Shown here in pieces: positions 1 to 64,000 of a DNA stretch of 64,000 nt. The number at the start of each line of letters is the position of its first letter. Position 1 is the first letter of the stretch. Made by a program: the position numbers and the translations under genes. The stretch comes from Pontibacterium sinense. GTDB lineage: Bacteria; Pseudomonadota; Gammaproteobacteria; Pseudomonadales; Balneatricaceae. The DNA is taken from NCBI RefSeq assembly GCF_015209595.1, contig NZ_JADEYS010000014.1, positions 1-64,000 of the forward strand, written 5' to 3'. A model generated the notes under the pieces. That model made no database searches, was not told the DNA's origin, and saw nothing but the letters and a program-made list of their open reading frames with translations.

Positions 1-1
1 T

Positions 2-97
2 AGGTTGGGTACAGCCTCACCTGACCGGGGAGCTCTATCTAATCAAACAGAGCAGATGGAGAGATACAAGGTTGGGTCGAGCAACGCGATACCCAAC
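2..97. repeat. short repeated/inverted AGGTTGGGT motif
   Basis: AGGTTGGGT occurs at 2-10 and again at 69-77, and the inverted heptamer ACCCAAC follows at 91-97, so 71-77/91-97 can form a small stem. It lies just downstream of the TRAP permease gene, which ends at 175 on the minus strand. It could be a weak transcription end, but no T-run is visible. Confidence 0.3.
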
Positions 98-174
98 ACT
101 CAACCTGATAGCAGGCACAAATGCGGGGCATCACCACGCGTCTATTAACCTAACGCTGCTGATAGGCAGAGCAC

Positions 175-1473
175 TTACATCAGCCCCAGCAACTTAGGAA
201 TAAACAGCGACAGCTCCGGTACAAAGCTGGTCACCGCCATCACCGGCATGCCCACAAACACCATCAGTTTAATCGCAGGCATCACCGATTGATGAATGCT
301 GACCTTACCGATCCTACATGCCATGTAGAGTATCGGTGCGACCGGCGGACTGTTGGCACCAATCACCACAGAGCACGCCACGATGGATGCATAGTGAATT
401 GGATCGACTCCGCTTGCGATCATAAGCGGCATAAACAGCGGAGCCACAACAACTGTCACCGACACATCATCCATAATCATACCCGTGATGATCAGGAAGA
501 TGTTCACCGCGATCAGGATCATCAGTGGATCTTTGACCAATGAGGTTATCGTTTCAGTCAGTTCCTGCGGAATACGTTCCGATGCCAGAATACGGCCAAT
601 CATAAAGCTGAACAACAAGATCAGAATCACGGTCCCCGTGGTTTCCGCGGCGGCCACCACACTGCTTCCCAGTCGTTTGATGGTGAGATCACGGTAGATA
701 AAGAAGCCGATGAGAATTGCCACAAATGCAGCAATCGCCGCCGCTTCTGTCGGTGTACAGATCCCCCCGTAGATACCACCAAGAATCACGATAGGCAACG
801 ACAGCGCCGGTAACGCCCTTAAGGTAGCGATCCCTTTCCCCGGCAGTTCTTCCATACCGTCCTTTGCACCAGCAGAAACCTCCTCAAACAGACGCCCCAC
901 GTTGAAGCGGTTCATCAGAATCAGTCCAGCGATCAACAGCAGCGCGGGCCCTATTGAAGCCGCAAAACAGGCAGCTACCGATTGGCGGGTCACTACGGCA
1001 AACAAAATCATGGTGATCGAGGGTGGAATCAAAATACCCAATAACGACGAAATCCCCAGCAATGCAGAGGAATATCCACGGGGATAACCGCGTTTTTCCA
1101 GAGGATCGATCATGATCGTGCCAATCGATGCAACAGCTGCTGTTGCCGTCCCGGCGATGGCGCCAAAGATTCCGGAAGCCAGTACCATCGAGGCACCCAT
1201 TCCGCCCTTACGTTTACCGACCAATACTTCAATGAAGTCGACCAGTCTATGGGCGATACCCCCACTTTGCATCAGGTAACCGGTCAGTACGAAGAGCGGT
1301 AAAGCGATCAGAATCACCGAGTCGATGGATCGGTAACCCTGCAACATTAATGTATTGAAGTTCGCATCGTAGGCAAAACTCAGATACGCCAATACACCGG
1401 CAAATGACCATGCCACAGGCACACCAACGATCATCAAAAATAACAGAAGCCCTACGGCAATTAATCCTTCCAT
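175..1473 (-). CDS. dctM: TRAP transporter large permease (DctM family)
   Basis: The 432-residue protein is hydrophobic throughout, with about 12 predicted membrane segments. The N-terminus (MEGLIAVGLLLFLMIVGVPV) and the glycine/alanine-rich motif around residues 90-115 (GGMGASMVLASGIFGAIAGT) are typical of DctM. Family knowledge: it is the cation-coupled transport subunit of a tripartite ATP-independent periplasmic system, acting in the inner membrane with DctQ and a periplasmic receptor. Its ATG overlaps the dctQ stop (TAATG at 1471-1475), so the two are translationally coupled. The substrate cannot be read from this subunit. The neighbouring GbdR-like regulator makes a small organic acid or betaine-type solute plausible (inference). 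Confidence 0.93.
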   Translation of the reverse strand: MEGLIAVGLLLFLMIVGVPVAWSFAGVLAYLSFAYDANFNTLMLQGYRSIDSVILIALPLFVLTGYLMQSGGIAHRLVDFIEVLVGKRKGGMGASMVLASGIFGAIAGTATAAVASIGTIMIDPLEKRGYPRGYSSALLGISSLLGILIPPSITMILFAVVTRQSVAACFAASIGPALLLIAGLILMNRFNVGRLFEEVSAGAKDGMEELPGKGIATLRALPALSLPIVILGGIYGGICTPTEAAAIAAFVAILIGFFIYRDLTIKRLGSSVVAAAETTGTVILILLFSFMIGRILASERIPQELTETITSLVKDPLMILIAVNIFLIITGMIMDDVSVTVVVAPLFMPLMIASGVDPIHYASIVACSVVIGANSPPVAPILYMACRIGKVSIHQSVMPAIKLMVFVGMPVMAVTSFVPELSLFIPKLLGLM

Positions 1474-2018
1474 TATCGATCCTCCTCAATAGCAGATTCG
1501 GCCGGCTCATGTGCCACGAGAAGATGGGTATCATTGCCAATAATTGACTGAATAAGGTCACGCAAGGCATAGAGCGCACAGCCGACACTGGCAAACAAAA
1601 TGGCACTTTGCGGTATCCAGAGCGGGATAGACAAACCCGGCGTATGCTGCGGACGGCGCATGCCCCACTTCAGCATTCGGTAGGAGAGATACACAAAGAA
1701 GCCGGTAATCACCAACGTGACCAGCGACAGAAAAGCCTGATGCAAGCGACGGATCTGCTGATCCTGGATATTGGTTTGCACAAAATCGACCACCAGATGC
1801 TCACGCTTCCGGCTGGCGATCAAACCGCCCACCATATACAGCCACATACCAAACAGCATGATCACTTCCAGCAGTCCAACAATGGACCAACCAAAGACAT
1901 ATCGTGCCAGAACAAGAAACAGCATCAGTCCGACTAACATGAGACTGCTAATAAGCGCAGCCGCATTCAGCACCCAACCGATCTTCTTATCCAGCGCGGT
2001 GAAGAAACGCACAATCAT
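1473..2018 (-). CDS. dctQ: TRAP transporter small permease (DctQ family)
   Basis: A 181-residue protein with four hydrophobic segments, the usual architecture of DctQ, which bridges the receptor-bound substrate to DctM. I start at the ATG at 2018 (MIVRFFTALDKKIG) because AAGGTG lies just upstream; a longer frame to 2066 would run through the terminator hairpin at 2036-2067. The stop overlaps the dctM start by one base. It lies 68 bp after dctP on the same strand, so the operon order is dctP-dctQ-dctM, but a hairpin with a T-run in that gap probably lowers expression of the membrane subunits relative to the receptor. Confidence 0.9.
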   Translation of the reverse strand: MIVRFFTALDKKIGWVLNAAALISSLMLVGLMLFLVLARYVFGWSIVGLLEVIMLFGMWLYMVGGLIASRKREHLVVDFVQTNIQDQQIRRLHQAFLSLVTLVITGFFVYLSYRMLKWGMRRPQHTPGLSIPLWIPQSAILFASVGCALYALRDLIQSIIGNDTHLLVAHEPAESAIEEDR

Positions 2019-2035
2019 GAAGCACCTTCGGAAAC

Positions 2036-2067
2036 AAAAAAGCGGCGGAGCAGCGTGCTGCCCCACC
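2036..2067 (-). terminator. internal terminator between dctP and dctQ
   Basis: On the minus strand GGTGGGGCAGC and GCTGCTCCGCC form an 11-bp stem (two G-U pairs, 2-nt loop; arms 2057-2067 and 2044-2054), followed by GC and a run of six T (2041-2036). This is a canonical intrinsic terminator placed right after the receptor gene and before the permease genes. Partial read-through would give excess receptor over permease. Confidence 0.8.
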
Positions 2068-2086
2068 GTTTGGATGGGAAACTCGA

Positions 2087-3094
2087 TCAGAGCTTAGTCG
2101 CGTTGTTCCGAATGGTGCCCATGATCTCGGAGCCGATCTCTTCGTCCATAAGCGGCCATACTTTTTCGCGTGCGGCACGCGCAAAGACTTTGATCTGTTC
2201 ATCAGACAGTTCGAAGTACTTCATGCCTGCTTCTTCGGCTTTTTTGACGTACAGCTCATCGGCAGTTTTCGCGGCCTTGAACTGCTGCATCATCACCTGT
2301 TTAGCCGCATCAGCCACGATCGCCTGATGGGCTTCAGACAGATCTTCGAAAGACTCAGCATTCATACTCAGTACGCCCGTCATGAAGAAATGCTTGCTGC
2401 GTACGTAGTAATCCAACTGATCACGGAAATATTCGTAATCCCAATAGATCACGTTGCCTGCTTCACCATCAACCACGCCGGTTTGCAGTGCGGTGTACAC
2501 TTCGCCCCAGTCGATCGCTGCAGTCTGGTAGCCTAATGCCTGCATCGTTTGTGGTGCTGGAAAGACGGTCATAGTGCGCACTTTAAGGCCATCAGCTTCT
2601 GCGATATTGGTCGCGTACTTACCGCGCGTCGCTACACCATTGAAGCCTTCAGGCCATGGGCCAAAGAACTTCAAACCCAGATCGGCGTAGATACCACCTA
2701 GCATGTTGTTGACCCAACCACCCGGGCTGTAAGCTTTGATTGCCTCTTCCCATGACAAAGTCATATACGGCGTATAAATCACACCGATACGCTTGTCGTA
2801 AGAGGTCATTGGCCAGTTCAGCATGACATCAACGTCACCTGCCACGTGCAAATCGAAGACTTCGTTTTGGCTGCCCAACTCATTTTGGTAGAACACCTTA
2901 ACGTCAATCTCGCCGTTAGAGCCTTTTTCAATCAGATCCGCCCAACGTTCAAGCGTATCCCCTGCCGGAGAGCCTTTTGCACCGGAATCGGTAGCCATTT
3001 TCAGTGTTGCGGCCTGCACTGAACCTGCCATCAGAACACCCGCTGTTACCAAACCGGTGACGAATGAACGAAGCGTTGCTTTAGTCTTTACCAT
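2087..3094 (-). CDS. dctP: TRAP transporter periplasmic receptor (DctP family)
   Basis: A 335-residue extracytoplasmic solute receptor. The start at 3094 gives a clean signal peptide (MVKTKATLRSFVTGLVTAGV then an SVQA/A cleavage site). DctP hallmarks are present: an early ATDSGAKGSPAGDTLERWAD segment, the ligand-carboxylate arginine in LKVRTMTVFP, and WGEVYTALQTGVVDGEAGN, where the dimer/ligand helix lies. It is the first gene of the dctPQM operon and is followed by an intrinsic terminator. Upstream lies a GlxA/AraC-type regulator on the same strand, the likely controller. The ligand is unknown; a carboxylate or a betaine-like compound fits the surroundings (inference). Confidence 0.92.
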   Translation of the reverse strand: MVKTKATLRSFVTGLVTAGVLMAGSVQAATLKMATDSGAKGSPAGDTLERWADLIEKGSNGEIDVKVFYQNELGSQNEVFDLHVAGDVDVMLNWPMTSYDKRIGVIYTPYMTLSWEEAIKAYSPGGWVNNMLGGIYADLGLKFFGPWPEGFNGVATRGKYATNIAEADGLKVRTMTVFPAPQTMQALGYQTAAIDWGEVYTALQTGVVDGEAGNVIYWDYEYFRDQLDYYVRSKHFFMTGVLSMNAESFEDLSEAHQAIVADAAKQVMMQQFKAAKTADELYVKKAEEAGMKYFELSDEQIKVFARAAREKVWPLMDEEIGSEIMGTIRNNATKL

Positions 3095-3509
3095 GGTATT
3101 ACCCGTCGTTATTTTTATGTGTTTTGGTCTGTCAGGGTTATAGGTATCAATCCGAAACCCTTCGGTCAAACGGGCATTAATTCAGTCTTATTAACCACAA
3201 GAAACAATAAAAACCAGATACTTTCACTTATATAAACACAAAATACAGACTATTATTTCACACATACAATGTAAGGCATTCGCTTTAACTTGCCTGTTTG
3301 CGGCCGCAATTTCGCAAATGGATAGGCAAAGTGTCGCTTCTGAAACCGTACAAAAAACAGCCTTCTTCAGGCGCACCAAAACAGACCTTATCCAACATAA
3401 GATCACTCTGAGTGGGAAATGGGAAAAACGGCAAAAAAAAATCGCATTAAGGCCAAACCTCAATGCGATTTTTTTGATACCCGCGCCTGTCGCAGACGCA
3501 GCAGAGTAA
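3095..3509. other. intergenic region between regulator and dctPQM
   Basis: 415 bp without a credible gene. It holds the terminator of the upstream AraC-type regulator (3435-3475) and must hold the dctP promoter. One GTGTCGCTTC element at 3331-3340 resembles the CGAC boxes of the betaine promoters read on the other strand, but it stands alone. Confidence 0.6.
3435..3475 (-). terminator. intrinsic terminator after the GlxA/AraC regulator
   Basis: Perfect 14-bp inverted repeat: arms 3435-3448 (A-run then ATCGCATT) and 3462-3475 (AATGCGAT then T-run), loop 13 nt. It is bidirectional in principle and lies 35 bp after the regulator stop at 3510. Confidence 0.85.
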
Positions 3510-4631
3510 TTAAACGGCTATCGAACCAAAGCTAGGTTCTACCTTGGCACTGCTCAGCGCAGATGCAGAACGCGCAAGACTGATCAGGCTATCATCCTGC
3601 AGCGGTTCACGAATGGCGTTCTGTGTACCGTCAGCCGCCCATGCGATCTTACGCTCATCCCGAGGAGAGATACCGATATGCTTACGATAGCAACGACTAA
3701 AATGCGGCGTTGAGATAAATCCACAGGCACCTGAGATCTCAACAATGGACATACTGGACTGTTTCAGCAGCTGACGCGCACGGTCCAACCGCAAGCGCAG
3801 ATAGTATCGGGAAGGCGAGCAACTCAGGTATTTGAGGAACATACGCTCCAGCTGCCGCCTGGATACACTGACGAAATGCGCCAACTCATCCAAACCAATC
3901 GGTTCCTCAAGGTTGTTTTCCATCAGCTCAATCACCTCAACCAATTTAGGCTTAGATTCTCCGCCGTTGTGCAACTGACGCAAAGGCACACGCTGCTGGT
4001 CAAACTCGCTGCGAATACGGTCGCAGATAAACATGTCCGACACCGCACTCGACAGCTTAGGCCCGTGCTGCTTTGCCACCATATGCAGGAACATATCCAG
4101 TGGCGCGTTTCCGCCCGAGGATGTCATACGATTGCGATCAACGGAGAACAAACGGCTGTTACAGCGCGCTTTAGGGTAGCGCTCCTGCAATGCAGCCATA
4201 CATTCCCAATGGGCGCTGCAATCATAGCCATCCAGCAAGCCGGCATGCGCCAGCACATAACCACCCGTACAAATCCCCCCCATGATGGCGTTACGACGAC
4301 GCCCCATCAGCTGCAACCAGCTCACCTGTTTGGGGGTAAAACTGCGGGTGATATCAACGCCACCGGCCACGATAACGATGTCGAGATCGATCACATTTTG
4401 AAAAGAAAAATCCGGTGTAAAACTTAAACCATCACTGGCAGAAACCTGCGCCCCTGTCTCAGTCACCATATGCCAACTATACAGTTCAGAACCAGATAGC
4501 TGATTTGCCATACGTAATGGCTCGACAGCCGATGCCAGCGCGATCATGGTGAAGTTATCTAACAGAAGAAAACCAACACGGGTAACCTTCTTAGTTCCTG
4601 CAGTCAGGGTTGGATTTACAGCAATTGTCAT
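3510..4631 (-). CDS. GlxA-family AraC-type transcriptional regulator (GbdR-like paralogue)
   Basis: A 373-residue protein with an N-terminal DJ-1/PfpI-like (class I GATase) domain (about residues 15-190, including VGFLLLDNFTMIALASAVEP and the GGICTGGYVLAHAGLLDG nucleophile-elbow region) and a C-terminal AraC double helix-turn-helix (about 235-335, ending in CGFISTPHFSRCYRKHIGIS). I chose the ATG at 4631 because AGAGGG precedes it. GbdR, CdhR, SouR and ArgR of Pseudomonas share this layout. It is closely related to the protein at 59293-60420, which sits next to sdaB as gbdR does in Pseudomonas, so this copy is the likelier paralogue. It lies upstream of a TRAP operon and divergent from fdhA. 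Three AAAACGACAC-like boxes in the shared intergenic region are candidate sites for it or for GbdR. Confidence 0.88.
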   Translation of the reverse strand: MTIAVNPTLTAGTKKVTRVGFLLLDNFTMIALASAVEPLRMANQLSGSELYSWHMVTETGAQVSASDGLSFTPDFSFQNVIDLDIVIVAGGVDITRSFTPKQVSWLQLMGRRRNAIMGGICTGGYVLAHAGLLDGYDCSAHWECMAALQERYPKARCNSRLFSVDRNRMTSSGGNAPLDMFLHMVAKQHGPKLSSAVSDMFICDRIRSEFDQQRVPLRQLHNGGESKPKLVEVIELMENNLEEPIGLDELAHFVSVSRRQLERMFLKYLSCSPSRYYLRLRLDRARQLLKQSSMSIVEISGACGFISTPHFSRCYRKHIGISPRDERKIAWAADGTQNAIREPLQDDSLISLARSASALSSAKVEPSFGSIAV

Positions 4632-5246
4632 TGGTATGCCCTCTGTGCGTATGTGCTGGACAATATGTTTCCAAGGCTCATGAAAACATTTGCTACGCTT
4701 TTTTATTATGTAGGACGAATAAATTAGATAATCGGCGGACTCTCTGATCACACTCGACTATCCGGACTTTACGACTCGACCCTGCACTGGTTTTTGGCCT
4801 TTTCAGGGCGGTCACGTTAGGACTAATCATATGCGTTTCAAAAACGACACATCACCCCAAAAACGACACTCAGGCCCGCCAAGTTATCCAAAACCGACAC
4901 TAGGCTAGACGTTAGTCTTGATGTAAATCAAGCATCTTATTAAATCTCTCTCCAAACGGGGCAGACCTAGCGACCCAAAAACCTGCTGCTGAAGTCACCG
5001 TTAATTCATGCCTGTTTGCGTCCTGTTTCCATCTCAATTGCCCACCAATGACAATACACAGCATTACGACTGACGGATCACCCTTGTTTATCAACAACTT
5101 TTCTCAACGCGACAACCCTCCTCTGTCGCTCATGATCAATTTACGCGCGGTTCGGGACAGCCACCCTGCTCAGCGGCTGGGTAGAGTGATAGGCCACGGC
5201 TCCGTACAGGACGTGTACTCAAACAAAAATAACAGGAGTAGTTACC
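4632..5246. other. divergent promoter region regulator/fdhA
   Basis: 615 bp with no credible gene. It must contain the promoters of the minus-strand GlxA-type regulator and of fdhA. The notable content is the cluster of three CGACAC direct repeats at 4841-4900. The rest shows no clear hairpin or reading frame. Confidence 0.6.
4841..4900. promoter_or_regulatory. three AAAACGACAC direct repeats, candidate AraC-type operator
   Basis: AAAACGACAC is at 4841-4850 and 4860-4869, and AAAACCGACAC at 4890-4900. The CGACAC cores are 19 and 31 bp apart, about two and three helical turns. Read on the other strand the core is GTGTCG, close to the TGTCGC half-site known for Pseudomonas ArgR, a regulator of the same family. 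Similar pairs occur before gbcA/gbcB and the dgc operon. Confidence 0.55.
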
Positions 5247-6446
5247 ATGTGTAGCAACCATTCCAACAGGGGTGTGGTCTATAAAGGCCCGGGTGAAGTT
5301 GCAGTTGAATCCATCGCCTTCCCGGAACTGTCGCTCGGTAAACGCAAATGCAACCACGGGGTTATACTCCGTGTCCTGACAACAAATATCTGTGGTTCTG
5401 ACCAGCACATGGTGCGCGGCCGTACCACTGCACCCTCCGGTCTCGTTCTGGGCCATGAAATCACCGGACAGATCATTGAATGTGGCAACGATGTAGAATT
5501 CCTGAAACCGGGTGACATCGTATCCGTTCCATTCAACATCGCCTGCGGCCGCTGCCGTAACTGCAAAGAAGGCAAAACCGGTATCTGCCTCAACGTAAAC
5601 CCTGCCCGTCCGGGTGCGGCATACGGTTACGTAGATATGGGCGGCTGGGTTGGCGGTCAGGCAGAGTACGTCATGGTGCCTTACGCTGACTTTAACTTGC
5701 TGAAGTTCCCCGATTCCGATCAGGCGATGGAAAAACTGCAAGACCTGACGTTACTATCCGACATTTTCCCAACCGGTTTCCACGGCTGCGTCACTGCAGG
5801 CGTCGGTCCAGGCTCAACCGTATATATCGCAGGTGCGGGCCCAGTGGGTCTGGCAGCAGCAGTATCTGCTCAGTTGTTGGGCGCAGCCTGTGTCATTGTC
5901 GGCGACATGATCACAGAACGTCTGGACCAGGCACGCAGTTTCGGTTGTGAAACGATCGACCTACGCCAAGATGGCGACATGGAAGATAAGCTGGAAGAGA
6001 TTCTGGGTGAACGTGAAGTGGATGCGTTTGTTGACTGTGTCGGCTTCGAAGCCCATGCCTGCGGTTGCAACCACGGCGTAGAAGCGCCCGCGACGGTACT
6101 GAACTCGGCGATGTCGATTACCCGTGCAGGTGGCCAGATTGGTATTCCGGGTCTGTATGTTACGGAAGACCCAGGTGCAGTGGATGAAGCAGCACAACAG
6201 GGCGCACTGAGCATGCGCTTTGGTCTGGGCTGGGCGAAGTCTCACTCCCTGCACACCGGTCAGTGCCCCGTGATGAAATACCACCGCCCGCTGATGCAGG
6301 CGATTCTGTTCGATAAGGTGGATATTGCTAAAGCCGTCAACGTGCAGATGATCTCTCTGGATCAGGCGCCGGATGGCTACGCTGACTTTGACGGCGGTGC
6401 GGCGAAGAAATACGTGATTGATCCACACAACACCGTAGCGGCATAG
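5247..6446 (+). CDS. fdhA: glutathione-independent formaldehyde dehydrogenase
   Basis: A 399-residue zinc-dependent medium-chain dehydrogenase, the same length as Pseudomonas putida FdhA and strikingly similar along its whole length. Catalytic-zinc residues are in NICGSDQH (C49) and GHEITG (H70, E71); the structural zinc site is C100, C103, C106 and C114 (CGRCRNCKEGKTGIC). The Rossmann motif is YIAGAGPVGLAAA (about 193-205). The enzyme oxidises formaldehyde to formate with tightly bound NAD, without glutathione. In betaine users it removes formaldehyde released at each demethylation. AGGAG lies upstream of the ATG. In Pseudomonas fdhA follows the sox/purU operon; here it stands alone beside a GbdR-like regulator, with CGACAC boxes upstream. 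Confidence 0.96.
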   Translation: MCSNHSNRGVVYKGPGEVAVESIAFPELSLGKRKCNHGVILRVLTTNICGSDQHMVRGRTTAPSGLVLGHEITGQIIECGNDVEFLKPGDIVSVPFNIACGRCRNCKEGKTGICLNVNPARPGAAYGYVDMGGWVGGQAEYVMVPYADFNLLKFPDSDQAMEKLQDLTLLSDIFPTGFHGCVTAGVGPGSTVYIAGAGPVGLAAAVSAQLLGAACVIVGDMITERLDQARSFGCETIDLRQDGDMEDKLEEILGEREVDAFVDCVGFEAHACGCNHGVEAPATVLNSAMSITRAGGQIGIPGLYVTEDPGAVDEAAQQGALSMRFGLGWAKSHSLHTGQCPVMKYHRPLMQAILFDKVDIAKAVNVQMISLDQAPDGYADFDGGAAKKYVIDPHNTVAA

Positions 6447-6465
6447 CTGCCTACACGTTGATTGT

Positions 6466-6504
6466 AGCCATTCAGATTGCCTGCCGGTAAGCTGAATGGC
6501 TTTT
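6466..6504 (+). terminator. intrinsic terminator after fdhA
   Basis: A 10-bp stem, AGCCATTCAG (6466-6475) with CTGAATGGCT (6492-6501), followed by TTT. It starts 20 bp after the fdhA stop and just before the convergent GGDEF/EAL gene. Confidence 0.75.
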
Positions 6505-6528
6505 CTGCTAAATGAGATTACAACAACG

Positions 6529-8733
6529 TCACGCCATCAGCTCGGGAAACTGTGTACCGATGTAGTTCAGCAACTCATCACGTGATATCGGTGGTGAAAA
6601 GAAATATCCCTGCACACACTCACAGCCCAACTCGGTGACTAGCGCCAACTGCTCAGCCGTTTCCACACCTTCTGCAACGGAGTGCATACCCAGGTTACTA
6701 CCCATCTCAAGAATGGTTTTCACCAACAGATAATCATCTTTGTCAGATGCAATATCGGATACAAAGGAGCGATCCACTTTAAGCACATCAAATGGGAAGT
6801 GTTTCAGGTAGGCCAGAGAGGAATACCCCGTCCCAAAGTCATCCAGCGATAGCCTGAATCCATCTGCTTTCAACAGATTCAACTGACGCTCCGCCAGCTT
6901 TGGATCTTTCATCATCAGGCTTTCAGTTAACTCAATTGTCACCAACTCAGGAGCAACCCCCGCCTTCATCGCCAGCTCATCCAGATAATCGCCGGTCTCG
7001 GACAGATCCATGAATTCCTGCGGCGAGCGGTTAATTGCAACGCCAATAGGTTCACGCAACGCCGAGTTAATCTGATAGATATCGGACAACGCCTGTTTAA
7101 CGACCTGATAACCCAGCTGTTGAATCAGACCTGAATGCTCAGCAATTTCAATAAACTCGTCAGGCCGCACAACCCCCAACTCAGGATCAGTCCAACGTAC
7201 CAACGCTTCACAGCGGCCAATTTTTCCTGATGCAAGATTGATAATCGGCTGGTACTTAACCTCTATACGACCCTGCTCAAGGGCATCTGCCAAACGCATA
7301 CGGATATCCTGATGACGCTCAGCCGCAACACGTAATTCAGGCGTAAAGAATGCATAGGTAGAACCCCCGGCGTTCTTGGCCTGATACATCGCCTGATCAG
7401 AACACTTAAACAACTCGCCGGTATCAGCTCCATCATCAGGAAAAATACTGACGCCAATCGATGTGCCACAACGTAGCCGCAGTCCATCTATTTCAATTGC
7501 CGGTTTGAAGCAGTCCAGCAGGTCAGAAACCTTATTCTCGACACTATGGATTTCTGTGAACTCAGTAAAAATGGCGAACTCATCCCCGCCCAAACGCGCA
7601 AGAATATCGCCTTCGCCAACACAGTTTTTAATCCTTCTGGCAATCGCCTGCAGCAACAGATCTCCCACCCCGTGTCCCTGGGTATCGTTCACACTTTTAA
7701 AGTCATCAACATCCAGTGAAATAAACGCGCCGGAGTTACCACGGGCTTTAATATTAATCAGCTCGCGTTCCATCTGTGCGTTAAATTCATAACGATTCAG
7801 CAACCCGGTGAGCGAATCGTGGGTAGCCTGATAGGAGATCAGAACCTGAGCTTCTTTCTCAGAGGTAATATCACGATGAATCGCAACATAGTGCTTTGCG
7901 TCCCCCGCATTATCCGGGATAAGACTAATGCTGGTAAACACAGGGTAAATCTGACCGGTTTTACTGCGATTAAGGAATTCACCCCGCCAATGCCCCTTCG
8001 CAGACAGGTCATGCCACAACTGCTGATAGAAGTCGCCGCCGTGCTGACCTGCGCTGAGTATGCGCGGATTTTCGCCTTGCAGCTCATCCATAGAGAAGCC
8101 GGACATCTCTTCCAACGAGGCATTAACATAAACAATTTGATTCTCTGCGTTGGTGATGATGATTCCATCTTTGGAAAAATCATACACCTGCTGAGCGATT
8201 AGAAGGCGGTCGTTCTTTTCCTGTAGCTGAGCGATCTCTGTTTTCAGCAAATGCTCGTACTTTATACGTTCAAGTTCTCGCGATGCCCTAACGGCAAAGG
8301 TATTGAAATAGCGGGAAATTTGTTCAACATCAACGTTGTCGATCGGTGTTTCAAATAACGCAGACAAAATGCCGATCACCTGACCGTCTATATCTTGCAA
8401 GGTGATCCCAATGTAGCCTTCGATGGACATATCACGCAGGAGCGTATCATCAGGATAGCGTTCAACGACGCCATTCAGAATGCAGGCTTCCCCTGCACAA
8501 CGTAAATCTTCACAGGGCGTGCCTTGCAAGTCATACCGCATGACCGGCAGGAGCTCACCTTTGCCCCAGAGCGAGACGGTTTCAGCGTGATTATCTTCCA
8601 ACACCCGCGCCACAAAGGTGTAGTCTGCCGACAACAGTTCGCCTAGCTTTTTCATCAGCACATTGAAGTAACCCTCACCACAGAGTTCTGTCAATTCATC
8701 AGCACTGAAAACTACACTCTCGTTTATTGACAC
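6529..8733 (-). CDS. GAF-PAS-GGDEF-EAL cyclic-di-GMP signalling protein
   Basis: A 734-residue cytoplasmic protein with no membrane segment. Domains in order: GAF-like sensor (about 15-155), short coiled coil (155-180), PAS (185-295), GGDEF (300-465) and EAL (475-730). The cyclase signature is intact (LARLGGDEFAIF, GGDEF at 382-386), and so is the phosphodiesterase motif (CEALVRW at 508-514, DDFGTGYSSL further on), so it may be bifunctional. No RxxD inhibitory site is seen five residues before GGDEF. Translation begins at GTG (8733), preceded by TTAGGT; the first internal ATG is at codon 27 and would cut the GAF domain. It is convergent with fdhA. The sensed signal is unknown. Confidence 0.9.
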   Translation of the reverse strand: MSINESVVFSADELTELCGEGYFNVLMKKLGELLSADYTFVARVLEDNHAETVSLWGKGELLPVMRYDLQGTPCEDLRCAGEACILNGVVERYPDDTLLRDMSIEGYIGITLQDIDGQVIGILSALFETPIDNVDVEQISRYFNTFAVRASRELERIKYEHLLKTEIAQLQEKNDRLLIAQQVYDFSKDGIIITNAENQIVYVNASLEEMSGFSMDELQGENPRILSAGQHGGDFYQQLWHDLSAKGHWRGEFLNRSKTGQIYPVFTSISLIPDNAGDAKHYVAIHRDITSEKEAQVLISYQATHDSLTGLLNRYEFNAQMERELINIKARGNSGAFISLDVDDFKSVNDTQGHGVGDLLLQAIARRIKNCVGEGDILARLGGDEFAIFTEFTEIHSVENKVSDLLDCFKPAIEIDGLRLRCGTSIGVSIFPDDGADTGELFKCSDQAMYQAKNAGGSTYAFFTPELRVAAERHQDIRMRLADALEQGRIEVKYQPIINLASGKIGRCEALVRWTDPELGVVRPDEFIEIAEHSGLIQQLGYQVVKQALSDIYQINSALREPIGVAINRSPQEFMDLSETGDYLDELAMKAGVAPELVTIELTESLMMKDPKLAERQLNLLKADGFRLSLDDFGTGYSSLAYLKHFPFDVLKVDRSFVSDIASDKDDYLLVKTILEMGSNLGMHSVAEGVETAEQLALVTELGCECVQGYFFSPPISRDELLNYIGTQFPELMA

Positions 8734-8882
8734 ACGCTATACCTAACCGTTCAACAGGATAACCCTGATTCGAGTTTGATCTACGCGATACCCTTCACAT
8801 ACTCGAACCGTTCATTATTAGATAGGTGTCGGCAAGATCTGCGATTTCTATACCCCTAAACGCGACAATACCACCATTCCGA

Positions 8883-9602
8883 TCAGATACAGATCTCACT
8901 CAAGGGAGTCTCTTCACTATAGCGGTGACGGATTTGCGCCTGCAACAGCTCAGCCGTGGCTAATGCATCCACCATCGCGTCGTGTTGCGCATAATGCGGT
9001 AATCCATAACGACTGCGGCTATCACCCAGACGAATAGAAGTGGGTTTGCGACCAAGTAGACGACCACAAAATGAGGAAAAACCTTTACGGTAGAGCTGCG
9101 CTTCCAATTCCATCGTGTCGACAACGGGAAACTGAATTCCCTCGCCTACACGGCGAGTTATTCCCGCGTTAAGAAATTCACGCTCAATATAACGATAGTG
9201 GACAACCACTACCCGACCGGCGATCGCTTCCAGCAGCGGCCCCATAACGGAATACAGATCGGGAGCGCCATCAATATCGGAATGGGTGATACCGTGAATC
9301 ACAACCGAGTTCTCTTCCATCTCTTTACGCGGCGTCAGCAGCCAGTGACGGGCATCGCGTACTCGAATGCGCTGCAGATCAAAGGGTACTAAGCCGATAC
9401 TGACAATTTCATCGTGCTCCGCATCCAACCCGGTAGTTTCAAAATCCAGCGCGACAAACGGCACGTCAGACAACGGGGTATCCGCTGCCGGACAGCCTCC
9501 GGCATAGAAGAGCTGCAGCCGCTCATCATGTGAACTCAGGGCAAGCTCACGAAACAGTAATGGCCAATCAGCGACGGTTTGTAAGGGTGTAATCGCCATC
9601 AT
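8883..9602 (-). CDS. DnaQ-like 3'-5' exonuclease (DEDDh fold)
   Basis: A 239-residue protein with the exonuclease fold: Exo I motif FVALDFETTGLDAEHDEIV (about 48-66), Exo II region VVVHYRYIEREFLN (about 132-145) and Exo III region HDAMVDALATAELLQA (about 207-222). The usual Exo II aspartate position is occupied by Glu in IEREFL, as I recall for this subgroup, so activity is likely but unproven. It begins with two consecutive ATGs and overlaps the stop of the upstream cNMP/CBS/DUF294 gene (TAATGATG), so the two are translationally coupled. This two-gene pair is common in gammaproteobacteria beside acetate or betaine carriers; its role is not established. It is unlikely to be the replicative epsilon subunit. 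Confidence 0.85.
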   Translation of the reverse strand: MMAITPLQTVADWPLLFRELALSSHDERLQLFYAGGCPAADTPLSDVPFVALDFETTGLDAEHDEIVSIGLVPFDLQRIRVRDARHWLLTPRKEMEENSVVIHGITHSDIDGAPDLYSVMGPLLEAIAGRVVVVHYRYIEREFLNAGITRRVGEGIQFPVVDTMELEAQLYRKGFSSFCGRLLGRKPTSIRLGDSRSRYGLPHYAQHDAMVDALATAELLQAQIRHRYSEETPLSEICI

Positions 9603-11479
9603 TATTTCCGCGTGTAGGGATAGCGGAACTTAAGGAAACGCTGGGCATTACTGAGCACCAGAAACGCCTCTTTGAGATTTCGCCGTTCAAAGTCAGACAC
9701 ATTATCCGGCTCGATATTGTTATCCGGCGCACGTCCTGACTCCACATCCAGCGCCTGATGGCGAATACGCACCATCGAGATAAACTCCAGCGCATCACGC
9801 AGATCAGTACCTCGATCTTGCGGCAGAATGCCCGCATCGATCACATCATCCAGACGCTCAAACGAGTTACGTGCGGTCGAGCCGACCGCCAGCGCATGCA
9901 CGCGGATCAGGTCCGCCAGTGGTGCGGTACCACGGCGCTTAAGGTTGATTGAGTTACGATGCTGCCCATCCTTCTCCATCACAAAGCCTTTGAAGAAGCC
10001 CAATGGCGGCGTACGGCTTAGCGAGTTTCGAGCCAAACAGGCCAGAAAACGTGGTGACATACTAGAGCGGCGCACGATAAAGGTGTTCAGCTGCTTAGCC
10101 CAGTCAATGCGGCCCCAGACACCATCCAGATCGAAGAAGATAGAACAGTTCAACAACGCCTCAGGATCCGGGTTATCGATCCAATCTGCAAAGCAGGCTT
10201 CCCATTCCCGGCGGGTTTTTCGCCATTGAGGGTTGGTCGCCATAATCAGACCGGTGCAATAGGTGTATCCACACGCATCCAGACCATCACTGACAAACTG
10301 CGCCAGTTCATCGAAGTATTCACCGTGTAACTTCGGATCATAGCGGTTGTCTAGAATCAGCGCGTTGTCCTGATCGGTAATGATCAGCTGTTCGTCCCGC
10401 GCCATAGACCCCAGCGCCAGGAAGCAGTATGGCACTGGTGGAGACCCCAACTTCTCCTCCGCCAACTCCAGCAAACGCTGCTTAAAGCTGCGTCCGATGA
10501 CCGACAGAGCACTGCCAATCATATGAGAATTAGCATCCTCGTTGACCATCCGCACAAAGCAAGAGTTGACCTGTTTCGACAGCTGCACCAGCTCTTCAAC
10601 ACTCTGCTGACGCAGAATCGTGCTGACCATATATAAGCTGCTTTGGGATTCATAACGAACAATATCGGACGTGGCAATAACACCGATGGGACGTTTACCG
10701 TCCATCACCGGCAGATGATGCAGGTTAAAGCGCAACATCGTTAGCATCGCTTCAAATACGTACGCATCATCATCCAGCGTAATGGGACCGCTGGTCATCA
10801 CCTCAGTCACTGGTCGATCCAGATCAATCCCCGGTGCAACAACCCGGATACGCAGATCACGATCGGTCAGGATACCCGCGAGCAAAGGTTCATCCTCACC
10901 CGCACTTTCAGCATCCTGATGCAAAATTAATAGCGAGGATACGGCCTCTTCCGCCATTTTCTGCGCAGCCTGCCGGATTGAGGCAGAAGCATCGATGGTG
11001 ACCGGTTCACGCGAGATCAACGTGGTGACCTTCGACACCATCAGGTCGTTATTTTCCTGTTTGCTGGAGACCGCCTGACGCAGGCTGTTGTCGTCCATCT
11101 CCACGAAATAGGCGAACTCGTCGAACTGATCGCACAACGCGGTGAACAGCGTTTCAGGGATAAAGTAGATCAGCGAGTCTTCCAGCGTGCGGGCGGGCAG
11201 ACGCACTTTGTTGTTCATTAACAAGCCGAGCTGACCGAACAGATCACCCTCACTCAAGCGGTTGTAGAGATCGCCGTTGCGGCGATAAATCTCGACCGCC
11301 CCGCTGCGAATCACACACAGATCACGAATCTCATCACCAAAGCGGTATACATCGGCACCCGCCCGGTAATAGGAGATCTCGATCTGAGTCGCAATATGGT
11401 TCACCGTGTCTTCCGGCAATGTGTTAAACGGCGGATACTGACTTAGAAAACCCGCGATCTCTATCTGTTCGGCTTCCAT
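9602..11479 (-). CDS. cNMP-binding / CBS / DUF294 nucleotidyltransferase-like protein
   Basis: A 625-residue protein with three parts: a cyclic-nucleotide-binding domain (about 10-130, INS... ending ALCDQFDEFAYF), a CBS-domain pair (about 150-285, with HLPVMDGKRPIGVIATSDIV), then DUF294 and DUF294_C (about 315-620). The DUF294 region carries the nucleotidyltransferase signature GSMARDEQLIITDQDNAL (GS then DxD), as in GlnD-type uridylyltransferases. It has no membrane segment. Such proteins are thought to sense nucleotides or energy state and are encoded with a DEDDh exonuclease, as here. It lies directly downstream of gbcB (59 bp gap) on the same strand, so it may be co-transcribed with betaine demethylation genes. 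The exact function is unknown. Confidence 0.85.
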   Translation of the reverse strand: MEAEQIEIAGFLSQYPPFNTLPEDTVNHIATQIEISYYRAGADVYRFGDEIRDLCVIRSGAVEIYRRNGDLYNRLSEGDLFGQLGLLMNNKVRLPARTLEDSLIYFIPETLFTALCDQFDEFAYFVEMDDNSLRQAVSSKQENNDLMVSKVTTLISREPVTIDASASIRQAAQKMAEEAVSSLLILHQDAESAGEDEPLLAGILTDRDLRIRVVAPGIDLDRPVTEVMTSGPITLDDDAYVFEAMLTMLRFNLHHLPVMDGKRPIGVIATSDIVRYESQSSLYMVSTILRQQSVEELVQLSKQVNSCFVRMVNEDANSHMIGSALSVIGRSFKQRLLELAEEKLGSPPVPYCFLALGSMARDEQLIITDQDNALILDNRYDPKLHGEYFDELAQFVSDGLDACGYTYCTGLIMATNPQWRKTRREWEACFADWIDNPDPEALLNCSIFFDLDGVWGRIDWAKQLNTFIVRRSSMSPRFLACLARNSLSRTPPLGFFKGFVMEKDGQHRNSINLKRRGTAPLADLIRVHALAVGSTARNSFERLDDVIDAGILPQDRGTDLRDALEFISMVRIRHQALDVESGRAPDNNIEPDNVSDFERRNLKEAFLVLSNAQRFLKFRYPYTRK

Positions 11480-11538
11480 ACTATCTCTACTTTATCTCTC
11501 GATCAGAGCGGCCTTTTTAAACGTTACAACAACATGGA

Positions 11539-12666
11539 TCAATACTCGATCACCACATCGCTGGTCGGTACACAGCAGCAAGACAGGACATAACCCGCCG
11601 CTGCATCATCGTCGGTAATGCCGCCGTTATGCTCCATGGTGGTCTCACCGTCCTTGACCATCACTTTACAGGTACCGCAGATCCCCATACCGCAGGCTTT
11701 AGGAATGTGCAGATCCAGTTTAGAGGCCGCCGCATGCAAGGTCTCACCCGGTGCAATCTGGATGCTTTTGCCATTATTGGCAAACTCGACCCGCAACATA
11801 TCGGATTGGGTAATCGCATCAGACTCGACTTGAGCGGTCTCTGCCTGCTCCTTGGCATCTTCGGCAATATCAATCGGTGTCGCACCAAAGGATTCTTCAT
11901 GATAACGGCTCATGTCGAAGCCTTTGCTTTCCAGCAAGTTCTTCACCGCCTTCATATAAGGACCCGGGCCACAACAGAAGACCTCACGCTCCATAAAGTC
12001 GGGCGCAATCATCTCCAGTTTAGACTCATCAAGATACCCACGATATCCGTGCCATGCCTGACCATTCTCGATGCTTTCGCAAATGAGATGCAGATTAAAG
12101 TTACCAATACGCGACGCCATATGATCCAGCTCACGCTGATAGATAATATCGCGGGGCGTACGCGCGCTGTGCACAAACGCCATATCCACATCAGCATTGG
12201 TATCAAACCACCAGCGCGCCATGGACATCGTTGGGGTAATACCGACACCGCCGGACAGCAACAACACTTTTTCAGCCGGGAAATCGATGCAGTTAAAGAC
12301 ACCTACCGGGCCGTGTACCGCCAGTTCGTTACCCTCGGACAGGTTATCGTGCAACCAATTGGATACCAGACCACCCGGCACACGCTTCACCGTTATGGAG
12401 AAACTGTAGGGCACAGACGGCGAGCTGGAGATCGTGTACGAACGCATGGTTGGCTTACCGTCGATCTCTAACTCCAGCGTGACAAATTGACCGGGTTTAA
12501 AGAAGTACATTACCGGCTGCTCAGACATAAAGCAGAACGTACGTACATCCCAGGTTTCTTCAATCACCTTTACACAGCGGACATTGTGACGACCATTGAC
12601 CCAGGTCTGCGTTTTAACCGGGATAAAGCTGTCTGAATTGACAGTCACTGGCACTGAATTGGTCAT
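11539..12666 (-). CDS. gbcB: glycine betaine monooxygenase, reductase subunit GbcB
   Basis: A 375-residue flavin/iron-sulfur reductase: FAD-binding ferredoxin-reductase barrel (about 20-130, with MRSYTISSSPSVP), NAD-binding domain (about 130-245, LLLSGGVGITPTMSMARW) and a C-terminal plant-type 2Fe-2S ferredoxin (about 285-375) with C325, C330, C333 and a cysteine in the CCC at 363-365. It passes NAD(P)H electrons to the Rieske oxygenase GbcA for the first demethylation of glycine betaine to dimethylglycine and formaldehyde. It is divergent from gbcA across 310 bp, the arrangement known in Pseudomonas. A terminal acidic linker (about 255-280) joins the reductase and ferredoxin parts. Confidence 0.94.
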   Translation of the reverse strand: MTNSVPVTVNSDSFIPVKTQTWVNGRHNVRCVKVIEETWDVRTFCFMSEQPVMYFFKPGQFVTLELEIDGKPTMRSYTISSSPSVPYSFSITVKRVPGGLVSNWLHDNLSEGNELAVHGPVGVFNCIDFPAEKVLLLSGGVGITPTMSMARWWFDTNADVDMAFVHSARTPRDIIYQRELDHMASRIGNFNLHLICESIENGQAWHGYRGYLDESKLEMIAPDFMEREVFCCGPGPYMKAVKNLLESKGFDMSRYHEESFGATPIDIAEDAKEQAETAQVESDAITQSDMLRVEFANNGKSIQIAPGETLHAAASKLDLHIPKACGMGICGTCKVMVKDGETTMEHNGGITDDDAAAGYVLSCCCVPTSDVVIEY

Positions 12667-12976
12667 AGTTGTTCTCTCATTCGGGGGATCTTTCAGCAGT
12701 TCCGCCCATTGTCAGCGCAGACACTTTTTCCTAGTTAGCCATCCACGACAATAAGTTGCTTATTGCGACCACCCCCCATCAGCCCAGAGACCGAGGTCGA
12801 TTTATGTACAGCATCATGTCGCGAATGGTCATTCCGCGATCCCACGCTTGAGCGAGCATAGCCCCATCAACAATGTCATCACGGGTCGCAGGGTTATAGC
12901 GTGCCAACACACCAACCCATGAACCACGGATACATCAAATAATCTGCACTCTGGTGCTAGTGAGGATAAAAATAAA
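12667..12976. promoter_or_regulatory. divergent gbcB/gbcA promoter region with CGAC pair and palindromes
   Basis: The 310-bp region holds both promoters. CGACAA (12746-12751) and CGACCA (12766-12771) are 20 bp apart and flank a perfect palindrome, CAATAAG-ttg-CTTATTG (12749-12765). A second imperfect palindrome is TCGCGAATG (12819-12827) with CATTCCGCGA (12830-12839). In Pseudomonas, GbdR activates both genes from this interval (established); assigning these particular elements to GbdR is inference. Confidence 0.6.
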
Positions 12977-14248
12977 ATGAACCAGAATGACCTGATCAAT
13001 ACCCGTAATGCGACGATGGACGAAGCACGCGAAGAGATGGCAAATCTGCTCGAAGCGCGTCCGGCCAACTACTCCTTACCGCAGCCGCTTTACAACGACC
13101 CGCAGATGTTCCGCGTCGACATGGAAGAAGTGTTCCAGAAAGAGTGGTTGTTTGTTGGCATGACCAGCGAGGTTCCAAACAAAGGTGACTACTTCACCGT
13201 AGAGATCGGCCAGAACCCAGTACTGGTTGTCCGTGATGCCGACGGCAGTGTGAACGCATTCCACAACACCTGTCGCCACCGTGGCTCCCGCATTTGTACC
13301 GAACACCGCGGAAAAGTAGCCAACCTGGTGTGCCCATACCACCAGTGGACCTACGACCTTAAAGGCAACCTGCTATTCGCGGGCACCGAAATGGGTGACG
13401 CGTTCGATATGAAAGAACACGGCCTGAAAAAAGCACACACCAAAACTGCCGGCGGTTTTGTCTTCGTGTGTCTGGCGAAAAACGAGCCTGAAGGTGATTT
13501 CGACGAGTTTCTGGAAACGCTGGAAGAGTACATGGAACCGTACGACGTGGAGAACACCAAGCTGGCGGTGGAATCCAACATGTACGAACAAGCGAACTGG
13601 AAGCTGGTTATCGAAAACAACCGTGAGTGCTACCACTGTGCGGGCAACCACCCAGAACTGCTGAACACCCTGCTGGAATGGGATGACACCAACGATCCAC
13701 GTGCCTCTGACGAATTCAGAGAACATTGCGCCGCTCAAGCCGCTGAATGGGATGCAGAAGGTATCCCACACGAACACCGCAGCTTTGGTCCGGGCTTGCG
13801 CAACCGTATCGTGCGTATGCCGCTGAAAAAAGGCACTCACGTGATGACGCTGGACGGCGAAGCGGGCTGCAAAAAACTATTGGGCCGCGTAAAGAACCCA
13901 AGCCTTGGTTCGATGCGAATCCTGCATCTGCCAAACTCCTGGAATCACATGCAGTCTGATCACTTCATCGTATTCCGGGTGCTGCCGATCTCCGCACAGG
14001 AATCGATTGTGACCACCAAATGGTTCGTGCACAAAGATGCTGTAGAAGGTGTTGATTACGATGTTGCCCGCCTGCGTCAGGTCTGGGACGCAACCAATGA
14101 ACAAGACCGTATTCTGGGCGAAGAAAACCAGCGCGGTATTAACTCCATCGGCTATCAGCCGGGACCTTACTCAGAAACCTTCGAGTTCGGCATCGTCAAC
14201 TTCATGGAGTGGTACAGCGAAACCGTTCAGAAAAACCTGAAAGGTTAA
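12977..14248 (+). CDS. gbcA: glycine betaine monooxygenase, Rieske oxygenase subunit GbcA
   Basis: A 423-residue aromatic-ring-hydroxylase-type oxygenase. The Rieske 2Fe-2S ligands are C99, H101, C119 and H122 (CRHRGSRICTEHR then CPYHQW). The mononuclear iron site is in NNRECYHCAGNHPE (H220, H225), with an acidic ligand expected downstream. It oxidatively removes one methyl group from glycine betaine, giving dimethylglycine and formaldehyde, and takes electrons from GbcB. GAGGATAAAAATAAA precedes the ATG. The gene is monocistronic: two intrinsic terminators follow. The length and motifs match PA5410 of P. aeruginosa. Confidence 0.95.
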   Translation: MNQNDLINTRNATMDEAREEMANLLEARPANYSLPQPLYNDPQMFRVDMEEVFQKEWLFVGMTSEVPNKGDYFTVEIGQNPVLVVRDADGSVNAFHNTCRHRGSRICTEHRGKVANLVCPYHQWTYDLKGNLLFAGTEMGDAFDMKEHGLKKAHTKTAGGFVFVCLAKNEPEGDFDEFLETLEEYMEPYDVENTKLAVESNMYEQANWKLVIENNRECYHCAGNHPELLNTLLEWDDTNDPRASDEFREHCAAQAAEWDAEGIPHEHRSFGPGLRNRIVRMPLKKGTHVMTLDGEAGCKKLLGRVKNPSLGSMRILHLPNSWNHMQSDHFIVFRVLPISAQESIVTTKWFVHKDAVEGVDYDVARLRQVWDATNEQDRILGEENQRGINSIGYQPGPYSETFEFGIVNFMEWYSETVQKNLKG

Positions 14249-14262
14249 CCAGTTCTGCCTTA

Positions 14263-14309
14263 CCGCTGAGGTGTTAACCGTACCCAACACCCCAGCGGCG
14301 CTCTTTTTT
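14263..14309 (+). terminator. intrinsic terminator of gbcA
   Basis: A 13-bp stem with one mismatch, CCGCTGAGGTGTT (14263-14275) and AACACCCCAGCGG (14286-14298), then GCTCTTTTTTG. Confidence 0.8.
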
Positions 14310-14428
14310 GATCATAATAGGTAATACCGACTACGAAGCCCTTCAGGAGCAGCCCGTCAATCGGCCGACACTATGGTTGCTACCTGAGCTTCGACCCGGC
14401 ACTTGTTGAGAATAACTTAGAGCATGGC

Positions 14429-14455
14429 AAGCCAGCGTTTATCGCTGGCTTTTTT
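14429..14455 (+). terminator. second intrinsic terminator downstream of gbcA
   Basis: A perfect 9-bp stem, AAGCCAGCG (14429-14437) and CGCTGGCTT (14443-14451), loop 5 nt, followed by T residues to 14455. It may end an unannotated small transcript that starts after the first terminator, or act as a back-up. Confidence 0.8.
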
Positions 14456-14574
14456 GTTTGGCAAATGAAACTGGGGATTTTCCAATCAGCACCGGTCTCC
14501 AACTAACTACACTAGTTATTGACCATTTACTCGAATAAAATAAACGGTTCACATCCGTCACTGATGTAACCAAT

Positions 14575-15873
14575 ATGCCTAGCAAGAATGCGTCCCAATT
14601 TCCCGGGCTGGAAACACTATTCGATCAACTGGCCGACGCCGTGTATCTGATCGATCCTGTCACCTCAAATATCATCTGGGGCAATACTCAGGCGTGGAAA
14701 AGCCTTGGCATGACCCCAAATGACATTCTCAATCACAGCGTTTTAAGCCTGCAAAAGGATGTTCATGGCGCACCGCAGTGGAAAGATATTGCCAATGAGA
14801 TATTCAAAACAGACTGCTTTCGTTTTCTAGGCAGGCATCAACACCGTGATGGACATGAGATAGAGGTCGAGGTGAATACAACGCACTTCACCTGGAACGA
14901 CCAGCGTTTCTTTTTGTCTGTAGCCCGTGATATCACCAACCGAGTGCTACAAGAACCCTCTGCTTCAGAAGACAACTCCAGCGAACTTTTCGCGCTCAAC
15001 GAAGCCAGCGATGGCACATGGGACTGGAGCATTCAGACTGGCGAAGTCACCTTCAGCCCACAGCTCAAACGCCTTTTGGGTTACGGACCCGACGAGATGC
15101 CGGGCGTACTGGATACCTGGAAAGACAACATCCATCCCGAAGATGCACCGCTGGTGCTTGCCACGATAAAAGAACATCTGAAAGGACAACGTCCTCGCTA
15201 CGAAGCCACTTATCGACTGCGCAACAGAAACGGACACTACCTCTGGGTACAGGATCGCGGCCGTATCTGTGAACGTGATAAAAACGGATCGCCCACCCGC
15301 GCGATGGGTTTAGTTCACAACATCACTGACCAGAAGCATGTGGAGCTTAATCTGCAAAAACTGGCCTCCTACGATTTGCTCACCAGTCTGGTGAATCGCC
15401 GCGAGGGGATGAAACAACTTGTCTTGCAGATGAACCTTGCTCGGCGATTGAACACGCCACTCGGTATTGCGTATCTAGACATTGATCACTTCAAGCGCAT
15501 CAACGATGTATTTGGCCACCAGCAAGGTGATGAAACACTGAAAAAGCTGGCGAAAGTTCTACGGCACGTTATCCGTTCATCTGACACCATATGCCGCTGG
15601 GGTGGTGAGGAGTTCCTGCTGTTTGCAAATAACACGGATCTCGACGACATGGTGGCATTAGGTGAGAAAATCCGACGCGAAGTCCGCGCTGCGTTTTTTG
15701 ATGACCGCAGCCCTATCACTATCAGTCTGGGTATCACCACCTCCAACGGAGAGGAGGAAATCTCCGAAACATTAGCGCGTGCAGACACCGCTATGTATAG
15801 GGCCAAGCACAATGGACGAAACCGTGTAGAGTTCACCTCCCCTGATATTCAACCATCACAGGTTGACCTGTAA
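14575..15873 (+). CDS. PAS-PAS-GGEEF diguanylate cyclase
   Basis: A 432-residue soluble protein with PAS 1 (about 10-120), PAS/PAC 2 (about 140-255, ending AMGLVHNITDQKHVE) and a C-terminal GGDEF domain (260-425). The active site is GGEEF (343-347, in CRWGGEEFLLF), preceded by the allosteric I-site RSSD (334-337), so it should make cyclic di-GMP and be product-inhibited. It has no membrane segment or haem ligand that I can identify, so the PAS signal is unknown. It follows gbcA on the same strand but is separated from it by two terminators. The Shine-Dalgarno before the ATG is weak. Confidence 0.9.
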   Translation: MPSKNASQFPGLETLFDQLADAVYLIDPVTSNIIWGNTQAWKSLGMTPNDILNHSVLSLQKDVHGAPQWKDIANEIFKTDCFRFLGRHQHRDGHEIEVEVNTTHFTWNDQRFFLSVARDITNRVLQEPSASEDNSSELFALNEASDGTWDWSIQTGEVTFSPQLKRLLGYGPDEMPGVLDTWKDNIHPEDAPLVLATIKEHLKGQRPRYEATYRLRNRNGHYLWVQDRGRICERDKNGSPTRAMGLVHNITDQKHVELNLQKLASYDLLTSLVNRREGMKQLVLQMNLARRLNTPLGIAYLDIDHFKRINDVFGHQQGDETLKKLAKVLRHVIRSSDTICRWGGEEFLLFANNTDLDDMVALGEKIRREVRAAFFDDRSPITISLGITTSNGEEEISETLARADTAMYRAKHNGRNRVEFTSPDIQPSQVDL

Positions 15874-15970
15874 ATCTCCGACTCTCTCCAGAAATACAGT
15901 CTTCAATCACACGTAGCATCTCAACGAGGCGCTACGTTAACCCTCCGTGTGCGTCTACACTGAGAGCTAA

Positions 15971-16990
<1,020 letters not shown>

Positions 16991-16996
16991 GGTGTG

Positions 16997-17031
16997 TGAG
17001 TAGCTATCCCGATGGATTTGGCTACTCATAT
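16997..17031 (+). terminator. probable terminator of the deaminase gene
   Basis: An 8-bp stem, TGAGTAGC (16997-17004) with GCTACTCA (17021-17028), 16-nt loop, followed by only a short TATT tail. Confidence 0.45.
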
Positions 17032-17163
17032 TAAAGACGCTTATTTAGATAGGGGAGCATCCGCAACAAATAGCGGACATGAAACATTTCTCGATTGATC
17101 GATACTACTAATTCACTCAGCATACTCAAGCCATTTTCATAATAAGAACGTTACGACAATCAT

Positions 17164-17207
17164 CTATCAAGGAAGGCTATCTCTGATAAGGATGCCGTCC
17201 TTGATAG
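17164..17207. repeat. inverted repeat downstream of the helicase gene
   Basis: Perfect 10-bp inverted repeat, CTATCAAGGA (17164-17173) and TCCTTGATAG (17198-17207), 21 bp beyond the stop of the large helicase gene. It could form the 3' hairpin of that transcript, but no T-run follows. Confidence 0.5.
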
Positions 17208-17227
17208 ATTACTCGCTCGTTAACTAA

Positions 17228-20200
17228 TCAAGAATTATGAACTCTATCGACCCATGTCTGGAAAATCTCTGCCGTCGAACTATGACGACGACCGACCTTA
17301 AATTCAGAGAATAGCCAGCCGATCGGATCATTGGGCTGAGCAGCAAGTGCAGCACGCGCGACACCTATCTGCTCTTGATAGCACAAATCCTTCCAATCGC
17401 GTTCAATACCAAAGGCGTAAAGACCACGCCATGAAATCTCATCGCACACATCATCCGCTGATAACCAAACGGTTGTTTTCTCCTCACCCTCTCGCCAAAA
17501 GCCAGCCCAACTCTTAATCACATCTCGTAGATGCTGACGTTGCTTGCGAGAGCTACGGTTCAAGCTGTGCTTGTGCGCAATATCGAGAGTCAGCTCGTGA
17601 AGCGTAATCCCGTTCTTAAGCTCCAATATAGATTTAGCCAATAAGCTTAGATTCATCCGATGATCCGGATGAAAATAGCAATCCTTCTCGTATGTTGGAA
17701 GGATAGTCAGAATGTCATCATTCGCAGAATTTGGATTACATAAAGGCTCATACAATGGCTCTTGGCGCTGGACTTGGGCAAGGCGCTGTTCCACTGGCTC
17801 TTCTAACTCGATTACGGCCTGAGAGACACCCGCTTTTGGGCCATCACTCCGTGCATTTAAAGACTCCTGATCGAGCTCTGCCGATGATTCAGATTCGTGC
17901 TCCAAAACTGCTTCTGCTTCTGTCTCTGTCTCTGCCTCTGCCTCTGCCTCTGCCTCTGCCTCTGCCTCTGCCTCACGATCCTCAGCTAACAACGTATCTA
18001 AGCGCTCGTGGAGTTTCTTCATCGCATATTCAGGCTCTTGGAAGTAGTCAGTAGACCACAAGCGAACGATGCGCCAACCAAGGTTCTCAAGGATCACCTG
18101 ACGTACGCGATCACGATCACGTGCTGATGGTGAACCATGGTAAGTGGCGCCATCACACTCAACACCTGCGAGGTATTCCCCCGGTTTATCGGGATGGACA
18201 ATGCCCAGATCTACTCGGAATTTAGATACCCCCACTTGTGTCTGAACCTTCCACCCCTTCTCGCGAAGCGTCATGGCAACCGCCTGCTCAAAGTCTGAAT
18301 CAAACTGATCAACACCGTAATTAGCTGAACTAAATTCAGCCAACGCGATCGGGCCGCGTTCGGAGAATTCTAGGTAGTTTTTAAGATGTTCTATCGCCGT
18401 CGCTTGTGTACGAGACAGATCCACCATGGATGAATCAAAGCTGGAGAAGACCAGCACCTCAGTCGTTGCGCGCGTCACAGCAACATTCAATCGGCGCTCC
18501 CCTCCCTGCTTATTCAGAGGGCCGAAGTTCATACTCATTGTGCGGCCACCAGGCTCAGTCGGGCCGTAGGTCAGAGACAGGATAATAATATCCCGCTCAT
18601 CACCCTGAACTGACTCAAGGTTTTTCACAAATAACGGATCGTAGGTATCCGTTGCAGTAAAGAATCGTTCGAGTTCGGGGTTTTTACGGCGCGCCTCATC
18701 AACGAGGTCTTCAATTAAACGCTGTTGCTGTGAGTTGACCGTAACGATACCCATCGAACGTTCTGGCTCTCCATTAAGCATGCCAGAGAGGCGTTGAACG
18801 ACCTCTGTGACTACCGCTTGTGCCTCGATGGCATTAGTCTGACCACGACCTTTAGCATACACACCGTCTACTCGGTGCAACGTTACGGCGCTAGCTTTCG
18901 TTTCCGCTGACGGGAACGTAGTTAACTGATTCTCGTAGTAGTGCGAGTTCGAGAAGGCGATCAGTGTTTCATGGCGACTGCGGTAGTGCCCAGTTAAACG
19001 AAGATGAGGCAAACGCGCCGCTAACGCCTGATCCAAGATGGATTCTAAATCACCTTCATCCGAATCTTCTTCCTCTTTGCGTCCAAACGTGTTGCTTGGC
19101 GGCATCTGCTTCGGATCGCCAACAACGATGACGTTTTTACCGCGTGCGATCACGCCAACGGCATCCCACGTGGTGATTTGAGAAGCCTCATCGAATACCA
19201 CGAGATCAAAAAATGCAAAATCGGCAGGCAAGAATTGCGCGACCGATAGCGGCGACATCATAAAACAAGGTGTCAGATCCGTGAGAGCCCCTCCCATTTC
19301 ATTCACTAACGCGCGCACAGGTTTGTGCCGTGTTTTCTTCGTCAGTTCACGTGCGAGTACACCATACTCCGCAGGCGTATCAGAGGCGTTACGATCAGGC
19401 ACGCTACCAGCAGTCTTAGCCACGATATACTCGGCTGTTGTTGCTGAGACATCAGCATCAAGCTCACGAAACATCTCAATGGTGGATTCGTGAGACGCAC
19501 CCGCAAACTGAACTAACGAAGGACTCTGATCGATCAATTTCGGTGCCAACCATACACACAACGCAGTCATTGCATTGTCCTCGCAAGCTCGTGGTGCAAT
19601 CGCACGTGTTTCCAGCATCAGCGATAGTGGCTCAAGTTGGTACTGAGTCGCATGCTTCTTAGCCGCCAACCAACGGCACCAACGGCTCAAACGTTCACTC
19701 TGATCCGCTACAACACTGAAATCAGACGCGATTTTGCTAAAATCATCATCAGCGTTAATGCTGATTTTTAGAGCTTCAGCGTCTTCATTAAGCGCTGTAA
19801 TGTTCGCGGCGGCGAAGGCCACACTGCGAGCCAGCCCAACGATCTGTGAGCTTTCGGATAGGAAGTCTCGACCATCAATTAAGTGGCGGCGCAACGTACC
19901 AATAGGAAGCGTCGGATCAGCAAACGATCCGATAAACGTCTTGAAGAGCTCAAGCGCCAGTGAACCATTCGTAAGCGATCTATTGAGTTTCTGCGGATCT
20001 GAATCCACACCGGACCATGCTGGCGTTCCTTCGAGCTCAGCAGCACTGCTTTTAAGCTGTCTAAGTGTTTCACGTGCAGCAACTGCTGACTCAAGAATCT
20101 CGAGATCTACGATCTTATCAAGTCCTTTAGCACGCATCGTTTTTCGTAGGCTATGACGCTTCAAAAAACCGAAAAGACCTGTCGCTTCGTTTCGCTGTTG

Positions 20201-23179
20201 AATCCATTGATCCCATTCACACTCATCGAGCATCGCCCATTTAAGGCCATGACCAAACTCTCTTATCTGATCATGCAACCTCGTGTGCAGGGAGATGCTA
20301 TCGCTCAATGCATTAACTCGAGATGGACCACCTCCCCTAAGCGCGAAATCAACATCACCATTCATCGCGAGATCACACAGTTCAGACAAACTCGAAAGTT
20401 GAGTGAGCTTAGCTGGTGAGATGTGCTCAAGAGGGATCTCTAGTGCGTCCAATAAGGACACAACGCTTGCACGCGCTTTATTCGCCGCGGTGTGTACCCG
20501 GTTCGCAAACACGACAGCTGAAGTACGCCACTGGTTTGAAAACTCTAGCTGGATGATCGACTCAAAGTTAGTAGGATCGAGATCTTCGACCTCACCAAAG
20601 GCAATACCCAACTCCCTTGCGGTTTCCAAGTACGGATCGAGGTCAGCTTCTGTCCTGACCGGTGCTTGGCTTTGGTCTTCAGGCCATTCTAGACGTAACG
20701 GGTGCTCATACGAGAAACGCACTACCCGTGCCATTGCATCACGAGCAGATAGACCGAGAGCATGGTGGCAATGAAGCTCTGCCACATAGTTATTCAACCC
20801 ATGACGGACTTTCTCTAGTTTCTGCGCCTTCGCAATCCAATCACTCTGAGTAGCCCTTTCTCGCTGAGTCCATGCCGCACCCAACTGATCAAGTACCGAC
20901 TTTTTGTTTGCTTTGTTCGAATGTAACTCCAAACATAAGTGCTCCAGCCCGACCTTTTCCATACGACGGTAAACGACCTGAAGTGCAGCCATCTTCTCGG
21001 CCACGAACAGCACTTTCCGTCCCAAGGCTAGGTTGTGACAGATGATGTTCGCAATCGTTTCTGACTTACCCGTACCTGGCGGTCCCTCAAGCACAAAGTC
21101 TTGCGGGTGGGACGAGGCCTCTACCGCAACCATCTGAGAAGAATCACAGTTAAGCGGCGCGTAGAACGACTCCGGATTGATCTTATCGTCCACTTCGTTA
21201 CGTTCAACAAAGGAACTTTCCTGCTTAAAAGCATCAGATGGATGATCGACAAGATGCTCTACAAACGGGCTTTGTTTAAGCAGCTCAGTACGATCGCGAA
21301 GATCTTTCCACATGAGGAACTTCGCAAACGAAAAAGAACCCAGAACAATCTCTTCAACGACAATAAATCCTGGCTGATCCTGGATTGCTGCTCGAACGAT
21401 ATTCCAAATCCCTTCTACATCTACGCCAGATTCATCTTCGGGGAGTTCGTGGCGCAACTGCTCAAGATTAATATCGTAATCTCTCTGAAGCATCTCAATG
21501 AGCGTCAGGTTAAAGATTGGCTCTTCGTCGGGAAGCTGACGCATCTTTACCTTAGCCTGTGCGCTGCGACGCTCCAGCTTAACCGGTAACATAATTAGTG
21601 GAGCACGGAACGATTTTTCACTATCTGGTGCCTCTTTCCAGCGAAGCATACCAATTGCTAGGAATAGCGTATTTGTGCCGCCCTCTTCCAAATCATTTTT
21701 AGCTTTGCGAAGGAGTTCGACGAGCTTTACGTCCTTGCGTCTCACCGTGTCGTTAACGATGAGCTTTTTGTTGTCGAGCTGCTGCAGCGCAAACTCTCTG
21801 TGTAAATCCTCCCCCGTACTGAGACGAAATGCCTCGGTACTGCGTTCATTCTCAACGAGTGGAGTTTCTTCCGCGGCAACAAAGCTAAACGTCTGATCGG
21901 CTGCGAGCATATCTTCGAGCGTGCCCAGATCAGGGCAGAAAAGCTTCAGAGCGGAGCTTTTCACATTTAGCAGTGGATTACGTTTTGTTAAATCCAGTAG
22001 CTTACGCTGCCACATATCAACGCGAGTTTCAGGGGTCTCTTCATAGACACGATCATCACCACGTACAGGTGGTAGCTGCGGTGGGGCGGCGATGCCTATA
22101 GTTACATCTGTCGCACCATCTTCGACCTCGTTACCCATATCCGTTACGAGTTTATCCTCTATGGCCCCTACCGGTTTCACCCTGCGAGCTCGTGCCTGCT
22201 TGATGTCGATCAACATCACGAATTCAGATTCTTGATCCTCTTCCAACAAGGTCTTAGCACGATCGATAGCTTGTTTGAATGTTACAGGCGAATCGTTGGT
22301 GACCAGCGTAGTCTCAAACATCACGATGTCGGATGTATCCATGCGCTTGCGGAGATCAATCGGGTCGTCATTGGTAAGCACAGGGAAGCACTCATCAATC
22401 AACCAAAAGCCTGAGAAGGCGTGTGTCTTAGTTAACGCGATGACAGGATTCAATCCCATATTCTCGAGGCAGCTGGCAAACAGGACCGAGGTATCAAGAC
22501 AAGCGGCGGTCTTGTGCTCCAATATATCGGCAGCAGGACGAATACGCTGTCCACGCTCAGCCCATCCGTTCGGTGGCGACAAGTAGATAAGGCGCTCATT
22601 AAAGAGCGTTGACCAGAGCGCGCTACCAAATAAGAAAGGGCGCTCGCGGGTATTGGATTGATAGCCATCGATTGCGCTATTCTGCCCTGCGCTGCGAAGC
22701 CCCTGTGCGACTTTAGAGGTTAGCGCTTCAACCGCATGAACGTTGGGCTGAACAAATGCTCCTAACAGTTCAGCTTGGCGCGATTCACCGCCCCAATAGT
22801 CGGCTGGCAAGAAACTGATTTCATGATGTGACGATAGCTCATGCGTCTGCCCGTCACTATCAATATAAGATACCGCGAACATTAGCTGAACCCGCATCTC
22901 TTCCGTTAGACCCAACAACTTATCGAAGTGTGGTTTTAGCGGTCGATCTTGCAGCTTCGTGGACTGTGCTGCCTCAAGACGGTCTATGAGCCACTCTTCA
23001 GGCTCAAAAAAGGCGGGCTCGCTGGTGAGACGAACACGGATATCAGTGACGGGCGTTGAGGTCTCCCCCTCGCCTGCAACGGGTGCTGATATGAGCACTC
23101 GCTTCAATAATGGGTAGGCGTTCTGCTGCGCCGCTAAAGAAAAAGTTGACGCAAGTTCACTGTTGAGGTGCAGCTCCAT
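17228..23179 (-). CDS. giant DUF4011-SF1 helicase-Vsr-DUF3320 protein (Hhe-type defence effector)
   Basis: A 1983-residue protein. In order: an N-terminal beta-rich region; a transglutaminase-like segment with C227 (KTAACLDTSVLFASCLE) and H253 (KTHAFSGFW); the DUF4011 signature WQRKLLDLTKRNPLLNVK (about 390-407); Walker A GPPGTGKSETIANI (near 695); Walker B VVFDEASQIT (near 1330); GDPKQMPPS; SVQGDERDIIIL; NVAVTRAT (near 1567); a Vsr/DUF559-type PD-(D/E)xK nuclease (FRVDLGIV, then GVECDGATYHG, near 1655-1680); an acidic Glu-Ala repeat; and a DUF3320-like tail. The ATG at 23179 has AAGGAAG upstream; a longer frame would need TTG at 23248. DUF4011-helicase-Vsr proteins were identified as single-gene anti-phage systems (Hhe, as I recall the name). 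Here it stands alone, with no integrase or methylase. Confidence 0.88.
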   Translation of the reverse strand: MELHLNSELASTFSLAAQQNAYPLLKRVLISAPVAGEGETSTPVTDIRVRLTSEPAFFEPEEWLIDRLEAAQSTKLQDRPLKPHFDKLLGLTEEMRVQLMFAVSYIDSDGQTHELSSHHEISFLPADYWGGESRQAELLGAFVQPNVHAVEALTSKVAQGLRSAGQNSAIDGYQSNTRERPFLFGSALWSTLFNERLIYLSPPNGWAERGQRIRPAADILEHKTAACLDTSVLFASCLENMGLNPVIALTKTHAFSGFWLIDECFPVLTNDDPIDLRKRMDTSDIVMFETTLVTNDSPVTFKQAIDRAKTLLEEDQESEFVMLIDIKQARARRVKPVGAIEDKLVTDMGNEVEDGATDVTIGIAAPPQLPPVRGDDRVYEETPETRVDMWQRKLLDLTKRNPLLNVKSSALKLFCPDLGTLEDMLAADQTFSFVAAEETPLVENERSTEAFRLSTGEDLHREFALQQLDNKKLIVNDTVRRKDVKLVELLRKAKNDLEEGGTNTLFLAIGMLRWKEAPDSEKSFRAPLIMLPVKLERRSAQAKVKMRQLPDEEPIFNLTLIEMLQRDYDINLEQLRHELPEDESGVDVEGIWNIVRAAIQDQPGFIVVEEIVLGSFSFAKFLMWKDLRDRTELLKQSPFVEHLVDHPSDAFKQESSFVERNEVDDKINPESFYAPLNCDSSQMVAVEASSHPQDFVLEGPPGTGKSETIANIICHNLALGRKVLFVAEKMAALQVVYRRMEKVGLEHLCLELHSNKANKKSVLDQLGAAWTQRERATQSDWIAKAQKLEKVRHGLNNYVAELHCHHALGLSARDAMARVVRFSYEHPLRLEWPEDQSQAPVRTEADLDPYLETARELGIAFGEVEDLDPTNFESIIQLEFSNQWRTSAVVFANRVHTAANKARASVVSLLDALEIPLEHISPAKLTQLSSLSELCDLAMNGDVDFALRGGGPSRVNALSDSISLHTRLHDQIREFGHGLKWAMLDECEWDQWIQQRNEATGLFGFLKRHSLRKTMRAKGLDKIVDLEILESAVAARETLRQLKSSAAELEGTPAWSGVDSDPQKLNRSLTNGSLALELFKTFIGSFADPTLPIGTLRRHLIDGRDFLSESSQIVGLARSVAFAAANITALNEDAEALKISINADDDFSKIASDFSVVADQSERLSRWCRWLAAKKHATQYQLEPLSLMLETRAIAPRACEDNAMTALCVWLAPKLIDQSPSLVQFAGASHESTIEMFRELDADVSATTAEYIVAKTAGSVPDRNASDTPAEYGVLARELTKKTRHKPVRALVNEMGGALTDLTPCFMMSPLSVAQFLPADFAFFDLVVFDEASQITTWDAVGVIARGKNVIVVGDPKQMPPSNTFGRKEEEDSDEGDLESILDQALAARLPHLRLTGHYRSRHETLIAFSNSHYYENQLTTFPSAETKASAVTLHRVDGVYAKGRGQTNAIEAQAVVTEVVQRLSGMLNGEPERSMGIVTVNSQQQRLIEDLVDEARRKNPELERFFTATDTYDPLFVKNLESVQGDERDIIILSLTYGPTEPGGRTMSMNFGPLNKQGGERRLNVAVTRATTEVLVFSSFDSSMVDLSRTQATAIEHLKNYLEFSERGPIALAEFSSANYGVDQFDSDFEQAVAMTLREKGWKVQTQVGVSKFRVDLGIVHPDKPGEYLAGVECDGATYHGSPSARDRDRVRQVILENLGWRIVRLWSTDYFQEPEYAMKKLHERLDTLLAEDREAEAEAEAEAEAEAETETEAEAVLEHESESSAELDQESLNARSDGPKAGVSQAVIELEEPVEQRLAQVQRQEPLYEPLCNPNSANDDILTILPTYEKDCYFHPDHRMNLSLLAKSILELKNGITLHELTLDIAHKHSLNRSSRKQRQHLRDVIKSWAGFWREGEEKTTVWLSADDVCDEISWRGLYAFGIERDWKDLCYQEQIGVARAALAAQPNDPIGWLFSEFKVGRRHSSTAEIFQTWVDRVHNS
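17922..17974. repeat. in-frame hexanucleotide microsatellite within the helicase gene
   Basis: Two GTCTCT and six GCCTCT units plus a partial unit in tandem (17922-17974), preceded by GCTTCT units. On the coding strand they encode an alternating Glu-Ala/Glu-Thr tract between the nuclease and the C-terminal domain. The unit length of six keeps the frame, so slippage would change linker length rather than switch the gene off. Confidence 0.9.
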
Positions 23180-23759
23180 ACTAACTTCCTTATTAATTTG
23201 TGCACGTGTCATGCCGTCTCGACTGGCAAGCATTTCCAGTAAGATCAAACAATTAATCCAGTTTAGAGATTCACTTTAGTACCCTCAAGAGCTTTGAATA
23301 TAGCTAATCCATAATTCTAATGAATCGGATAGTTAAAACTGGCTGCGACTTCCTTCCTATGGAGAAATGACAGATATAAACCGAGATGAGTCCAATTTAT
23401 CGTTCTAGCCGACGTTGGCCTTTTAACTTCGTACTATGAAAGAGAAGTATCGTAAATAGAAGTCTAATGTCGCCTGATATAGGTGATCACGTTAATGCGC
23501 CTGAGTCTAATCAAATATCAGATGATATGCCCTCTCCGTTTTTCCACCTAAGAACTAACTGATTCGTTCCTAGTAATCGCTTAACAATAAACGTCATCCT
23601 ATTACCGACACTTTGTGTCTTCAATTTCAGTTCAAACGTAGCCAGCTACCCCTTTCAAATCGTAGGTCGACACCTATACTTTCGCCACCTTGTTTGGCGA
23701 ACCTATAAATTCAGACCTAATCTACCTAGACCCGCTGTCGATCTATCACGGAGATGAAC
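23180..23759. other. AT-rich intergenic region between helicase and TRAP receptor genes
   Basis: 580 bp without a credible gene. It must contain the divergent promoters of the helicase and receptor genes. CGACAC cores are seen near 23606 and 23668, but they are about 62 bp apart and do not form the close pair found at the betaine promoters. No attachment site or tRNA fragment is visible. Confidence 0.5.
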
Positions 23760-24857
23760 ATGAGCCGGAAAAGTATCCTGCGACGCCAGATGTTGGTCTT
23801 AGGAGTGAGCTTGACGACCCTGTTAAATGTCTCATCGTTGCAGGCAGCAGAAACAATCAAACCGGTGCTACTAAAAGTCCCCCTCGCCTTTCCTTCTGCG
23901 CTGCCCGCAGTAAAAAGCTCAATATTATGGATCGCGGATCAGGCCGCCCTGATCAGTAATGGATCACTGAAGATAAAAACCTATGAACCGGGGAAGCTGG
24001 TGCCACCGTTCGAAATCCTCGATGCGGTATCCCGTGGCAAGGTGAATGCGGGATTTTCCATCTCCGGCTATTGGGCCGGTAAGATACCGGCAGCCAATAT
24101 ATTCTCCTCAGTCCCTTTCGGGCCAGAAAGCGGTGAGTTTATGGCCTGGCTCTATTACGGTAACGGGCGGGCGCTCTATCAGGAGATGTACCAACAGGCG
24201 GGATACTCTGTGAAAGTGATCCCCTGTGCCATGTTGGCACCAGAAAGTGGTGGCTGGTTTAAGCAACCGATCAACACAGCAGAAGATCTGAAAGGCCTGA
24301 AGCTGCGCTTTTATGGCCTCGGCGGTAAGGTGTTCAGCAACTTAGGGGCTTCGGTATCGTTGATCCCCGGATCGGAAGTATTCCCGGCACTGGAACGGGG
24401 TGCCATCGATGCCACCGAGTTTTCTCAACCCGCTATCGACCAGATGCTGGGGTTTCATAAGGTGGCCAAGTACAACTACTTCCCCGGCTGGCATCAGCAA
24501 GCCAGTATCATCGAGTTACTGATCAACCAGAACAGTTGGCAGAGCATGCATCCCAGCCAACAAGCCACACTGGAAGCGTTGTGCAAAGCGGCGATGACCA
24601 ACACGCTGGCCCAAGGTGAGGCAATCCAATATCAAGCCATGCAAAAAAACATCAATGAGCGTGGTGTCACCAATCTTTATTGGAGTCCAGAAATGCTGGC
24701 GTTATTCGAAGACACCTGGCAACAGGTCGTCAGTGAAGAGTCAAAAGATCCTTTCTTCAAAAAGGTCTGGGAAGATCTGGCAACCTTCAGGGCCAATTAT
24801 GAGATCTGGCAGCGACACGCGTTTCTACCTCGGGACACGGGGGACTCAGCTCATTAG
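23760..24857 (+). CDS. TRAP transporter periplasmic receptor (DctP family), no adjacent permease
   Basis: A 365-residue protein with an N-terminal signal sequence (MSRKSILRRQMLVLGVSLTT, cleavage near SLQA/AE). The body resembles the mannitol/chloroaromatic-type branch of DctP receptors: FSISGYWAGKIPAANIFSSV, LKGLKLRFYGLGGKVFSNLG (with the ligand-binding Arg) and LERGAIDATEFSQPAIDQML. I start at the second ATG because GGAG (23750-23753) lies 6 nt before it; the ATG at 23754 would abut that motif. No dctQ or dctM is nearby on either side, so it must share permeases encoded elsewhere or serve as a sensor. The ligand is unknown. It ends before a second, unrelated TRAP receptor on the same strand. 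Confidence 0.85.
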   Translation: MSRKSILRRQMLVLGVSLTTLLNVSSLQAAETIKPVLLKVPLAFPSALPAVKSSILWIADQAALISNGSLKIKTYEPGKLVPPFEILDAVSRGKVNAGFSISGYWAGKIPAANIFSSVPFGPESGEFMAWLYYGNGRALYQEMYQQAGYSVKVIPCAMLAPESGGWFKQPINTAEDLKGLKLRFYGLGGKVFSNLGASVSLIPGSEVFPALERGAIDATEFSQPAIDQMLGFHKVAKYNYFPGWHQQASIIELLINQNSWQSMHPSQQATLEALCKAAMTNTLAQGEAIQYQAMQKNINERGVTNLYWSPEMLALFEDTWQQVVSEESKDPFFKKVWEDLATFRANYEIWQRHAFLPRDTGDSAH

Positions 24858-25277
24858 CGAACGCCTCAGCCCACGAAAGGATACAACGCTGATATGTGGC
24901 TCCTCCTTTCAAGTCAGTACATTGAAAGCTATCTATGAGCGGCACAGCCACTGTAAAACGTGCGAGTGCCGCTTTAGCTCATAAACGACAACAGCGCCTT
25001 CCCGCTTTAAAACGCTTCCCTCTGTTCGTATCTCGCACTTTCTGAACAACCAGACATCTAACTTAGAGAGTGGCCAGAAGCGGTCAATCTTTAGGTTCTA
25101 TAACCGTCATCCAACATGATTGTCATATAGTATTGTTTCCTAAAGCCGCAACTAAACAACCATATGTTTGCATTTATTCAATTGAGGGTTTGGCGCAGGA
25201 TGATTCCAGACAGGTTAGACATAGCGGCTCCTCCGCCGCAGGTCTCTGGAGATCAACACAATCACTCTGAGGTAGAT
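24858..25277. other. intergenic region between two TRAP receptor genes
   Basis: 420 bp with no credible gene. It contains a hairpin (24938-24973) that may end the first receptor transcript, and presumably the promoter of the second receptor. Confidence 0.5.
24938..24973 (+). terminator. possible terminator after the first lone TRAP receptor
   Basis: An 8-bp perfect stem, AGCGGCAC (24938-24945) and GTGCCGCT (24966-24973), followed by TT only. The loop is long (20 nt), so this is tentative. Confidence 0.4.
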
Positions 25278-26285
25278 ATGAAGTATAAAAATAATAATGC
25301 CGTAGCCTTATCACTGACCGCCGCACTCCTCTTCAGCAGCAGCTCATTCGCTGCTACCACCTGGAAAATTGCTGGTGGTGATTCAGAAGGCAGCTCTCAA
25401 CACGCCTTTGGCCTGAAATTTGTCGAACAACTGGAAGCCAAAACCGATGGTAAATACACCGGTCAGTTGTTTATGAACAGTCAGCTGGGTAGCGAGCAGG
25501 ATACCGTCGTTGAAGCGGGCCTCGGCACGCTGGACTTCTCTATCCTCGCGATTAATAACGTTACCCCGTTCTCCCCAAGAGTGGGCGTTTTTACACTGCC
25601 TTATGTGATTCAAAGCCTTGAGGAAGCCGAACTGCTGACACAAGGTGAAGTAGGTGCGGAGCTGGTTGAAAATACCGTTGAAGATGCCGGTGTGCGGATT
25701 GTGGGTTGGGCTTATACCGGTTTCCGTGTGTTGACGAACTCCAAGCAACCGGTCAAAACGCTGGAAGACCTTCAGCAGATCATTGTTCGTGTCCCTAAAA
25801 ATGAGATCATGATCGACACTTACAAAGCGTGGGGTGGCAATCCAACCCCGATGGCATGGTCCGAAACCTTTACGGCATTACAGCAAGGCGTGGTGGATGG
25901 TCAGGACAACCCGTATGTCACTGTGGATGCGATGAAGTTCGATACCGTACAGAAGTATGTCACCAACATCCGGTACATCTTCTCCATCGAACCACTGATC
26001 ATGAGTGAAGCGTTGTTTCAGGAACAAAGCCCTGAAGTCCAACAGGCCATCATTGAGGCAGGGAACGCAGCAACGAAACACAGTGCTGAATTCCTGACCG
26101 CAAACGAAACCCGTATCAAACAACAGTTGGTCGAAAAAGGCATGGTCATCAGTGATCCTGCTAACGGTGAAAAGGAATGGATCGATAAAGCTACGACCTC
26201 TGTGTGGCCAAAGCATTACGAGAGCATCGGCGGTAAAGATAAACTCAACCGAATCCTCCGTTTGCTGGGCCGTGAAGAGATTTAA
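25278..26285 (+). CDS. TRAP transporter periplasmic receptor (DctP family), no adjacent permease
   Basis: A 335-residue receptor. The start at 25278 is preceded by GAGGTAG and gives a clear signal peptide (MKYKNNNAVALSLTAALLFS, cleavage after SFA/A). DctP features: KFVEQLEAKTDGKYTGQLF, QLGSEQDTVVEAGLGTLDF, the ligand arginine in QQIIVRVPKNEIM, and WSETFTALQQGVVDGQDNPY. No dctQM lies beside it. A strong terminator follows, then a LysR-type regulator and a ureohydrolase on the same strand. A guanidino- or amino-compound is a reasonable guess for the ligand (inference from neighbours only). Confidence 0.88.
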   Translation: MKYKNNNAVALSLTAALLFSSSSFAATTWKIAGGDSEGSSQHAFGLKFVEQLEAKTDGKYTGQLFMNSQLGSEQDTVVEAGLGTLDFSILAINNVTPFSPRVGVFTLPYVIQSLEEAELLTQGEVGAELVENTVEDAGVRIVGWAYTGFRVLTNSKQPVKTLEDLQQIIVRVPKNEIMIDTYKAWGGNPTPMAWSETFTALQQGVVDGQDNPYVTVDAMKFDTVQKYVTNIRYIFSIEPLIMSEALFQEQSPEVQQAIIEAGNAATKHSAEFLTANETRIKQQLVEKGMVISDPANGEKEWIDKATTSVWPKHYESIGGKDKLNRILRLLGREEI

Positions 26286-26331
26286 GCGCACGACAAAGTA
26301 ACACCTGAAATGATAAGTAACGCCTGAATTC

Positions 26332-26362
26332 GCCCTGTCGGCTATGTCGACAGGGCTTTTTT
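26332..26362 (+). terminator. intrinsic terminator after the second lone TRAP receptor
   Basis: A 9-bp perfect stem, GCCCTGTCG (26332-26340) and CGACAGGGC (26348-26356), 7-nt loop, six T (26357-26362). Confidence 0.88.
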
Positions 26363-26388
26363 CGGTTACTCTGAAAAAACATCCTCTT

Positions 26389-27342
26389 ATGACCCAGCTT
26401 ACGCCTATGAAACGAACCAGCCTCTCCGGACAAATCGCTGACATCGATCTGAAACTGCTACGGATCTTCAAAACCGTGGTGGAATGCGGGGGCTTTTCAG
26501 CGGCCGAGGTCGAACTGAATATCGGCCGTTCGGCGATCAGCCGCCAGATGTCTGATTTGGAAACCCGCCTCGATATGCATCTGTGCCAACGGGGCCGCTC
26601 TGGTTTTCAACTGACAGACCACGGCCGCCTTGTGTATGAAGCAACACAAGAACTGCTGGTTGATCTTGAGAAGTTTCGCGCCAACGTAAATGCGGTGCAC
26701 AGCCGCCTGATTGGTGAACTGACGCTGGGCCTCACCGACAACATGCTTACTGACTCCAACTCGCCCGTGGTCAATGTGCTTGGAGCCTTCCATCAGCAAG
26801 AACCTGAGGTCAAAATTAACCTACAAGTGGCTGCGCCAAACGAGGTCGAGCGAGCGGTCATTGAAGGGCGATTTAATATGGGCATCGTACCTCAGCATCA
26901 TGATCTGCCCGGATTGACGTACTATGACCTGTACGACGAAACATCCCTTTTCTACTGCGGGCGCAATCATCCCCTGTTTGATGTTCCCGGCGATCAGCTC
27001 GACATCGACACCGTGAGTCAGCATGACTTTATTGCACCGGGTTACACCCATTCAGTGATGCTGAAGGAACAATTCCCGCAACTTAAGGCCAGCGCGACCT
27101 CCTATCAGGTCGAAGGAATCGCCACCCTGATCCTCAGCGGACAATATATTGGTTTCCTGCCTAAGCATTACGCCAGCCTTTGGAGTGATCAGCAGCTTAT
27201 GCGTGCACTTCTGCCAGGCATCCTCAATTATCAGGTACCTTTTAAGATTATCGTCAGACGAGATTCGCGACCCAATCTGCTACGTGAAGCCCTGCTGCAG
27301 GCCTTCAAACACCCGGATACATCCACCACCGGCTACGCTTAA
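26389..27342 (+). CDS. LysR-family transcriptional regulator
   Basis: A protein of about 317 residues with an N-terminal winged helix-turn-helix (about 15-75: LKLLRIFKTVVECGGFSAAE, RSAISRQMSDLETRL) and a periplasmic-binding-like effector domain (about 100-310). The start is uncertain: ATG at 26389 or 26407. The earlier ATG at 26344 lies inside the terminator of the upstream receptor gene and is unlikely. It is followed at 127 bp by the ureohydrolase gene on the same strand, and either that gene or the upstream TRAP receptor is its likely target. The effector is unknown. Confidence 0.88.
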   Translation: MTQLTPMKRTSLSGQIADIDLKLLRIFKTVVECGGFSAAEVELNIGRSAISRQMSDLETRLDMHLCQRGRSGFQLTDHGRLVYEATQELLVDLEKFRANVNAVHSRLIGELTLGLTDNMLTDSNSPVVNVLGAFHQQEPEVKINLQVAAPNEVERAVIEGRFNMGIVPQHHDLPGLTYYDLYDETSLFYCGRNHPLFDVPGDQLDIDTVSQHDFIAPGYTHSVMLKEQFPQLKASATSYQVEGIATLILSGQYIGFLPKHYASLWSDQQLMRALLPGILNYQVPFKIIVRRDSRPNLLREALLQAFKHPDTSTTGYA

Positions 27343-27421
27343 AAGCCTAATAACCAGCGTAATCCGAATAGTTTCTTGTTTTGGAAACTTTACCTGCCAG
27401 ATTTGCCATTTATCGCACCTT

Positions 27422-27461
27422 CCTCAACTCATACAGTGAACCTTTACACTTCGAGTTGAGG
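27422..27461 (+). promoter_or_regulatory. 5' hairpin masking the ureohydrolase ribosome-binding site
   Basis: CCTCAACTC (27422-27430) is perfectly complementary to GAGTTGAGG (27453-27461), with a 22-nt loop. The right arm contains the GAGG Shine-Dalgarno, 7 nt before the ATG at 27469, so the folded RNA would hide the ribosome site. A smaller AGTTTC/GAAACT repeat lies upstream (27370-27375, 27384-27389). It could instead be a protein operator. Confidence 0.5.
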
Positions 27462-27468
27462 AACCAAA

Positions 27469-28446
27469 ATGCCAGATCAATCAGAACTCAGCTTCAGTCC
27501 TTTAGCGTCTGAAACCGTTCCCCGCTATGCCGGCATTGCAACATTTATGCGTCTGCCCCACTACACCATCGCCGAAGCAACACAAGCTGACATCGGTCTG
27601 TATGGCTTGCCATGGGACGGCGGCACAACCAACCGTGCCGGTGCCCGACATGGTCCTCGACAGATTCGTGATGCATCAGCGCTGATGCGTAAGGTTCACC
27701 CCGTCCTTAATCTCAGTCCGTTTAAGTTGGCTAATTGTGCCGACTTTGGTGATGCACCGGTAAACCCGCTGCAGATCGAAGAAACGCTGGAGATGATTGA
27801 AGGCTTTGTGTCCGAGATGGTGGAACACAACATCATGCCCCTCGGTGCCGGCGGTGATCACCTTGTCAGTCTGCCCGTTTTAAGAGCACTGGCGAAGAAG
27901 CACGGCCCACTGGGCATGGTGCACTTCGATGCTCATACTGATACATGGGATCGTTATTTCGGTGCATGCAAATATACCCACGGCACGCCCTTTCGACGCG
28001 CGATAGAAGAAGGCATTCTTGATCCTAAACGCGTGGTTCAGATCGGTATTCGTGGCGGACTCTACAGCGAACATGACGATGACTGGGGCCTGGCGCAAGG
28101 CATTCGCGTCATGCGGATGGAAGAATTTACCGAACTCGGTGTTAATAAAGCATTGGAGGTTGCTCGCGAGGTAGTGGGCAACCAAGCAACCTACATCAGT
28201 TTTGATGTGGACTGTCTCGACCCGGTGTTCGCTCCTGGTACAGGTACCCCGGAAATCGGCGGCCTGACCACCGTTGAAGCCCAGCAGATGGTTCGGGGAT
28301 TACGTGGTCTGAATTTGATTGGTGCGGATCTGGTGGAAGTATCGCCGCCGTTTGATCCAAGCGGTGCAACCGCGCTGGTCGGTGCCACGCTCATGTGGGA
28401 GATGCTCTGTCTACTGGCCGAGAAAGTGAATCAGGATAAGCAATAA
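27469..28446 (+). CDS. ureohydrolase: agmatinase / guanidino-acid hydrolase family
   Basis: A 325-residue manganese enzyme of the arginase/agmatinase family. Metal motifs: GGDHLVSLP (about 127-135), HFDAHTDTWD (about 150-159) and SFDVDCLDPVFAPGTGTPEIGG (about 245-265). The length and sequence fit agmatinase, guanidinobutyrase (GbuA) and guanidinopropionase (GpuA), which cannot be separated by eye. All hydrolyse a guanidino group to urea plus an amine. The LysR gene directly upstream and the TRAP receptor beyond it favour catabolism of an imported guanidino compound over polyamine synthesis (inference). The Shine-Dalgarno GAGG lies inside a 9-bp hairpin arm. Confidence 0.87.
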   Translation: MPDQSELSFSPLASETVPRYAGIATFMRLPHYTIAEATQADIGLYGLPWDGGTTNRAGARHGPRQIRDASALMRKVHPVLNLSPFKLANCADFGDAPVNPLQIEETLEMIEGFVSEMVEHNIMPLGAGGDHLVSLPVLRALAKKHGPLGMVHFDAHTDTWDRYFGACKYTHGTPFRRAIEEGILDPKRVVQIGIRGGLYSEHDDDWGLAQGIRVMRMEEFTELGVNKALEVAREVVGNQATYISFDVDCLDPVFAPGTGTPEIGGLTTVEAQQMVRGLRGLNLIGADLVEVSPPFDPSGATALVGATLMWEMLCLLAEKVNQDKQ

Positions 28447-28476
28447 TCGGCACCCTCTCACAAATACATATAGATA

Positions 28477-28512
28477 AGGGCAAACTATTCGTGGATTAGA
28501 ATAGCTTGCCCT
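28477..28512. terminator. hairpin between convergent ureohydrolase and MBL genes
   Basis: A 14-bp imperfect inverted repeat (one mismatch), AGGGCAAACTATTC (28477-28490) and GAATAGCTTGCCCT (28499-28512). It sits between two gene ends, so it is probably a bidirectional terminator, although the T-runs are weak. Confidence 0.55.
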
Positions 28513-28538
28513 ATGTTCAACGAACATCCGTTAGATGA

Positions 28539-29441
28539 TTACCAACCCATATGATAGAACGCCCAGATACGTTCGATATTCATTGGCAGCCATTTGTCGT
28601 AATAGCGCCATTCCTGATACTTCGGTAATTTAACTTTTTCTCGTAATGCATCAGGGCTATGAATACCTGAATCCATCGCGTCTTTTACTGCCGCCATCAA
28701 GTCCTCAAGGTAAACTCGCTGCTCTGTGACAACGGACGCAGAATCAATCGCTGGCTGATTTTGCGGACCATGGGCAGAGATAACGTAATCAATATCCATC
28801 TGTTCGATCTCTTTCAAAGAGCGAATCCACTCATCCGGCCAAAAATCAGGCATGCCTCTGAATGCCACTCGGCGCGGGGTGACGATATCAACCACAAACA
28901 ATATCTTCTCTTCAGGCAGTCGCATAACGACAAGGCTGTCACCATGGTTTGGGCCAAGGTATGTCAGCTCCAAAGTACGTCCACCCAGAGTCAGCGTGTA
29001 GCTGTCGTCAAATGTGATATCTGGCATCGGAATGACAGGGCTTGGGTGATCGCTCAGCTGATTCACCATATTTCTATGGCCAACAAACTTAGCGCCCTCT
29101 GCTTTAAAGATGTTTCCGCCAGAGATATGGTCATGGTGATTGTGACTGTATACAACGTATTTCACCGGTTTGTCTGTCACCTTGCGGATTTCGCTTTGCA
29201 ATAGCTTGGCCGCTTTCGGATTCATTGGATCAGTTACAATCACCCCCTCGTCAGTCACGACGAATATATTGCGGTAAACCCACCAGCGAAAAACATAGAG
29301 TCCGTTGCCAATATGCTTAACGCTGTGTCCAAAGTCCTGTCCTCCCATAGGGTCTTGCGTGGGCGATTTGGTTGAAGCGAACGCGATTGAGGACATGATC
29401 AGGCCAATGAGTAAAATGGCCGCTCGCACTGTTGTTTTCAT
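28539..29441 (-). CDS. exported metallo-beta-lactamase-fold hydrolase
   Basis: A 300-residue protein. The start at 29441 has GGAGGGTC upstream and gives a signal peptide (MKTTVRAAILLIGLIMSSIA then FAS). The metal motif SHNHHDHISGG (HxHxDH, about 98-108) is intact, with GPNHGDS and a late SAHGP supplying further ligands, as in glyoxalase II-like and quinoprotein-relay-associated MBL proteins. It is predicted to be a periplasmic two-metal hydrolase; the substrate is unknown. It is the last gene of a three-gene operon with cytochrome b561 and a GST-like protein, 29 bp after the GST stop. A divergent LysR regulator controls the operon's promoter region. Confidence 0.85.
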   Translation of the reverse strand: MKTTVRAAILLIGLIMSSIAFASTKSPTQDPMGGQDFGHSVKHIGNGLYVFRWWVYRNIFVVTDEGVIVTDPMNPKAAKLLQSEIRKVTDKPVKYVVYSHNHHDHISGGNIFKAEGAKFVGHRNMVNQLSDHPSPVIPMPDITFDDSYTLTLGGRTLELTYLGPNHGDSLVVMRLPEEKILFVVDIVTPRRVAFRGMPDFWPDEWIRSLKEIEQMDIDYVISAHGPQNQPAIDSASVVTEQRVYLEDLMAAVKDAMDSGIHSPDALREKVKLPKYQEWRYYDKWLPMNIERIWAFYHMGW

Positions 29442-29470
29442 AATGTGACCCTCCGATACGGTATTAGAAA

Positions 29471-30238
29471 TCATTTGTCCCACCACTCGTTCTGAACCTG
29501 AGCAAGGGTGTAGCTTTTACGACGTTGGGTATCTTGGTAGTATCCCGCCAATAGCGGGAAATCATTCCCTGCTACCCAGTCGTTATAGCCCAGTAAATCG
29601 AGCCTTGAGAGGACAACCGTCCAGATAACATCTGCCAGGGAATAGTGATCACCCAGCAGGTATTTATTGCCCCTCAGTTGCTGTTCAACAAACGTAATCG
29701 CCTGTAAAGCCCGGTCTTCCACTTCCGTTATATGCGCAGCATCAACCCTGAATCTTTTGCTTTTCTCAGACCTTTCCGCACATGCCTGATAGCTCTCTTT
29801 GAGCTGGGGGTGCTGTTCAGCGAGCAAACGCGATTTGTGAATGCGCATATCCAAAATCTTCTCAGACTTTTCCATCGAGGGATGACGTGCATAACTCAGA
29901 ATCTGTAGATCAATTTGATCTGCCAGATCAATAAGCGCCTCCATCATCTCTAGATCTGAGGCATTCGTTGGCAGGAGCGAGCGACCTTCAGGTAATGCTG
30001 CAATAAACCGAATAATACTGGCTGAGTTGGTAACCAACTCCGGTGTACCATCATGAAACTCCAGCGTAGGAATGACGCCATTGGGATTAAGTTTCAAGTA
30101 CCAGGGTTCCAGCTGCTCTTGTTCGCGGACAATATCAATCACACGTCCTGACCATTCCAACCCTTTCTCTTCAAGTGCCAAACGGACTTTCATGGAGCAT
30201 ACGGACAGTGGATGGTGGTGAAGCGTTAATGAATACAT
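29471..30238 (-). CDS. glutathione S-transferase-like protein
   Basis: A 255-residue protein with an N-terminal thioredoxin-fold GST domain (about 1-80, LTLHHHPLSVCSMKVRLALE, NPNGVIPTL and TNSASIIRFI) and an all-helical C-terminal domain (about 100-240, including LLGDHYSLADVIWTVVLSR). The S-V-C-S motif near residues 12-15 offers catalytic serine or cysteine candidates. It probably conjugates or reduces electrophiles with glutathione, and the partner is unknown. It is the middle gene of the b561-GST-MBL operon. The C-terminal domain carries a charged insertion (about 120-165), longer than in the minimal GST. Confidence 0.85.
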   Translation of the reverse strand: MYSLTLHHHPLSVCSMKVRLALEEKGLEWSGRVIDIVREQEQLEPWYLKLNPNGVIPTLEFHDGTPELVTNSASIIRFIAALPEGRSLLPTNASDLEMMEALIDLADQIDLQILSYARHPSMEKSEKILDMRIHKSRLLAEQHPQLKESYQACAERSEKSKRFRVDAAHITEVEDRALQAITFVEQQLRGNKYLLGDHYSLADVIWTVVLSRLDLLGYNDWVAGNDFPLLAGYYQDTQRRKSYTLAQVQNEWWDK

Positions 30239-30291
30239 CGTCTAAACTCCGACTATCTAAAAAATAAGATTAAGTTGATTGCAGACCCTCC

Positions 30292-30858
30292 CTATACACG
30301 TGGTTTCAACGGCACCATTCGGGGAAGAACATCTGCCTCCGGAGCATCCAGAAAACGGTGTTTGAGTGCGCCAGCAATATGCATGAATATCGATACCAGC
30401 AACGCATAAACCAGAATGCCATGCGCGTTTTTAGCCAGCCCCACCATCTCTGTGTTTTTATCGAACAGTATCGGCATATCGATCAGACCAAAGATGCTGA
30501 CGGGATAACCGGCAAAGTTAGTCATCGCCATACCGCTAAACGGAATGGCCAACATCAATAGATAAAGTGATGCGGTTACAAAGCGTGAGAGTAACCTCTC
30601 CCAACCCGACAGAACGTTCGGCAATGTGGGTGCTGGCTGAATACGACTCCAAATCAATCGAAACACCGCAAGCTGCATAAAGATCGCACCAAACGATTTA
30701 TGCATACCTAATAGCTCTAGCCGGCTGGGATCAGACTTATCCAACCCTGTCATATAGGTCCCTATGGAGATGAGTGCGATCAGCATCAATGCCATCCCCC
30801 AGTGCAACCCTTTGGCTACAACTCCGTAGTGCTGTTGCTCAGTATGTACTCTATTCAT
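30292..30858 (-). CDS. cytochrome b561 family protein
   Basis: A 188-residue inner-membrane protein with four hydrophobic helices. Histidines suited to bind two b-type haems occur in GLHWGMALM (about H19), LGMHKSFGA (about H53), KNAHGILVYA (about H145) and SIFMHIAGALKHRF (about H159). Bacterial b561 proteins move electrons from the quinone pool or superoxide (CybB is a superoxide:quinone oxidoreductase). It is the first gene of an operon with a GST-like and an exported MBL-fold protein and is divergent from a LysR regulator (127 bp), suggesting a redox or electrophile response (inference). Confidence 0.9.
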   Translation of the reverse strand: MNRVHTEQQHYGVVAKGLHWGMALMLIALISIGTYMTGLDKSDPSRLELLGMHKSFGAIFMQLAVFRLIWSRIQPAPTLPNVLSGWERLLSRFVTASLYLLMLAIPFSGMAMTNFAGYPVSIFGLIDMPILFDKNTEMVGLAKNAHGILVYALLVSIFMHIAGALKHRFLDAPEADVLPRMVPLKPRV

Positions 30859-30985
30859 CTGTCACCTCGGTAGAAATTTGTTCGCGTTCAAATGCACGTG
30901 AAATCCTATGTGTTAAGCTTATTGTGTTCTTAAACGCTGATATACGAGCTACCAGCAAACTCATTGTTCTCTAGCAGGTGATAAT

Positions 30986-31873
30986 GTGAATACTTTAACG
31001 CTAATGGAAACCTTCGCTGCGGTAGTGGATACCGGTAGCTTTACGGCGGCAGCTGAACGATTGGGACTGTCCAAATCGTTTGTCAGCAAACAGGTTTCTT
31101 TGTTGGAACAAGACTTAGGAGCTCGGCTGCTTTACCGCACAACGCGTAAGTTAAGCCTCTCAGATGAGGGCTCCCGATTTTACAATCACTGCAAACTCAT
31201 CATGGAGGAGGCGGAAAGTGCCCGTGCAGAGATCATGGACAGCCAAAAAACGCCAAGAGGGAAAATACGCATCACTGTTCCCCAAAGTTTGATTATTTCG
31301 GGTATTGGGCAATTGCTTATAGAGTTTCAGCATCAATATCCGGAGATTGATATGGACGTGATTGCGAGTGGGCGTTTTGAAAATCTGGTAGAGGGAGGCA
31401 TCGATATTGCCCTGCGTGTCGGGCAACTGGAAGATTCCAGTCTCATATCTCGCAGATTGGCAGACTGTACCTTTCAAGTCGTCGCGTCGCCCCAATACGT
31501 GGCAACATGGGGAGAGCCAAACCACCCTGCTGATCTAACGCAGCATAACTGTCTGATCTATGGTGACTCAAAGCTGAACCGTGGGTGGCCTTTTCGTACA
31601 CCGGACGGTGAAACCATGACGGTCAAGGTAAACGGTAACCTGACAAGTAATGACGGAACCTTAGTCGTCAGTGGCATGGTACAAGGGCTGGGAATCGGTT
31701 TTGGACCCAGTTTCTTGTTCCAAAAACATATTAAAGAAGGGACATTGCGCCCACTGCTCACTGAGTACTATGAACAACCGACGGCGATTTCAGCCATATA
31801 TCCGCTTAACCGGAACCTATCCCGGCGGGTAAGAATACTAATTGATTTTCTGGCGGAGCGATTATCAGCCTGA
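30986..31873 (+). CDS. LysR-family transcriptional regulator
   Basis: A 295-residue regulator with an N-terminal HTH (about 5-65: TLMETFAAVVDTGSFTAAAE, SKSFVSKQVSLLEQDLGARL) and a C-terminal substrate-binding domain (about 90-290) of the CrgA/DhcR-like group. Translation starts at GTG (30986), with AGGTGA upstream; the overlapping ATG two bases earlier runs into a stop. It is divergent from the b561-GST-MBL operon across 127 bp, the classical LysR arrangement, so that operon is the probable target. The effector is unknown. Confidence 0.9.
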   Translation: MNTLTLMETFAAVVDTGSFTAAAERLGLSKSFVSKQVSLLEQDLGARLLYRTTRKLSLSDEGSRFYNHCKLIMEEAESARAEIMDSQKTPRGKIRITVPQSLIISGIGQLLIEFQHQYPEIDMDVIASGRFENLVEGGIDIALRVGQLEDSSLISRRLADCTFQVVASPQYVATWGEPNHPADLTQHNCLIYGDSKLNRGWPFRTPDGETMTVKVNGNLTSNDGTLVVSGMVQGLGIGFGPSFLFQKHIKEGTLRPLLTEYYEQPTAISAIYPLNRNLSRRVRILIDFLAERLSA

Positions 31874-31907
31874 GGCAAAACACATTTGGCTCCCTAAAAA
31901 GTAGCCA

Positions 31908-31933
31908 ATAAAAAGCCGGCTTACGCCGGCTTT
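31908..31933 (-). terminator. intrinsic terminator of the BCCT transporter gene
   Basis: A 9-bp perfect stem, AAAGCCGGC (31912-31920) and GCCGGCTTT (31925-31933), with a 4-nt loop. On the minus strand it is followed by a T-rich tail (complement of 31908-31914). It also lies after the convergent LysR gene. Confidence 0.82.
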
Positions 31934-31957
31934 GCCACATGTCTTGTTTTTAAACCT

Positions 31958-33532
31958 TTAAACCTCGGTCTTCAGGCCTTTGTAGATGCTGACACACATC
32001 AGCAACAGGATTGCCGTGAATGGCAGACCCGTTGTAATCGCACCGGCCTGTAATGCGGTCAGTGCTTCTGAGCCACCGCCGTACAACAGTACACCTGCGA
32101 TAACACCCTGCAATACTGCCCAGAAGATACGCTGTGGTACTGGCGCATCCACTTTACCGCCTGCGGTGATCGAGTCGATAACTAATGAGCCGGAGTCAGA
32201 TGAGGTGATAAAGAATACCAACACCAGGATGATCGCCATAGCAGAAGTGATCTCTGCCATTGGCAGGTTTTCCAGCATCTGGAACATCGCCAGCGATACA
32301 TCACCCAAACCACCCGCCAGCTGACCGACGTTGTTCTGAATCTGATCCAGCGCCTGCGCACCAAATGCCGCCATCCAGACAGAAGACACCAAAGTAGGGA
32401 TCAACAATACAGCGATCATAAATTCACGCACGGTACGGCCACGGGATACACGGGCGATAAACATACCCACGAATGGAGACCAGGATACCCACCACGCCCA
32501 GTAGAAAACGGTCCAGCCTTTGTAGAACTTCTCGTCTTCACGATCAATCCAGTTACTCAGCTGGAAAATATTCTCCGCGTAGCTGCCGACAGTGCTGAAC
32601 CAGTTACCAAAGAACGCGCCCAAAGAACCCGCCAGAATCACGAACAGCATCAGTGCCCCCGCGATACCCATGTTCAGGTTACTTAGCAGTTTTACACCGC
32701 CATCCAACCCACGAACCACAGAGAAGATCGCAATCGCAGAGACAACAACGATGATCGCCACCTGAGTAGAGATGTTGTTCTCGATACCAAACAGGAAGTT
32801 CAGACCACCACCCGCCTGTGAAGCCCCCAGACCCAGAGATGTAGCCAGACCAAAGATGGTCGCCAGTACAGCAACGATATCGATGATGTGACCCGTTGGC
32901 CCCCAAACACGCTCACCAAACAATGGGTAAAACGCAGAACGGATCGTCAGCGGCAAGCCTTTGTTATAGGTGAAGAAGCCCAGTGCCAGTGCAACGACAC
33001 CGTAGATTGCCCATGGGTGCAAGCCCCAATGGAACATCGTAGCGCCCATGGCAGCAGACGCACCTTCCGGTGTTTTCGCTTCAGCATTCAGCGGTGTGCC
33101 CCACCAATCGGTGTAGTACGCAACGGGCTCAGCCACACTCCAGAACATCAGACCGATACCCATGCCTGCGGCAAACAGCATTGAGAACCAGGACATACGG
33201 CTAAAATCAGGTTTTGCACTCGCGCCGCCCAGACGAACCTTGCCGACAGGCAGAATGATCAAAGCCAAACAGAAGAGGACAAATACGTTTCCAGCGATCA
33301 TAAACAACCAATCGAAGGTCTCGATTGACCAGGTACGTGCGCCTACCAGCATCTCTTTTGCATCAGCCGGGAACAGCAAGGCCAGTACAATAAAGGTCAG
33401 GATCGCCAATGCACTTGTGGTGAATACGGGGTTATGGACGTCCATCCCCATCACCTGCACGTTGTCCTGTCCCGCCTTATAGTCGGAGGTATACTCCGCC
33501 GACTTAGGACGGTCTTTCACACTTTGGTTCAT
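31958..33532 (-). CDS. BCCT-family glycine betaine/choline/carnitine transporter
   Basis: A 524-residue inner-membrane protein with 12 predicted helices. The family signature lies around residues 355-385 (YKGWTVFYWAWWVSWSPFVG, then MFIARVSRGRT); the glycine-rich helix GMGIGLMFWSVAEP (about 122-135) forms the substrate/Na site in BetP. The N-terminal tail is short, as in catabolic rather than osmosensing carriers. It probably imports glycine betaine or a related quaternary amine using a sodium or proton gradient. GGAG precedes the ATG. It stands in a single-gene unit with a long 5' region holding two CGACA boxes 30 bp apart, and lies just upstream of the dgc operon end. The exact ligand is not settled by sequence. 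Confidence 0.93.
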   Translation of the reverse strand: MNQSVKDRPKSAEYTSDYKAGQDNVQVMGMDVHNPVFTTSALAILTFIVLALLFPADAKEMLVGARTWSIETFDWLFMIAGNVFVLFCLALIILPVGKVRLGGASAKPDFSRMSWFSMLFAAGMGIGLMFWSVAEPVAYYTDWWGTPLNAEAKTPEGASAAMGATMFHWGLHPWAIYGVVALALGFFTYNKGLPLTIRSAFYPLFGERVWGPTGHIIDIVAVLATIFGLATSLGLGASQAGGGLNFLFGIENNISTQVAIIVVVSAIAIFSVVRGLDGGVKLLSNLNMGIAGALMLFVILAGSLGAFFGNWFSTVGSYAENIFQLSNWIDREDEKFYKGWTVFYWAWWVSWSPFVGMFIARVSRGRTVREFMIAVLLIPTLVSSVWMAAFGAQALDQIQNNVGQLAGGLGDVSLAMFQMLENLPMAEITSAMAIILVLVFFITSSDSGSLVIDSITAGGKVDAPVPQRIFWAVLQGVIAGVLLYGGGSEALTALQAGAITTGLPFTAILLLMCVSIYKGLKTEV

Positions 33533-34227
33533 AGAACTACTCCGTTTTCTTATTAGAATTGATATCCCCGCCTGCGGCTCAGCTGATACGAATCGTAATC
33601 GGCCGAGGCAGCTCTGTGCGACGATATGCTGTATCGAGTACGAACATCGCCAATCAAAAACAGTCCCGTCACGAGCGTCACCTTGCGTATCTGGTGTTAA
33701 GAGTACTCAGGGGATCGGTCATGCATGCATAGCCGTTGAGCCCCCAATACTCCAACTCCCCCATGTGAGACCGGCTCTTTCGGTCTCTGCAGCAATGACG
33801 TGACATCCGGGGTGTTTGATCAGGTCTATTTATCTTACGAGTTGGTGATTTTATTCAGCTGACTTTTAACGACAGATACTGTTGAAACCTGTCTGTTTTC
33901 GACAACTCATAGAAACCATTTAAACAGGTGATTTTCGCAGCACAGATAAGAAGGCGGGCATATGCCAATGCCCCGTTCTAATAAGATTATGTATATAGTG
34001 AGAGAATAATTTCGGCGACGATACAGAGAAGGGATACTATCGGCAAGAAATAAAGCAGGCGAAATCAAGAATGACTAACAAACGTTCAATATCTGCGATA
34101 TAAATACAAACCAACGACACAACCAACGCAATATAAGTACTTAATAGTCAGTTGTTTGTAGAGGAAATTATTTTCAAGAATAGCGTTTCATCGGGCAGAA
34201 CCTTTTAACTTTTGCACAATGAAGACA
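33533..34227. other. long intergenic region upstream of the BCCT gene
   Basis: About 695 bp with no credible gene. It must carry the transporter promoter. The only notable elements are the two CGACA boxes at 33870-33905. The remainder is AT-rich and unassigned. Confidence 0.55.
33869..33905. promoter_or_regulatory. two CGACA boxes upstream of the BCCT gene
   Basis: AACGACAG (33869-33876) and TTCGACAA (33898-33905) have cores 30 bp apart (three helical turns), in the same orientation as the boxes before fdhA, gbcA/B and the dgc operon. They lie about 340 bp before the BCCT start, so the link is weaker than for the other promoters. Confidence 0.35.
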
Positions 34228-34335
34228 TCATCCATTCCCTGCAATATCCAGCCAAGCTAGCCAGCCGACACCCAGTACGATGTAAACCAGCAAAATGACT
34301 TCCAAAGCAGATTTTATTGCCTGAACTTTATTCAT
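34228..34335 (-). CDS. small single-span membrane protein (35 aa)
   Basis: A 35-codon frame, ATG at 34335 to TGA at 34228: a short positively charged start (MNKVQAIKSALE), one hydrophobic segment (VILLVYIVLGVGWLAWL) and a short acidic end. It begins 12 bp after the 81-residue frame on the same strand. No strong Shine-Dalgarno is visible, so coupling to the upstream gene would be needed. The function is unknown. A chance frame is possible, but a hydrophobic helix in good topology right behind another small gene supports a real product. Confidence 0.4.
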   Translation of the reverse strand: MNKVQAIKSALEVILLVYIVLGVGWLAWLDIAGNG

Positions 34336-34347
34336 CACTGATACAGA

Positions 34348-34593
34348 CTAACGCGTATGAATTGAAAGAATATTCTCAATAAATTCATCTACTTCCGGCA
34401 ACAGAACAACATCAGTGTTTCTTAACGTCTCAAAAAGCCCAACGACATGTGACACGGCTTCCGGTGTACTATCCAACCACGCCAATACTGTACTGCGGCA
34501 CTCATCGAAGGTTGCGTCCTGATCGATAGGTATTCCGAGGTCGATCAGTTTTTCTCTGAAATCACTTTCGTCAAAAAGGTCTGCAATCATCAT
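34348..34593 (-). CDS. hypothetical small acidic protein (81 aa)
   Basis: An 81-residue acidic, soluble, probably helical protein (MIADLFDESDFREKLIDLGI; ends in DEFIENILSIHTR). Two ATGs stand in tandem, and AAGGATA lies upstream, a good ribosome site. No family is recognised. It is isolated in a 1.5-kb region between the BCCT gene and the end of the dgc operon, followed 12 bp later by a 35-codon membrane-protein frame. Its function is not assignable. Confidence 0.65.
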   Translation of the reverse strand: MMIADLFDESDFREKLIDLGIPIDQDATFDECRSTVLAWLDSTPEAVSHVVGLFETLRNTDVVLLPEVDEFIENILSIHTR

Positions 34594-35018
34594 GCTGCTG
34601 TATCCTTATATTGAATATCACCGCGATAAGAAACCGGAACAGCCTGTACGTTAAGCAAACTGAGTTATTGCCTTATAAAACATCTGAACAGAGCATTCTT
34701 ATACGTAAACGGAAGTTCAGTTAATCGACCTTATTTATACTATCGCTATGTACCTGGCCAACACATCTTAAAGCGACATTCCCATACCTGCCTGCGACAT
34801 CGGCATAATCTCACGGACATAAAGAAATCAATGAAGTCTTACAAAAACCAGATTCTGGAAGCTAATAATGGTCGATCACCAGTATGTTAGTTTCTTCGAC
34901 ATTAGAAGTTTTTAAGCCAAGAAAATTGAGAGATGAGATAGCACTAATAGAGGGAATGGCGTAGAGATAGTCGATCAAATAGTGCCCCCGCTTTAGGGAA
35001 GGGGCACTTTAATCGCAA
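34594..35018. other. intergenic region between etfB and the small-protein gene
   Basis: 425 bp with no credible gene. It contains the terminator of the dgc/etf operon (34981-35009) and presumably the promoter of the 81-residue gene. Confidence 0.55.
34981..35009 (-). terminator. terminator of the dgc-etf operon
   Basis: An 8-bp stem, AGTGCCCC (34981-34988) and GGGGCACT (35001-35008), about 10 bp after the etfB stop. The T-run is short on the minus strand. Confidence 0.6.
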
Positions 35019-35831
35019 TCAGCTAATGACCTTTTCTTCCAACAGAAGATCAAAAATCTCGCGTGCCTGCTCTGCAGCGGGCATGTCTTTGAGCACTTTA
35101 CCGGACTCACCTTGTGGTTTTGCGGTCGCCGCTTTGAATCGCTCAGCCGCTGTTTTTGCCTTAACCACTTTCAGACGTTTAGGTCGTGGTTTCGCTTTTG
35201 CTTCCACCCAATCACTACGCGTCTGGTCATCCTCAATCACAGCATCAAGCGATTCAACCTGCGCACGGCGACCCGGACCATATGCAGACTGACGCGCTTC
35301 CGGCGCAGCATTATCAATGGTCGCCACAAAAGGCAGAGGGACTTTTAACGCTCGACGTTGACCGCGCGGCAGTGCTAACAACAGCTCAGCGACACCGTTT
35401 TCAACCGACACGATATCAGCCACACGTGCCACCACCGGCCAGTTGAGTTTCTCAGCCAACAGATATGGCACCATACCTGATGACTCGCCACTTTCTGCAC
35501 GCACACCGGTCAGTACGATGTCCGGGCGATGATCCTGCAAGTATTCGACCAGTGCGGGCACAGCATCAGCACGGGGACCGAGGTCCAGCACCTGCACTTC
35601 GGACAACCCCATACCCGCATAGGAACGTAAGGCCTGCTGCAACGGGTCACCCGCATGCAGCACCGTATGTTTCTCTGCCAGATTCATACCCAGCTCCACC
35701 GCGCGACCATCTTGTTCGGCGCGGCGTACACGACCTGACTGCGGGTGCTGACCGATGGAAATCAACGATACGATATCTAGTGAACGATCCAACGAATGAT
35801 CCTGCACTTGGCGTTTACCTTCAGGCTGCAT
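35019..35831 (-). CDS. etfB: electron transfer flavoprotein beta subunit (dimethylglycine pathway)
   Basis: A 270-residue ETF-beta-like protein (residues about 20-190: RAVELGMNLAEKHTVLHAG, QVLDLGPRADAVPALVEYLQ, GVRAESGESSGMVPYLLAEK and RALKVPLPFVATI). The tail of about 80 residues is basic, Lys/Ala-rich and longer than in housekeeping EtfB. It forms a dimer with EtfA, taking electrons from the dimethylglycine dehydrogenase and passing them towards quinone. The start at 35831 overlaps the end of etfA by 11 bp, with GAGGGGATC upstream, so it is translationally coupled. It is the last gene of the operon and matches PA5401 in position. Confidence 0.9.
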   Translation of the reverse strand: MQPEGKRQVQDHSLDRSLDIVSLISIGQHPQSGRVRRAEQDGRAVELGMNLAEKHTVLHAGDPLQQALRSYAGMGLSEVQVLDLGPRADAVPALVEYLQDHRPDIVLTGVRAESGESSGMVPYLLAEKLNWPVVARVADIVSVENGVAELLLALPRGQRRALKVPLPFVATIDNAAPEARQSAYGPGRRAQVESLDAVIEDDQTRSDWVEAKAKPRPKRLKVVKAKTAAERFKAATAKPQGESGKVLKDMPAAEQAREIFDLLLEEKVIS

Positions 35832-37083
35832 GCTGATCCCCCTCTTCACTTTGTTTTGCACGATGCTCCTGCGCCAGTTTCAGCAGTTCAGCCAGAATCT
35901 CTTCGCTGTCACCAATGGCACTCAATGCGGCACGTTTCACCATGTCACACCCGGCATCGGTATTGATGGCGATCACCTTGTCGCACTGGCCAATCCCCTG
36001 CATGTGCTGAATCGCACCGGAGATACCTACGGCCAGATACACACGCGCAGTTACCCAGGTGCCGGTAGCGCCGACCTGACGGAAACGTGGCATAAAGCCA
36101 TCATCCACCGCCACACGGCTGGCCCCTTCGGTGGCGCCCAGCGCAGTCGCCGTATCGTGGAACTGATCCCAGTTATGGATACCGTTGCCCGCCGACAAAA
36201 TAAACTCCGCTTCGGCCAGTGGAATTGCATTTGGATCAACCGCCACCTGTCCCTGATCCTGCAGCTGAGCAATGGCACGCGGTATAGATTCCAGTGCCAG
36301 TGGCTGCGCTTCATGACGGGTTTCGTCGATGGGATCAGCACACTCCTCTACCAGCATCAGGATATGTGGTGTCGTGCGGCTGATATCAATACTGCCCGAC
36401 GCACCGCGACTGACCGTGGTTTCGTGATCCACCTGCCACGCCTGTACGGCTGGACGTTCGCCCAATCGTGCCGCCAGACGCGCACCGAGGTCTGCCCCCC
36501 CATTCACGCTGTCCGGGAATAACCAGTGCTTTGGCTGGTAGCTGGCTTCGATCTGCACCAAGGCAGCCAACTGCTGTTCAGGACAGAACCCCTGATACTC
36601 TTCACTATCCAGCAGAATCAGACGATCCACACCGGCGGTGTCGAACCCTTCCTCTTTGCTTTCACCAAAGCAGACAGCAACCACAGCCCCTTGCTGTTCA
36701 TTGCCGCCTTCAATTCCACGCGCCAGCTTGTGTGCCTGACCAAGAATGTCTTTGTCCTGACTGGTCAGACGACCGCCCACCATATCCGGTACAACAACAA
36801 TGTAGAAATCAGGCTGCTCAACACTGTGTAACGGCAGTAATACTTCCTGAGGACCGCTGCTGCGGCGTCCCATCGCGACGGTGTTTCCATTCCCTTTCAG
36901 GCGATCAATACGTTTAATGCCGTTCGGGCCAATAAATCCAACCTTATGCGGATTCTTACGCAGCAGACCGGATGGACCACGGACTTCGGCTTCATCACCC
37001 ACGCTGACCGTGCCGTGTAGCGGATGCAATCGGTTACGGGCGATCCACTCGGCGCGGGGATCTCGTCTTAGCACATCACTCAT
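35821..37083 (-). CDS. etfA: electron transfer flavoprotein alpha subunit (dimethylglycine pathway)
   Basis: A 420-residue ETF-alpha. The C-terminal FAD domain has the expected motifs (EAEFILSAGNGIHNWDQFHD, SRVAVDDGFMPRFRQVGATG, ARVYLAVGISGAIQHMQGI, KVIAINTDAGCDMVKRA). The protein is about 100 residues longer at the N-terminus than housekeeping EtfA, with a basic segment (DPRAEWIARNRLHPLHG), as in the betaine-cluster homologue PA5400. It accepts electrons from the DgcA/DgcB system. Its ATG overlaps the dgcB stop (TGATG at 37081-37085) and its stop overlaps the etfB start, so the three genes are tightly coupled. Confidence 0.92.
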   Translation of the reverse strand: MSDVLRRDPRAEWIARNRLHPLHGTVSVGDEAEVRGPSGLLRKNPHKVGFIGPNGIKRIDRLKGNGNTVAMGRRSSGPQEVLLPLHSVEQPDFYIVVVPDMVGGRLTSQDKDILGQAHKLARGIEGGNEQQGAVVAVCFGESKEEGFDTAGVDRLILLDSEEYQGFCPEQQLAALVQIEASYQPKHWLFPDSVNGGADLGARLAARLGERPAVQAWQVDHETTVSRGASGSIDISRTTPHILMLVEECADPIDETRHEAQPLALESIPRAIAQLQDQGQVAVDPNAIPLAEAEFILSAGNGIHNWDQFHDTATALGATEGASRVAVDDGFMPRFRQVGATGTWVTARVYLAVGISGAIQHMQGIGQCDKVIAINTDAGCDMVKRAALSAIGDSEEILAELLKLAQEHRAKQSEEGDQHAA

Positions 37084-39008
37084 CAGTGGACCTCCTCGAT
37101 CAGCTGATCGACCAGAATCTCGGCAATGTCTTTCACTTCCGGACGGGGTTCGACTACGCCTTCCAGCATCGCCGTACACTGCTGACAACCAACGGCCACC
37201 AGCTCCGCACCGGTGCTATTCACATCTTCCATGCGCATATCTGCGATACGGCGTTCACCTGGAATATCCGTGATCGGTGCACCACCGCCGCCACCGCAAC
37301 AGCGTGAACGGAAACCGGAGCGCTCCATTTCGGCGACTTCAATGCCCAACGAACGCAGCAACTCACGCGGCGCTTCATATTCGCCGTTGTATCGTCCCAG
37401 ATAACACGGATCGTGATAGGTCACGGTACCGCCGCTAAAGGCTTCTAGTTTCAGCGCACCGCTCTGTACCAACTGATTCAGGAACGTGGTGTGGTGTAAC
37501 ACGTCTACCCCTTCCAGCGCATCGCTACCAAAATCACCGTATTCGTTCCGCAGGCAATGGTAAGCATGCGGGTCGGTGGTCACGATGGTCTTGAATGAGT
37601 ATTGAGACAGAATTTCCAGATTGCGTTTAGCCAGGCTCTGGAACGCAGCATCATCCCCCAGACGACGGGCCACATCACCGCTATCCAGCTCTTCATCACC
37701 CAGAATAGCCACATCCACATTCGCCGCTTTCATCAGCTTAACGAACGCACGCAGGATACGCTGACTGCGCATATCAAACGCACCATCAGAGACCCAGAAC
37801 AGTACATCGGCTTGCTTTACATCGCTCATCAACGGCAGGTTCTGATCCGCCGCCCAGTTCACACGGCTGGCCGGTGAATACCCGTTCGGATTATCCGTGG
37901 CGATGATGTTATCCAGCACTTCTGCGCCTTTGTTGGGCGTATCACCCTTTTCCATGGTCAGGAAACGACGCATATCCACAATCGCATCCACATGCTCGAT
38001 CATCATCGGGCACTCTTCCACACAAGCACGGCAGGTGGTGCAGGACCAAAGCGTTTCAGGATCAACCAGACCGTTAGTGATGATCTGATCCGGACCGCCT
38101 TTCGCGTTACCAACGTCTTTACCCGGATAAGGAGAACCCGCGTATTTGGCATCGGTACCACCGGCCAGACCCACGACCATATCCTGAATCAGTTTTTTCG
38201 GGTTCAACGGCTGACCCGCAGCAAACGCAGGACACATCGCTTCACACTTACCGCATTGCACGCAGGCATCAAAACCCAGCAGTTGGTTCCACTTAAAGTC
38301 TTTGGGTTTAGAGACACCCAGAATATCCAGCGTCTGACCGTTCTGAGTCAGATCAACCGGTTTCAGACCGGTAGACCGGCCGCCGCCAAAACGTTCCTGA
38401 CGGCGATGGAACGCCAGATGCAGGGCACCCGCAAACGCGTGCTTCATCGGCCCGCCCCAGGTCATGCCAAACAGCATCTCGCCAAGTCCCAGCAGGATCA
38501 CAGCACTGAGGATCAACGTCAGCACCCAACCGCCGGTACCTTCCGGCAAAATACCGGCTGCAGGCAGGGTCAGGATGATAAAGGCAGAGGAAAATGCCAG
38601 TAGGCTTTTTGGCAGACGCATCCACGCGCCTTTTGAGATCCGGCTTGGCGGGTCCATACGACGTTTAAGGACAAAGATCGCCCCGACAAACATCAACGCC
38701 AGCGCAAACAACAGCGCCCACGCCAGAATCTGGCTATCAATACCCGCCAGATGCACCAGCAGGATCAGCGCGATAGAAAGGACAAAACCACCACCGGTTG
38801 CGGCGTGCGTTTTGGACATGTATTTGTCACGTTCAACCACATCGTGCAGGTCATGCAGATAACGCTTGGGCATCGCCATCAAACCGGCGATCAGATCAAC
38901 CTGATCTGGCTGGCCCGCACGCCATAAACTGATGCGGCGGACAGCACCGACCACCGCCAGCAACAGCGTGGCAGCGATCAAAACGGAAGGTAACCAATCG
39001 AGAACCAT
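37083..39008 (-). CDS. dgcB: dimethylglycine catabolism iron-sulfur protein DgcB
   Basis: A 641-residue membrane-bound iron-sulfur protein with N-terminal membrane helices (about 5-25, 70-110, 135-185), then two 4Fe-4S motifs (CVQCGKCEAMCP near 250 and CTTCRACVEECP near 325) and C-terminal CCG/heterodisulfide-reductase-type cysteines (DPCYLGRYN, SRCCGGGGGAP, GCQQC). Family knowledge: DgcB with DgcA converts dimethylglycine to sarcosine, and the iron-sulfur chain links to the adjacent ETF and the quinone pool. It is separated from dgcA by 97 bp containing two hairpins and overlaps etfA by one base. The length fits PA5399. Confidence 0.94.
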   Translation of the reverse strand: MVLDWLPSVLIAATLLLAVVGAVRRISLWRAGQPDQVDLIAGLMAMPKRYLHDLHDVVERDKYMSKTHAATGGGFVLSIALILLVHLAGIDSQILAWALLFALALMFVGAIFVLKRRMDPPSRISKGAWMRLPKSLLAFSSAFIILTLPAAGILPEGTGGWVLTLILSAVILLGLGEMLFGMTWGGPMKHAFAGALHLAFHRRQERFGGGRSTGLKPVDLTQNGQTLDILGVSKPKDFKWNQLLGFDACVQCGKCEAMCPAFAAGQPLNPKKLIQDMVVGLAGGTDAKYAGSPYPGKDVGNAKGGPDQIITNGLVDPETLWSCTTCRACVEECPMMIEHVDAIVDMRRFLTMEKGDTPNKGAEVLDNIIATDNPNGYSPASRVNWAADQNLPLMSDVKQADVLFWVSDGAFDMRSQRILRAFVKLMKAANVDVAILGDEELDSGDVARRLGDDAAFQSLAKRNLEILSQYSFKTIVTTDPHAYHCLRNEYGDFGSDALEGVDVLHHTTFLNQLVQSGALKLEAFSGGTVTYHDPCYLGRYNGEYEAPRELLRSLGIEVAEMERSGFRSRCCGGGGGAPITDIPGERRIADMRMEDVNSTGAELVAVGCQQCTAMLEGVVEPRPEVKDIAEILVDQLIEEVH

Positions 39009-39034
39009 TTTTCACCCTCATAGAGCAGGTGTAC

Positions 39035-39097
39035 GGGCAGTGAGCCTGCCCTGTTATTTTTGAAAGGCCCGTCACCCCCAAGGTTCGGCGTGACGGG
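39035..39097 (-). terminator. two intercistronic hairpins between dgcA and dgcB
   Basis: Hairpin 1: CCCGTCAC (39068-39075) with GTGACGGG (39090-39097). Hairpin 2: GGGCAG (39035-39040) with CTGCCC (39046-39051). On the minus strand the first is followed by a pyrimidine-rich stretch without a clean T-run, so these look like RNA-processing or attenuation stems rather than a full stop; dgcB still needs to be expressed. Confidence 0.5.
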
Positions 39098-39105
39098 GTA
39101 GCGCC

Positions 39106-41169
39106 TTACAAGTCTTTACACAGACGCAATGCGTCGTACATCGCAGCATGGGTGTTGCGCTGGGATACACAGTCACCCAAACGCCACAGGATCATGCCAT
39201 CGCCGGATTCTGAGAGCACAGGCTGTGGTTTGATATCGAACAATGCGTCGTTGTCGATCTGCCCCTTGTTGCGGGACTCCTCTTTCAAGGCGTAGTACAG
39301 CTCTTCGTTTGGACGAGTTCCGTTCTCAACCACCACCTGATCAACCACACGCTCTTCACGCTGGCCGGTGTATTCGTTCTCAAGCACAGCTACCAGACTG
39401 TCACCTTCGCGATACACTTTCTCCAGCAGGAAGTCAGAGGTCATGATCACCTCTTTCTCATACAGAGAACGGTAGTACGTTGGGAAGGTCGTTCCGCCGA
39501 TGCCAACACCCGGCTTGATATCGTCAGTCACCAACTCAACCAGCGAGCCTTTTGACGCCAGATAATCGGCTGCAGACATACCAGAGAATTCACAGATGGT
39601 GTCGTAGATCAGCACGTTTTTGCCCGGCTCAACTTTGCCGCTGAGAATATCCCAGCTGGAGACCACTAAGCCTTCCTCTGCGCCCCATTCCGGGTTCTGA
39701 TCGATAAACGGACGACCACCGGTGGCGATCACACACACATCCGGTTTCAGTTCGCGTACCAACTCCGCATCCGCAGCGGTACCCAGACGGATATCAACAC
39801 CCAAACGCTCAAGCTCCATCACCAGCCAACGGGTGATACCTGCGATCTGGTCGCGCTGCGGTGCTTTGGACGCCAAGGTAATCTGACCACCCAGCTCTTC
39901 CGCTTTTTCGATCAGCGTGACGTTATGACCGCGCTCTGCGGCAACACGTGCTGACTCCAATCCGCCCGGCCCACCGCCAACAACGACAACTTTACGTACG
40001 TTACCGCTGGTTTTTTCTATGATGTGTGGCAAGCCCATGTATTCACGGGAGGTCGCAGCGTTCTGGATACAGAGCACGTCCAGTCCCTGATACTGACGGT
40101 CGATACAGTAGTTTGCACCCACGCACTGACGGATCTGATCCACCTGATCCATTTTGATCTTGGCGATCAGATGCGGATCAGCGATGTGCGCACGGGTCAT
40201 ACCGACGAAGTCTACGTAACCGGCTTCAACGATACGCTTCGCCTGGTTAGGATCTTTGATGTTCTGCGCATGAATGACAGGAACATCCACCACCTCTTTG
40301 ATACCAGCCGCCAGATGCAGAAACGGCTCAGGTGGGTAGCTCATGTTCGGAATAACGTTTGCCAGGGTGTTGTGCGTGTCACAACCGGAGCCAACAACAC
40401 CGAAGTAATCAATTTCGCCTGTCGCGTTGTAGTACGCGGCGATCTCTTTCATGTCGTCGTGGTTGAGGCCATCCGGGTGGAATTCGTCACCGGTAATACG
40501 CAAGCCAACACAGAAATCACGGCCCACCTCTTCGCGTACCGCTTTCAGCACTTCCATACCAAAGCGCATACGGTTTTCGAAGGTACCACCCCATTTATCG
40601 GTGCGTTTGTTTACACGTGGCGACCAGAACTGGTCGATCATGTGCTGGTGTACCGCTGATAGTTCAACACCGTCCAGACCACCCTCTTTCGCACGGCGAG
40701 CCGCTTGCGCGAAATCACCAATCACGCGCCAGATCTCTTCCTCTTCGATGGTCTTACAGGTCGCGCGGTGAACCGGCTCACGGATACCGGATGGTGACAT
40801 CAGGTTCGGCCAGTTTTCACCGTCCCAACGGGAACGACGGCCCATATGGGTAATCTGAATCATGATCTTGCCGCCGTGCTTATGCACCGCATCGGCCAGA
40901 TTCTGAAAGTGTGGAATGATCCGATCCGTCGACAGGTTGACGGAACTCCACCAGCTTTGCGGGCTGTCGATAGACACCACACTGGAACCACCACAGATGC
41001 AAAGACCACAACCGCCTTTGGCTTTCTCTTCGTAGTACTTCACGTAGCGATCAGTGGTCATACCGCCATCGGTGGCATACACCTCAGCGTGAGCGGTGCT
41101 GACAATACGGTTACGAATCGTCAGCTTGTTAATCTTGAGTGGCTCAAACAGCACATCAAACTGGGACAT
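39106..41169 (-). CDS. dgcA: dimethylglycine demethylase/dehydrogenase DgcA
   Basis: A 687-residue protein of the trimethylamine-dehydrogenase/2,4-dienoyl-CoA-reductase type: an FMN-binding old-yellow-enzyme barrel (about 1-345), an iron-sulfur linker (about 345-372), then FAD/NAD-type Rossmann domains (VVVVGGGPGGLESARVAAER, about 394-413). It removes a methyl group from dimethylglycine, producing sarcosine, with DgcB and ETF as electron acceptors. The linker has cysteines at 349, 355 and 367 but alanine at 352, where the canonical CxxCxxC motif would have its second cysteine. Its order in the operon and length match PA5398. Confidence 0.94.
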   Translation of the reverse strand: MSQFDVLFEPLKINKLTIRNRIVSTAHAEVYATDGGMTTDRYVKYYEEKAKGGCGLCICGGSSVVSIDSPQSWWSSVNLSTDRIIPHFQNLADAVHKHGGKIMIQITHMGRRSRWDGENWPNLMSPSGIREPVHRATCKTIEEEEIWRVIGDFAQAARRAKEGGLDGVELSAVHQHMIDQFWSPRVNKRTDKWGGTFENRMRFGMEVLKAVREEVGRDFCVGLRITGDEFHPDGLNHDDMKEIAAYYNATGEIDYFGVVGSGCDTHNTLANVIPNMSYPPEPFLHLAAGIKEVVDVPVIHAQNIKDPNQAKRIVEAGYVDFVGMTRAHIADPHLIAKIKMDQVDQIRQCVGANYCIDRQYQGLDVLCIQNAATSREYMGLPHIIEKTSGNVRKVVVVGGGPGGLESARVAAERGHNVTLIEKAEELGGQITLASKAPQRDQIAGITRWLVMELERLGVDIRLGTAADAELVRELKPDVCVIATGGRPFIDQNPEWGAEEGLVVSSWDILSGKVEPGKNVLIYDTICEFSGMSAADYLASKGSLVELVTDDIKPGVGIGGTTFPTYYRSLYEKEVIMTSDFLLEKVYREGDSLVAVLENEYTGQREERVVDQVVVENGTRPNEELYYALKEESRNKGQIDNDALFDIKPQPVLSESGDGMILWRLGDCVSQRNTHAAMYDALRLCKDL

Positions 41170-41302
41170 GGAAACACCCCGATCTCTTCTCTGGACGAGT
41201 CAACTTGAAGCAACCACGCTATAAGCCTTTCTCGTACCTTTATATTTATTTTTTTGAAGCCCGAAGGCCTCTGCTCTTGTCTAAATCGTGCATAAAAGGT
41301 GA

Positions 41303-41359
41303 CTGAAAGCGTTATGAGCGCCGGCAGGAAACCGCCCTGCCAAGCGCAATAGCTTTCAG
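41303..41359 (-). terminator. long intercistronic hairpin upstream of dgcA
   Basis: A nested stem: CTGAAAGC (41303-41310)/GCTTTCAG (41352-41359), GCGC (41318-41321)/GCGC (41344-41347), GGCAGG (41323-41328)/CCTGCC (41336-41341). It starts 7 bp after the DUF5943 stop and is followed on the minus strand by a short TTTT. It probably attenuates read-through into dgcA or protects the upstream mRNA. Confidence 0.6.
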
Positions 41360-41365
41360 CAGCTT

Positions 41366-41896
41366 TTACAGTGGGGTGACTTCGAAATAACCCACCTCAC
41401 AACCTTCTTCCGCCGCACACTGAGTCTGTTCCGCTTTAGTACGCACGTCGTAACCCAAACTTTCAGCGATCTGATCTAGTGCACCAGCAAACCAACCGGT
41501 GAACATGTAATCGACTTTGCGGTTAACCTGACCGTACTGGTACACAAATGCGGAGTTTTCCAGACGCACTTTCGCAGTCCCTTTTTCCAGATCCAGCTCT
41601 TCCGTGATGAAGAAACCCCAACCGCGCTGAGACAGACGTTTCATGTAGTGATGCCAGATATCCTCACCCTTGATACCGTGCTCTGCCGCTTCTTTCTCAC
41701 ACCAGTAGTGCGCAGATTTATAACCCGCTTTGTACAGAATCTCGGCGTAACGCTCGGCACCGATCTCCTCTTCAATACCCATGTGGTTGTTAACGAAGAA
41801 GTGACGCGGCACGTACAGCATTGGCAATGCATCTGTTGTCCATACACCGGTTTCGTCGTCTACGTTGATTGGCATTTCTGGCGTGTGTACACCCAT
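41366..41896 (-). CDS. DUF5943 / 4-vinyl-reductase-domain protein of the betaine cluster
   Basis: A 176-residue soluble protein with a 4VR-like fold (YAEILYKAGYKSAHYWCEKE, WGFFITEELDLEKGTAKVRL, MFTGWFAGALDQIAESLG) ending in a cysteine-containing segment (QCAAEEGCEVGYFEV) that may bind a metal. It is the homologue of PA5397, always found between the dipeptidase-like gene and dgcA. Its role in dimethylglycine breakdown is not established; 4VR domains bind small hydrophobic ligands or porphyrin precursors elsewhere. GAGGTAG precedes the ATG. Confidence 0.85.
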   Translation of the reverse strand: MGVHTPEMPINVDDETGVWTTDALPMLYVPRHFFVNNHMGIEEEIGAERYAEILYKAGYKSAHYWCEKEAAEHGIKGEDIWHHYMKRLSQRGWGFFITEELDLEKGTAKVRLENSAFVYQYGQVNRKVDYMFTGWFAGALDQIAESLGYDVRTKAEQTQCAAEEGCEVGYFEVTPL

Positions 41897-42058
41897 TTTT
41901 TTCTACCTCAAATTCAATTCTTTATGCGTGCACCCGGGTCGCTATTGATGATTTACAGCGGGTGTCACGTTAGGAGTAACAAGGCACAAGTTGCCGAGGA
42001 GCCCAATCGCCCGGCAACTCATGCCCCGTCACAAACAGGGTTCAGGGAGTGGGTTGGC

Positions 42059-43036
42059 TTATTCGCCCCAGACGTCTTTCAGCAGGTTGACCCAGTTATC
42101 GCCCATAATTTTGCGCACCTGTGTTTCAGAGAAACCGTTGCGCAACAAAGCTTCGGTCAGGTTCGGGAACTCACCGACCGTACGGATGCCTTTAGGATTG
42201 ATGATCTCGCCAAAGCGGGTCAGGCGACGTGCGTAGCCCTTATCGTGAGTCAGGTATTCGAAGAAATCCTGACCGTGACCTTGCGTAAAGTCAGTACCGA
42301 TACCGATCGCATCTTCACCCACGATGTTGTAGATGTACTGGATCGCTTCGACGTAGTCGTCAACCGTGGCATTCACACCCGCACGCAGGAATGGGGTAAA
42401 CATTGTCACGCCGACAAAACCGCCGTTGTCCGCGATGTACTTCAGTTCTTCATCGCTGCGGTTACGTGGATGTTCTTTCAGACCCGATGGCAGGCAGTGA
42501 GAATAGGCCACCGGTTTTTTGGATTCGTCGATCACTTCTTTTGCGGTTTGTGGGCCAACGTGAGACAGGTCACATAACATACCCACTTCATTCATTTCCG
42601 CCACAATCTCGCGACCGAAACCGGACAAACCACCGTCACGCTCGTAGCAGCCGGTGCCGACCAGGTTCTGGGTGTTGTAGCACATCTGCACAATGCCCAC
42701 GCCCAGATCTTTAAACACTTTGACGTAGCCGATCTGATCTTCAAACGCATGCGCATTCTGAAAACCCATCATCACACCGGTCTTACCTGCTTCTTTCGCA
42801 CGATAGATGTCACGGGTGGTACGGACTTTCATCAGCAGGTCACTGCTCTCTTCAATCAGCTGATTCATCTCAACGATGTTATCAACCGTACCCTGAAAAT
42901 TTTCCCAGAAGGACACCGTGCAGTTCGCAGCGGTCAATCCACCCTTGCTCATATCTTCAAACAGTTCGCGATTCCACTTCGCGCAGATCAGACCATCGAT
43001 CACGATGGAGTCATTGTGCAGATCGGCTGCGTTCAT
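42059..43036 (-). CDS. membrane-dipeptidase-family protein with altered metal site
   Basis: A 325-residue protein of the renal dipeptidase (peptidase M19) family, corresponding to PA5396 of the Pseudomonas betaine cluster. DLSHVG (H159), YSHCLPSGLKEHPRN (H180) and IGTDFTQGHG are kept, but the N-terminal DGHND metal motif reads DGLIC (14-18) and the bridging glutamate position reads GFQNAH (Q93). Two of the usual zinc-ligand sites are therefore lost, so classical dipeptidase activity is doubtful. It is the first gene of the operon; AAGGATAA precedes the ATG, and paired CGACCC boxes lie upstream. The true substrate is unknown. Confidence 0.87.
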   Translation of the reverse strand: MNAADLHNDSIVIDGLICAKWNRELFEDMSKGGLTAANCTVSFWENFQGTVDNIVEMNQLIEESSDLLMKVRTTRDIYRAKEAGKTGVMMGFQNAHAFEDQIGYVKVFKDLGVGIVQMCYNTQNLVGTGCYERDGGLSGFGREIVAEMNEVGMLCDLSHVGPQTAKEVIDESKKPVAYSHCLPSGLKEHPRNRSDEELKYIADNGGFVGVTMFTPFLRAGVNATVDDYVEAIQYIYNIVGEDAIGIGTDFTQGHGQDFFEYLTHDKGYARRLTRFGEIINPKGIRTVGEFPNLTEALLRNGFSETQVRKIMGDNWVNLLKDVWGE

Positions 43037-43371
43037 TGTTGTTATCCTTTTTCGTTACCAACTGACTAAACGGGTTTCTGTCTCGTTTCTTCTTTCAACG
43101 GAAGAACGAGAAGTGGGAAAGATGGCTCACTTCCCAGAGTTCATTCAGTGTAATTTTTCGTAAAAATTGGTAAGAGGCTGGAAACGACCCGCTGATTACT
43201 AAAACCGACCCACTGACGAATCAATGACCATCTGGCGAGCGGGAAAGTGAAGGAATAAGGCTGCAACAGGGAGATGATAAAGCGTGTCGCTATAGAGGGA
43301 CGCAGATGATACAGAGGAGATTCCGGCCATTGTAAGGGGTGAACTTGAACAATAGCCGGCTTATGACAAGT
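43037..43371. other. promoter region of the dgc operon and 3' flank of the HD-GYP gene
   Basis: 335 bp without a credible gene. It holds the promoter region of the dipeptidase-DUF5943-dgcAB-etfAB operon, including the CGACCC pair at 43183-43212. No clear terminator of the HD-GYP gene was seen. Confidence 0.55.
43183..43212. promoter_or_regulatory. paired CGACCC boxes upstream of the dgc operon
   Basis: AAACGACCC (43183-43191) and AAAACCGACCC (43202-43212) have cores 21 bp apart, two helical turns. The pair resembles the AAAACGACAC/AAAACCGACAC set before fdhA, including the extra C in the second copy. It lies about 150 bp before the first gene of the operon. A candidate GbdR-type operator. 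Confidence 0.55.
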
Positions 43372-44676
43372 CTAGATTTCTACGGTGACGGCACCTTCTT
43401 TAATCGCCAGAAGATACAGATCATCCCTGTGTTCTTTCAGCGTGCCATACACATCCTTGTCGAGCTGTCCGCCATCAGCCATCTTATCCATAATGCCCAA
43501 AACCTCTTCAACACTCAGACGGTCTCGATAAGGTCTTTTTTGGCACAACGCCTGAAAGATATCGGCAATACACAAAATGCGCGTCGGCAGATCGATCCGA
43601 TCACCTTCCCAGCCATACGGGTATCCGGAGCCATCCAGTTTTTCGTGATGTTCAGATGCCCACTTCGCAATCGGCGTATTGGGAAAGATAGCCTTCAATA
43701 CACGTCGACTATCCAAAGGATGGCTGCGCATCTGGGCCAGCTCTTCAGGTGTTAACGCACCCGGCTTTTCCAGTATTTCGTCGGGCGTTCTGAGCTTGCC
43801 AACGTCATGCAGCAACCCAGCAATACGTAGGATACGGCTGTGGTACTGATCGCAGCCCACCAATTCAGCAAGAGAATACGCCAGATCGGCAACCCTTAAA
43901 CTGTGATAGTGCGTAAACGGACTCTTGGCATCGACCACTTGTGAGATCAGCTCACCCAGCGACTCAATCTCACTAAAGCTCAATGAGATTTTGTAATCGC
44001 TGGATGCCAGCGTGTCGAAAATCGCATCATCCAGAAACTCTTCTCGCAACTCTAACCAAAAACTGTCTTTCAGTGCGGCTTGCTCCAGCGCCTCAAACAG
44101 TTGAGGACAAAACAGCGTACCGATATGTGGTCGCAATTCGTCCAGCAACTTGTCTCGCTGAAGCAACACCAGATGATGGGGATGGGTTTGAAGAAATGAG
44201 GCATAGATAACGTCTAATCGATCTGAAAGAAAAATCAGATTGGCATACTCACGCGTCGTTTGATCCAGCGACTCTGGCAGATGTTCCCACCGGGTATGGT
44301 GGTAGCGTACCGCTTCAGCGTAGCGACGAAATGGCGGGAAATTGCGCAGGAAGTAATCACCACGGATGCAATGCTGTTCAGCCCCATTCCACTCCAACTC
44401 ATCCGCAAGCTTTTTATGCACTGCAGTAGATGATACGCCACTGTCATGCAGCATGCCGGCCAACAAAATGTAGTGCCGTCTGTCGCGGTCCCACCCCATT
44501 AAGTGTGCGATACGATGGCAGATTAAACCCACCCGTCGTCCGTGACTTCTATCGTCAATTCCAACGTAATCTAAGGCTTGGGTAACGGTGTGCGCAGCAC
44601 GACCGACATCAACATCCATTCCTTGAAGCTCATCAGATGTGCTTATGTGTCCCGTATCCAGAGCCCTATCCTTCAT
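43372..44676 (-). CDS. HD-GYP domain protein (putative cyclic-di-GMP phosphodiesterase)
   Basis: A 434-residue soluble protein with two HD-type domains: an N-terminal one (about 40-200, with HGRRVGLICHR and LLAGMLHDSGV) and a C-terminal HD-GYP (about 245-425, with LLHDVGKLRTPDEI and the GYP motif in HHEKLDGSGYPYGWEG). The HD residues and GYP are intact, so cyclic-di-GMP hydrolysis is expected. The paired-domain layout is typical of a subgroup with a degenerate N-terminal HD. No sensor domain or membrane segment is seen. It lies upstream of, and on the same strand as, the dgc operon, separated from it by 335 bp. Confidence 0.9.
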   Translation of the reverse strand: MKDRALDTGHISTSDELQGMDVDVGRAAHTVTQALDYVGIDDRSHGRRVGLICHRIAHLMGWDRDRRHYILLAGMLHDSGVSSTAVHKKLADELEWNGAEQHCIRGDYFLRNFPPFRRYAEAVRYHHTRWEHLPESLDQTTREYANLIFLSDRLDVIYASFLQTHPHHLVLLQRDKLLDELRPHIGTLFCPQLFEALEQAALKDSFWLELREEFLDDAIFDTLASSDYKISLSFSEIESLGELISQVVDAKSPFTHYHSLRVADLAYSLAELVGCDQYHSRILRIAGLLHDVGKLRTPDEILEKPGALTPEELAQMRSHPLDSRRVLKAIFPNTPIAKWASEHHEKLDGSGYPYGWEGDRIDLPTRILCIADIFQALCQKRPYRDRLSVEEVLGIMDKMADGGQLDKDVYGTLKEHRDDLYLLAIKEGAVTVEI

Positions 44677-44965
44677 TGCTTAACCAAAGTTCAAAAACTG
44701 TGCGCCCATTAATATCCAGCGCCTTGATATTCGTCAAGTAACTTTTGCGCCATCTATGCGTAGCACGCCATTCTATTGATCCTGATTCCTTATGCTTGGT
44801 CAACAAAGGGGGCTGACAGGCAGATGCTCAACTGATAGGTGCGAACAAAGATCACCAAGCTGTTAGATCGATAATCTTTGATCACAAACGGAGGGAAGTA
44901 CGCTTCGTAGTTATCAATCGTCTTCTTACACTACCAACCGGTATTGGAAGATTCAGGCGTGCGCA

Positions 44966-45295
44966 TCAATTGACCCGCATCGCATCGATATGCCAGCAGA
45001 TGCGCCCAAACACGGTCAGATCCCCACTGCTGATCAGCTCAAGCGGTGATCGACCGTTGTAATAGGGATCATCATGCGGACGCGCCATGTAACCATAGAT
45101 ATCGTCAGGATCATCAAATATGGTGTCGAGGTCTGAATGGATATTGAGCACAAAGGTGACTCGTTCACACTGTTCGTCGCTCAAAACTTCGGGGAAAGGC
45201 AGATCAGGATCAAGCTTCAGAATGGCCAGTGCCTGATTGGGTGTGCACTGCCATTGAGCCAATATATGTAACGCGCTGGTTAAACCTGTACTCAT
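44966..45295 (-). CDS. MbcA/ParS/Xre-type antitoxin-like protein (DUF2384-like)
   Basis: A protein of about 109 residues. The start at 45295 has GGGGATAC upstream; a longer frame to 45340 is less likely. The C-terminal half (LNIHSDLDTIFDDPDDIYGY then NGRSPLELISSGDLTVFGRI) resembles the toxin-binding DUF2384 domain, in which NGRSPLELI is characteristic. The N-terminal half may be a divergent helix-turn-helix (ILAQWQCTPNQALAILKL). No RES-domain toxin gene lies beside it, so it may be an orphan antitoxin or a domesticated regulator. Confidence 0.7.
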   Translation of the reverse strand: MSTGLTSALHILAQWQCTPNQALAILKLDPDLPFPEVLSDEQCERVTFVLNIHSDLDTIFDDPDDIYGYMARPHDDPYYNGRSPLELISSGDLTVFGRICWHIDAMRVN

Positions 45296-45392
45296 AGACG
45301 TATCCCCACTTCCAGATTTCAGGGTGCCCCGCTGATACATATCCGATCAACGGACACTTCCATCATAGTGTGCTGCGGTGTTTTTGGGTAAT

Positions 45393-46292
45393 TCACAACC
45401 CTGCAACTGCTGCCGCACATTTCTTTCGCAACATATCCCGCAGCATCAAAATAGCAGGTGTGACTTGCTTCCGGCTTGGGCAGATCAACCAGACGCTTAA
45501 CGGTTCTGATTGATAGTCAGGGAACAACCGCACGATATTGCCCGCACGCAGGTCTGCACTCAGATCCAGTATCGATTTAAAACCGATACCTTTCCCCGCC
45601 ACCGCCCAGCGCCTGACAATATCGGCATCATTGCTCTCCCGATCACCCAGCACCCGGATACGGCTATTCTCGCCCTCTTTAACGAACTCCCACATGTCAT
45701 ACGCGCGATTCCCCAACAGATAGCGCAAACAATTATGCTTGCGCAGATCTTCCGGGTGCGTTGGCATCCCGAATCGGGACAGATAGTCAGGGGAAGCAAA
45801 TGCAACACGTTCCACAGTTGCAACCTGAAACGCCACCATATTGGAATCTTCCGGCTCACCATAGCGCAGCGCTACATCCACTCTGTCGAGATAAAAGTCT
45901 GACAGCATATCGCCAACGCTAAGATGCATCGTCAGATCAGGATGGCTGTCCATCGCCTCATCCAGCCACGGCAGCACGATGTTGCGCCCCAGGTCAGACG
46001 ACACGGATAGTCGTATCTCTCCAGCAATCTTTCCGCGCATCGCATCCAGTGACGCCCTTCCCTCTTCGAGGGATGCCAGTGATTTTCGGCAATGCAGTAG
46101 AAAACGCTCCCCTTCTGCGGTGATACGCAGTTGTCGGGTCGAACGAATAAATAACTGTGTATCGAGCTGTTTTTCTAATCGTTTGAGCGCGGCACTGGCC
46201 GCAGCAGGCGTTATACCCAGCTGTTCAGCCGATGCCGTGATACTGCCCGTATCGGCGGTTCTCACAAATAGTGCTAAATCCGATGTATTCAT
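45393..46292 (-). CDS. LysR-family transcriptional regulator
   Basis: A 299-residue LysR protein: HTH (about 3-63: LALFVRTADTGSITASAE, TPAAASAALKRLEKQL) and effector domain (about 90-295). I start at the ATG at 46292; a TTG two codons earlier is less likely. It is divergent from the zinc-type alcohol dehydrogenase-like/ABM monooxygenase pair over 96 bp, so those genes are the probable target. This resembles the quinone- or aldehyde-responsive LysR/QOR pairs seen in many proteobacteria. Confidence 0.9.
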   Translation of the reverse strand: MNTSDLALFVRTADTGSITASAEQLGITPAAASAALKRLEKQLDTQLFIRSTRQLRITAEGERFLLHCRKSLASLEEGRASLDAMRGKIAGEIRLSVSSDLGRNIVLPWLDEAMDSHPDLTMHLSVGDMLSDFYLDRVDVALRYGEPEDSNMVAFQVATVERVAFASPDYLSRFGMPTHPEDLRKHNCLRYLLGNRAYDMWEFVKEGENSRIRVLGDRESNDADIVRRWAVAGKGIGFKSILDLSADLRAGNIVRLFPDYQSEPLSVWLICPSRKQVTPAILMLRDMLRKKCAAAVAGL

Positions 46293-46388
46293 TATCAAAA
46301 TATTTTTGAAACTAATTAAGTCATTACCCTGTTTTTAGAGTATACATATTCACCCACAATGTCTTCATTCACTCAACGGAGACATCCC

Positions 46389-47414
46389 ATGAAAGCAATT
46401 GGTTACCTAAAGTCACTGGACATCAGCCATCAGGATTCATTGATCGACATCGATCTGCCGACACCAACACCCACCGGCAGGGACCTGCTGGTCAAAATTG
46501 ACGCGATCTCGGTTAACCCCGTGGATACCAAGGTCCGCGTAAGAGCACAGCCGGAAAACGGTGAGCACAAGGTGCTGGGGTGGGATGCGGTTGGCGAAGT
46601 GATCGATGCAGGTGATCAGGCACAGTTCTATCAGAAAGGCGACAAAGTCTGGTATGCGGGCGATATCACCCGCCCAGGTACGAACTCTGAATATCATCTG
46701 GTCGATGAGCGCATCGTAGGTCGCAAACCTGAGTCCATATCCAATGCGGAAGCCGCTGCGTTTCCACTGACGGCCATCACCGCATGGGAACTGCTATTTG
46801 ACCGCCTCGGTTTTGAACAAAGCACGTCAGCAGACAACGCCGGACGCCAGCAGCTTCTGATCGTGGGTGCTGCAGGTGGCGTAGGCTCCATTTTGGTCCA
46901 GCTTGCCGCACAACTCACCGATGCGGTCATCATCGGCACCGCTTCCCGTCCGGAAAGTCAGGCATGGGTGAAAGAGCTGGGTGCAGATTATGTGATTGAT
47001 CACCGCAAACCGTTGAGCGAAGAACTGAAGCGCATCGGTATTGATAGTGTCACCCATGTCGCTTCGTTAAACGCGACTGAGCAGCACTACGACGAGATCG
47101 TTGAGAGCCTTGCACCACAGGGCAAGCTCGCGCTGATTGATGACCCTCAGTCTCCGCTCGACATCATGAAGCTGAAAATGAAATCGATCTCTCTGCACTG
47201 GGAATTTATGTACACCCGTTCAATGTTCAACACCGACGACATTGAAAAACAGCGCGACCTGCTGAACAGCGTTGCAGATCTGATTGATACCGGGCGCATC
47301 AAAACAACACTGGGTGAACACTACGGTCAGATCAACGCGGACAACCTGAAACGGGCGCACGCAAATCTCGAAAGCGGCAGAGCAATTGGCAAAATCGTTC
47401 TAGAAGGCTTTTAA
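46389..47414 (+). CDS. quinone oxidoreductase-like NADPH dehydrogenase (MDR superfamily)
   Basis: A 341-residue medium-chain reductase of the zinc-binding-alcohol-dehydrogenase/ZADH type, lacking the catalytic zinc cysteines. The N-terminal GroES-like fold (DAISVNPVDTKVRVRAQPEN) is followed by a Rossmann domain (QLLIVGAAGGVGSILVQLAA, about 155-175). It probably reduces quinones or enones with NADPH. GGAG precedes the ATG, 20 bp of an upstream frame being ignored. An antibiotic-biosynthesis-monooxygenase-like gene follows 29 bp later on the same strand, a common partner. It is divergent from a LysR gene. Confidence 0.9.
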   Translation: MKAIGYLKSLDISHQDSLIDIDLPTPTPTGRDLLVKIDAISVNPVDTKVRVRAQPENGEHKVLGWDAVGEVIDAGDQAQFYQKGDKVWYAGDITRPGTNSEYHLVDERIVGRKPESISNAEAAAFPLTAITAWELLFDRLGFEQSTSADNAGRQQLLIVGAAGGVGSILVQLAAQLTDAVIIGTASRPESQAWVKELGADYVIDHRKPLSEELKRIGIDSVTHVASLNATEQHYDEIVESLAPQGKLALIDDPQSPLDIMKLKMKSISLHWEFMYTRSMFNTDDIEKQRDLLNSVADLIDTGRIKTTLGEHYGQINADNLKRAHANLESGRAIGKIVLEGF

Positions 47415-47443
47415 GCACATTTAACACTGAGGAGGACACTCAC

Positions 47444-47734
47444 ATGACTCAACTCACCATCGTTGCCAATATCATCGCCAACACCGGCAAAATGGAACTG
47501 GTCAAAACCGAACTGGTCAAGCTGATCGATGTTACCCGCGCCGAAGAAGGCTGCATCAATTACGATCTGCATCAGGATAATGAAAACCCAGCGCATTTCA
47601 TGTTCTACGAAAACTGGGCATCCCGTGAACTGTGGCAGGCACACATGGGCAATCAGCCTTTGCAGGATTACATGGCCGCAACTGAAGGGGCTGTTGCGCA
47701 GTTTACGCTGAACGAAATGACCATCGTTAAATAA
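47444..47734 (+). CDS. antibiotic biosynthesis monooxygenase (ABM/YgiN-like) domain protein
   Basis: A 96-residue dimeric ferredoxin-like-fold protein: TIVANIIANTGKMELVKTEL, RAEEGCINYDLHQDNENPAH, FMFYENWASRELWQAHM and the conserved PHL-type end. YgiN of E. coli is a quinol monooxygenase, and ABM proteins act on quinols or as small oxygenases without cofactor. AGGAGG lies upstream. It is the second gene of a two-gene unit with the quinone-oxidoreductase-like enzyme, consistent with quinone redox cycling under the divergent LysR regulator (inference). Confidence 0.88.
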   Translation: MTQLTIVANIIANTGKMELVKTELVKLIDVTRAEEGCINYDLHQDNENPAHFMFYENWASRELWQAHMGNQPLQDYMAATEGAVAQFTLNEMTIVK

Positions 47735-47889
47735 TCCTGTTATCCTGCGAATCGACGAATAAACGCTAAGATCAAAGCAGAACACCGAGCGGGTTAGCCA
47801 CTCTATGGTCAACCCGCCAGCGCATCAGACCGATACAACACGACATACTGCAACCTGGAGTGTGCCGAAACAGGCGGAGATTTCTAACG

Positions 47890-48441
47890 ATGTTACTCGA
47901 TACCCCCGTGTGCAATTTTGGCTGGAAAGCACCCGATTTCACCTTGAAAAACGCTTACGGCGAAAGCTTTTCCATGAGCGATCATCTTGGAGACAAAGGC
48001 TTGTTGATTGTCTTCATTTGCAACCATTGCCCCTATGTTCAGCGCATCGGTCAGCGTTTGGCAGAGGATACCGCGTTGTTGATGAACGAAGGCATCAACG
48101 TTTTAGCCATCATGTCGAATGACTATACGCTGGTCGAAGCCGACTCACCTGACAATATGAAGCAATTTGCCAAGCAGTATGGGTTTACGTTTCCCTACCT
48201 CATCGATGAAGATCAATCTGTCGGACAGCAATACGGCGCGGTCTGTACACCTGACTTTTTTGGTTTTAACCATCAGGGTGAACTGCAATATCGCGGTCGA
48301 TTGGACGATGCTCGTATGGATGATTCCGCAAACCGAATACCGGAACTGATTAATGCCATGCGGATGATTGCCGAAACAGGACAAGGCCCACAGACTCAGG
48401 TTCCAAGCATGGGGTGCTCCATTAAATGGAGAACTGACTAG
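47890..48441 (+). CDS. thioredoxin-like / AhpC-TSA family protein
   Basis: A 183-residue thioredoxin-fold protein: PDFTLKNAYGESFSMSDHLG, then the redox motif FICNHCPYVQRIGQRLAEDT (CNHC, about 45-48) and the cis-proline region GAVCTPDFFGF. The family is annotated as thioredoxin-family or redoxin-domain proteins with a CxxC; it is probably a peroxiredoxin-like or disulfide-exchange protein of the cytoplasm. The start at 47890 has GGAG upstream. It ends in KWR after a Cys (MGCSIKW), and its partner is unknown. It stands alone on the plus strand. Confidence 0.85.
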   Translation: MLLDTPVCNFGWKAPDFTLKNAYGESFSMSDHLGDKGLLIVFICNHCPYVQRIGQRLAEDTALLMNEGINVLAIMSNDYTLVEADSPDNMKQFAKQYGFTFPYLIDEDQSVGQQYGAVCTPDFFGFNHQGELQYRGRLDDARMDDSANRIPELINAMRMIAETGQGPQTQVPSMGCSIKWRTD

Positions 48442-48544
48442 TCTCACACAGGTGACGTTTGCACACAGCACACGTCACTAAACCACGTAGAGATACCGGT
48501 TAACGCCCATCCCATTTTATCTCCCTCACCGTAAGGCCCTGAAC

Positions 48545-49420
48545 GTGTTTTCAGAAATTTTCTCTATTTTAGCGCCCGTATTTGTTTGTGTGGGCATTGG
48601 ATATGCCTGGTCCAGAAGTGGCAAGGACTTTGATACTTCCCTTGTGACCGCCATCGTCACCTATTTTGCAACGCCCTGTCTGGTCTTTTATGCACTAGCT
48701 ACTGTCGAGCTGGATCTATCGAAGCTGTGGAGTATGGGGCTGGCCGCACTGATCGCTAATCTGGCGTTTGTGCTGATTGGCGGGGCCGTGCTCGCTGTAT
48801 TCAAGTTACCGCAACGGGCATTTCTACAGGCATTAACCTGGCCCAACGTCGGAAACGTTGGCTTACCATTGTGTTTGTTGGCGTTTGGCGAGGAAGGGCT
48901 GGCGCTGGCGATTGCGTTTTTTACGGTCTATGTGGTTTTACAGCTGACCATTGGCGTCGCATTTGTCTCAGGCAGCTTTTCTCCTAAATCACTGCTGAAA
49001 ATGCCGATTATCCCGGCGACGGTGCTGGCATCGATTTTTCTTTTCGGCGATATCGATGTACCGAAATGGCTATTCAACACGACCAAGCTGATTGGTGACC
49101 TGACCATCCCCCTGATGCTGTTCACGCTGGGGGTATCACTCGCCAGTTTGAAGATGGGCAGTCTGAAAACCGCCGTTGCGTTATCTCTTTTACGCCTTGG
49201 AATGGGCTTCGGTGTAGGCGTCGGAATTGTTGCAGGCATGGGCTTTACAGGCCCAGCCGCGGGCGTTGTTATTGTGCAATGCGCGTTACCCGCTGCCGTA
49301 TTCAGCTACCTGTTTGCCCAGCTATATGACCAACGAGCCGAAGAGGTCGCGGGGGTTGTCATCGTGTCTACGTTCATGGGATTTGCAGCGCTTCCGGCAT
49401 TGCTTTGGTATGTACTTTGA
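48545..49420 (+). CDS. AEC-family (auxin efflux carrier-like) transporter
   Basis: A 291-residue membrane protein with 10 predicted helices. The N-terminus FSEIFSILAPVFVCVGIGYA, the motif ATPCLVFYALATVE and the repeated MLFTLGVSLASLKMG are typical of bacterial AEC carriers (e.g. YfdV), which move dicarboxylates or amino acids. Translation begins at GTG (48545), with TAAGG upstream; no nearer ATG exists. The substrate is unknown. It ends before a perfect 10-bp inverted repeat, convergent with the TetR gene. Confidence 0.87.
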   Translation: MFSEIFSILAPVFVCVGIGYAWSRSGKDFDTSLVTAIVTYFATPCLVFYALATVELDLSKLWSMGLAALIANLAFVLIGGAVLAVFKLPQRAFLQALTWPNVGNVGLPLCLLAFGEEGLALAIAFFTVYVVLQLTIGVAFVSGSFSPKSLLKMPIIPATVLASIFLFGDIDVPKWLFNTTKLIGDLTIPLMLFTLGVSLASLKMGSLKTAVALSLLRLGMGFGVGVGIVAGMGFTGPAAGVVIVQCALPAAVFSYLFAQLYDQRAEEVAGVVIVSTFMGFAALPALLWYVL

Positions 49421-49430
49421 TAACTGGCTT

Positions 49431-49460
49431 GCAGGCTGATACCACGTCGGATCAGCCTGC
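49431..49460. terminator. hairpin between convergent AEC and TetR genes
   Basis: A perfect 10-bp inverted repeat, GCAGGCTGAT (49431-49440) and ATCAGCCTGC (49451-49460), 10-nt loop, in the 78-bp gap between two converging genes. T-runs are absent, so it is a weaker bidirectional end. Confidence 0.55.
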
Positions 49461-49498
49461 AGACAGGCGCCCGAAGGGCTGGGGGCACGAGCCACCGA

Positions 49499-50077
49499 TC
49501 ATTTGCTCAAACAATCAAATATATCATCGATCAACTCATCAACCTTTGCATCCTCATTAGCACGGGCGTAGACGCGCAGTCCAATCAGTTGCATCTGAAA
49601 AAAACGCGCCATTCGTCTCGCGTCCTTACTGCGGTCGAACTCCCCCAACTCCTGAGCCTTAATCAACACGGCGGCAAAGGCTCCCTCCATGACACCCAGT
49701 AAACGTTTAGCTTCCTCTAACAATTCCACATTGTCTTCAGTCAGCTCGGAGACCGTTTTTACAAGCATGCACATCTCACTGGGTGCTGTTTCACCGCCCT
49801 GCACCATGTCGCGCATGAAATTCTTCAACGCATCAACGGGTGATGCATATGAATCCGTATATTCAGTCAAACGGGTAACACCGGAGTCGGCATAATATTG
49901 CAACGCCTCCTTAAACAAGCCTTCCTTGCTGCCAAAAGTTGCGTAAATGCTGCCCGGACGCATATCGATATGTTCCTGAAGATTACGCATAGATGTGGCG
50001 TGAAAACCTTTCTCCCAAAAAAGGTGCGTCGCCTTTTTGACTGTGGCGTGTCGGTCATATCTCGCAGGGTTAGGCAT
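49499..50077 (-). CDS. TetR-family transcriptional repressor
   Basis: A 192-residue regulator with an N-terminal HTH (about 10-55: THLFWEKGFHATSMRNLQEH, PGSIYATFGSKEGLFKEAL) and a helical ligand domain. I start at the ATG at 50077 (GTGAAG upstream); a TTG further upstream would include the putative operator. It is divergent from a YghU-type GST across 266 bp containing two exact copies of TGAACAGTCGTTCA plus a third degenerate copy next to its own start, so it probably represses itself and the GST genes. Similar TetR repressors sense electrophiles, but here the inducer is unknown. Confidence 0.9.
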   Translation of the reverse strand: MPNPARYDRHATVKKATHLFWEKGFHATSMRNLQEHIDMRPGSIYATFGSKEGLFKEALQYYADSGVTRLTEYTDSYASPVDALKNFMRDMVQGGETAPSEMCMLVKTVSELTEDNVELLEEAKRLLGVMEGAFAAVLIKAQELGEFDRSKDARRMARFFQMQLIGLRVYARANEDAKVDELIDDIFDCLSK

Positions 50078-50113
50078 ATCTTCACCGTTTGAACATTTGC
50101 TCAAATTTTAACT

Positions 50114-50127
50114 TGAACAGTCGTTCA
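50114..50127. promoter_or_regulatory. TetR operator copy 1 (TGAACAGTCGTTCA)
   Basis: A palindrome of arms TGAAC/GTTCA and spacer AGTC. A related copy, TGAACATTTGCTCA (11 of 14 matches), lies at 50090-50103, between it and the TetR start. It probably binds the TetR protein encoded beside it. Confidence 0.75.
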
Positions 50128-50148
50128 CGTCCAGATAAGCTACGGAAA

Positions 50149-50162
50149 TGAACAGTCGTTCA
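50149..50162. promoter_or_regulatory. TetR operator copy 2 (TGAACAGTCGTTCA)
   Basis: An exact repeat of copy 1, 35 bp further on (start to start), followed by AAG to give a longer symmetrical TGAAC...GTTCAAG. Two perfect copies at such spacing within a regulator/target gap are strong evidence for an autoregulatory operator pair. Confidence 0.75.
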
Positions 50163-50343
50163 AGTTGAGTTATTAAGCTCTGAATTGAATAATTTTTTAT
50201 CTGCCAACGACTGAACAATTGCATACCCAAAAGCAATCACGGACAGCGGCTCGACCTGAGGCTCTGCATCAATACCCAGGTGTGATTCCTACACCGAACA
50301 CCTCAAAACGATGGCCTTCTGAAACTTGGATATTGAGAGAATT

Positions 50344-51204
50344 ATGAGCAACGAATACGTACCACCAAAAGTTTGGACGTTCGACGCTGAGAACGGCGGC
50401 GAGTGGGCGAAGACTAATCGCCCGGCATCTGGGGCAACCCATGAAGCCACTCTTCCTCAAGGAACACACCCGATACAGCTTTATTCCATGGCAACGCCCA
50501 ATGGCCAGAAAGTCACCATTATGCTGGAAGAGATACTTGCACTCGGACAGCAGGATGCAGAGTACGATGCTCACCTCATTCGTATTGGCGAAGGCGATCA
50601 GTTTTCCAGCGGCTTTGTGGATCTGAACCCTAACTCTAAGATTCCGGCCTTATTGGATTTATCCGGCGAACTTCCGGTACGGGTATTCGAATCAGGTTCG
50701 ATTTTGCTCTATCTGGCGGAAAAGTTCGGACTCTTCCTGCCTCAAGAGATGCCAGAACGCACAGAAGTTCTTAACTGGCTGTTTTGGCTGCAGGGTTCTG
50801 CCCCATATCTTGGCGGTGGCTTTGGGCATTTCTATTCTTACGCACCTGTAAAAATCGAATACGCGATCGACCGCTTCACCATGGAAGTAAAACGCCAGCT
50901 TGATCTGTTAGACAAGCAGCTCGCAAAAACACGTTTTATTGCAGGGGACCAATACAGCATCGCGGACATCGCCATCTGGCCGTGGTATGGCAACCTGGTG
51001 CGAGGGACTGCTTACAACGCTGCAGAATTTTTAGATGCAGAAACCTACACACACGTTCAGCGCTGGGCGGAAGACATTGCACAACGTCCGGCCGTACAGC
51101 GTGGCGCCATTGTTAATCGTACGTGGGGAGAACCTTGGGAAATGCTCGCGGAACGTCATAAAGCTTCAGATATCGACGCCGTATTGAAACTAAAAAGTTT
51201 ATAA
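50344..51204 (+). CDS. yghU: YghU-type glutathione S-transferase (disulfide-bond oxidoreductase)
   Basis: A 286-residue nu-class GST, closely similar to E. coli YghU: TPNGQKVTIMLEE, RIGEGDQFSSGFVDLNPNSK, VFESGSILLYLAEKFG, LGGGFGHFYSYAPVKIEY and QYSIADIAIWPW. Family knowledge: YghU has strong glutathione-disulfide reductase activity with two bound glutathiones. I start at the ATG at 50344 (GAGAG upstream); an upstream TTG adds six residues. It is divergent from a TetR repressor with operator repeats and is followed after 91 bp by another GST, forming a likely two-gene unit. Confidence 0.93.
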   Translation: MSNEYVPPKVWTFDAENGGEWAKTNRPASGATHEATLPQGTHPIQLYSMATPNGQKVTIMLEEILALGQQDAEYDAHLIRIGEGDQFSSGFVDLNPNSKIPALLDLSGELPVRVFESGSILLYLAEKFGLFLPQEMPERTEVLNWLFWLQGSAPYLGGGFGHFYSYAPVKIEYAIDRFTMEVKRQLDLLDKQLAKTRFIAGDQYSIADIAIWPWYGNLVRGTAYNAAEFLDAETYTHVQRWAEDIAQRPAVQRGAIVNRTWGEPWEMLAERHKASDIDAVLKLKSL

Positions 51205-51295
51205 AGCCCGAACACCCGAAGCGCCTGCTGACCAAATCCTCGAAGTACAGCAGTGGGCATTCCAGCAGCTTTTCTCATTTATAAAGGACAGCATC

Positions 51296-51970
51296 ATGTT
51301 GAAGTTTTACTTTCACCCAACCCCCAATCCAATGAAGGTCGCGCTGTTTCTGGCCGAATCCGGTCTGGAGTATGAACTGATCGCCGTGGATACCCGCAAA
51401 GGTGAGCAACACGCTGCAGACTTCAGATTGATTAACCCCAACAGAAAAGTGCCTGCGATTGACGATAACGGGACAATCGTCTTCGATTCCAACGCAATTC
51501 TTTTATATCTAGCTGAAAAAACCGGCCAATTCCTTGGTAAGCAAGAGGATCGTGGCGAGCTACTGTCCTGGCTGATGTTTATCGCATCGGGTTTGGGGCC
51601 CTATTCCGGGCAGGCGGTTCACTTCCAGCATGCCGCGCCCGAGCAACTGGCCTATGCAGTCAACCGCTACCGTCGTGAAGCCCAGCGACATTACCAGATC
51701 CTCGATGATCGCCTGGCGAACAGAGAATTTATCGTCGGTGATAGCTATTCCATCGTCGATATTGCCGCGTGGGGCTGGATCGATAAGGTGATGCCCGTTC
51801 TTGGGGAAGGAGAACTGGAAAATTATCCCAACCTGAACCGCTGGTTCAAGTCCGTTGATGCACGTCCGGCCGTTGCCAAAGCACGAAACGTTGGCAGTGA
51901 TATCAGCTTTAAAACTGAGGTTGATGAAGAAACGAAACGCGCGCTCTTTCCGCAGAACTATCCATCATAA
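51296..51970 (+). CDS. glutathione S-transferase (YfcG/YghU-like)
   Basis: A 224-residue GST: N-terminal thioredoxin-like fold (FHPTPNPMKVALFLAESGLE, NPNRKVPAIDDNGTIVFDS, AILLYLAEKTGQFLG) and C-terminal helices with DSYSIVDIAAWGWIDKV. It is of the YfcG/YliJ kind, with NPM in place of a catalytic Ser/Cys, as in nu-class enzymes. AAGGA precedes the ATG. It lies 91 bp after the YghU-type GST on the same strand and is probably co-regulated by the TetR operators. The substrate is unknown. Confidence 0.9.
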   Translation: MLKFYFHPTPNPMKVALFLAESGLEYELIAVDTRKGEQHAADFRLINPNRKVPAIDDNGTIVFDSNAILLYLAEKTGQFLGKQEDRGELLSWLMFIASGLGPYSGQAVHFQHAAPEQLAYAVNRYRREAQRHYQILDDRLANREFIVGDSYSIVDIAAWGWIDKVMPVLGEGELENYPNLNRWFKSVDARPAVAKARNVGSDISFKTEVDEETKRALFPQNYPS

Positions 51971-51988
51971 AAAACCTGAATAACCATG

Positions 51989-52026
51989 GTGTGACTTCAA
52001 CGTCCATATGTACATTGAAGTCACAC
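51989..52026. terminator. bidirectional terminator between GST and isomerase genes
   Basis: A perfect 12-bp inverted repeat, GTGTGACTTCAA (51989-52000) and TTGAAGTCACAC (52015-52026), 14-nt loop, in the gap between converging genes. Confidence 0.7.
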
Positions 52027-52056
52027 TTTGCCGCGAAAAGACGGCACGACGCCCGG

Positions 52057-52632
52057 TTAACTCAGCGCTTCAATCAAGAAATCGATTCGGTCCTGCCCCC
52101 AAAACACCTGTTCACCCACAATGAATGTAGGCACACCAAAACCGCCCTTTTCGATCAGTTTAGCGGTATTTTCCGCCAAGACCCTTGTCGATTGAGTCTG
52201 ATCCAATACCGCTGAAAGACCAAATTTCTCTGCCTGTGACGCAATAAAATCCGGATCAGCGATATCTGCATCCTCACACCACAAACCACGACCGATACTG
52301 ATCGCCATCTCCAGCCCCTGACCTTTCTCCTTTTCAGCGGACAACACCAGTGCATCGGCAAACGCTTCGTTGCAAGGATAGTGTGCGGGGTGCAAGTTGA
52401 TAGGAATACCCAAACGCTGGCTCCAACGCGTCAACTCCTGCAACCGGTACGTTTGCCGATTAGGAGAGCGTTTCTTCAACGGCAATCCACCGGTCTCATC
52501 AAACAAACGGGCAATCTCTATGGGCTTTACGATCAGATCGAAATCATGATCCGACCGCACACGGAGTAGTTGCTCTGCTGCAAACAAAGACCACGGTGAA
52601 TTAAGACAGAAATAATATTCTACACTTGCCAT
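52057..52632 (-). CDS. 2-hydroxychromene-2-carboxylate isomerase/DsbA-family protein
   Basis: A 191-residue thioredoxin-fold protein of the HCCA isomerase (kappa-GST) family: VEYYFCLNSPWSLFAAEQLL (SPWS at the active site), LPLKKRSPNRQTYRLQELTR, NLHPAHYPCNEAFADALVL and the cis-proline FGVPTFIVGEQVFWGQDRID. No naphthalene-degradation genes are nearby, so the annotated isomerase function is doubtful. A glutathione-dependent role fits the two neighbouring GSTs better (inference). The start at 52632 has GAGGACG upstream. It lies downstream of aceF on the same strand. Confidence 0.88.
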   Translation of the reverse strand: MASVEYYFCLNSPWSLFAAEQLLRVRSDHDFDLIVKPIEIARLFDETGGLPLKKRSPNRQTYRLQELTRWSQRLGIPINLHPAHYPCNEAFADALVLSAEKEKGQGLEMAISIGRGLWCEDADIADPDFIASQAEKFGLSAVLDQTQSTRVLAENTAKLIEKGGFGVPTFIVGEQVFWGQDRIDFLIEALS

Positions 52633-52710
52633 ACTGCGTCCTCGTTGAGTCATTCCATTTTCGAATATGAGCAAACGGATAGCAGCTTACCAGACACTAC
52701 CCGCTTCGTG

Positions 52711-54027
52711 TTAAAGCAGCGCCTGCCGGACATCCTTCAACATGGCATGAATATAGGCCATAAAACGGCCCGCATCGCCGCCGTTGATGGCCCGATGATC
52801 GAAAGAGAGGCACAACGGCAACAGGGTTGCAGGGACAAACTGCTCATCGTTCCACACGGGTTTGATTGTTGATTTCGCAATACCAAGAATCGCCACTTCA
52901 GGTCCGTTGATAATAGGCGTGAACCCGGTCCCGCCAATTGCTCCCATACTGGAGATGGTGAAGCAACCGCCTTGCATATCGGACACGCTGAGTTTACGAT
53001 CACGCGCCCTCTGACTCAGATCCGCAATGTCTAGCGTCAGCTCTCGAATACTCTTTTTATCCGCATCCCGAATAACGGGCACGACTAACCCTGCTGGAGA
53101 ATCCACCGCAAAGCCGATATTAACGTAGGATTTGCTGATCAACTGGTCGTTCACCGGATCAAGCGCCACATTAAATTGTGGAAACTGGCGCAACGCCCGG
53201 GCAACAATCGCGATCATAAACGGCAACAGCGTTGGCCGACGTGGTAAGCCCTGTGCGTCATGATCAATCGACCGACGGAACGCTTCAATATCATCAATCA
53301 CAACCTCATCGAACAAAGTCACATGGGGAATGTTCAGCCAGCAGCGGCTCATATGCGCTGCAGTGGCTTTGGCGATGCCCGATAACGGTTGCTGCTCAAC
53401 CTCACCATAACGCGTGAAGTCTTCCAGAGGAATCGCCGGAATACCCTGCCCCTGAACGGCAGAAGCTACGGGCTTATCTGCAGCCAGCCGCTGTTTAGCG
53501 TAAGCTTTCAGATCCTCTTTCAGAATACGGCCGCGCTTGCCGCTGCCTGACAGTTCCAGCAGATCTATCCCCAGCTCACGCGCCAGCTTGCGTACCGCCG
53601 GACCTGCATTAATCTCGCCCCCCGAAATAACAGGAGTCTCATCTGAGTTCATTAATGGCTGAACCAACGGCGCTGATACGACGGATTTCTCCTGCATCAC
53701 CTCATCCAGCTCAAGTTCTGATGCGGTAGGTGTTTTCTCAGCCGCCTCCACCGCCGACTCCTCCAGAGATGGCTCGGCTTCGTTCGCCTGAATCTGAGTC
53801 AGCTCCAGTTCCAGCAAAGGCGTCCCGGTGGCGATCTCTGCGCCCATCTTAACCAACCAGCGTCTGACCGTTCCATCGACAGGCGATGGCACCTCCATGG
53901 AGGCTTTATCGGATTCCAGTACCAATAAAGGATCACCCTCGGAAACCTCATCACCGGGTATTGTAAGCAACTCGACGGCTTCACCGCTTCCATCGGTCTC
54001 TGGCATAAATATGGTTTGTATTGTCAT
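52711..54027 (-). CDS. aceF: 2-oxo-acid dehydrogenase E2 (AceF-like dihydrolipoamide acyltransferase)
   Basis: A 438-residue E2: one N-terminal lipoyl domain (lysine K41 in ESDKASMEVPSPVDG), a peripheral-subunit-binding domain (about 140-178, AGPAVRKLARELGIDLLEL) and a catalytic core (about 205-438) with the active-site SFDHRAINGGDAGRF (H411). Housekeeping pseudomonad AceF usually has two or three lipoyl domains; this has one. It transfers the acyl group from the E1 at 54125-56797 to coenzyme A. There is no lpd (E3) gene here, so E3 must come from elsewhere. GGAG precedes the ATG. The 97-bp gap from the E1 gene has no terminator. Confidence 0.9.
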   Translation of the reverse strand: MTIQTIFMPETDGSGEAVELLTIPGDEVSEGDPLLVLESDKASMEVPSPVDGTVRRWLVKMGAEIATGTPLLELELTQIQANEAEPSLEESAVEAAEKTPTASELELDEVMQEKSVVSAPLVQPLMNSDETPVISGGEINAGPAVRKLARELGIDLLELSGSGKRGRILKEDLKAYAKQRLAADKPVASAVQGQGIPAIPLEDFTRYGEVEQQPLSGIAKATAAHMSRCWLNIPHVTLFDEVVIDDIEAFRRSIDHDAQGLPRRPTLLPFMIAIVARALRQFPQFNVALDPVNDQLISKSYVNIGFAVDSPAGLVVPVIRDADKKSIRELTLDIADLSQRARDRKLSVSDMQGGCFTISSMGAIGGTGFTPIINGPEVAILGIAKSTIKPVWNDEQFVPATLLPLCLSFDHRAINGGDAGRFMAYIHAMLKDVRQALL

Positions 54028-54124
54028 TGCTCATCTCCACGCAATCAGCACACCACTCAGGCAACACATCTGCCTGTACCCAAGCGGTTTTCATCAAAAT
54101 TAAAGTGTTTGTTGGCTAATCCGT

Positions 54125-56797
54125 TTAGAAAGAAGCTGGGTCGGATTTTGACTCAGGAATATTCAGTTCAGTCCGAGCCTGTATCAGCACGTCCTGACTT
54201 AACGATCCCGCCCGATACAACCCAGCCAACGCAGACCAGGCAATGTAACGTGCATCCACTTCAAAGTGATCTCGCAGATCGGGCCGCGACTCACTGAGTC
54301 CAAACCCATCAGTCCCCAAGGCGACAACAGGCTGCGGAAACCAACGCGCAATACTGGTGGGTAACGACTTCATAAAGTCACTACACGCCACAACAATTCC
54401 CTGCTCATCCGCCATCATTTGCTGGATATAATTTTGCTCTGGAACCTCCGGAGTCAGCATATTTTGACGCTCCACCTGCTGCGCCTGACGCAACAGTTCG
54501 TTGTAGCTGGTCACACTCCAGATATCTGCGTTGCAGCCATAACCCTGCAGAATCTCGGCGGCTTTCAGGACTTCCTGCATCAGACTGCCGCTGCCCAGCA
54601 AATGGACTTTTTGCCCCGTGCTATCGCTTTTCTGATAGCGATACATCCCTTTGAGAATCCCCTCTTCAACACCCTCCGGCATGGCTGGCATCGGGTAGTT
54701 CTGGTTGTACAAGGTCAGGTAGTAGAAGATGTTTTCATCGTTCTGATACATACGCTCGATACCGTCCCGTACGATGACCGCCAGTTCATAGGCAAACGCC
54801 GGGTCATAACTGCGCATGTTCGGCACCGTAGATGCGATTACATGGGAGTGGCCGTCCTGATGCTGCAAACCTTCACCGTTCAGGGTTGTCCGTCCGGCAG
54901 TACCGCCCATCAGAAAACCTTTCGCCATGGAATCAGCACAGCTCCAGATCATGTCGCCGACACGCTGGAAGCCAAAGATCGAATAGAAGATGTAAAACGG
55001 AATCATCGGCACCGCGAAATTCGCATAAGCCGTACCCGCCGCCAAAAATGACGCCATGGCACCGGCCTCACAGATACCTTCCTGCAACAGCTGACCATCT
55101 TTTGCCTCTTTGTACGGCAGCAGAGAACTGGCATCGACCGGCTTGTATTTCTGCCCTTCGCTGGAATAGATTCCAAACTGCTTAAACAGTGACTCCATGC
55201 CAAAGGTCCGCGCTTCATCCGGCACGATAGGCACAATGTATTTGCCCAGCTCTTTGTCTTTCAGCATCGCCGCCAACATACGAACAAACGCCATGGTGGT
55301 AGATTGCTCACGCTTGGTGCCTTCGATGGCGACTTTAAACAGGCTGAGAGGCGGCGCGGTTAAACGCTGACACCTCACTTCACGCGATGGCAGATAACCA
55401 CCCAGCGACTGGCGATGCTGATGCAGATATTGAGCTTCAGGGCTGTCTTCAGCAGGCTTGTACAACTCCGCCTTTGCCATCTGCTCATCGGTCAGCGGGA
55501 TACCAAAACGTTTACCAATCGCAATGCGCTCCTCCGCACTGAACTGTTTTTTCTGATGCGCGGTATTTTGGCCTTCCGCAGAGGCGCCCATGCCTTCACC
55601 TTTTACGGTCTTCATCAGAATCACGGTGGGGCGACCGGTGGCTTGGGCTGCACGCTCAAAGGCTGCGTACAGCTTTTTGCGATCATGGCCGCCGCGACGA
55701 ATCACCCGGATCTCGTCATTGTTCAGCGTTTTCATCAACTCCGCTAAACGTTCATCACCATCGATCCAATGCTCACGTACGGTGTGCCCGTCAGACACGG
55801 TATAGAACTGGTAATCACCATCCACTGCACGGTCCATTCGCGCTTGCAGCAGTCCGTCACGATCACGAGAGAAAAGCTCATCCCACTCGCTGCCCCAGAT
55901 CACTTTGATCACGTTCCAGCCGGCGCCACGGTAACTACGCTCCAACTCCTGAATAATCTTGCCGTTACCCCGCACGGGGCCATCCAGACGTTGCAGGTTG
56001 CAGTTCACCACCATCACCAGATTATCCAAATTCTCGCGGGTGGCCATATTAATGGTACCCAGCACTTCCGGCTCATCTGACTCACCATCGCCGATAAAGC
56101 ACCATACCTTGCCACCGTTATCAGGCTTCAGTCCCCGGTTTTCGAGGTACTTCATAAAGCGTGCCTGATAGATCGCGGAAGGCGTAGAAAGCCCCATAGA
56201 TGCCGTCGGTAACTGCCAGAAATCAGGCAAACGACGTGGATGAGGATATGAAGGCAAACCACCACCAGACTGCAGCTCACGGCGGAAATTGTTCACCTGT
56301 TGCTCTGATAAGCGATTCTCAAGATAAGCACGTGCGTAAATACCAGGTGCGGCATGTGCCTGTACCATCAGAATATCGCCGCCGTAGGATTCGGAGTGTT
56401 TGCGAAACCAATGGTGAAAGCCAACTTCCAGAGCGGTGGCTGCTGACTGATAAGTGGCAACATGACCACCCACACCCGAACCGTCTTCGTTGGCTTTTAA
56501 GACCATCGCCATCGCGTTCCAACGAATGATGTTTTCGATTTTCTGTTCCAGCTCGATATTGCCCGGATAGCCGGACTGCTGATGCGGTGGGATAGTATTG
56601 CGATACGGCGTATTCAACGTTGCTTCCGGCAGGGTCACACCCTGCTTCAACAGGTGATCCTGCAACAACCGCAGCATCTCGCGGCTGCGATCCTCTCCCT
56701 GTTCACGACGGAGATACTCCAGCGCCTCAATCCATTCTGCGTTTTCTAACCCTTTCTCTTCAGCATCTAAACTGTGCTGGATCTGTATGTTATTCAT
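54125..56797 (-). CDS. aceE: 2-oxo-acid dehydrogenase E1 (AceE-like, homodimeric)
   Basis: An 890-residue thiamin-diphosphate enzyme of the AceE type. The ThDP motif begins CFIGDGESDEPEVLGTINMA (about 229-248) and ends MVVNCNLQRLDGPV; C-terminal E1 motifs include FRR/GRTTLNGEGLQHQDGHSH and ALGTDGFGLSESRPDLRDHF. It decarboxylates pyruvate or a similar 2-oxo acid and acylates the E2 encoded downstream. It is divergent from an Lrp/AsnC regulator (272 bp), as for the methionine-catabolic MdeB of P. putida, which is an AceE-type paralogue, so 2-oxobutyrate is an alternative substrate to pyruvate (inference). AGGTCG precedes the ATG. Confidence 0.92.
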   Translation of the reverse strand: MNNIQIQHSLDAEEKGLENAEWIEALEYLRREQGEDRSREMLRLLQDHLLKQGVTLPEATLNTPYRNTIPPHQQSGYPGNIELEQKIENIIRWNAMAMVLKANEDGSGVGGHVATYQSAATALEVGFHHWFRKHSESYGGDILMVQAHAAPGIYARAYLENRLSEQQVNNFRRELQSGGGLPSYPHPRRLPDFWQLPTASMGLSTPSAIYQARFMKYLENRGLKPDNGGKVWCFIGDGESDEPEVLGTINMATRENLDNLVMVVNCNLQRLDGPVRGNGKIIQELERSYRGAGWNVIKVIWGSEWDELFSRDRDGLLQARMDRAVDGDYQFYTVSDGHTVREHWIDGDERLAELMKTLNNDEIRVIRRGGHDRKKLYAAFERAAQATGRPTVILMKTVKGEGMGASAEGQNTAHQKKQFSAEERIAIGKRFGIPLTDEQMAKAELYKPAEDSPEAQYLHQHRQSLGGYLPSREVRCQRLTAPPLSLFKVAIEGTKREQSTTMAFVRMLAAMLKDKELGKYIVPIVPDEARTFGMESLFKQFGIYSSEGQKYKPVDASSLLPYKEAKDGQLLQEGICEAGAMASFLAAGTAYANFAVPMIPFYIFYSIFGFQRVGDMIWSCADSMAKGFLMGGTAGRTTLNGEGLQHQDGHSHVIASTVPNMRSYDPAFAYELAVIVRDGIERMYQNDENIFYYLTLYNQNYPMPAMPEGVEEGILKGMYRYQKSDSTGQKVHLLGSGSLMQEVLKAAEILQGYGCNADIWSVTSYNELLRQAQQVERQNMLTPEVPEQNYIQQMMADEQGIVVACSDFMKSLPTSIARWFPQPVVALGTDGFGLSESRPDLRDHFEVDARYIAWSALAGLYRAGSLSQDVLIQARTELNIPESKSDPASF

Positions 56798-57069
56798 GAC
56801 CGCGACCTGCTCTGGGATCTATTCTTGTAGTGACCAAAATCCTAGCACTAGCCCGTGAGTGATCGTGGTCAAAAACGCCACTACAAAAACACTTAATTAG
56901 AGATATAATCCACAAAACAATTATTTAATAGCGGACACATCCAATACCTATCGAAATGTCACTTTTTTGAACCCAAGCAATGATCTGAGCACCCGCCAAC
57001 TCAGGGCAACAAGCAACTCAATCAGGTCGATAAGAAATGAAAACTATCAGCCTCTAAAGCGAGAGTAAT

Positions 57070-57549
57070 ATGGATAAACTGGACCGGATCGATCGAAGAA
57101 TTTTGGAGCTATTGCAGAAAGATGCACGTATCAGCATTGCAGAATTAGCCGACGCGGTAGGTCTGTCGCAGACACCCTGTGGACGGCGGATAAAACAACT
57201 TGAAGCAAAGGGATTGATCGCTAAACAGATCGTTGTGCTGGATCAGAAGAAGATCGGCCTGCCAATGAGCATTCTGGTACAGATCTCACTCGACAAACAA
57301 ACCAAGGACAAACTTAAAACCTTCGAGGATGCCGTCGCCCTGATCCCCGAAGTAATGGAGTGCTACCTGATTACCGGCAGCCAGTCGGACTATTTACTGA
57401 AGGTGGTTACCCGCGATCTCGATCACTATCAGCAGTTACTCTTAGACCACCTGACCGTCATCGAAGGTGTTAACTCGATTATTACTAACTTCATCATGCG
57501 ACAGCCGATCAATAAGACGGCCTATAACCTTGACCATCTCAGCAAGTAA
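57070..57549 (+). CDS. Lrp/AsnC-family transcriptional regulator
   Basis: A 159-residue Lrp protein: N-terminal HTH (about 5-60: LDRIDRRILELLQKDARIS, SQTPCGRRIKQLEAKGLI) and a C-terminal RAM/AsnC ligand domain (about 65-150: MECYLITGSQSDYLLKVVTR). Such regulators sense amino acids. It is divergent from the AceE/AceF genes and convergent with the LysE exporter, so it probably controls one or both. Its homologues include BkdR and MdeR, which drive branched-chain oxo-acid and methionine-derived 2-oxo-acid dehydrogenase genes in pseudomonads. GAGAG lies near the ATG. Confidence 0.92.
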   Translation: MDKLDRIDRRILELLQKDARISIAELADAVGLSQTPCGRRIKQLEAKGLIAKQIVVLDQKKIGLPMSILVQISLDKQTKDKLKTFEDAVALIPEVMECYLITGSQSDYLLKVVTRDLDHYQQLLLDHLTVIEGVNSIITNFIMRQPINKTAYNLDHLSK

Positions 57550-57571
57550 ACCCGCCTGTATCGATAACGGA

Positions 57572-58204
57572 TCAGTTGCTGCTGGCCAACTTAGTACCAA
57601 AACCGATTAACAGCACGCCCGTGATGCTATCCAGCACTTTCGCAACACGCGGTTGCTGCAACCAACGACGGGCACGCCCGACCATCAGCACCAGCGCGCC
57701 TTGCCACAGCATACCAATAGAGAAATGCACCGTGGCCATCATCAATGCCTGCGGCAGTGCCGAATAGGCAGGATCAATAAACTGCGGCAAAAAAGCCATA
57801 TAGAAGATGATCGGTTTGGGATTCAGGACGTTCGACAACAAGCCCTCTCGCAGCGAAACCATCACGGGAACGCCGTAAACCGCTTCCGGTTGCTCCAGCT
57901 GTAACGTCTTACGATTGATTGCCGAACGCAGGCTCTGTACCCCCAACCAGATCAGGTACGCTGCTCCCGCTAGCTTGAGCAGCATAAATAGCTCCGCTGA
58001 ACCCAGCAGAATGACCGACAACCCTGCCGCAGAGATACTGGCATGGATGAACAGACCTAAACAGATACCCAGACTGGTCAACAGTCCGTCACGATGACCG
58101 CCGCGGGCAGCGTTTCGCATCACCAATAACGTATCAACACCCGGCGTCAGGGTCAGTGCGGTAATGGCGATCAAAAAGGGTAACCACAGGAACTGATCAA
58201 ACAT
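57572..58204 (-). CDS. LysE/RhtB-family amino-acid exporter
   Basis: A 210-residue inner-membrane protein with six predicted helices. The family motif LTPGVDTLLVMRNAARGGHR (about 19-38) and the second NPKPIIFYMAFLPQF (about 129-143) are clear. It exports amino acids or related small solutes; the substrate is unknown. It is convergent with the Lrp-type regulator, 22 bp apart, and lies downstream of the Fe(II)/2-oxoglutarate oxygenase-like gene with a gap of 126 bp on the same strand. Confidence 0.9.
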   Translation of the reverse strand: MFDQFLWLPFLIAITALTLTPGVDTLLVMRNAARGGHRDGLLTSLGICLGLFIHASISAAGLSVILLGSAELFMLLKLAGAAYLIWLGVQSLRSAINRKTLQLEQPEAVYGVPVMVSLREGLLSNVLNPKPIIFYMAFLPQFIDPAYSALPQALMMATVHFSIGMLWQGALVLMVGRARRWLQQPRVAKVLDSITGVLLIGFGTKLASSN

Positions 58205-58330
58205 AATCTGTACTACACATCTCGTTAACTGATCCAGCAGTGTAAGTTAAATGCCATTCACGATCCAATGACCCGCCTCTGTGTGCCGCCCCTCTAAGCT
58301 ATACGAACAAGGTCACTATACTGCCGAGTA

Positions 58331-59185
58331 CTAACGCAAATATTTTCCACCATCGCTGATCCGGTTGAACCAGTGATAGTGGGGGTTTGCTTGTGCATTA
58401 TCGACATTCTCAGGCGGTGTATCCCGATCAGTGTCTTTGTCACCAAACGATCGCATTTCGAGATTAAAACGAAAGCCCGAACGCGGTTCAGCACTGCTGC
58501 CATGCAGATGTGCACTGGAAAAACACAGCAGATCACCGGGGTCGAGAAGGATATTGACCCCTTCATCAGTCACCGTCTCTACCGCTTGTGGCGCATACGG
58601 ATAATCGATCTGCGCATTTGCCGATATCGATTGAGCTTGCTGGCGGGCTTTGCGAAAAGCCTCAAAGCTCCAGTCTGCAGTAGTGTTTACCACAGGAGTG
58701 GACCAGTAGTGCGGATAGAACGTCAGTGTATTGCCATTTGAAATAGGGTAAATCGGGCTCCACCAATTGATCTGATGCTGGATATTACTGCCCCATGTAT
58801 CACGGTGCTGGCCAATGCTACCTCTAAACTGCGAATTCGAATCTCTTGTGGGGGGAACACAGCGAAGGAATAGTTTATCGGCATAGTTGTGCTGGATACT
58901 CATACCACTCTGTGCGAGCGCATCCTTGAACAGATCACGCATTCGGGCGGCTTTATAAAACGACGTTTGCAACAGGGCCATTTCAGCCGCAAACCCTTGA
59001 GGATCAGATTGGAACCTATCCGACAGAGATGTTTGATCTCCGAAATGGCTCCGAATCAACTCATCCATCTCCCGCTGAAGTTCAAGCATCGCGGGAATCC
59101 TGGAGAATAGAATCAGATCACCCTTGAACAGATACGCGTTACGCTCACGATCATTAAGCGGTTGTGACGTGCGAATGATCTTCAT
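58331..59185 (-). CDS. putative Fe(II)/2-oxoglutarate-dependent (phytanoyl-CoA-hydroxylase-like) oxygenase
   Basis: A 284-residue soluble protein. The iron-ligand pattern HxD is in SIGQHRDTWGSN (H127, D129); the distal histidine is in CFSSAHLHGSSAEPRSGFRF (H226 or H228), followed by an arginine that could bind 2-oxoglutarate (R235 or R239). Between them is a jelly-roll core (NWWSPIYPISNGNTLTFYPH). No characterised enzyme is recognised; ectoine- or betaine-modifying oxygenases are only distant candidates. The start at 59185 has a strong purine-rich ribosome site. It lies 107 bp downstream of gbdR on the same strand, so co-expression is plausible. Confidence 0.72.
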   Translation of the reverse strand: MKIIRTSQPLNDRERNAYLFKGDLILFSRIPAMLELQREMDELIRSHFGDQTSLSDRFQSDPQGFAAEMALLQTSFYKAARMRDLFKDALAQSGMSIQHNYADKLFLRCVPPTRDSNSQFRGSIGQHRDTWGSNIQHQINWWSPIYPISNGNTLTFYPHYWSTPVVNTTADWSFEAFRKARQQAQSISANAQIDYPYAPQAVETVTDEGVNILLDPGDLLCFSSAHLHGSSAEPRSGFRFNLEMRSFGDKDTDRDTPPENVDNAQANPHYHWFNRISDGGKYLR

Positions 59186-59292
59186 ATCCCCTACTTCCCC
59201 CCTGCTATCGAAAATTGAGCTACAGGTTAAGGAATGAAGCATCTTACAGACAGGTACAGTGCCTGAAACTGAGACGGGTACACACCTGCCCG

Positions 59293-60420
59293 TCAGGATT
59301 TTCCTTTCAGATTCACCGAACCAAACGTCGACTCTTTCTTGGCTTCGCTAAACGCCCCTGACGAGATTGAATCCTGAGGTTTGCTGATCAGCTTACGCCG
59401 CACGACTGACGGTGCTGCTTCCGGTTCGACCGGCACCTGCCCTTTTTTAATCGCAGCGCGTTCTTCACTCGGCGGGACCCCCATGTGTTCGCGGTAACAC
59501 TTGCTGAAATGCGGCGTCGAGACAAAACCGCAGGCCGCAGCGATGTCGATAATCGGCATGGTATTCTGCATCAGTAGCTGACGTGCTCTTAACAGGCGTA
59601 ACTTGAGGTAATACTTGGACGGAGAACAATCGAGGTATTTCTGAAACAGTCTCTCCAGCTGACGGCGCGACAGATCAACAAACTCGGCCAGTTCATCCAT
59701 CTCGATTGGCTCTTCGATGTTGGCTTCCATCAGTGCGACCACTTCCACCAACTTCGGCTGGGAGGTCCCCAACACATGGCGCAGCGGCACTTTCTGCTGA
59801 TCACTTTCATCACGAATCCGATCACAGATAAACATCTCTGAAATGGCGGCAGACAAGCGGTAACCGTGTTCCTGCTTGATGATGTTCATCATCATATCCA
59901 GTGCGACGGTGCCACCACTGGCGGTAAAACGGTTGCGGTCCAGACTGAATAAACTGTTGGTACAACGCACGTGCGGGAAGGTTTCCTGCATCGATGCCAG
60001 ATACTCCCAATGCACACTGCACTCATAACCGTCCAGCAACCCGGCATCTGCCAGCGGATACGCACCGGTGCAGATACCGCCGAGGGTACAGCCCTTGCGA
60101 TCCATATCCCGTAACCAGTTGAGGTGCGCTTTGTTGTACGCCTTGGTGACATTGACACCACCGACCACAATCACCGTATCCAGCTCAACCTGATCTGCAA
60201 CACTGGCATCAGGCGTGATCTGGATACCATCACTTGCGCTTACTGGCTGACCATCAATGGTCAGAGTGTGCCAGTTATACAGCTTTTCGCCGCTGAGCTG
60301 GTTGGCCATACGTAAGGCTTCGACCGCCGAAGCCAAAGAGATCATGGTGAAGTTATTAAGCAGCAGAAAGCCAATCGAACGGACTGGTTCAGAAACAGTT
60401 TCGGTCGTTGAACGCACCAT
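59293..60420 (-). CDS. gbdR: GlxA-family AraC-type regulator GbdR
   Basis: A 375-residue protein with a DJ-1/PfpI-like N-terminal domain (about 15-195, including IGFLLLNNFTMISLASAVEA and GGICTGAYPLADAGLLDG) and a C-terminal AraC HTH pair (about 240-335: ELAEFVDLSRRQLERLFQKY, CGFVSTPHFSKCYREHMGVP). In Pseudomonas GbdR senses glycine betaine and dimethylglycine and activates gbcAB, dgcAB, sox, purU, sdaB and transport genes. Its position next to sdaB is the Pseudomonas order, so I prefer this copy over the paralogue at 3510-4631 as the GbdR orthologue. GGGGTTG precedes the ATG. Two CGACAAT repeats (60508-60514, 60520-60526) lie upstream and may be autoregulatory. Confidence 0.9.
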   Translation of the reverse strand: MVRSTTETVSEPVRSIGFLLLNNFTMISLASAVEALRMANQLSGEKLYNWHTLTIDGQPVSASDGIQITPDASVADQVELDTVIVVGGVNVTKAYNKAHLNWLRDMDRKGCTLGGICTGAYPLADAGLLDGYECSVHWEYLASMQETFPHVRCTNSLFSLDRNRFTASGGTVALDMMMNIIKQEHGYRLSAAISEMFICDRIRDESDQQKVPLRHVLGTSQPKLVEVVALMEANIEEPIEMDELAEFVDLSRRQLERLFQKYLDCSPSKYYLKLRLLRARQLLMQNTMPIIDIAAACGFVSTPHFSKCYREHMGVPPSEERAAIKKGQVPVEPEAAPSVVRRKLISKPQDSISSGAFSEAKKESTFGSVNLKGKS

Positions 60421-60567
60421 AAATCAACCCCAAACCGGTTCTGGCTTCGCCACCGCTGACCGGCTTTTATATCATTGTTATTTCAGATCCGGGCTTCCAT
60501 CCCGATCCGACAATGGCCACGACAATCCGCCCAGCCATTGATTAAATAATAAGCAGAAAACAGAGAA

Positions 60568-60597
60568 GCCACTACCTGATAATCAACAAGTAGCGGC
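60568..60597 (-). terminator. terminator of sdaB
   Basis: A stem with one mismatch, GCCACTAC (60568-60575) and GTAGCGGC (60590-60597), 14-nt loop, 18 bp after the sdaB stop and followed on the minus strand by a T/C-rich tract. Confidence 0.6.
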
Positions 60598-60614
60598 GAG
60601 TCTCTACCAATGGA

Positions 60615-61994
60615 CTAACACTCGATAGCGTTTACGGCCAAACCGCCGCGAGAAGTCTCTTTGTATTTATCCTGCATATCCATGCCGGTATCACGCATGG
60701 TCTTGATTACCTTATCCAGCGAGATAAAGTGATCGCCATCACCGCGCAGAGCCATCTGGGTCGCGTTGATCGCTTTCATCGCACCGATGGCGTTACGCTC
60801 GATACATGGCACTTGTACCAAACCACCCACCGGATCACAGGTCAGCCCCAGATTGTGTTCAAGTCCAATCTCCGCTGCGTTTTCCACCTGTGCAGGCGTA
60901 CCGCCCAGCACTTCACACAAGCCCGCCGCAGCCATCGCACAGGCAGAACCCACTTCGCCCTGACAGCCGACTTCGGCGCCGGAGATCGAAGCGTTTTTCT
61001 TACACAACGAGCCAATCGCAGCGGCCGCCAGTAGAAAATCCACCACGCACTCTTCTGTTGGGTTGGATGTGAATTCCATGTAGTACATCAACACAGCCGG
61101 AATAATGCCTGCCGCACCGTTGGTTGGTGCCGTCACCATACGACCACCACCGGCGTTCTCTTCGTTCACGGCCAGGGCGTAGAGGTTGACCCAATCCATC
61201 GCACTCAATGTGGAACTGATCACATTAGGTTTAGTGGAACGGATCAGAGATTTATGCAGGCTCATGGCGCGACGCTTAACATGCAAACCGCCAGGCAAAG
61301 TGCCCTCTTTATGCAGGCCGGTGGCGATGCAATCTTTCATCGCGGCCCAGATATCCATCAAGCCATCACGCACTTCCTTCTCTGTGCGCCAGACCTTTTC
61401 GTTTTCCATCATCAACTGGCTGACGGTGAGCTTATTGCTCTCACATAACTCCAGCAGTTCAACCGCATTGTTAAAGTCGTAAGGCAGTTCAACCTGAGGG
61501 ACCAGATGCGCGTCAGCGGTCGCCTCACTTTCGTCGATCACAAAACCGCCACCGATGGAGTAATAGGTGTTTTCGTAGATCACTTCGTCATCCGCACCGA
61601 AGGCACTCAGGTGCATGGCGTTGGGATGATATGGCAGGTTCTCTTCGAGCAAGCGCATATCCCGTGACCAGATAAACTCAACCGGGTATTCACCCAGTAA
61701 CTTGAGGCTGGAACACTCTTTCAATGCAGCTACTTCAGGCAAGATGATCTCTGGATCGACGCTATTGGGGCGTTCGCCCATCAGACCCAGAATGACCGAA
61801 TTATCGGTGCCATGACCCACACCGGTAGCACTGAGGGAGCCATACAGATCAGACTGAATACGCTTAACGTCTTGTGCTTTTCCAATCTGCGCCAGATGAT
61901 CGGCAAACTCGGCTGCCGCCAACATGGGGCCAACCGTATGTGAACTGGATGGGCCTACGCCTATTTTAAAAAGATCAAACACACTGATAGACAT
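60615..61994 (-). CDS. sdaB: L-serine ammonia-lyase (dehydratase), iron-sulfur type
   Basis: A 459-residue single-chain bacterial serine dehydratase. The N-terminal beta-domain has [19 protein letters not shown]; the C-terminal alpha-domain carries the 4Fe-4S cysteines (one in [18 protein letters not shown] and others in [12 protein letters not shown]). It converts L-serine to pyruvate and ammonia. In betaine catabolism the glycine formed is turned into serine by GlyA and then enters central metabolism here. GGAGG precedes the ATG. It lies next to gbdR, as in P. aeruginosa (PA5379-PA5380). Confidence 0.95.
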
Positions 61995-62136
61995 ACTGCC
62001 TCCGCCGCTATGAATAGCGCTGATTATTATTGTGATAAAGGAGGATTATGCGCTTCGGTCAAAACCAGGTATGTCAGATTACGACCTGTAGTTTCCTTAA
62101 AGCGTTGTTTCGAAGCAGAGCAAACAGAAGAAAGAG

Positions 62137-62192
62137 GAGGCTGACCTAAAATGGTGGGAGGTATCCGCATCGGGATGCAGAGGGTCAGCCTC
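62137..62192. repeat. structured inverted repeat between purU and sdaB
   Basis: A perfect 10-bp inverted repeat, GAGGCTGACC (62137-62146) and GGTCAGCCTC (62183-62192), enclosing a smaller GCATC/GATGC stem (62167-62178). On the minus strand it lies 91 bp after the purU stop and about 140 bp before sdaB and is followed by a T/C-rich tract. It may be a terminator of the sox/purU operon or a 5' leader of sdaB. Confidence 0.55.
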
Positions 62193-62282
62193 GAAGGTGT
62201 GCGCTTATCAAGACGCAAACACAGGTTGAAACTAAGGAACCTGCGAACAAGTCACAGGGTTAAAGTAGCGTCAGACGTTACT

Positions 62283-63149
62283 TTACTTACTAAAAACAAC
62301 AGTACGGCTTCCGCACAGGAATACGCGCTTTTCGATATGGCAACGTACGGCATTCATCAGCGTGATGCGCTCCACATCCTGGCCTTTCGCGATCAGGTCT
62401 TCCGGGTAGTGAGCGTGATCAACCTGCTGCAAACCCTGAGCAATGATCGGACCTTCATCCAGATCGTTGTTCACGTAATGCGCGGTTGCGCCGACCATCT
62501 TCACACCCTTCTCCCATGCCTGATGGTACGGTCGTGCACCTTTAAAGCCCGGCAATAAGGAATGGTGAATATTGATCGCTTTACCATCGAGGTATGAGCA
62601 AAGATCCGCCGACAATACCTGCATGTAGCGCGCCAGCACCACCAGCTCGATATCGTACTCTTCAAGCAGCTTGACGATCTGTGCTTCCTGCTCCGGTTTT
62701 GTATCCGGCGTAATCGGCAGGTGGTAGTACGGAATATCATGCCACTCCGCCAGATGCTTCAGATCCGGATGGTTGGAGATAATTACCGGTACTTCAATGT
62801 TCAACTGCCCCGTACGATGGCGGTACAGCAGATCGTTCAGACAGTGATCGTACTTTGACACCAGAATCGCCACACGCGGGCGGTGTTCCGGCGGCGTCAG
62901 GCTCCACTCCATCTCGAACTCTTCCGCGCGAGGTGAAAAGCCGGTGTTAAACTCTTCGGCGCTAAAGCCTTCAAACTGAGGGTGAAACTCGATGCGGATA
63001 AAGAAGCGATCAGCAGCACGGTCATCAAAGGAGTGGATATCTTCCACGTAGTTTCCGTACTCCGCCATGTAACGTGTCACCACATCTACAGTGCCCAGAA
63101 CACTCGGACAGCTGGCAGTAAAGATCCAGGGTTTGAGCTTAGATTTCAT
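62283..63149 (-). CDS. purU: formyltetrahydrofolate deformylase
   Basis: A 288-residue protein with an N-terminal ACT-like domain (about 5-85: WIFTASCPSVLGTVDVVTRY) and a C-terminal formyltransferase-fold hydrolase (about 90-288): VAILVSKYDHCLNDLLYRH, VVLARYMQVLSADLCSYL, INIHHSLLPGFKGARPYHQA and DLDEGPIIAQ. It releases formate from 10-formyl-THF. As purU2 in the Pseudomonas sox operon it recycles THF loaded with one-carbon units by sarcosine oxidase. It directly follows soxG with a 79-bp gap on the same strand. Confidence 0.95.
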   Translation of the reverse strand: MKSKLKPWIFTASCPSVLGTVDVVTRYMAEYGNYVEDIHSFDDRAADRFFIRIEFHPQFEGFSAEEFNTGFSPRAEEFEMEWSLTPPEHRPRVAILVSKYDHCLNDLLYRHRTGQLNIEVPVIISNHPDLKHLAEWHDIPYYHLPITPDTKPEQEAQIVKLLEEYDIELVVLARYMQVLSADLCSYLDGKAINIHHSLLPGFKGARPYHQAWEKGVKMVGATAHYVNNDLDEGPIIAQGLQQVDHAHYPEDLIAKGQDVERITLMNAVRCHIEKRVFLCGSRTVVFSK

Positions 63150-63228
63150 AGCAATCTCTTGAATATCAGAAACTATCTTGCATGTCAGAGACCGCCCTCC
63201 TGAGAGGGCGGTCCCGGCACGTTCCAGA

Positions 63229-63903
63229 TCAGGCGTCTACCACCAGACCAAACTCGCGGCTGGCATCCTGAATCCACAGCCAGAGGTAATCCGAGAAACT
63301 GCGACGAATCACCAGCTCGAACTGTTTCTCACCGGTACGACGGATCACTGCGGTGCTTTTCGCAAAGACAGTGGAGACCACCTTGCCAACCGGGAACTCT
63401 GACGGATGCAGGTCAATCGGGGTGGATTTCTTCAGCATGTCCACCACGTTGTCACCGGACAGTTCCAGTACGGTGGAGCCACCACTGCCATTGACCAGCG
63501 AGTAGTGGCCGTCCATCTCATCGCGGAAACGGGTTTCTACGTCGAACGCTTTCAAACCCGGTACGATAATCAGCCACTCGTCCGGCGACATCCAGCGAAT
63601 GGATACATCACCTTTTTCAACGGAGGTCAGCGGCTGCAAAGGCAGCGCCATGCCCAGAACCCGCTCAACGGCCGCCAGCTGATCTGCGTTGTTTGGGTTA
63701 CAGCGCAACGTCAGATGACCCAACAGTTTGTTCTCACGCAGACGGACTCCGCCCTTACGTGGTCCCTGCTTGGCCAGGCTATCCAGATCCGCGTGATACA
63801 GCGGGGATTCCGCACGTACCTCAGGACCGGCAACCTGATTCATGACCACGGCTTTCGTGGACGCTACTTTTTCTTCCGGTACAGCTACAGTCAGATCAGA
63901 CAT
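63229..63903 (-). CDS. soxG: sarcosine oxidase, gamma subunit
   Basis: A 224-residue protein with the SoxG domain (about 70-220): RKGGVRLRENKLLGHLTLRC, SIRWMSPDEWLIIVPG, GSGGSTVLELSGDNVVDML and the C-terminal SFSDYLWLWIQDASREFGL, which resembles the GcvT fold. It is part of the four-subunit SoxBDAG sarcosine oxidase that turns sarcosine into glycine, hydrogen peroxide and formaldehyde or methylene-THF. The start at 63903 has GGGGAG upstream and overlaps the soxA stop by 8 bp. Confidence 0.94.
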   Translation of the reverse strand: MSDLTVAVPEEKVASTKAVVMNQVAGPEVRAESPLYHADLDSLAKQGPRKGGVRLRENKLLGHLTLRCNPNNADQLAAVERVLGMALPLQPLTSVEKGDVSIRWMSPDEWLIIVPGLKAFDVETRFRDEMDGHYSLVNGSGGSTVLELSGDNVVDMLKKSTPIDLHPSEFPVGKVVSTVFAKSTAVIRRTGEKQFELVIRRSFSDYLWLWIQDASREFGLVVDA

Positions 63904-64000
63904 TTTGACGCTCCCCTTTCGGATCAAGGAAGATCGGGCTACAAATTTCAGCTTCAACAACAGTGCCATCAGCCAGCGGGTAGAAAACTTTCTCGCCCAT
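63896..64000 (-). CDS. soxA: sarcosine oxidase, alpha subunit, C-terminal end (partial)
   Basis: The window edge cuts this gene; 34 codons and the TGA (63898-63896) are visible. The residues KVFYPLADGTVVEAEICSPI then FLDPKGERQNV match the C-terminal end of the glycine-cleavage-T-like domain of SoxA. It overlaps soxG by 8 bp, so soxA-soxG are translationally coupled. The soxB and soxD genes and glyA presumably lie beyond the window edge (family order, not seen). Confidence 0.85.
   Translation of the reverse strand: MGEKVFYPLADGTVVEAEICSPIFLDPKGERQNV

Follow-up and report, generated by a model that had tools for sequence, protein, structure and literature searches.

The window, that is the whole stretch of 64,000 nucleotides of Pontibacterium sinense DNA analysed here, carries a run of genes on the minus strand in the order M19-like protein, DUF5943, DgcA, DgcB, ETF alpha, ETF beta and BCCT:

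42059..43036, minus strand: M19-like protein of 325 aa, Gln-type (HxD and Glu lost), near PDB 2i5g
41366..41896, minus strand: DUF5943 protein of 176 aa with a sub-threshold V4R-like C-terminal part
39106..41169, minus strand: DgcA-type FMN/FAD oxidoreductase (OYE family)
37083..39008, minus strand: DgcB-type Fe-S protein (DUF3483, CCG, Fer4)
35821..37188, minus strand: electron transfer flavoprotein (ETF) alpha, start uncertain
35019..35861, minus strand: second electron transfer flavoprotein subunit (ETF domain)
31958..33532, minus strand: BCCT betaine/carnitine/choline transporter

The presence of dgcA, dgcB and the ETF genes in one same-strand run identifies the locus as a dimethylglycine (dgc) operon. 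The ETF alpha ORF, as listed, shares 106 bases with the end of dgcB, and the gene therefore probably starts at a later, internal position. The V4R-like part of the DUF5943 protein was detected with an E value of 0.013 in the window and of 1.5e-5 in a Paracoccus relative, below the curated cut-off. The upstream neighbour on the same strand encodes an HD-domain protein (HD_5, two HD stretches; 43372-44676) and ends 335 bases from the M19-like gene. The same-strand order agrees with the preliminary description, in which the M19-like gene heads the dimethylglycine gene run, and from the gene order it would be the first gene transcribed. A consensus promoter scan of 38900-43450 gave no sigma-70 site; terminator-like sites in that interval numbered 9, against 4.1 expected.

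The M19-like ORF starts with an ATG at 43036. Its product matches Pfam PF01244 (Peptidase_M19) over residues 7-320 with an E value of 1.2e-89 and 301.1 bits, compared with a curated cut-off of 26, and is a full-length M19 protein; both this match and the M19 barrel fold place it in peptidase family M19. The active-site positions are occupied as follows:

42989..42991, minus strand: Leu16, replacing the His of HxD (110 of 110 close relatives)
42983..42985, minus strand: Cys18, replacing the Asp of HxD (Ile in 71 and Cys in 39 of 110 close relatives)
42758..42760, minus strand: Gln93, replacing the bridging Glu (110 of 110 close relatives)
42677..42679, minus strand: Tyr120, replacing the active-site His (His in 19 of 20 canonical relatives)
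42560..42562, minus strand: His159, second-metal ligand position, kept
42497..42499, minus strand: His180, second-metal ligand position, kept
42464..42466, minus strand: Arg191, kept
42290..42292, minus strand: Asp249, catalytic/ligand Asp, kept

The preliminary description had read the HxD motif as DGLIC and the bridging Glu as the Gln of GFQNAH, and the translation of the ORF bears this out exactly, with DGLIC at residues 14-18. Tyr120, which follows the strand 113-117 at the position of His152 in DPEP1, is a fourth change that was absent from that count. The kept residues lie in the motifs DLSH (His159), YSHC (His180), HPRN (Arg191) and GTDF (Asp249), and Arg191 presumably binds the substrate carboxylate as the corresponding Arg does in DPEP1. 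Of the features of a classical two-metal dipeptidase, the protein therefore retains the His pair of the second metal together with the Arg and the Asp, and lacks the HxD motif, the bridging Glu and, after the third strand, the active-site His.

Relatives were collected from 80 loci on named genome contigs, from genomes of the same class, phylum and family, and from 10 plasmid-borne loci picked for variety of organism and annotation among the 40 matches listed (359 records in all). The 209 ORFs gave 180 distinct sequences of at least 250 aa, and alignment of these together with the 10 plasmid proteins gave a set of 190. Recruitment was by similarity to the window protein, and the canonical side is thin, with 20 sequences. 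Position 93 is Gln in 162 of the 190 sequences. None of these 162 Gln-type sequences has His at position 16 and only three have it at position 120, whereas His159, His180, Arg191 and Asp249 are kept in every one; Leu16, Gln93 and Tyr120 occur jointly in 153. Glu is found at position 93 in 26 sequences, namely the 20 canonical relatives, a set itself sorted by that Glu, and six with HxC or HxG in the place of HxD. The HxD motif was found by pattern in 17 of the 20 canonical sequences and was not resolved in the other three. The residue counts show that the first-site ligands change together and that the second site persists. The alignment against true dipeptidases proposed in the preliminary description sets 162 Gln-type sequences lacking the HxD His against 20 canonical ones with Glu, and the survival of the later histidines and the aspartate, which had been noted for the window protein, proves general to the sampled branch.

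The close relatives number 110 distinct sequences with 60-100% identity, in 21 clusters at 90%. All of them share Leu16, Gln93, His159, His180, Arg191 and Asp249, and their codons vary at invariant sites, with five Leu codons at position 16 and both Gln codons at position 93. Chance is ruled out by this constancy of the key residues while the codons vary. Recent decay or a sequencing error was likewise rejected, as the state is common to the 110 close relatives and to 2i5g. In 48 Gln-type rows, a hand-picked subset, the invariant columns include Leu16, Gln93, Gln117, Tyr120, Asn121, His159, His180, Arg191 and Asp249. Invariant residues with varied codons form the pattern of a rebuilt pocket and not of decay, the first metal site being replaced throughout the sampled Gln-type branch by a largely constant Leu/Gln/Tyr-Asn set.

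A tree was built from 95 of the 180 sequences: 25 drawn from the 110 close relatives, plus every one of the other 70. It is of a quick type with long branches and can be trusted only for the gross split. The Gln label requires 3 changes on it compared with a mean of 24.3 after shuffling, a clustering unlike the scatter that decay would give. The window protein belongs to a group of 26 sequences, supported at 97, whose sister group has 25 members, and the two are joined with a support of 100. Position 18, variable among the close relatives, is Tyr in 24 of 26 sister-group sequences. The six sequences with HxC or HxG plus Glu (L008, L010, L185, L186, L189 and L203) form an M19-like group with a DLEG/DIEG motif; they fall within the Gln-rich half of the tree, so that the order of Glu gain and loss cannot be set. 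L009 and L023, with His at position 93 and Glu at position 249 (HHHRE pattern), represent a further active-site variant. The Gln-type proteins are thus a large and deep, ancient branch of M19 in which the active site is rebuilt rather than lost; the fold and the family are known, and the branch is undescribed.

The genomic partners of the gene were surveyed in 398 genomes of the phylum, with the close form defined by at least 60% identity and DgcA counted at 63% identity or more. The close M19 form was found in 30 genomes, DUF5943 in 31 and DgcA in 27. DUF5943 is present in all 30 close-form genomes, adjacent by coordinates in 29, and a single genome, G248, has DUF5943 without the close M19 form. 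All 27 genomes with DgcA carry the close M19 form; the three remaining close-form genomes (G460, G462 and G369) have M19 and DUF5943 without DgcA at this identity. At the 80 named loci the gene directly downstream of M19 is DUF5943 in 78 cases, and DgcA follows downstream in 77, the exceptions including L077, which ends 94 bases past the gene, and L042, which is without DgcA. Neither DUF5943 nor dgcA was found within 9 kb downstream of the M19-like gene in L075. The constant partner in the group of the window protein is consequently DUF5943, rather than DgcA.

Other arrangements were found in several genomes and on plasmids. In G460 the M19 gene is followed by DUF5943, SoxB (TIGR01373) and SoxA (TIGR01372); in G523 it lies by SoxA/SoxB, with DgcA and DUF5943 about 460 kb off on the same contig; and SoxB/SoxA adjoin the M19-like gene in L150 and L157. 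On plasmids, SoxBDAG precedes the M19-like gene in Azospirillum argentinense, the Sphaerotilus gene lies between glyA and DUF5943-dgcAB, and in Paracoccus kondratievae it occurs with DUF5943 and an MFS transporter. In Methylobacterium (plasmid) M19 is followed by DUF5943 and then by an opposite-strand gene scoring above the NCBIfam cut-off for N-methyltryptophan oxidase. Further plasmid loci have hydantoinase genes (L214), MFS transporter and 3-hydroxyacyl-CoA genes (L215), FAD oxidoreductases with ABC transporters (two loci) or an FAD oxidoreductase with a LysR gene (one locus) as neighbours. Downstream of a Gln-type M19 gene of Azospirillum brasilense (L216, 8005-11473) come genes for a DAO oxidoreductase and for the ethanolamine ammonia-lyase EutBC, and the neighbours in L158 and L159 have no clear link.

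The neighbours mostly indicate catabolism of N-methyl amines and betaine. An exclusive tie to DgcA was considered and is rejected by G523, G462, G460, G369 and the plasmid loci. The preliminary description had proposed a helper of DgcA as one possible role; this proposal is weakened by the three close-form genomes out of 30 that have no DgcA of at least 63% identity, and by the Sox and other neighbours in G523 and on plasmids. Since the remaining close forms sit by sarcosine oxidase or other genes, the protein is not a helper of DgcA alone.

The Pontibacterium genome contains a second Gln-type copy (C52:20447-21418, locus L112 9427-10449) with 38% identity and the motif DGLQYSNW, flanked by an aldehyde dehydrogenase and a BCCT transporter. 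Also near this copy are a LysR gene, a DUF3726 protein and a 569-aa protein without any Pfam family. The latter recurs close to the gene in 23 of the 26 rows of sister type; L159 and two short loci make up the remaining three.

Classical two-metal dipeptidase function, which the preliminary description had called unlikely, is now very unlikely from the aligned residues, because the three ligand positions (His, Asp and Glu) and, as a fourth position, the active-site His were exchanged jointly, and the exchange holds across the 162 Gln-type relatives, with His at the fourth position in only three. For the whole branch, annotation as a dipeptidase is very probably a mistake. A job different from that of a dipeptidase, in a context of betaine-type demethylation, is probable because half of the metal site is replaced and the gene travels with betaine-demethylating enzymes. 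The kept His pair, Arg and Asp suggest either an enzyme with one metal or a pocket that binds a small carboxylate as ligand.

The explanation that we favour, with a confidence evenly balanced between belief and doubt, is a re-tooled cytosolic M19-fold enzyme that carries no more than one metal and has a small carboxylate as its substrate in the breakdown of N-methyl amines; a catalytic role in general we rate at about one half. Such a cytosolic enzyme (or ligand-binding protein) may hold its single metal by His159 and His180 with Gln93 and/or Asp249, and Arg191 would hold a small N-substituted compound of the glycine type by its carboxylate group. The predicted one-metal site fits the kept His pair and Asp. 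Its most likely job would be to process, together with DUF5943, a compound that N-demethylation leaves as a by-product or end product, such as an iminium/carbinolamine or a different N-C1 adduct derived from sarcosine or glycine. Several points count against this explanation. The kept residues could bind no metal at all, and Gln is a poor metal ligand compared with Glu. A conserved pocket would equally be expected of a sensor or a binding subunit. In addition, some relatives occur in places without clear N-methyl chemistry (L214, L215, L216, L158 and L159), and L075 has its partners missing from the downstream 9 kb.

The main competitor of the re-tooled enzyme is a non-catalytic partner that would act with DUF5943 in a complex with the demethylating flavoenzyme, as a scaffold, an assembly factor or a product channel. 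The constant pairing with DUF5943, the loss of the first metal site and the co-expression with dgcAB in Pseudomonas, where the M19-like gene is expressed with dgc, gbc and sox genes according to the accessible parts of PMC8079746 and PMC10963909, all speak for it. In these parts, Table 2 of PMC8079746 names 'Membrane dipeptidase, dgc operon' alongside dgcA and sox genes as changed in response to root exudates, and a table in PMC10963909 has the PP_0308 'dipeptidase' in its RoxR column. The same co-expression also counts in favour of the re-tooled enzyme. However, all 162 Gln-type sequences keep His159, His180, Arg191 and Asp249, most share the new invariant barrel set, and the pocket is kept despite neighbours as different as DgcAB, SoxBDAG and aldehyde dehydrogenase with BCCT. 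A scaffold needs no such pocket, and we consider this role rather unlikely. It is distinctly less probable that the protein is a sensor or binding protein with a regulatory role in the pathway, its ligand being dimethylglycine, sarcosine or another carboxylate. A conserved carboxylate-type Arg in a closed barrel would suit this role, as would the weak V4R-like part in DUF5943, V4R parts being known from sensor proteins, but the Pfam search revealed no DNA-binding or signalling domain beside the M19 domain, and in Pseudomonas the AraC-type GbdR is already the sensor (PMC12093977, as far as its accessible text goes).

An ordinary dipeptidase with altered ligands, in which a binuclear site made from other residues would cleave N-methylated dipeptides, is the least probable of these alternatives and can be given little credence. 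It would explain the M19 fold, the family score and the kept second-metal His pair and Asp, but all three first-site positions now carry non-ligand or weak-ligand residues and the active-site His is Tyr. Moreover, no substitute ligand is conserved at position 18, because this position varies freely (Ile or Cys, and Tyr in the sister group). The re-tooled enzyme can also be extended to a bolder proposal, which we regard as unlikely: the Gln-type M19 proteins may be a new enzyme class whose pocket was rebuilt to hold one metal or none and which works with DUF5943 to resolve the reactive one-carbon product of unrelated demethylating flavoenzymes. This product might be an iminium, a carbinolamine or bound formaldehyde, arising from the removal of methyl groups from betaine-derived amino acids. 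If true, this would reveal a missing step shared by dimethylglycine and sarcosine breakdown.

For marine bacteria and pseudomonads, the breakdown of glycine betaine is an important route to carbon and nitrogen, and two conserved genes in the operon for it are annotated only as dipeptidase and hypothetical protein. The dipeptidase label should be dropped for the Gln-type branch. A solved structure of this branch, 2i5g, already exists without a function, and together with DUF5943 as the constant partner it makes the missing role directly testable.

The gene order of the window is that of the dgc operon of Pseudomonas and Vibrio natriegens, pepD - hypothetical - dgcAB - fixAB (PMC12093977, PMC8079746). 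In the accessible text of PMC12093977, a predicted dipeptidase gene, pepD, and a hypothetical gene precede dgcAB in V. natriegens and P. aeruginosa, dgcA and gbcA are required for growth, and the terms 'M19' and 'DUF5943' do not occur. The accounts of pepD, in these parts of PMC12093977 and PMC8079746, keep the dipeptidase annotation and leave the lost ligands unmentioned. A word search of the accessible text of PMC3691474, PMC12442406, PMC7760384 and PMC7574528 gave nothing on the M19-like protein. We found no functional study of the protein in the open-access literature searched; a deletion phenotype may be in print in the original dgcAB and GbdR papers or in a review.

Structural comparison relates the protein to better known systems. 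The model obtained from the 48-row alignment had a mean pLDDT of 96.0 (41.1 for the single-sequence model). Beyond M19, its next structural neighbours are dihydroorotase, NagA and phosphotriesterase, with Z of about 17. NagA is a distant fold match with 10-12% identity; the Escherichia coli enzyme uses the second-metal position alone and keeps a Glu ligand, where the window protein has Gln. The 16 listed M19 entries other than 2i5g gave Z of 37.5-41.4, with human DPEP1 (1itq), Streptomyces Sco3058 (3id7) and GliJ (5lwz) at 40-41. The window protein resembles the aligned canonical relatives among the M19 renal/membrane dipeptidases in its His pair, Arg and Asp, and differs from them in the replacement of HxD, the bridging Glu and the active-site His. 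Human DPEP3 (6vgo; Z 38.7), distantly related in sequence and likened here by fold only, also has the M19 fold and is reported to be without dipeptidase activity. By far the closest structure is 2i5g from P. aeruginosa, titled only 'amidohydrolase' and presumably encoded by locus PA5396, with Z 58.5, an rmsd of 0.5 and 78% identity over 325 residues. It has the same DGL and GFQNAH motifs, shows no essential difference from the window protein and belongs to the same subfamily.
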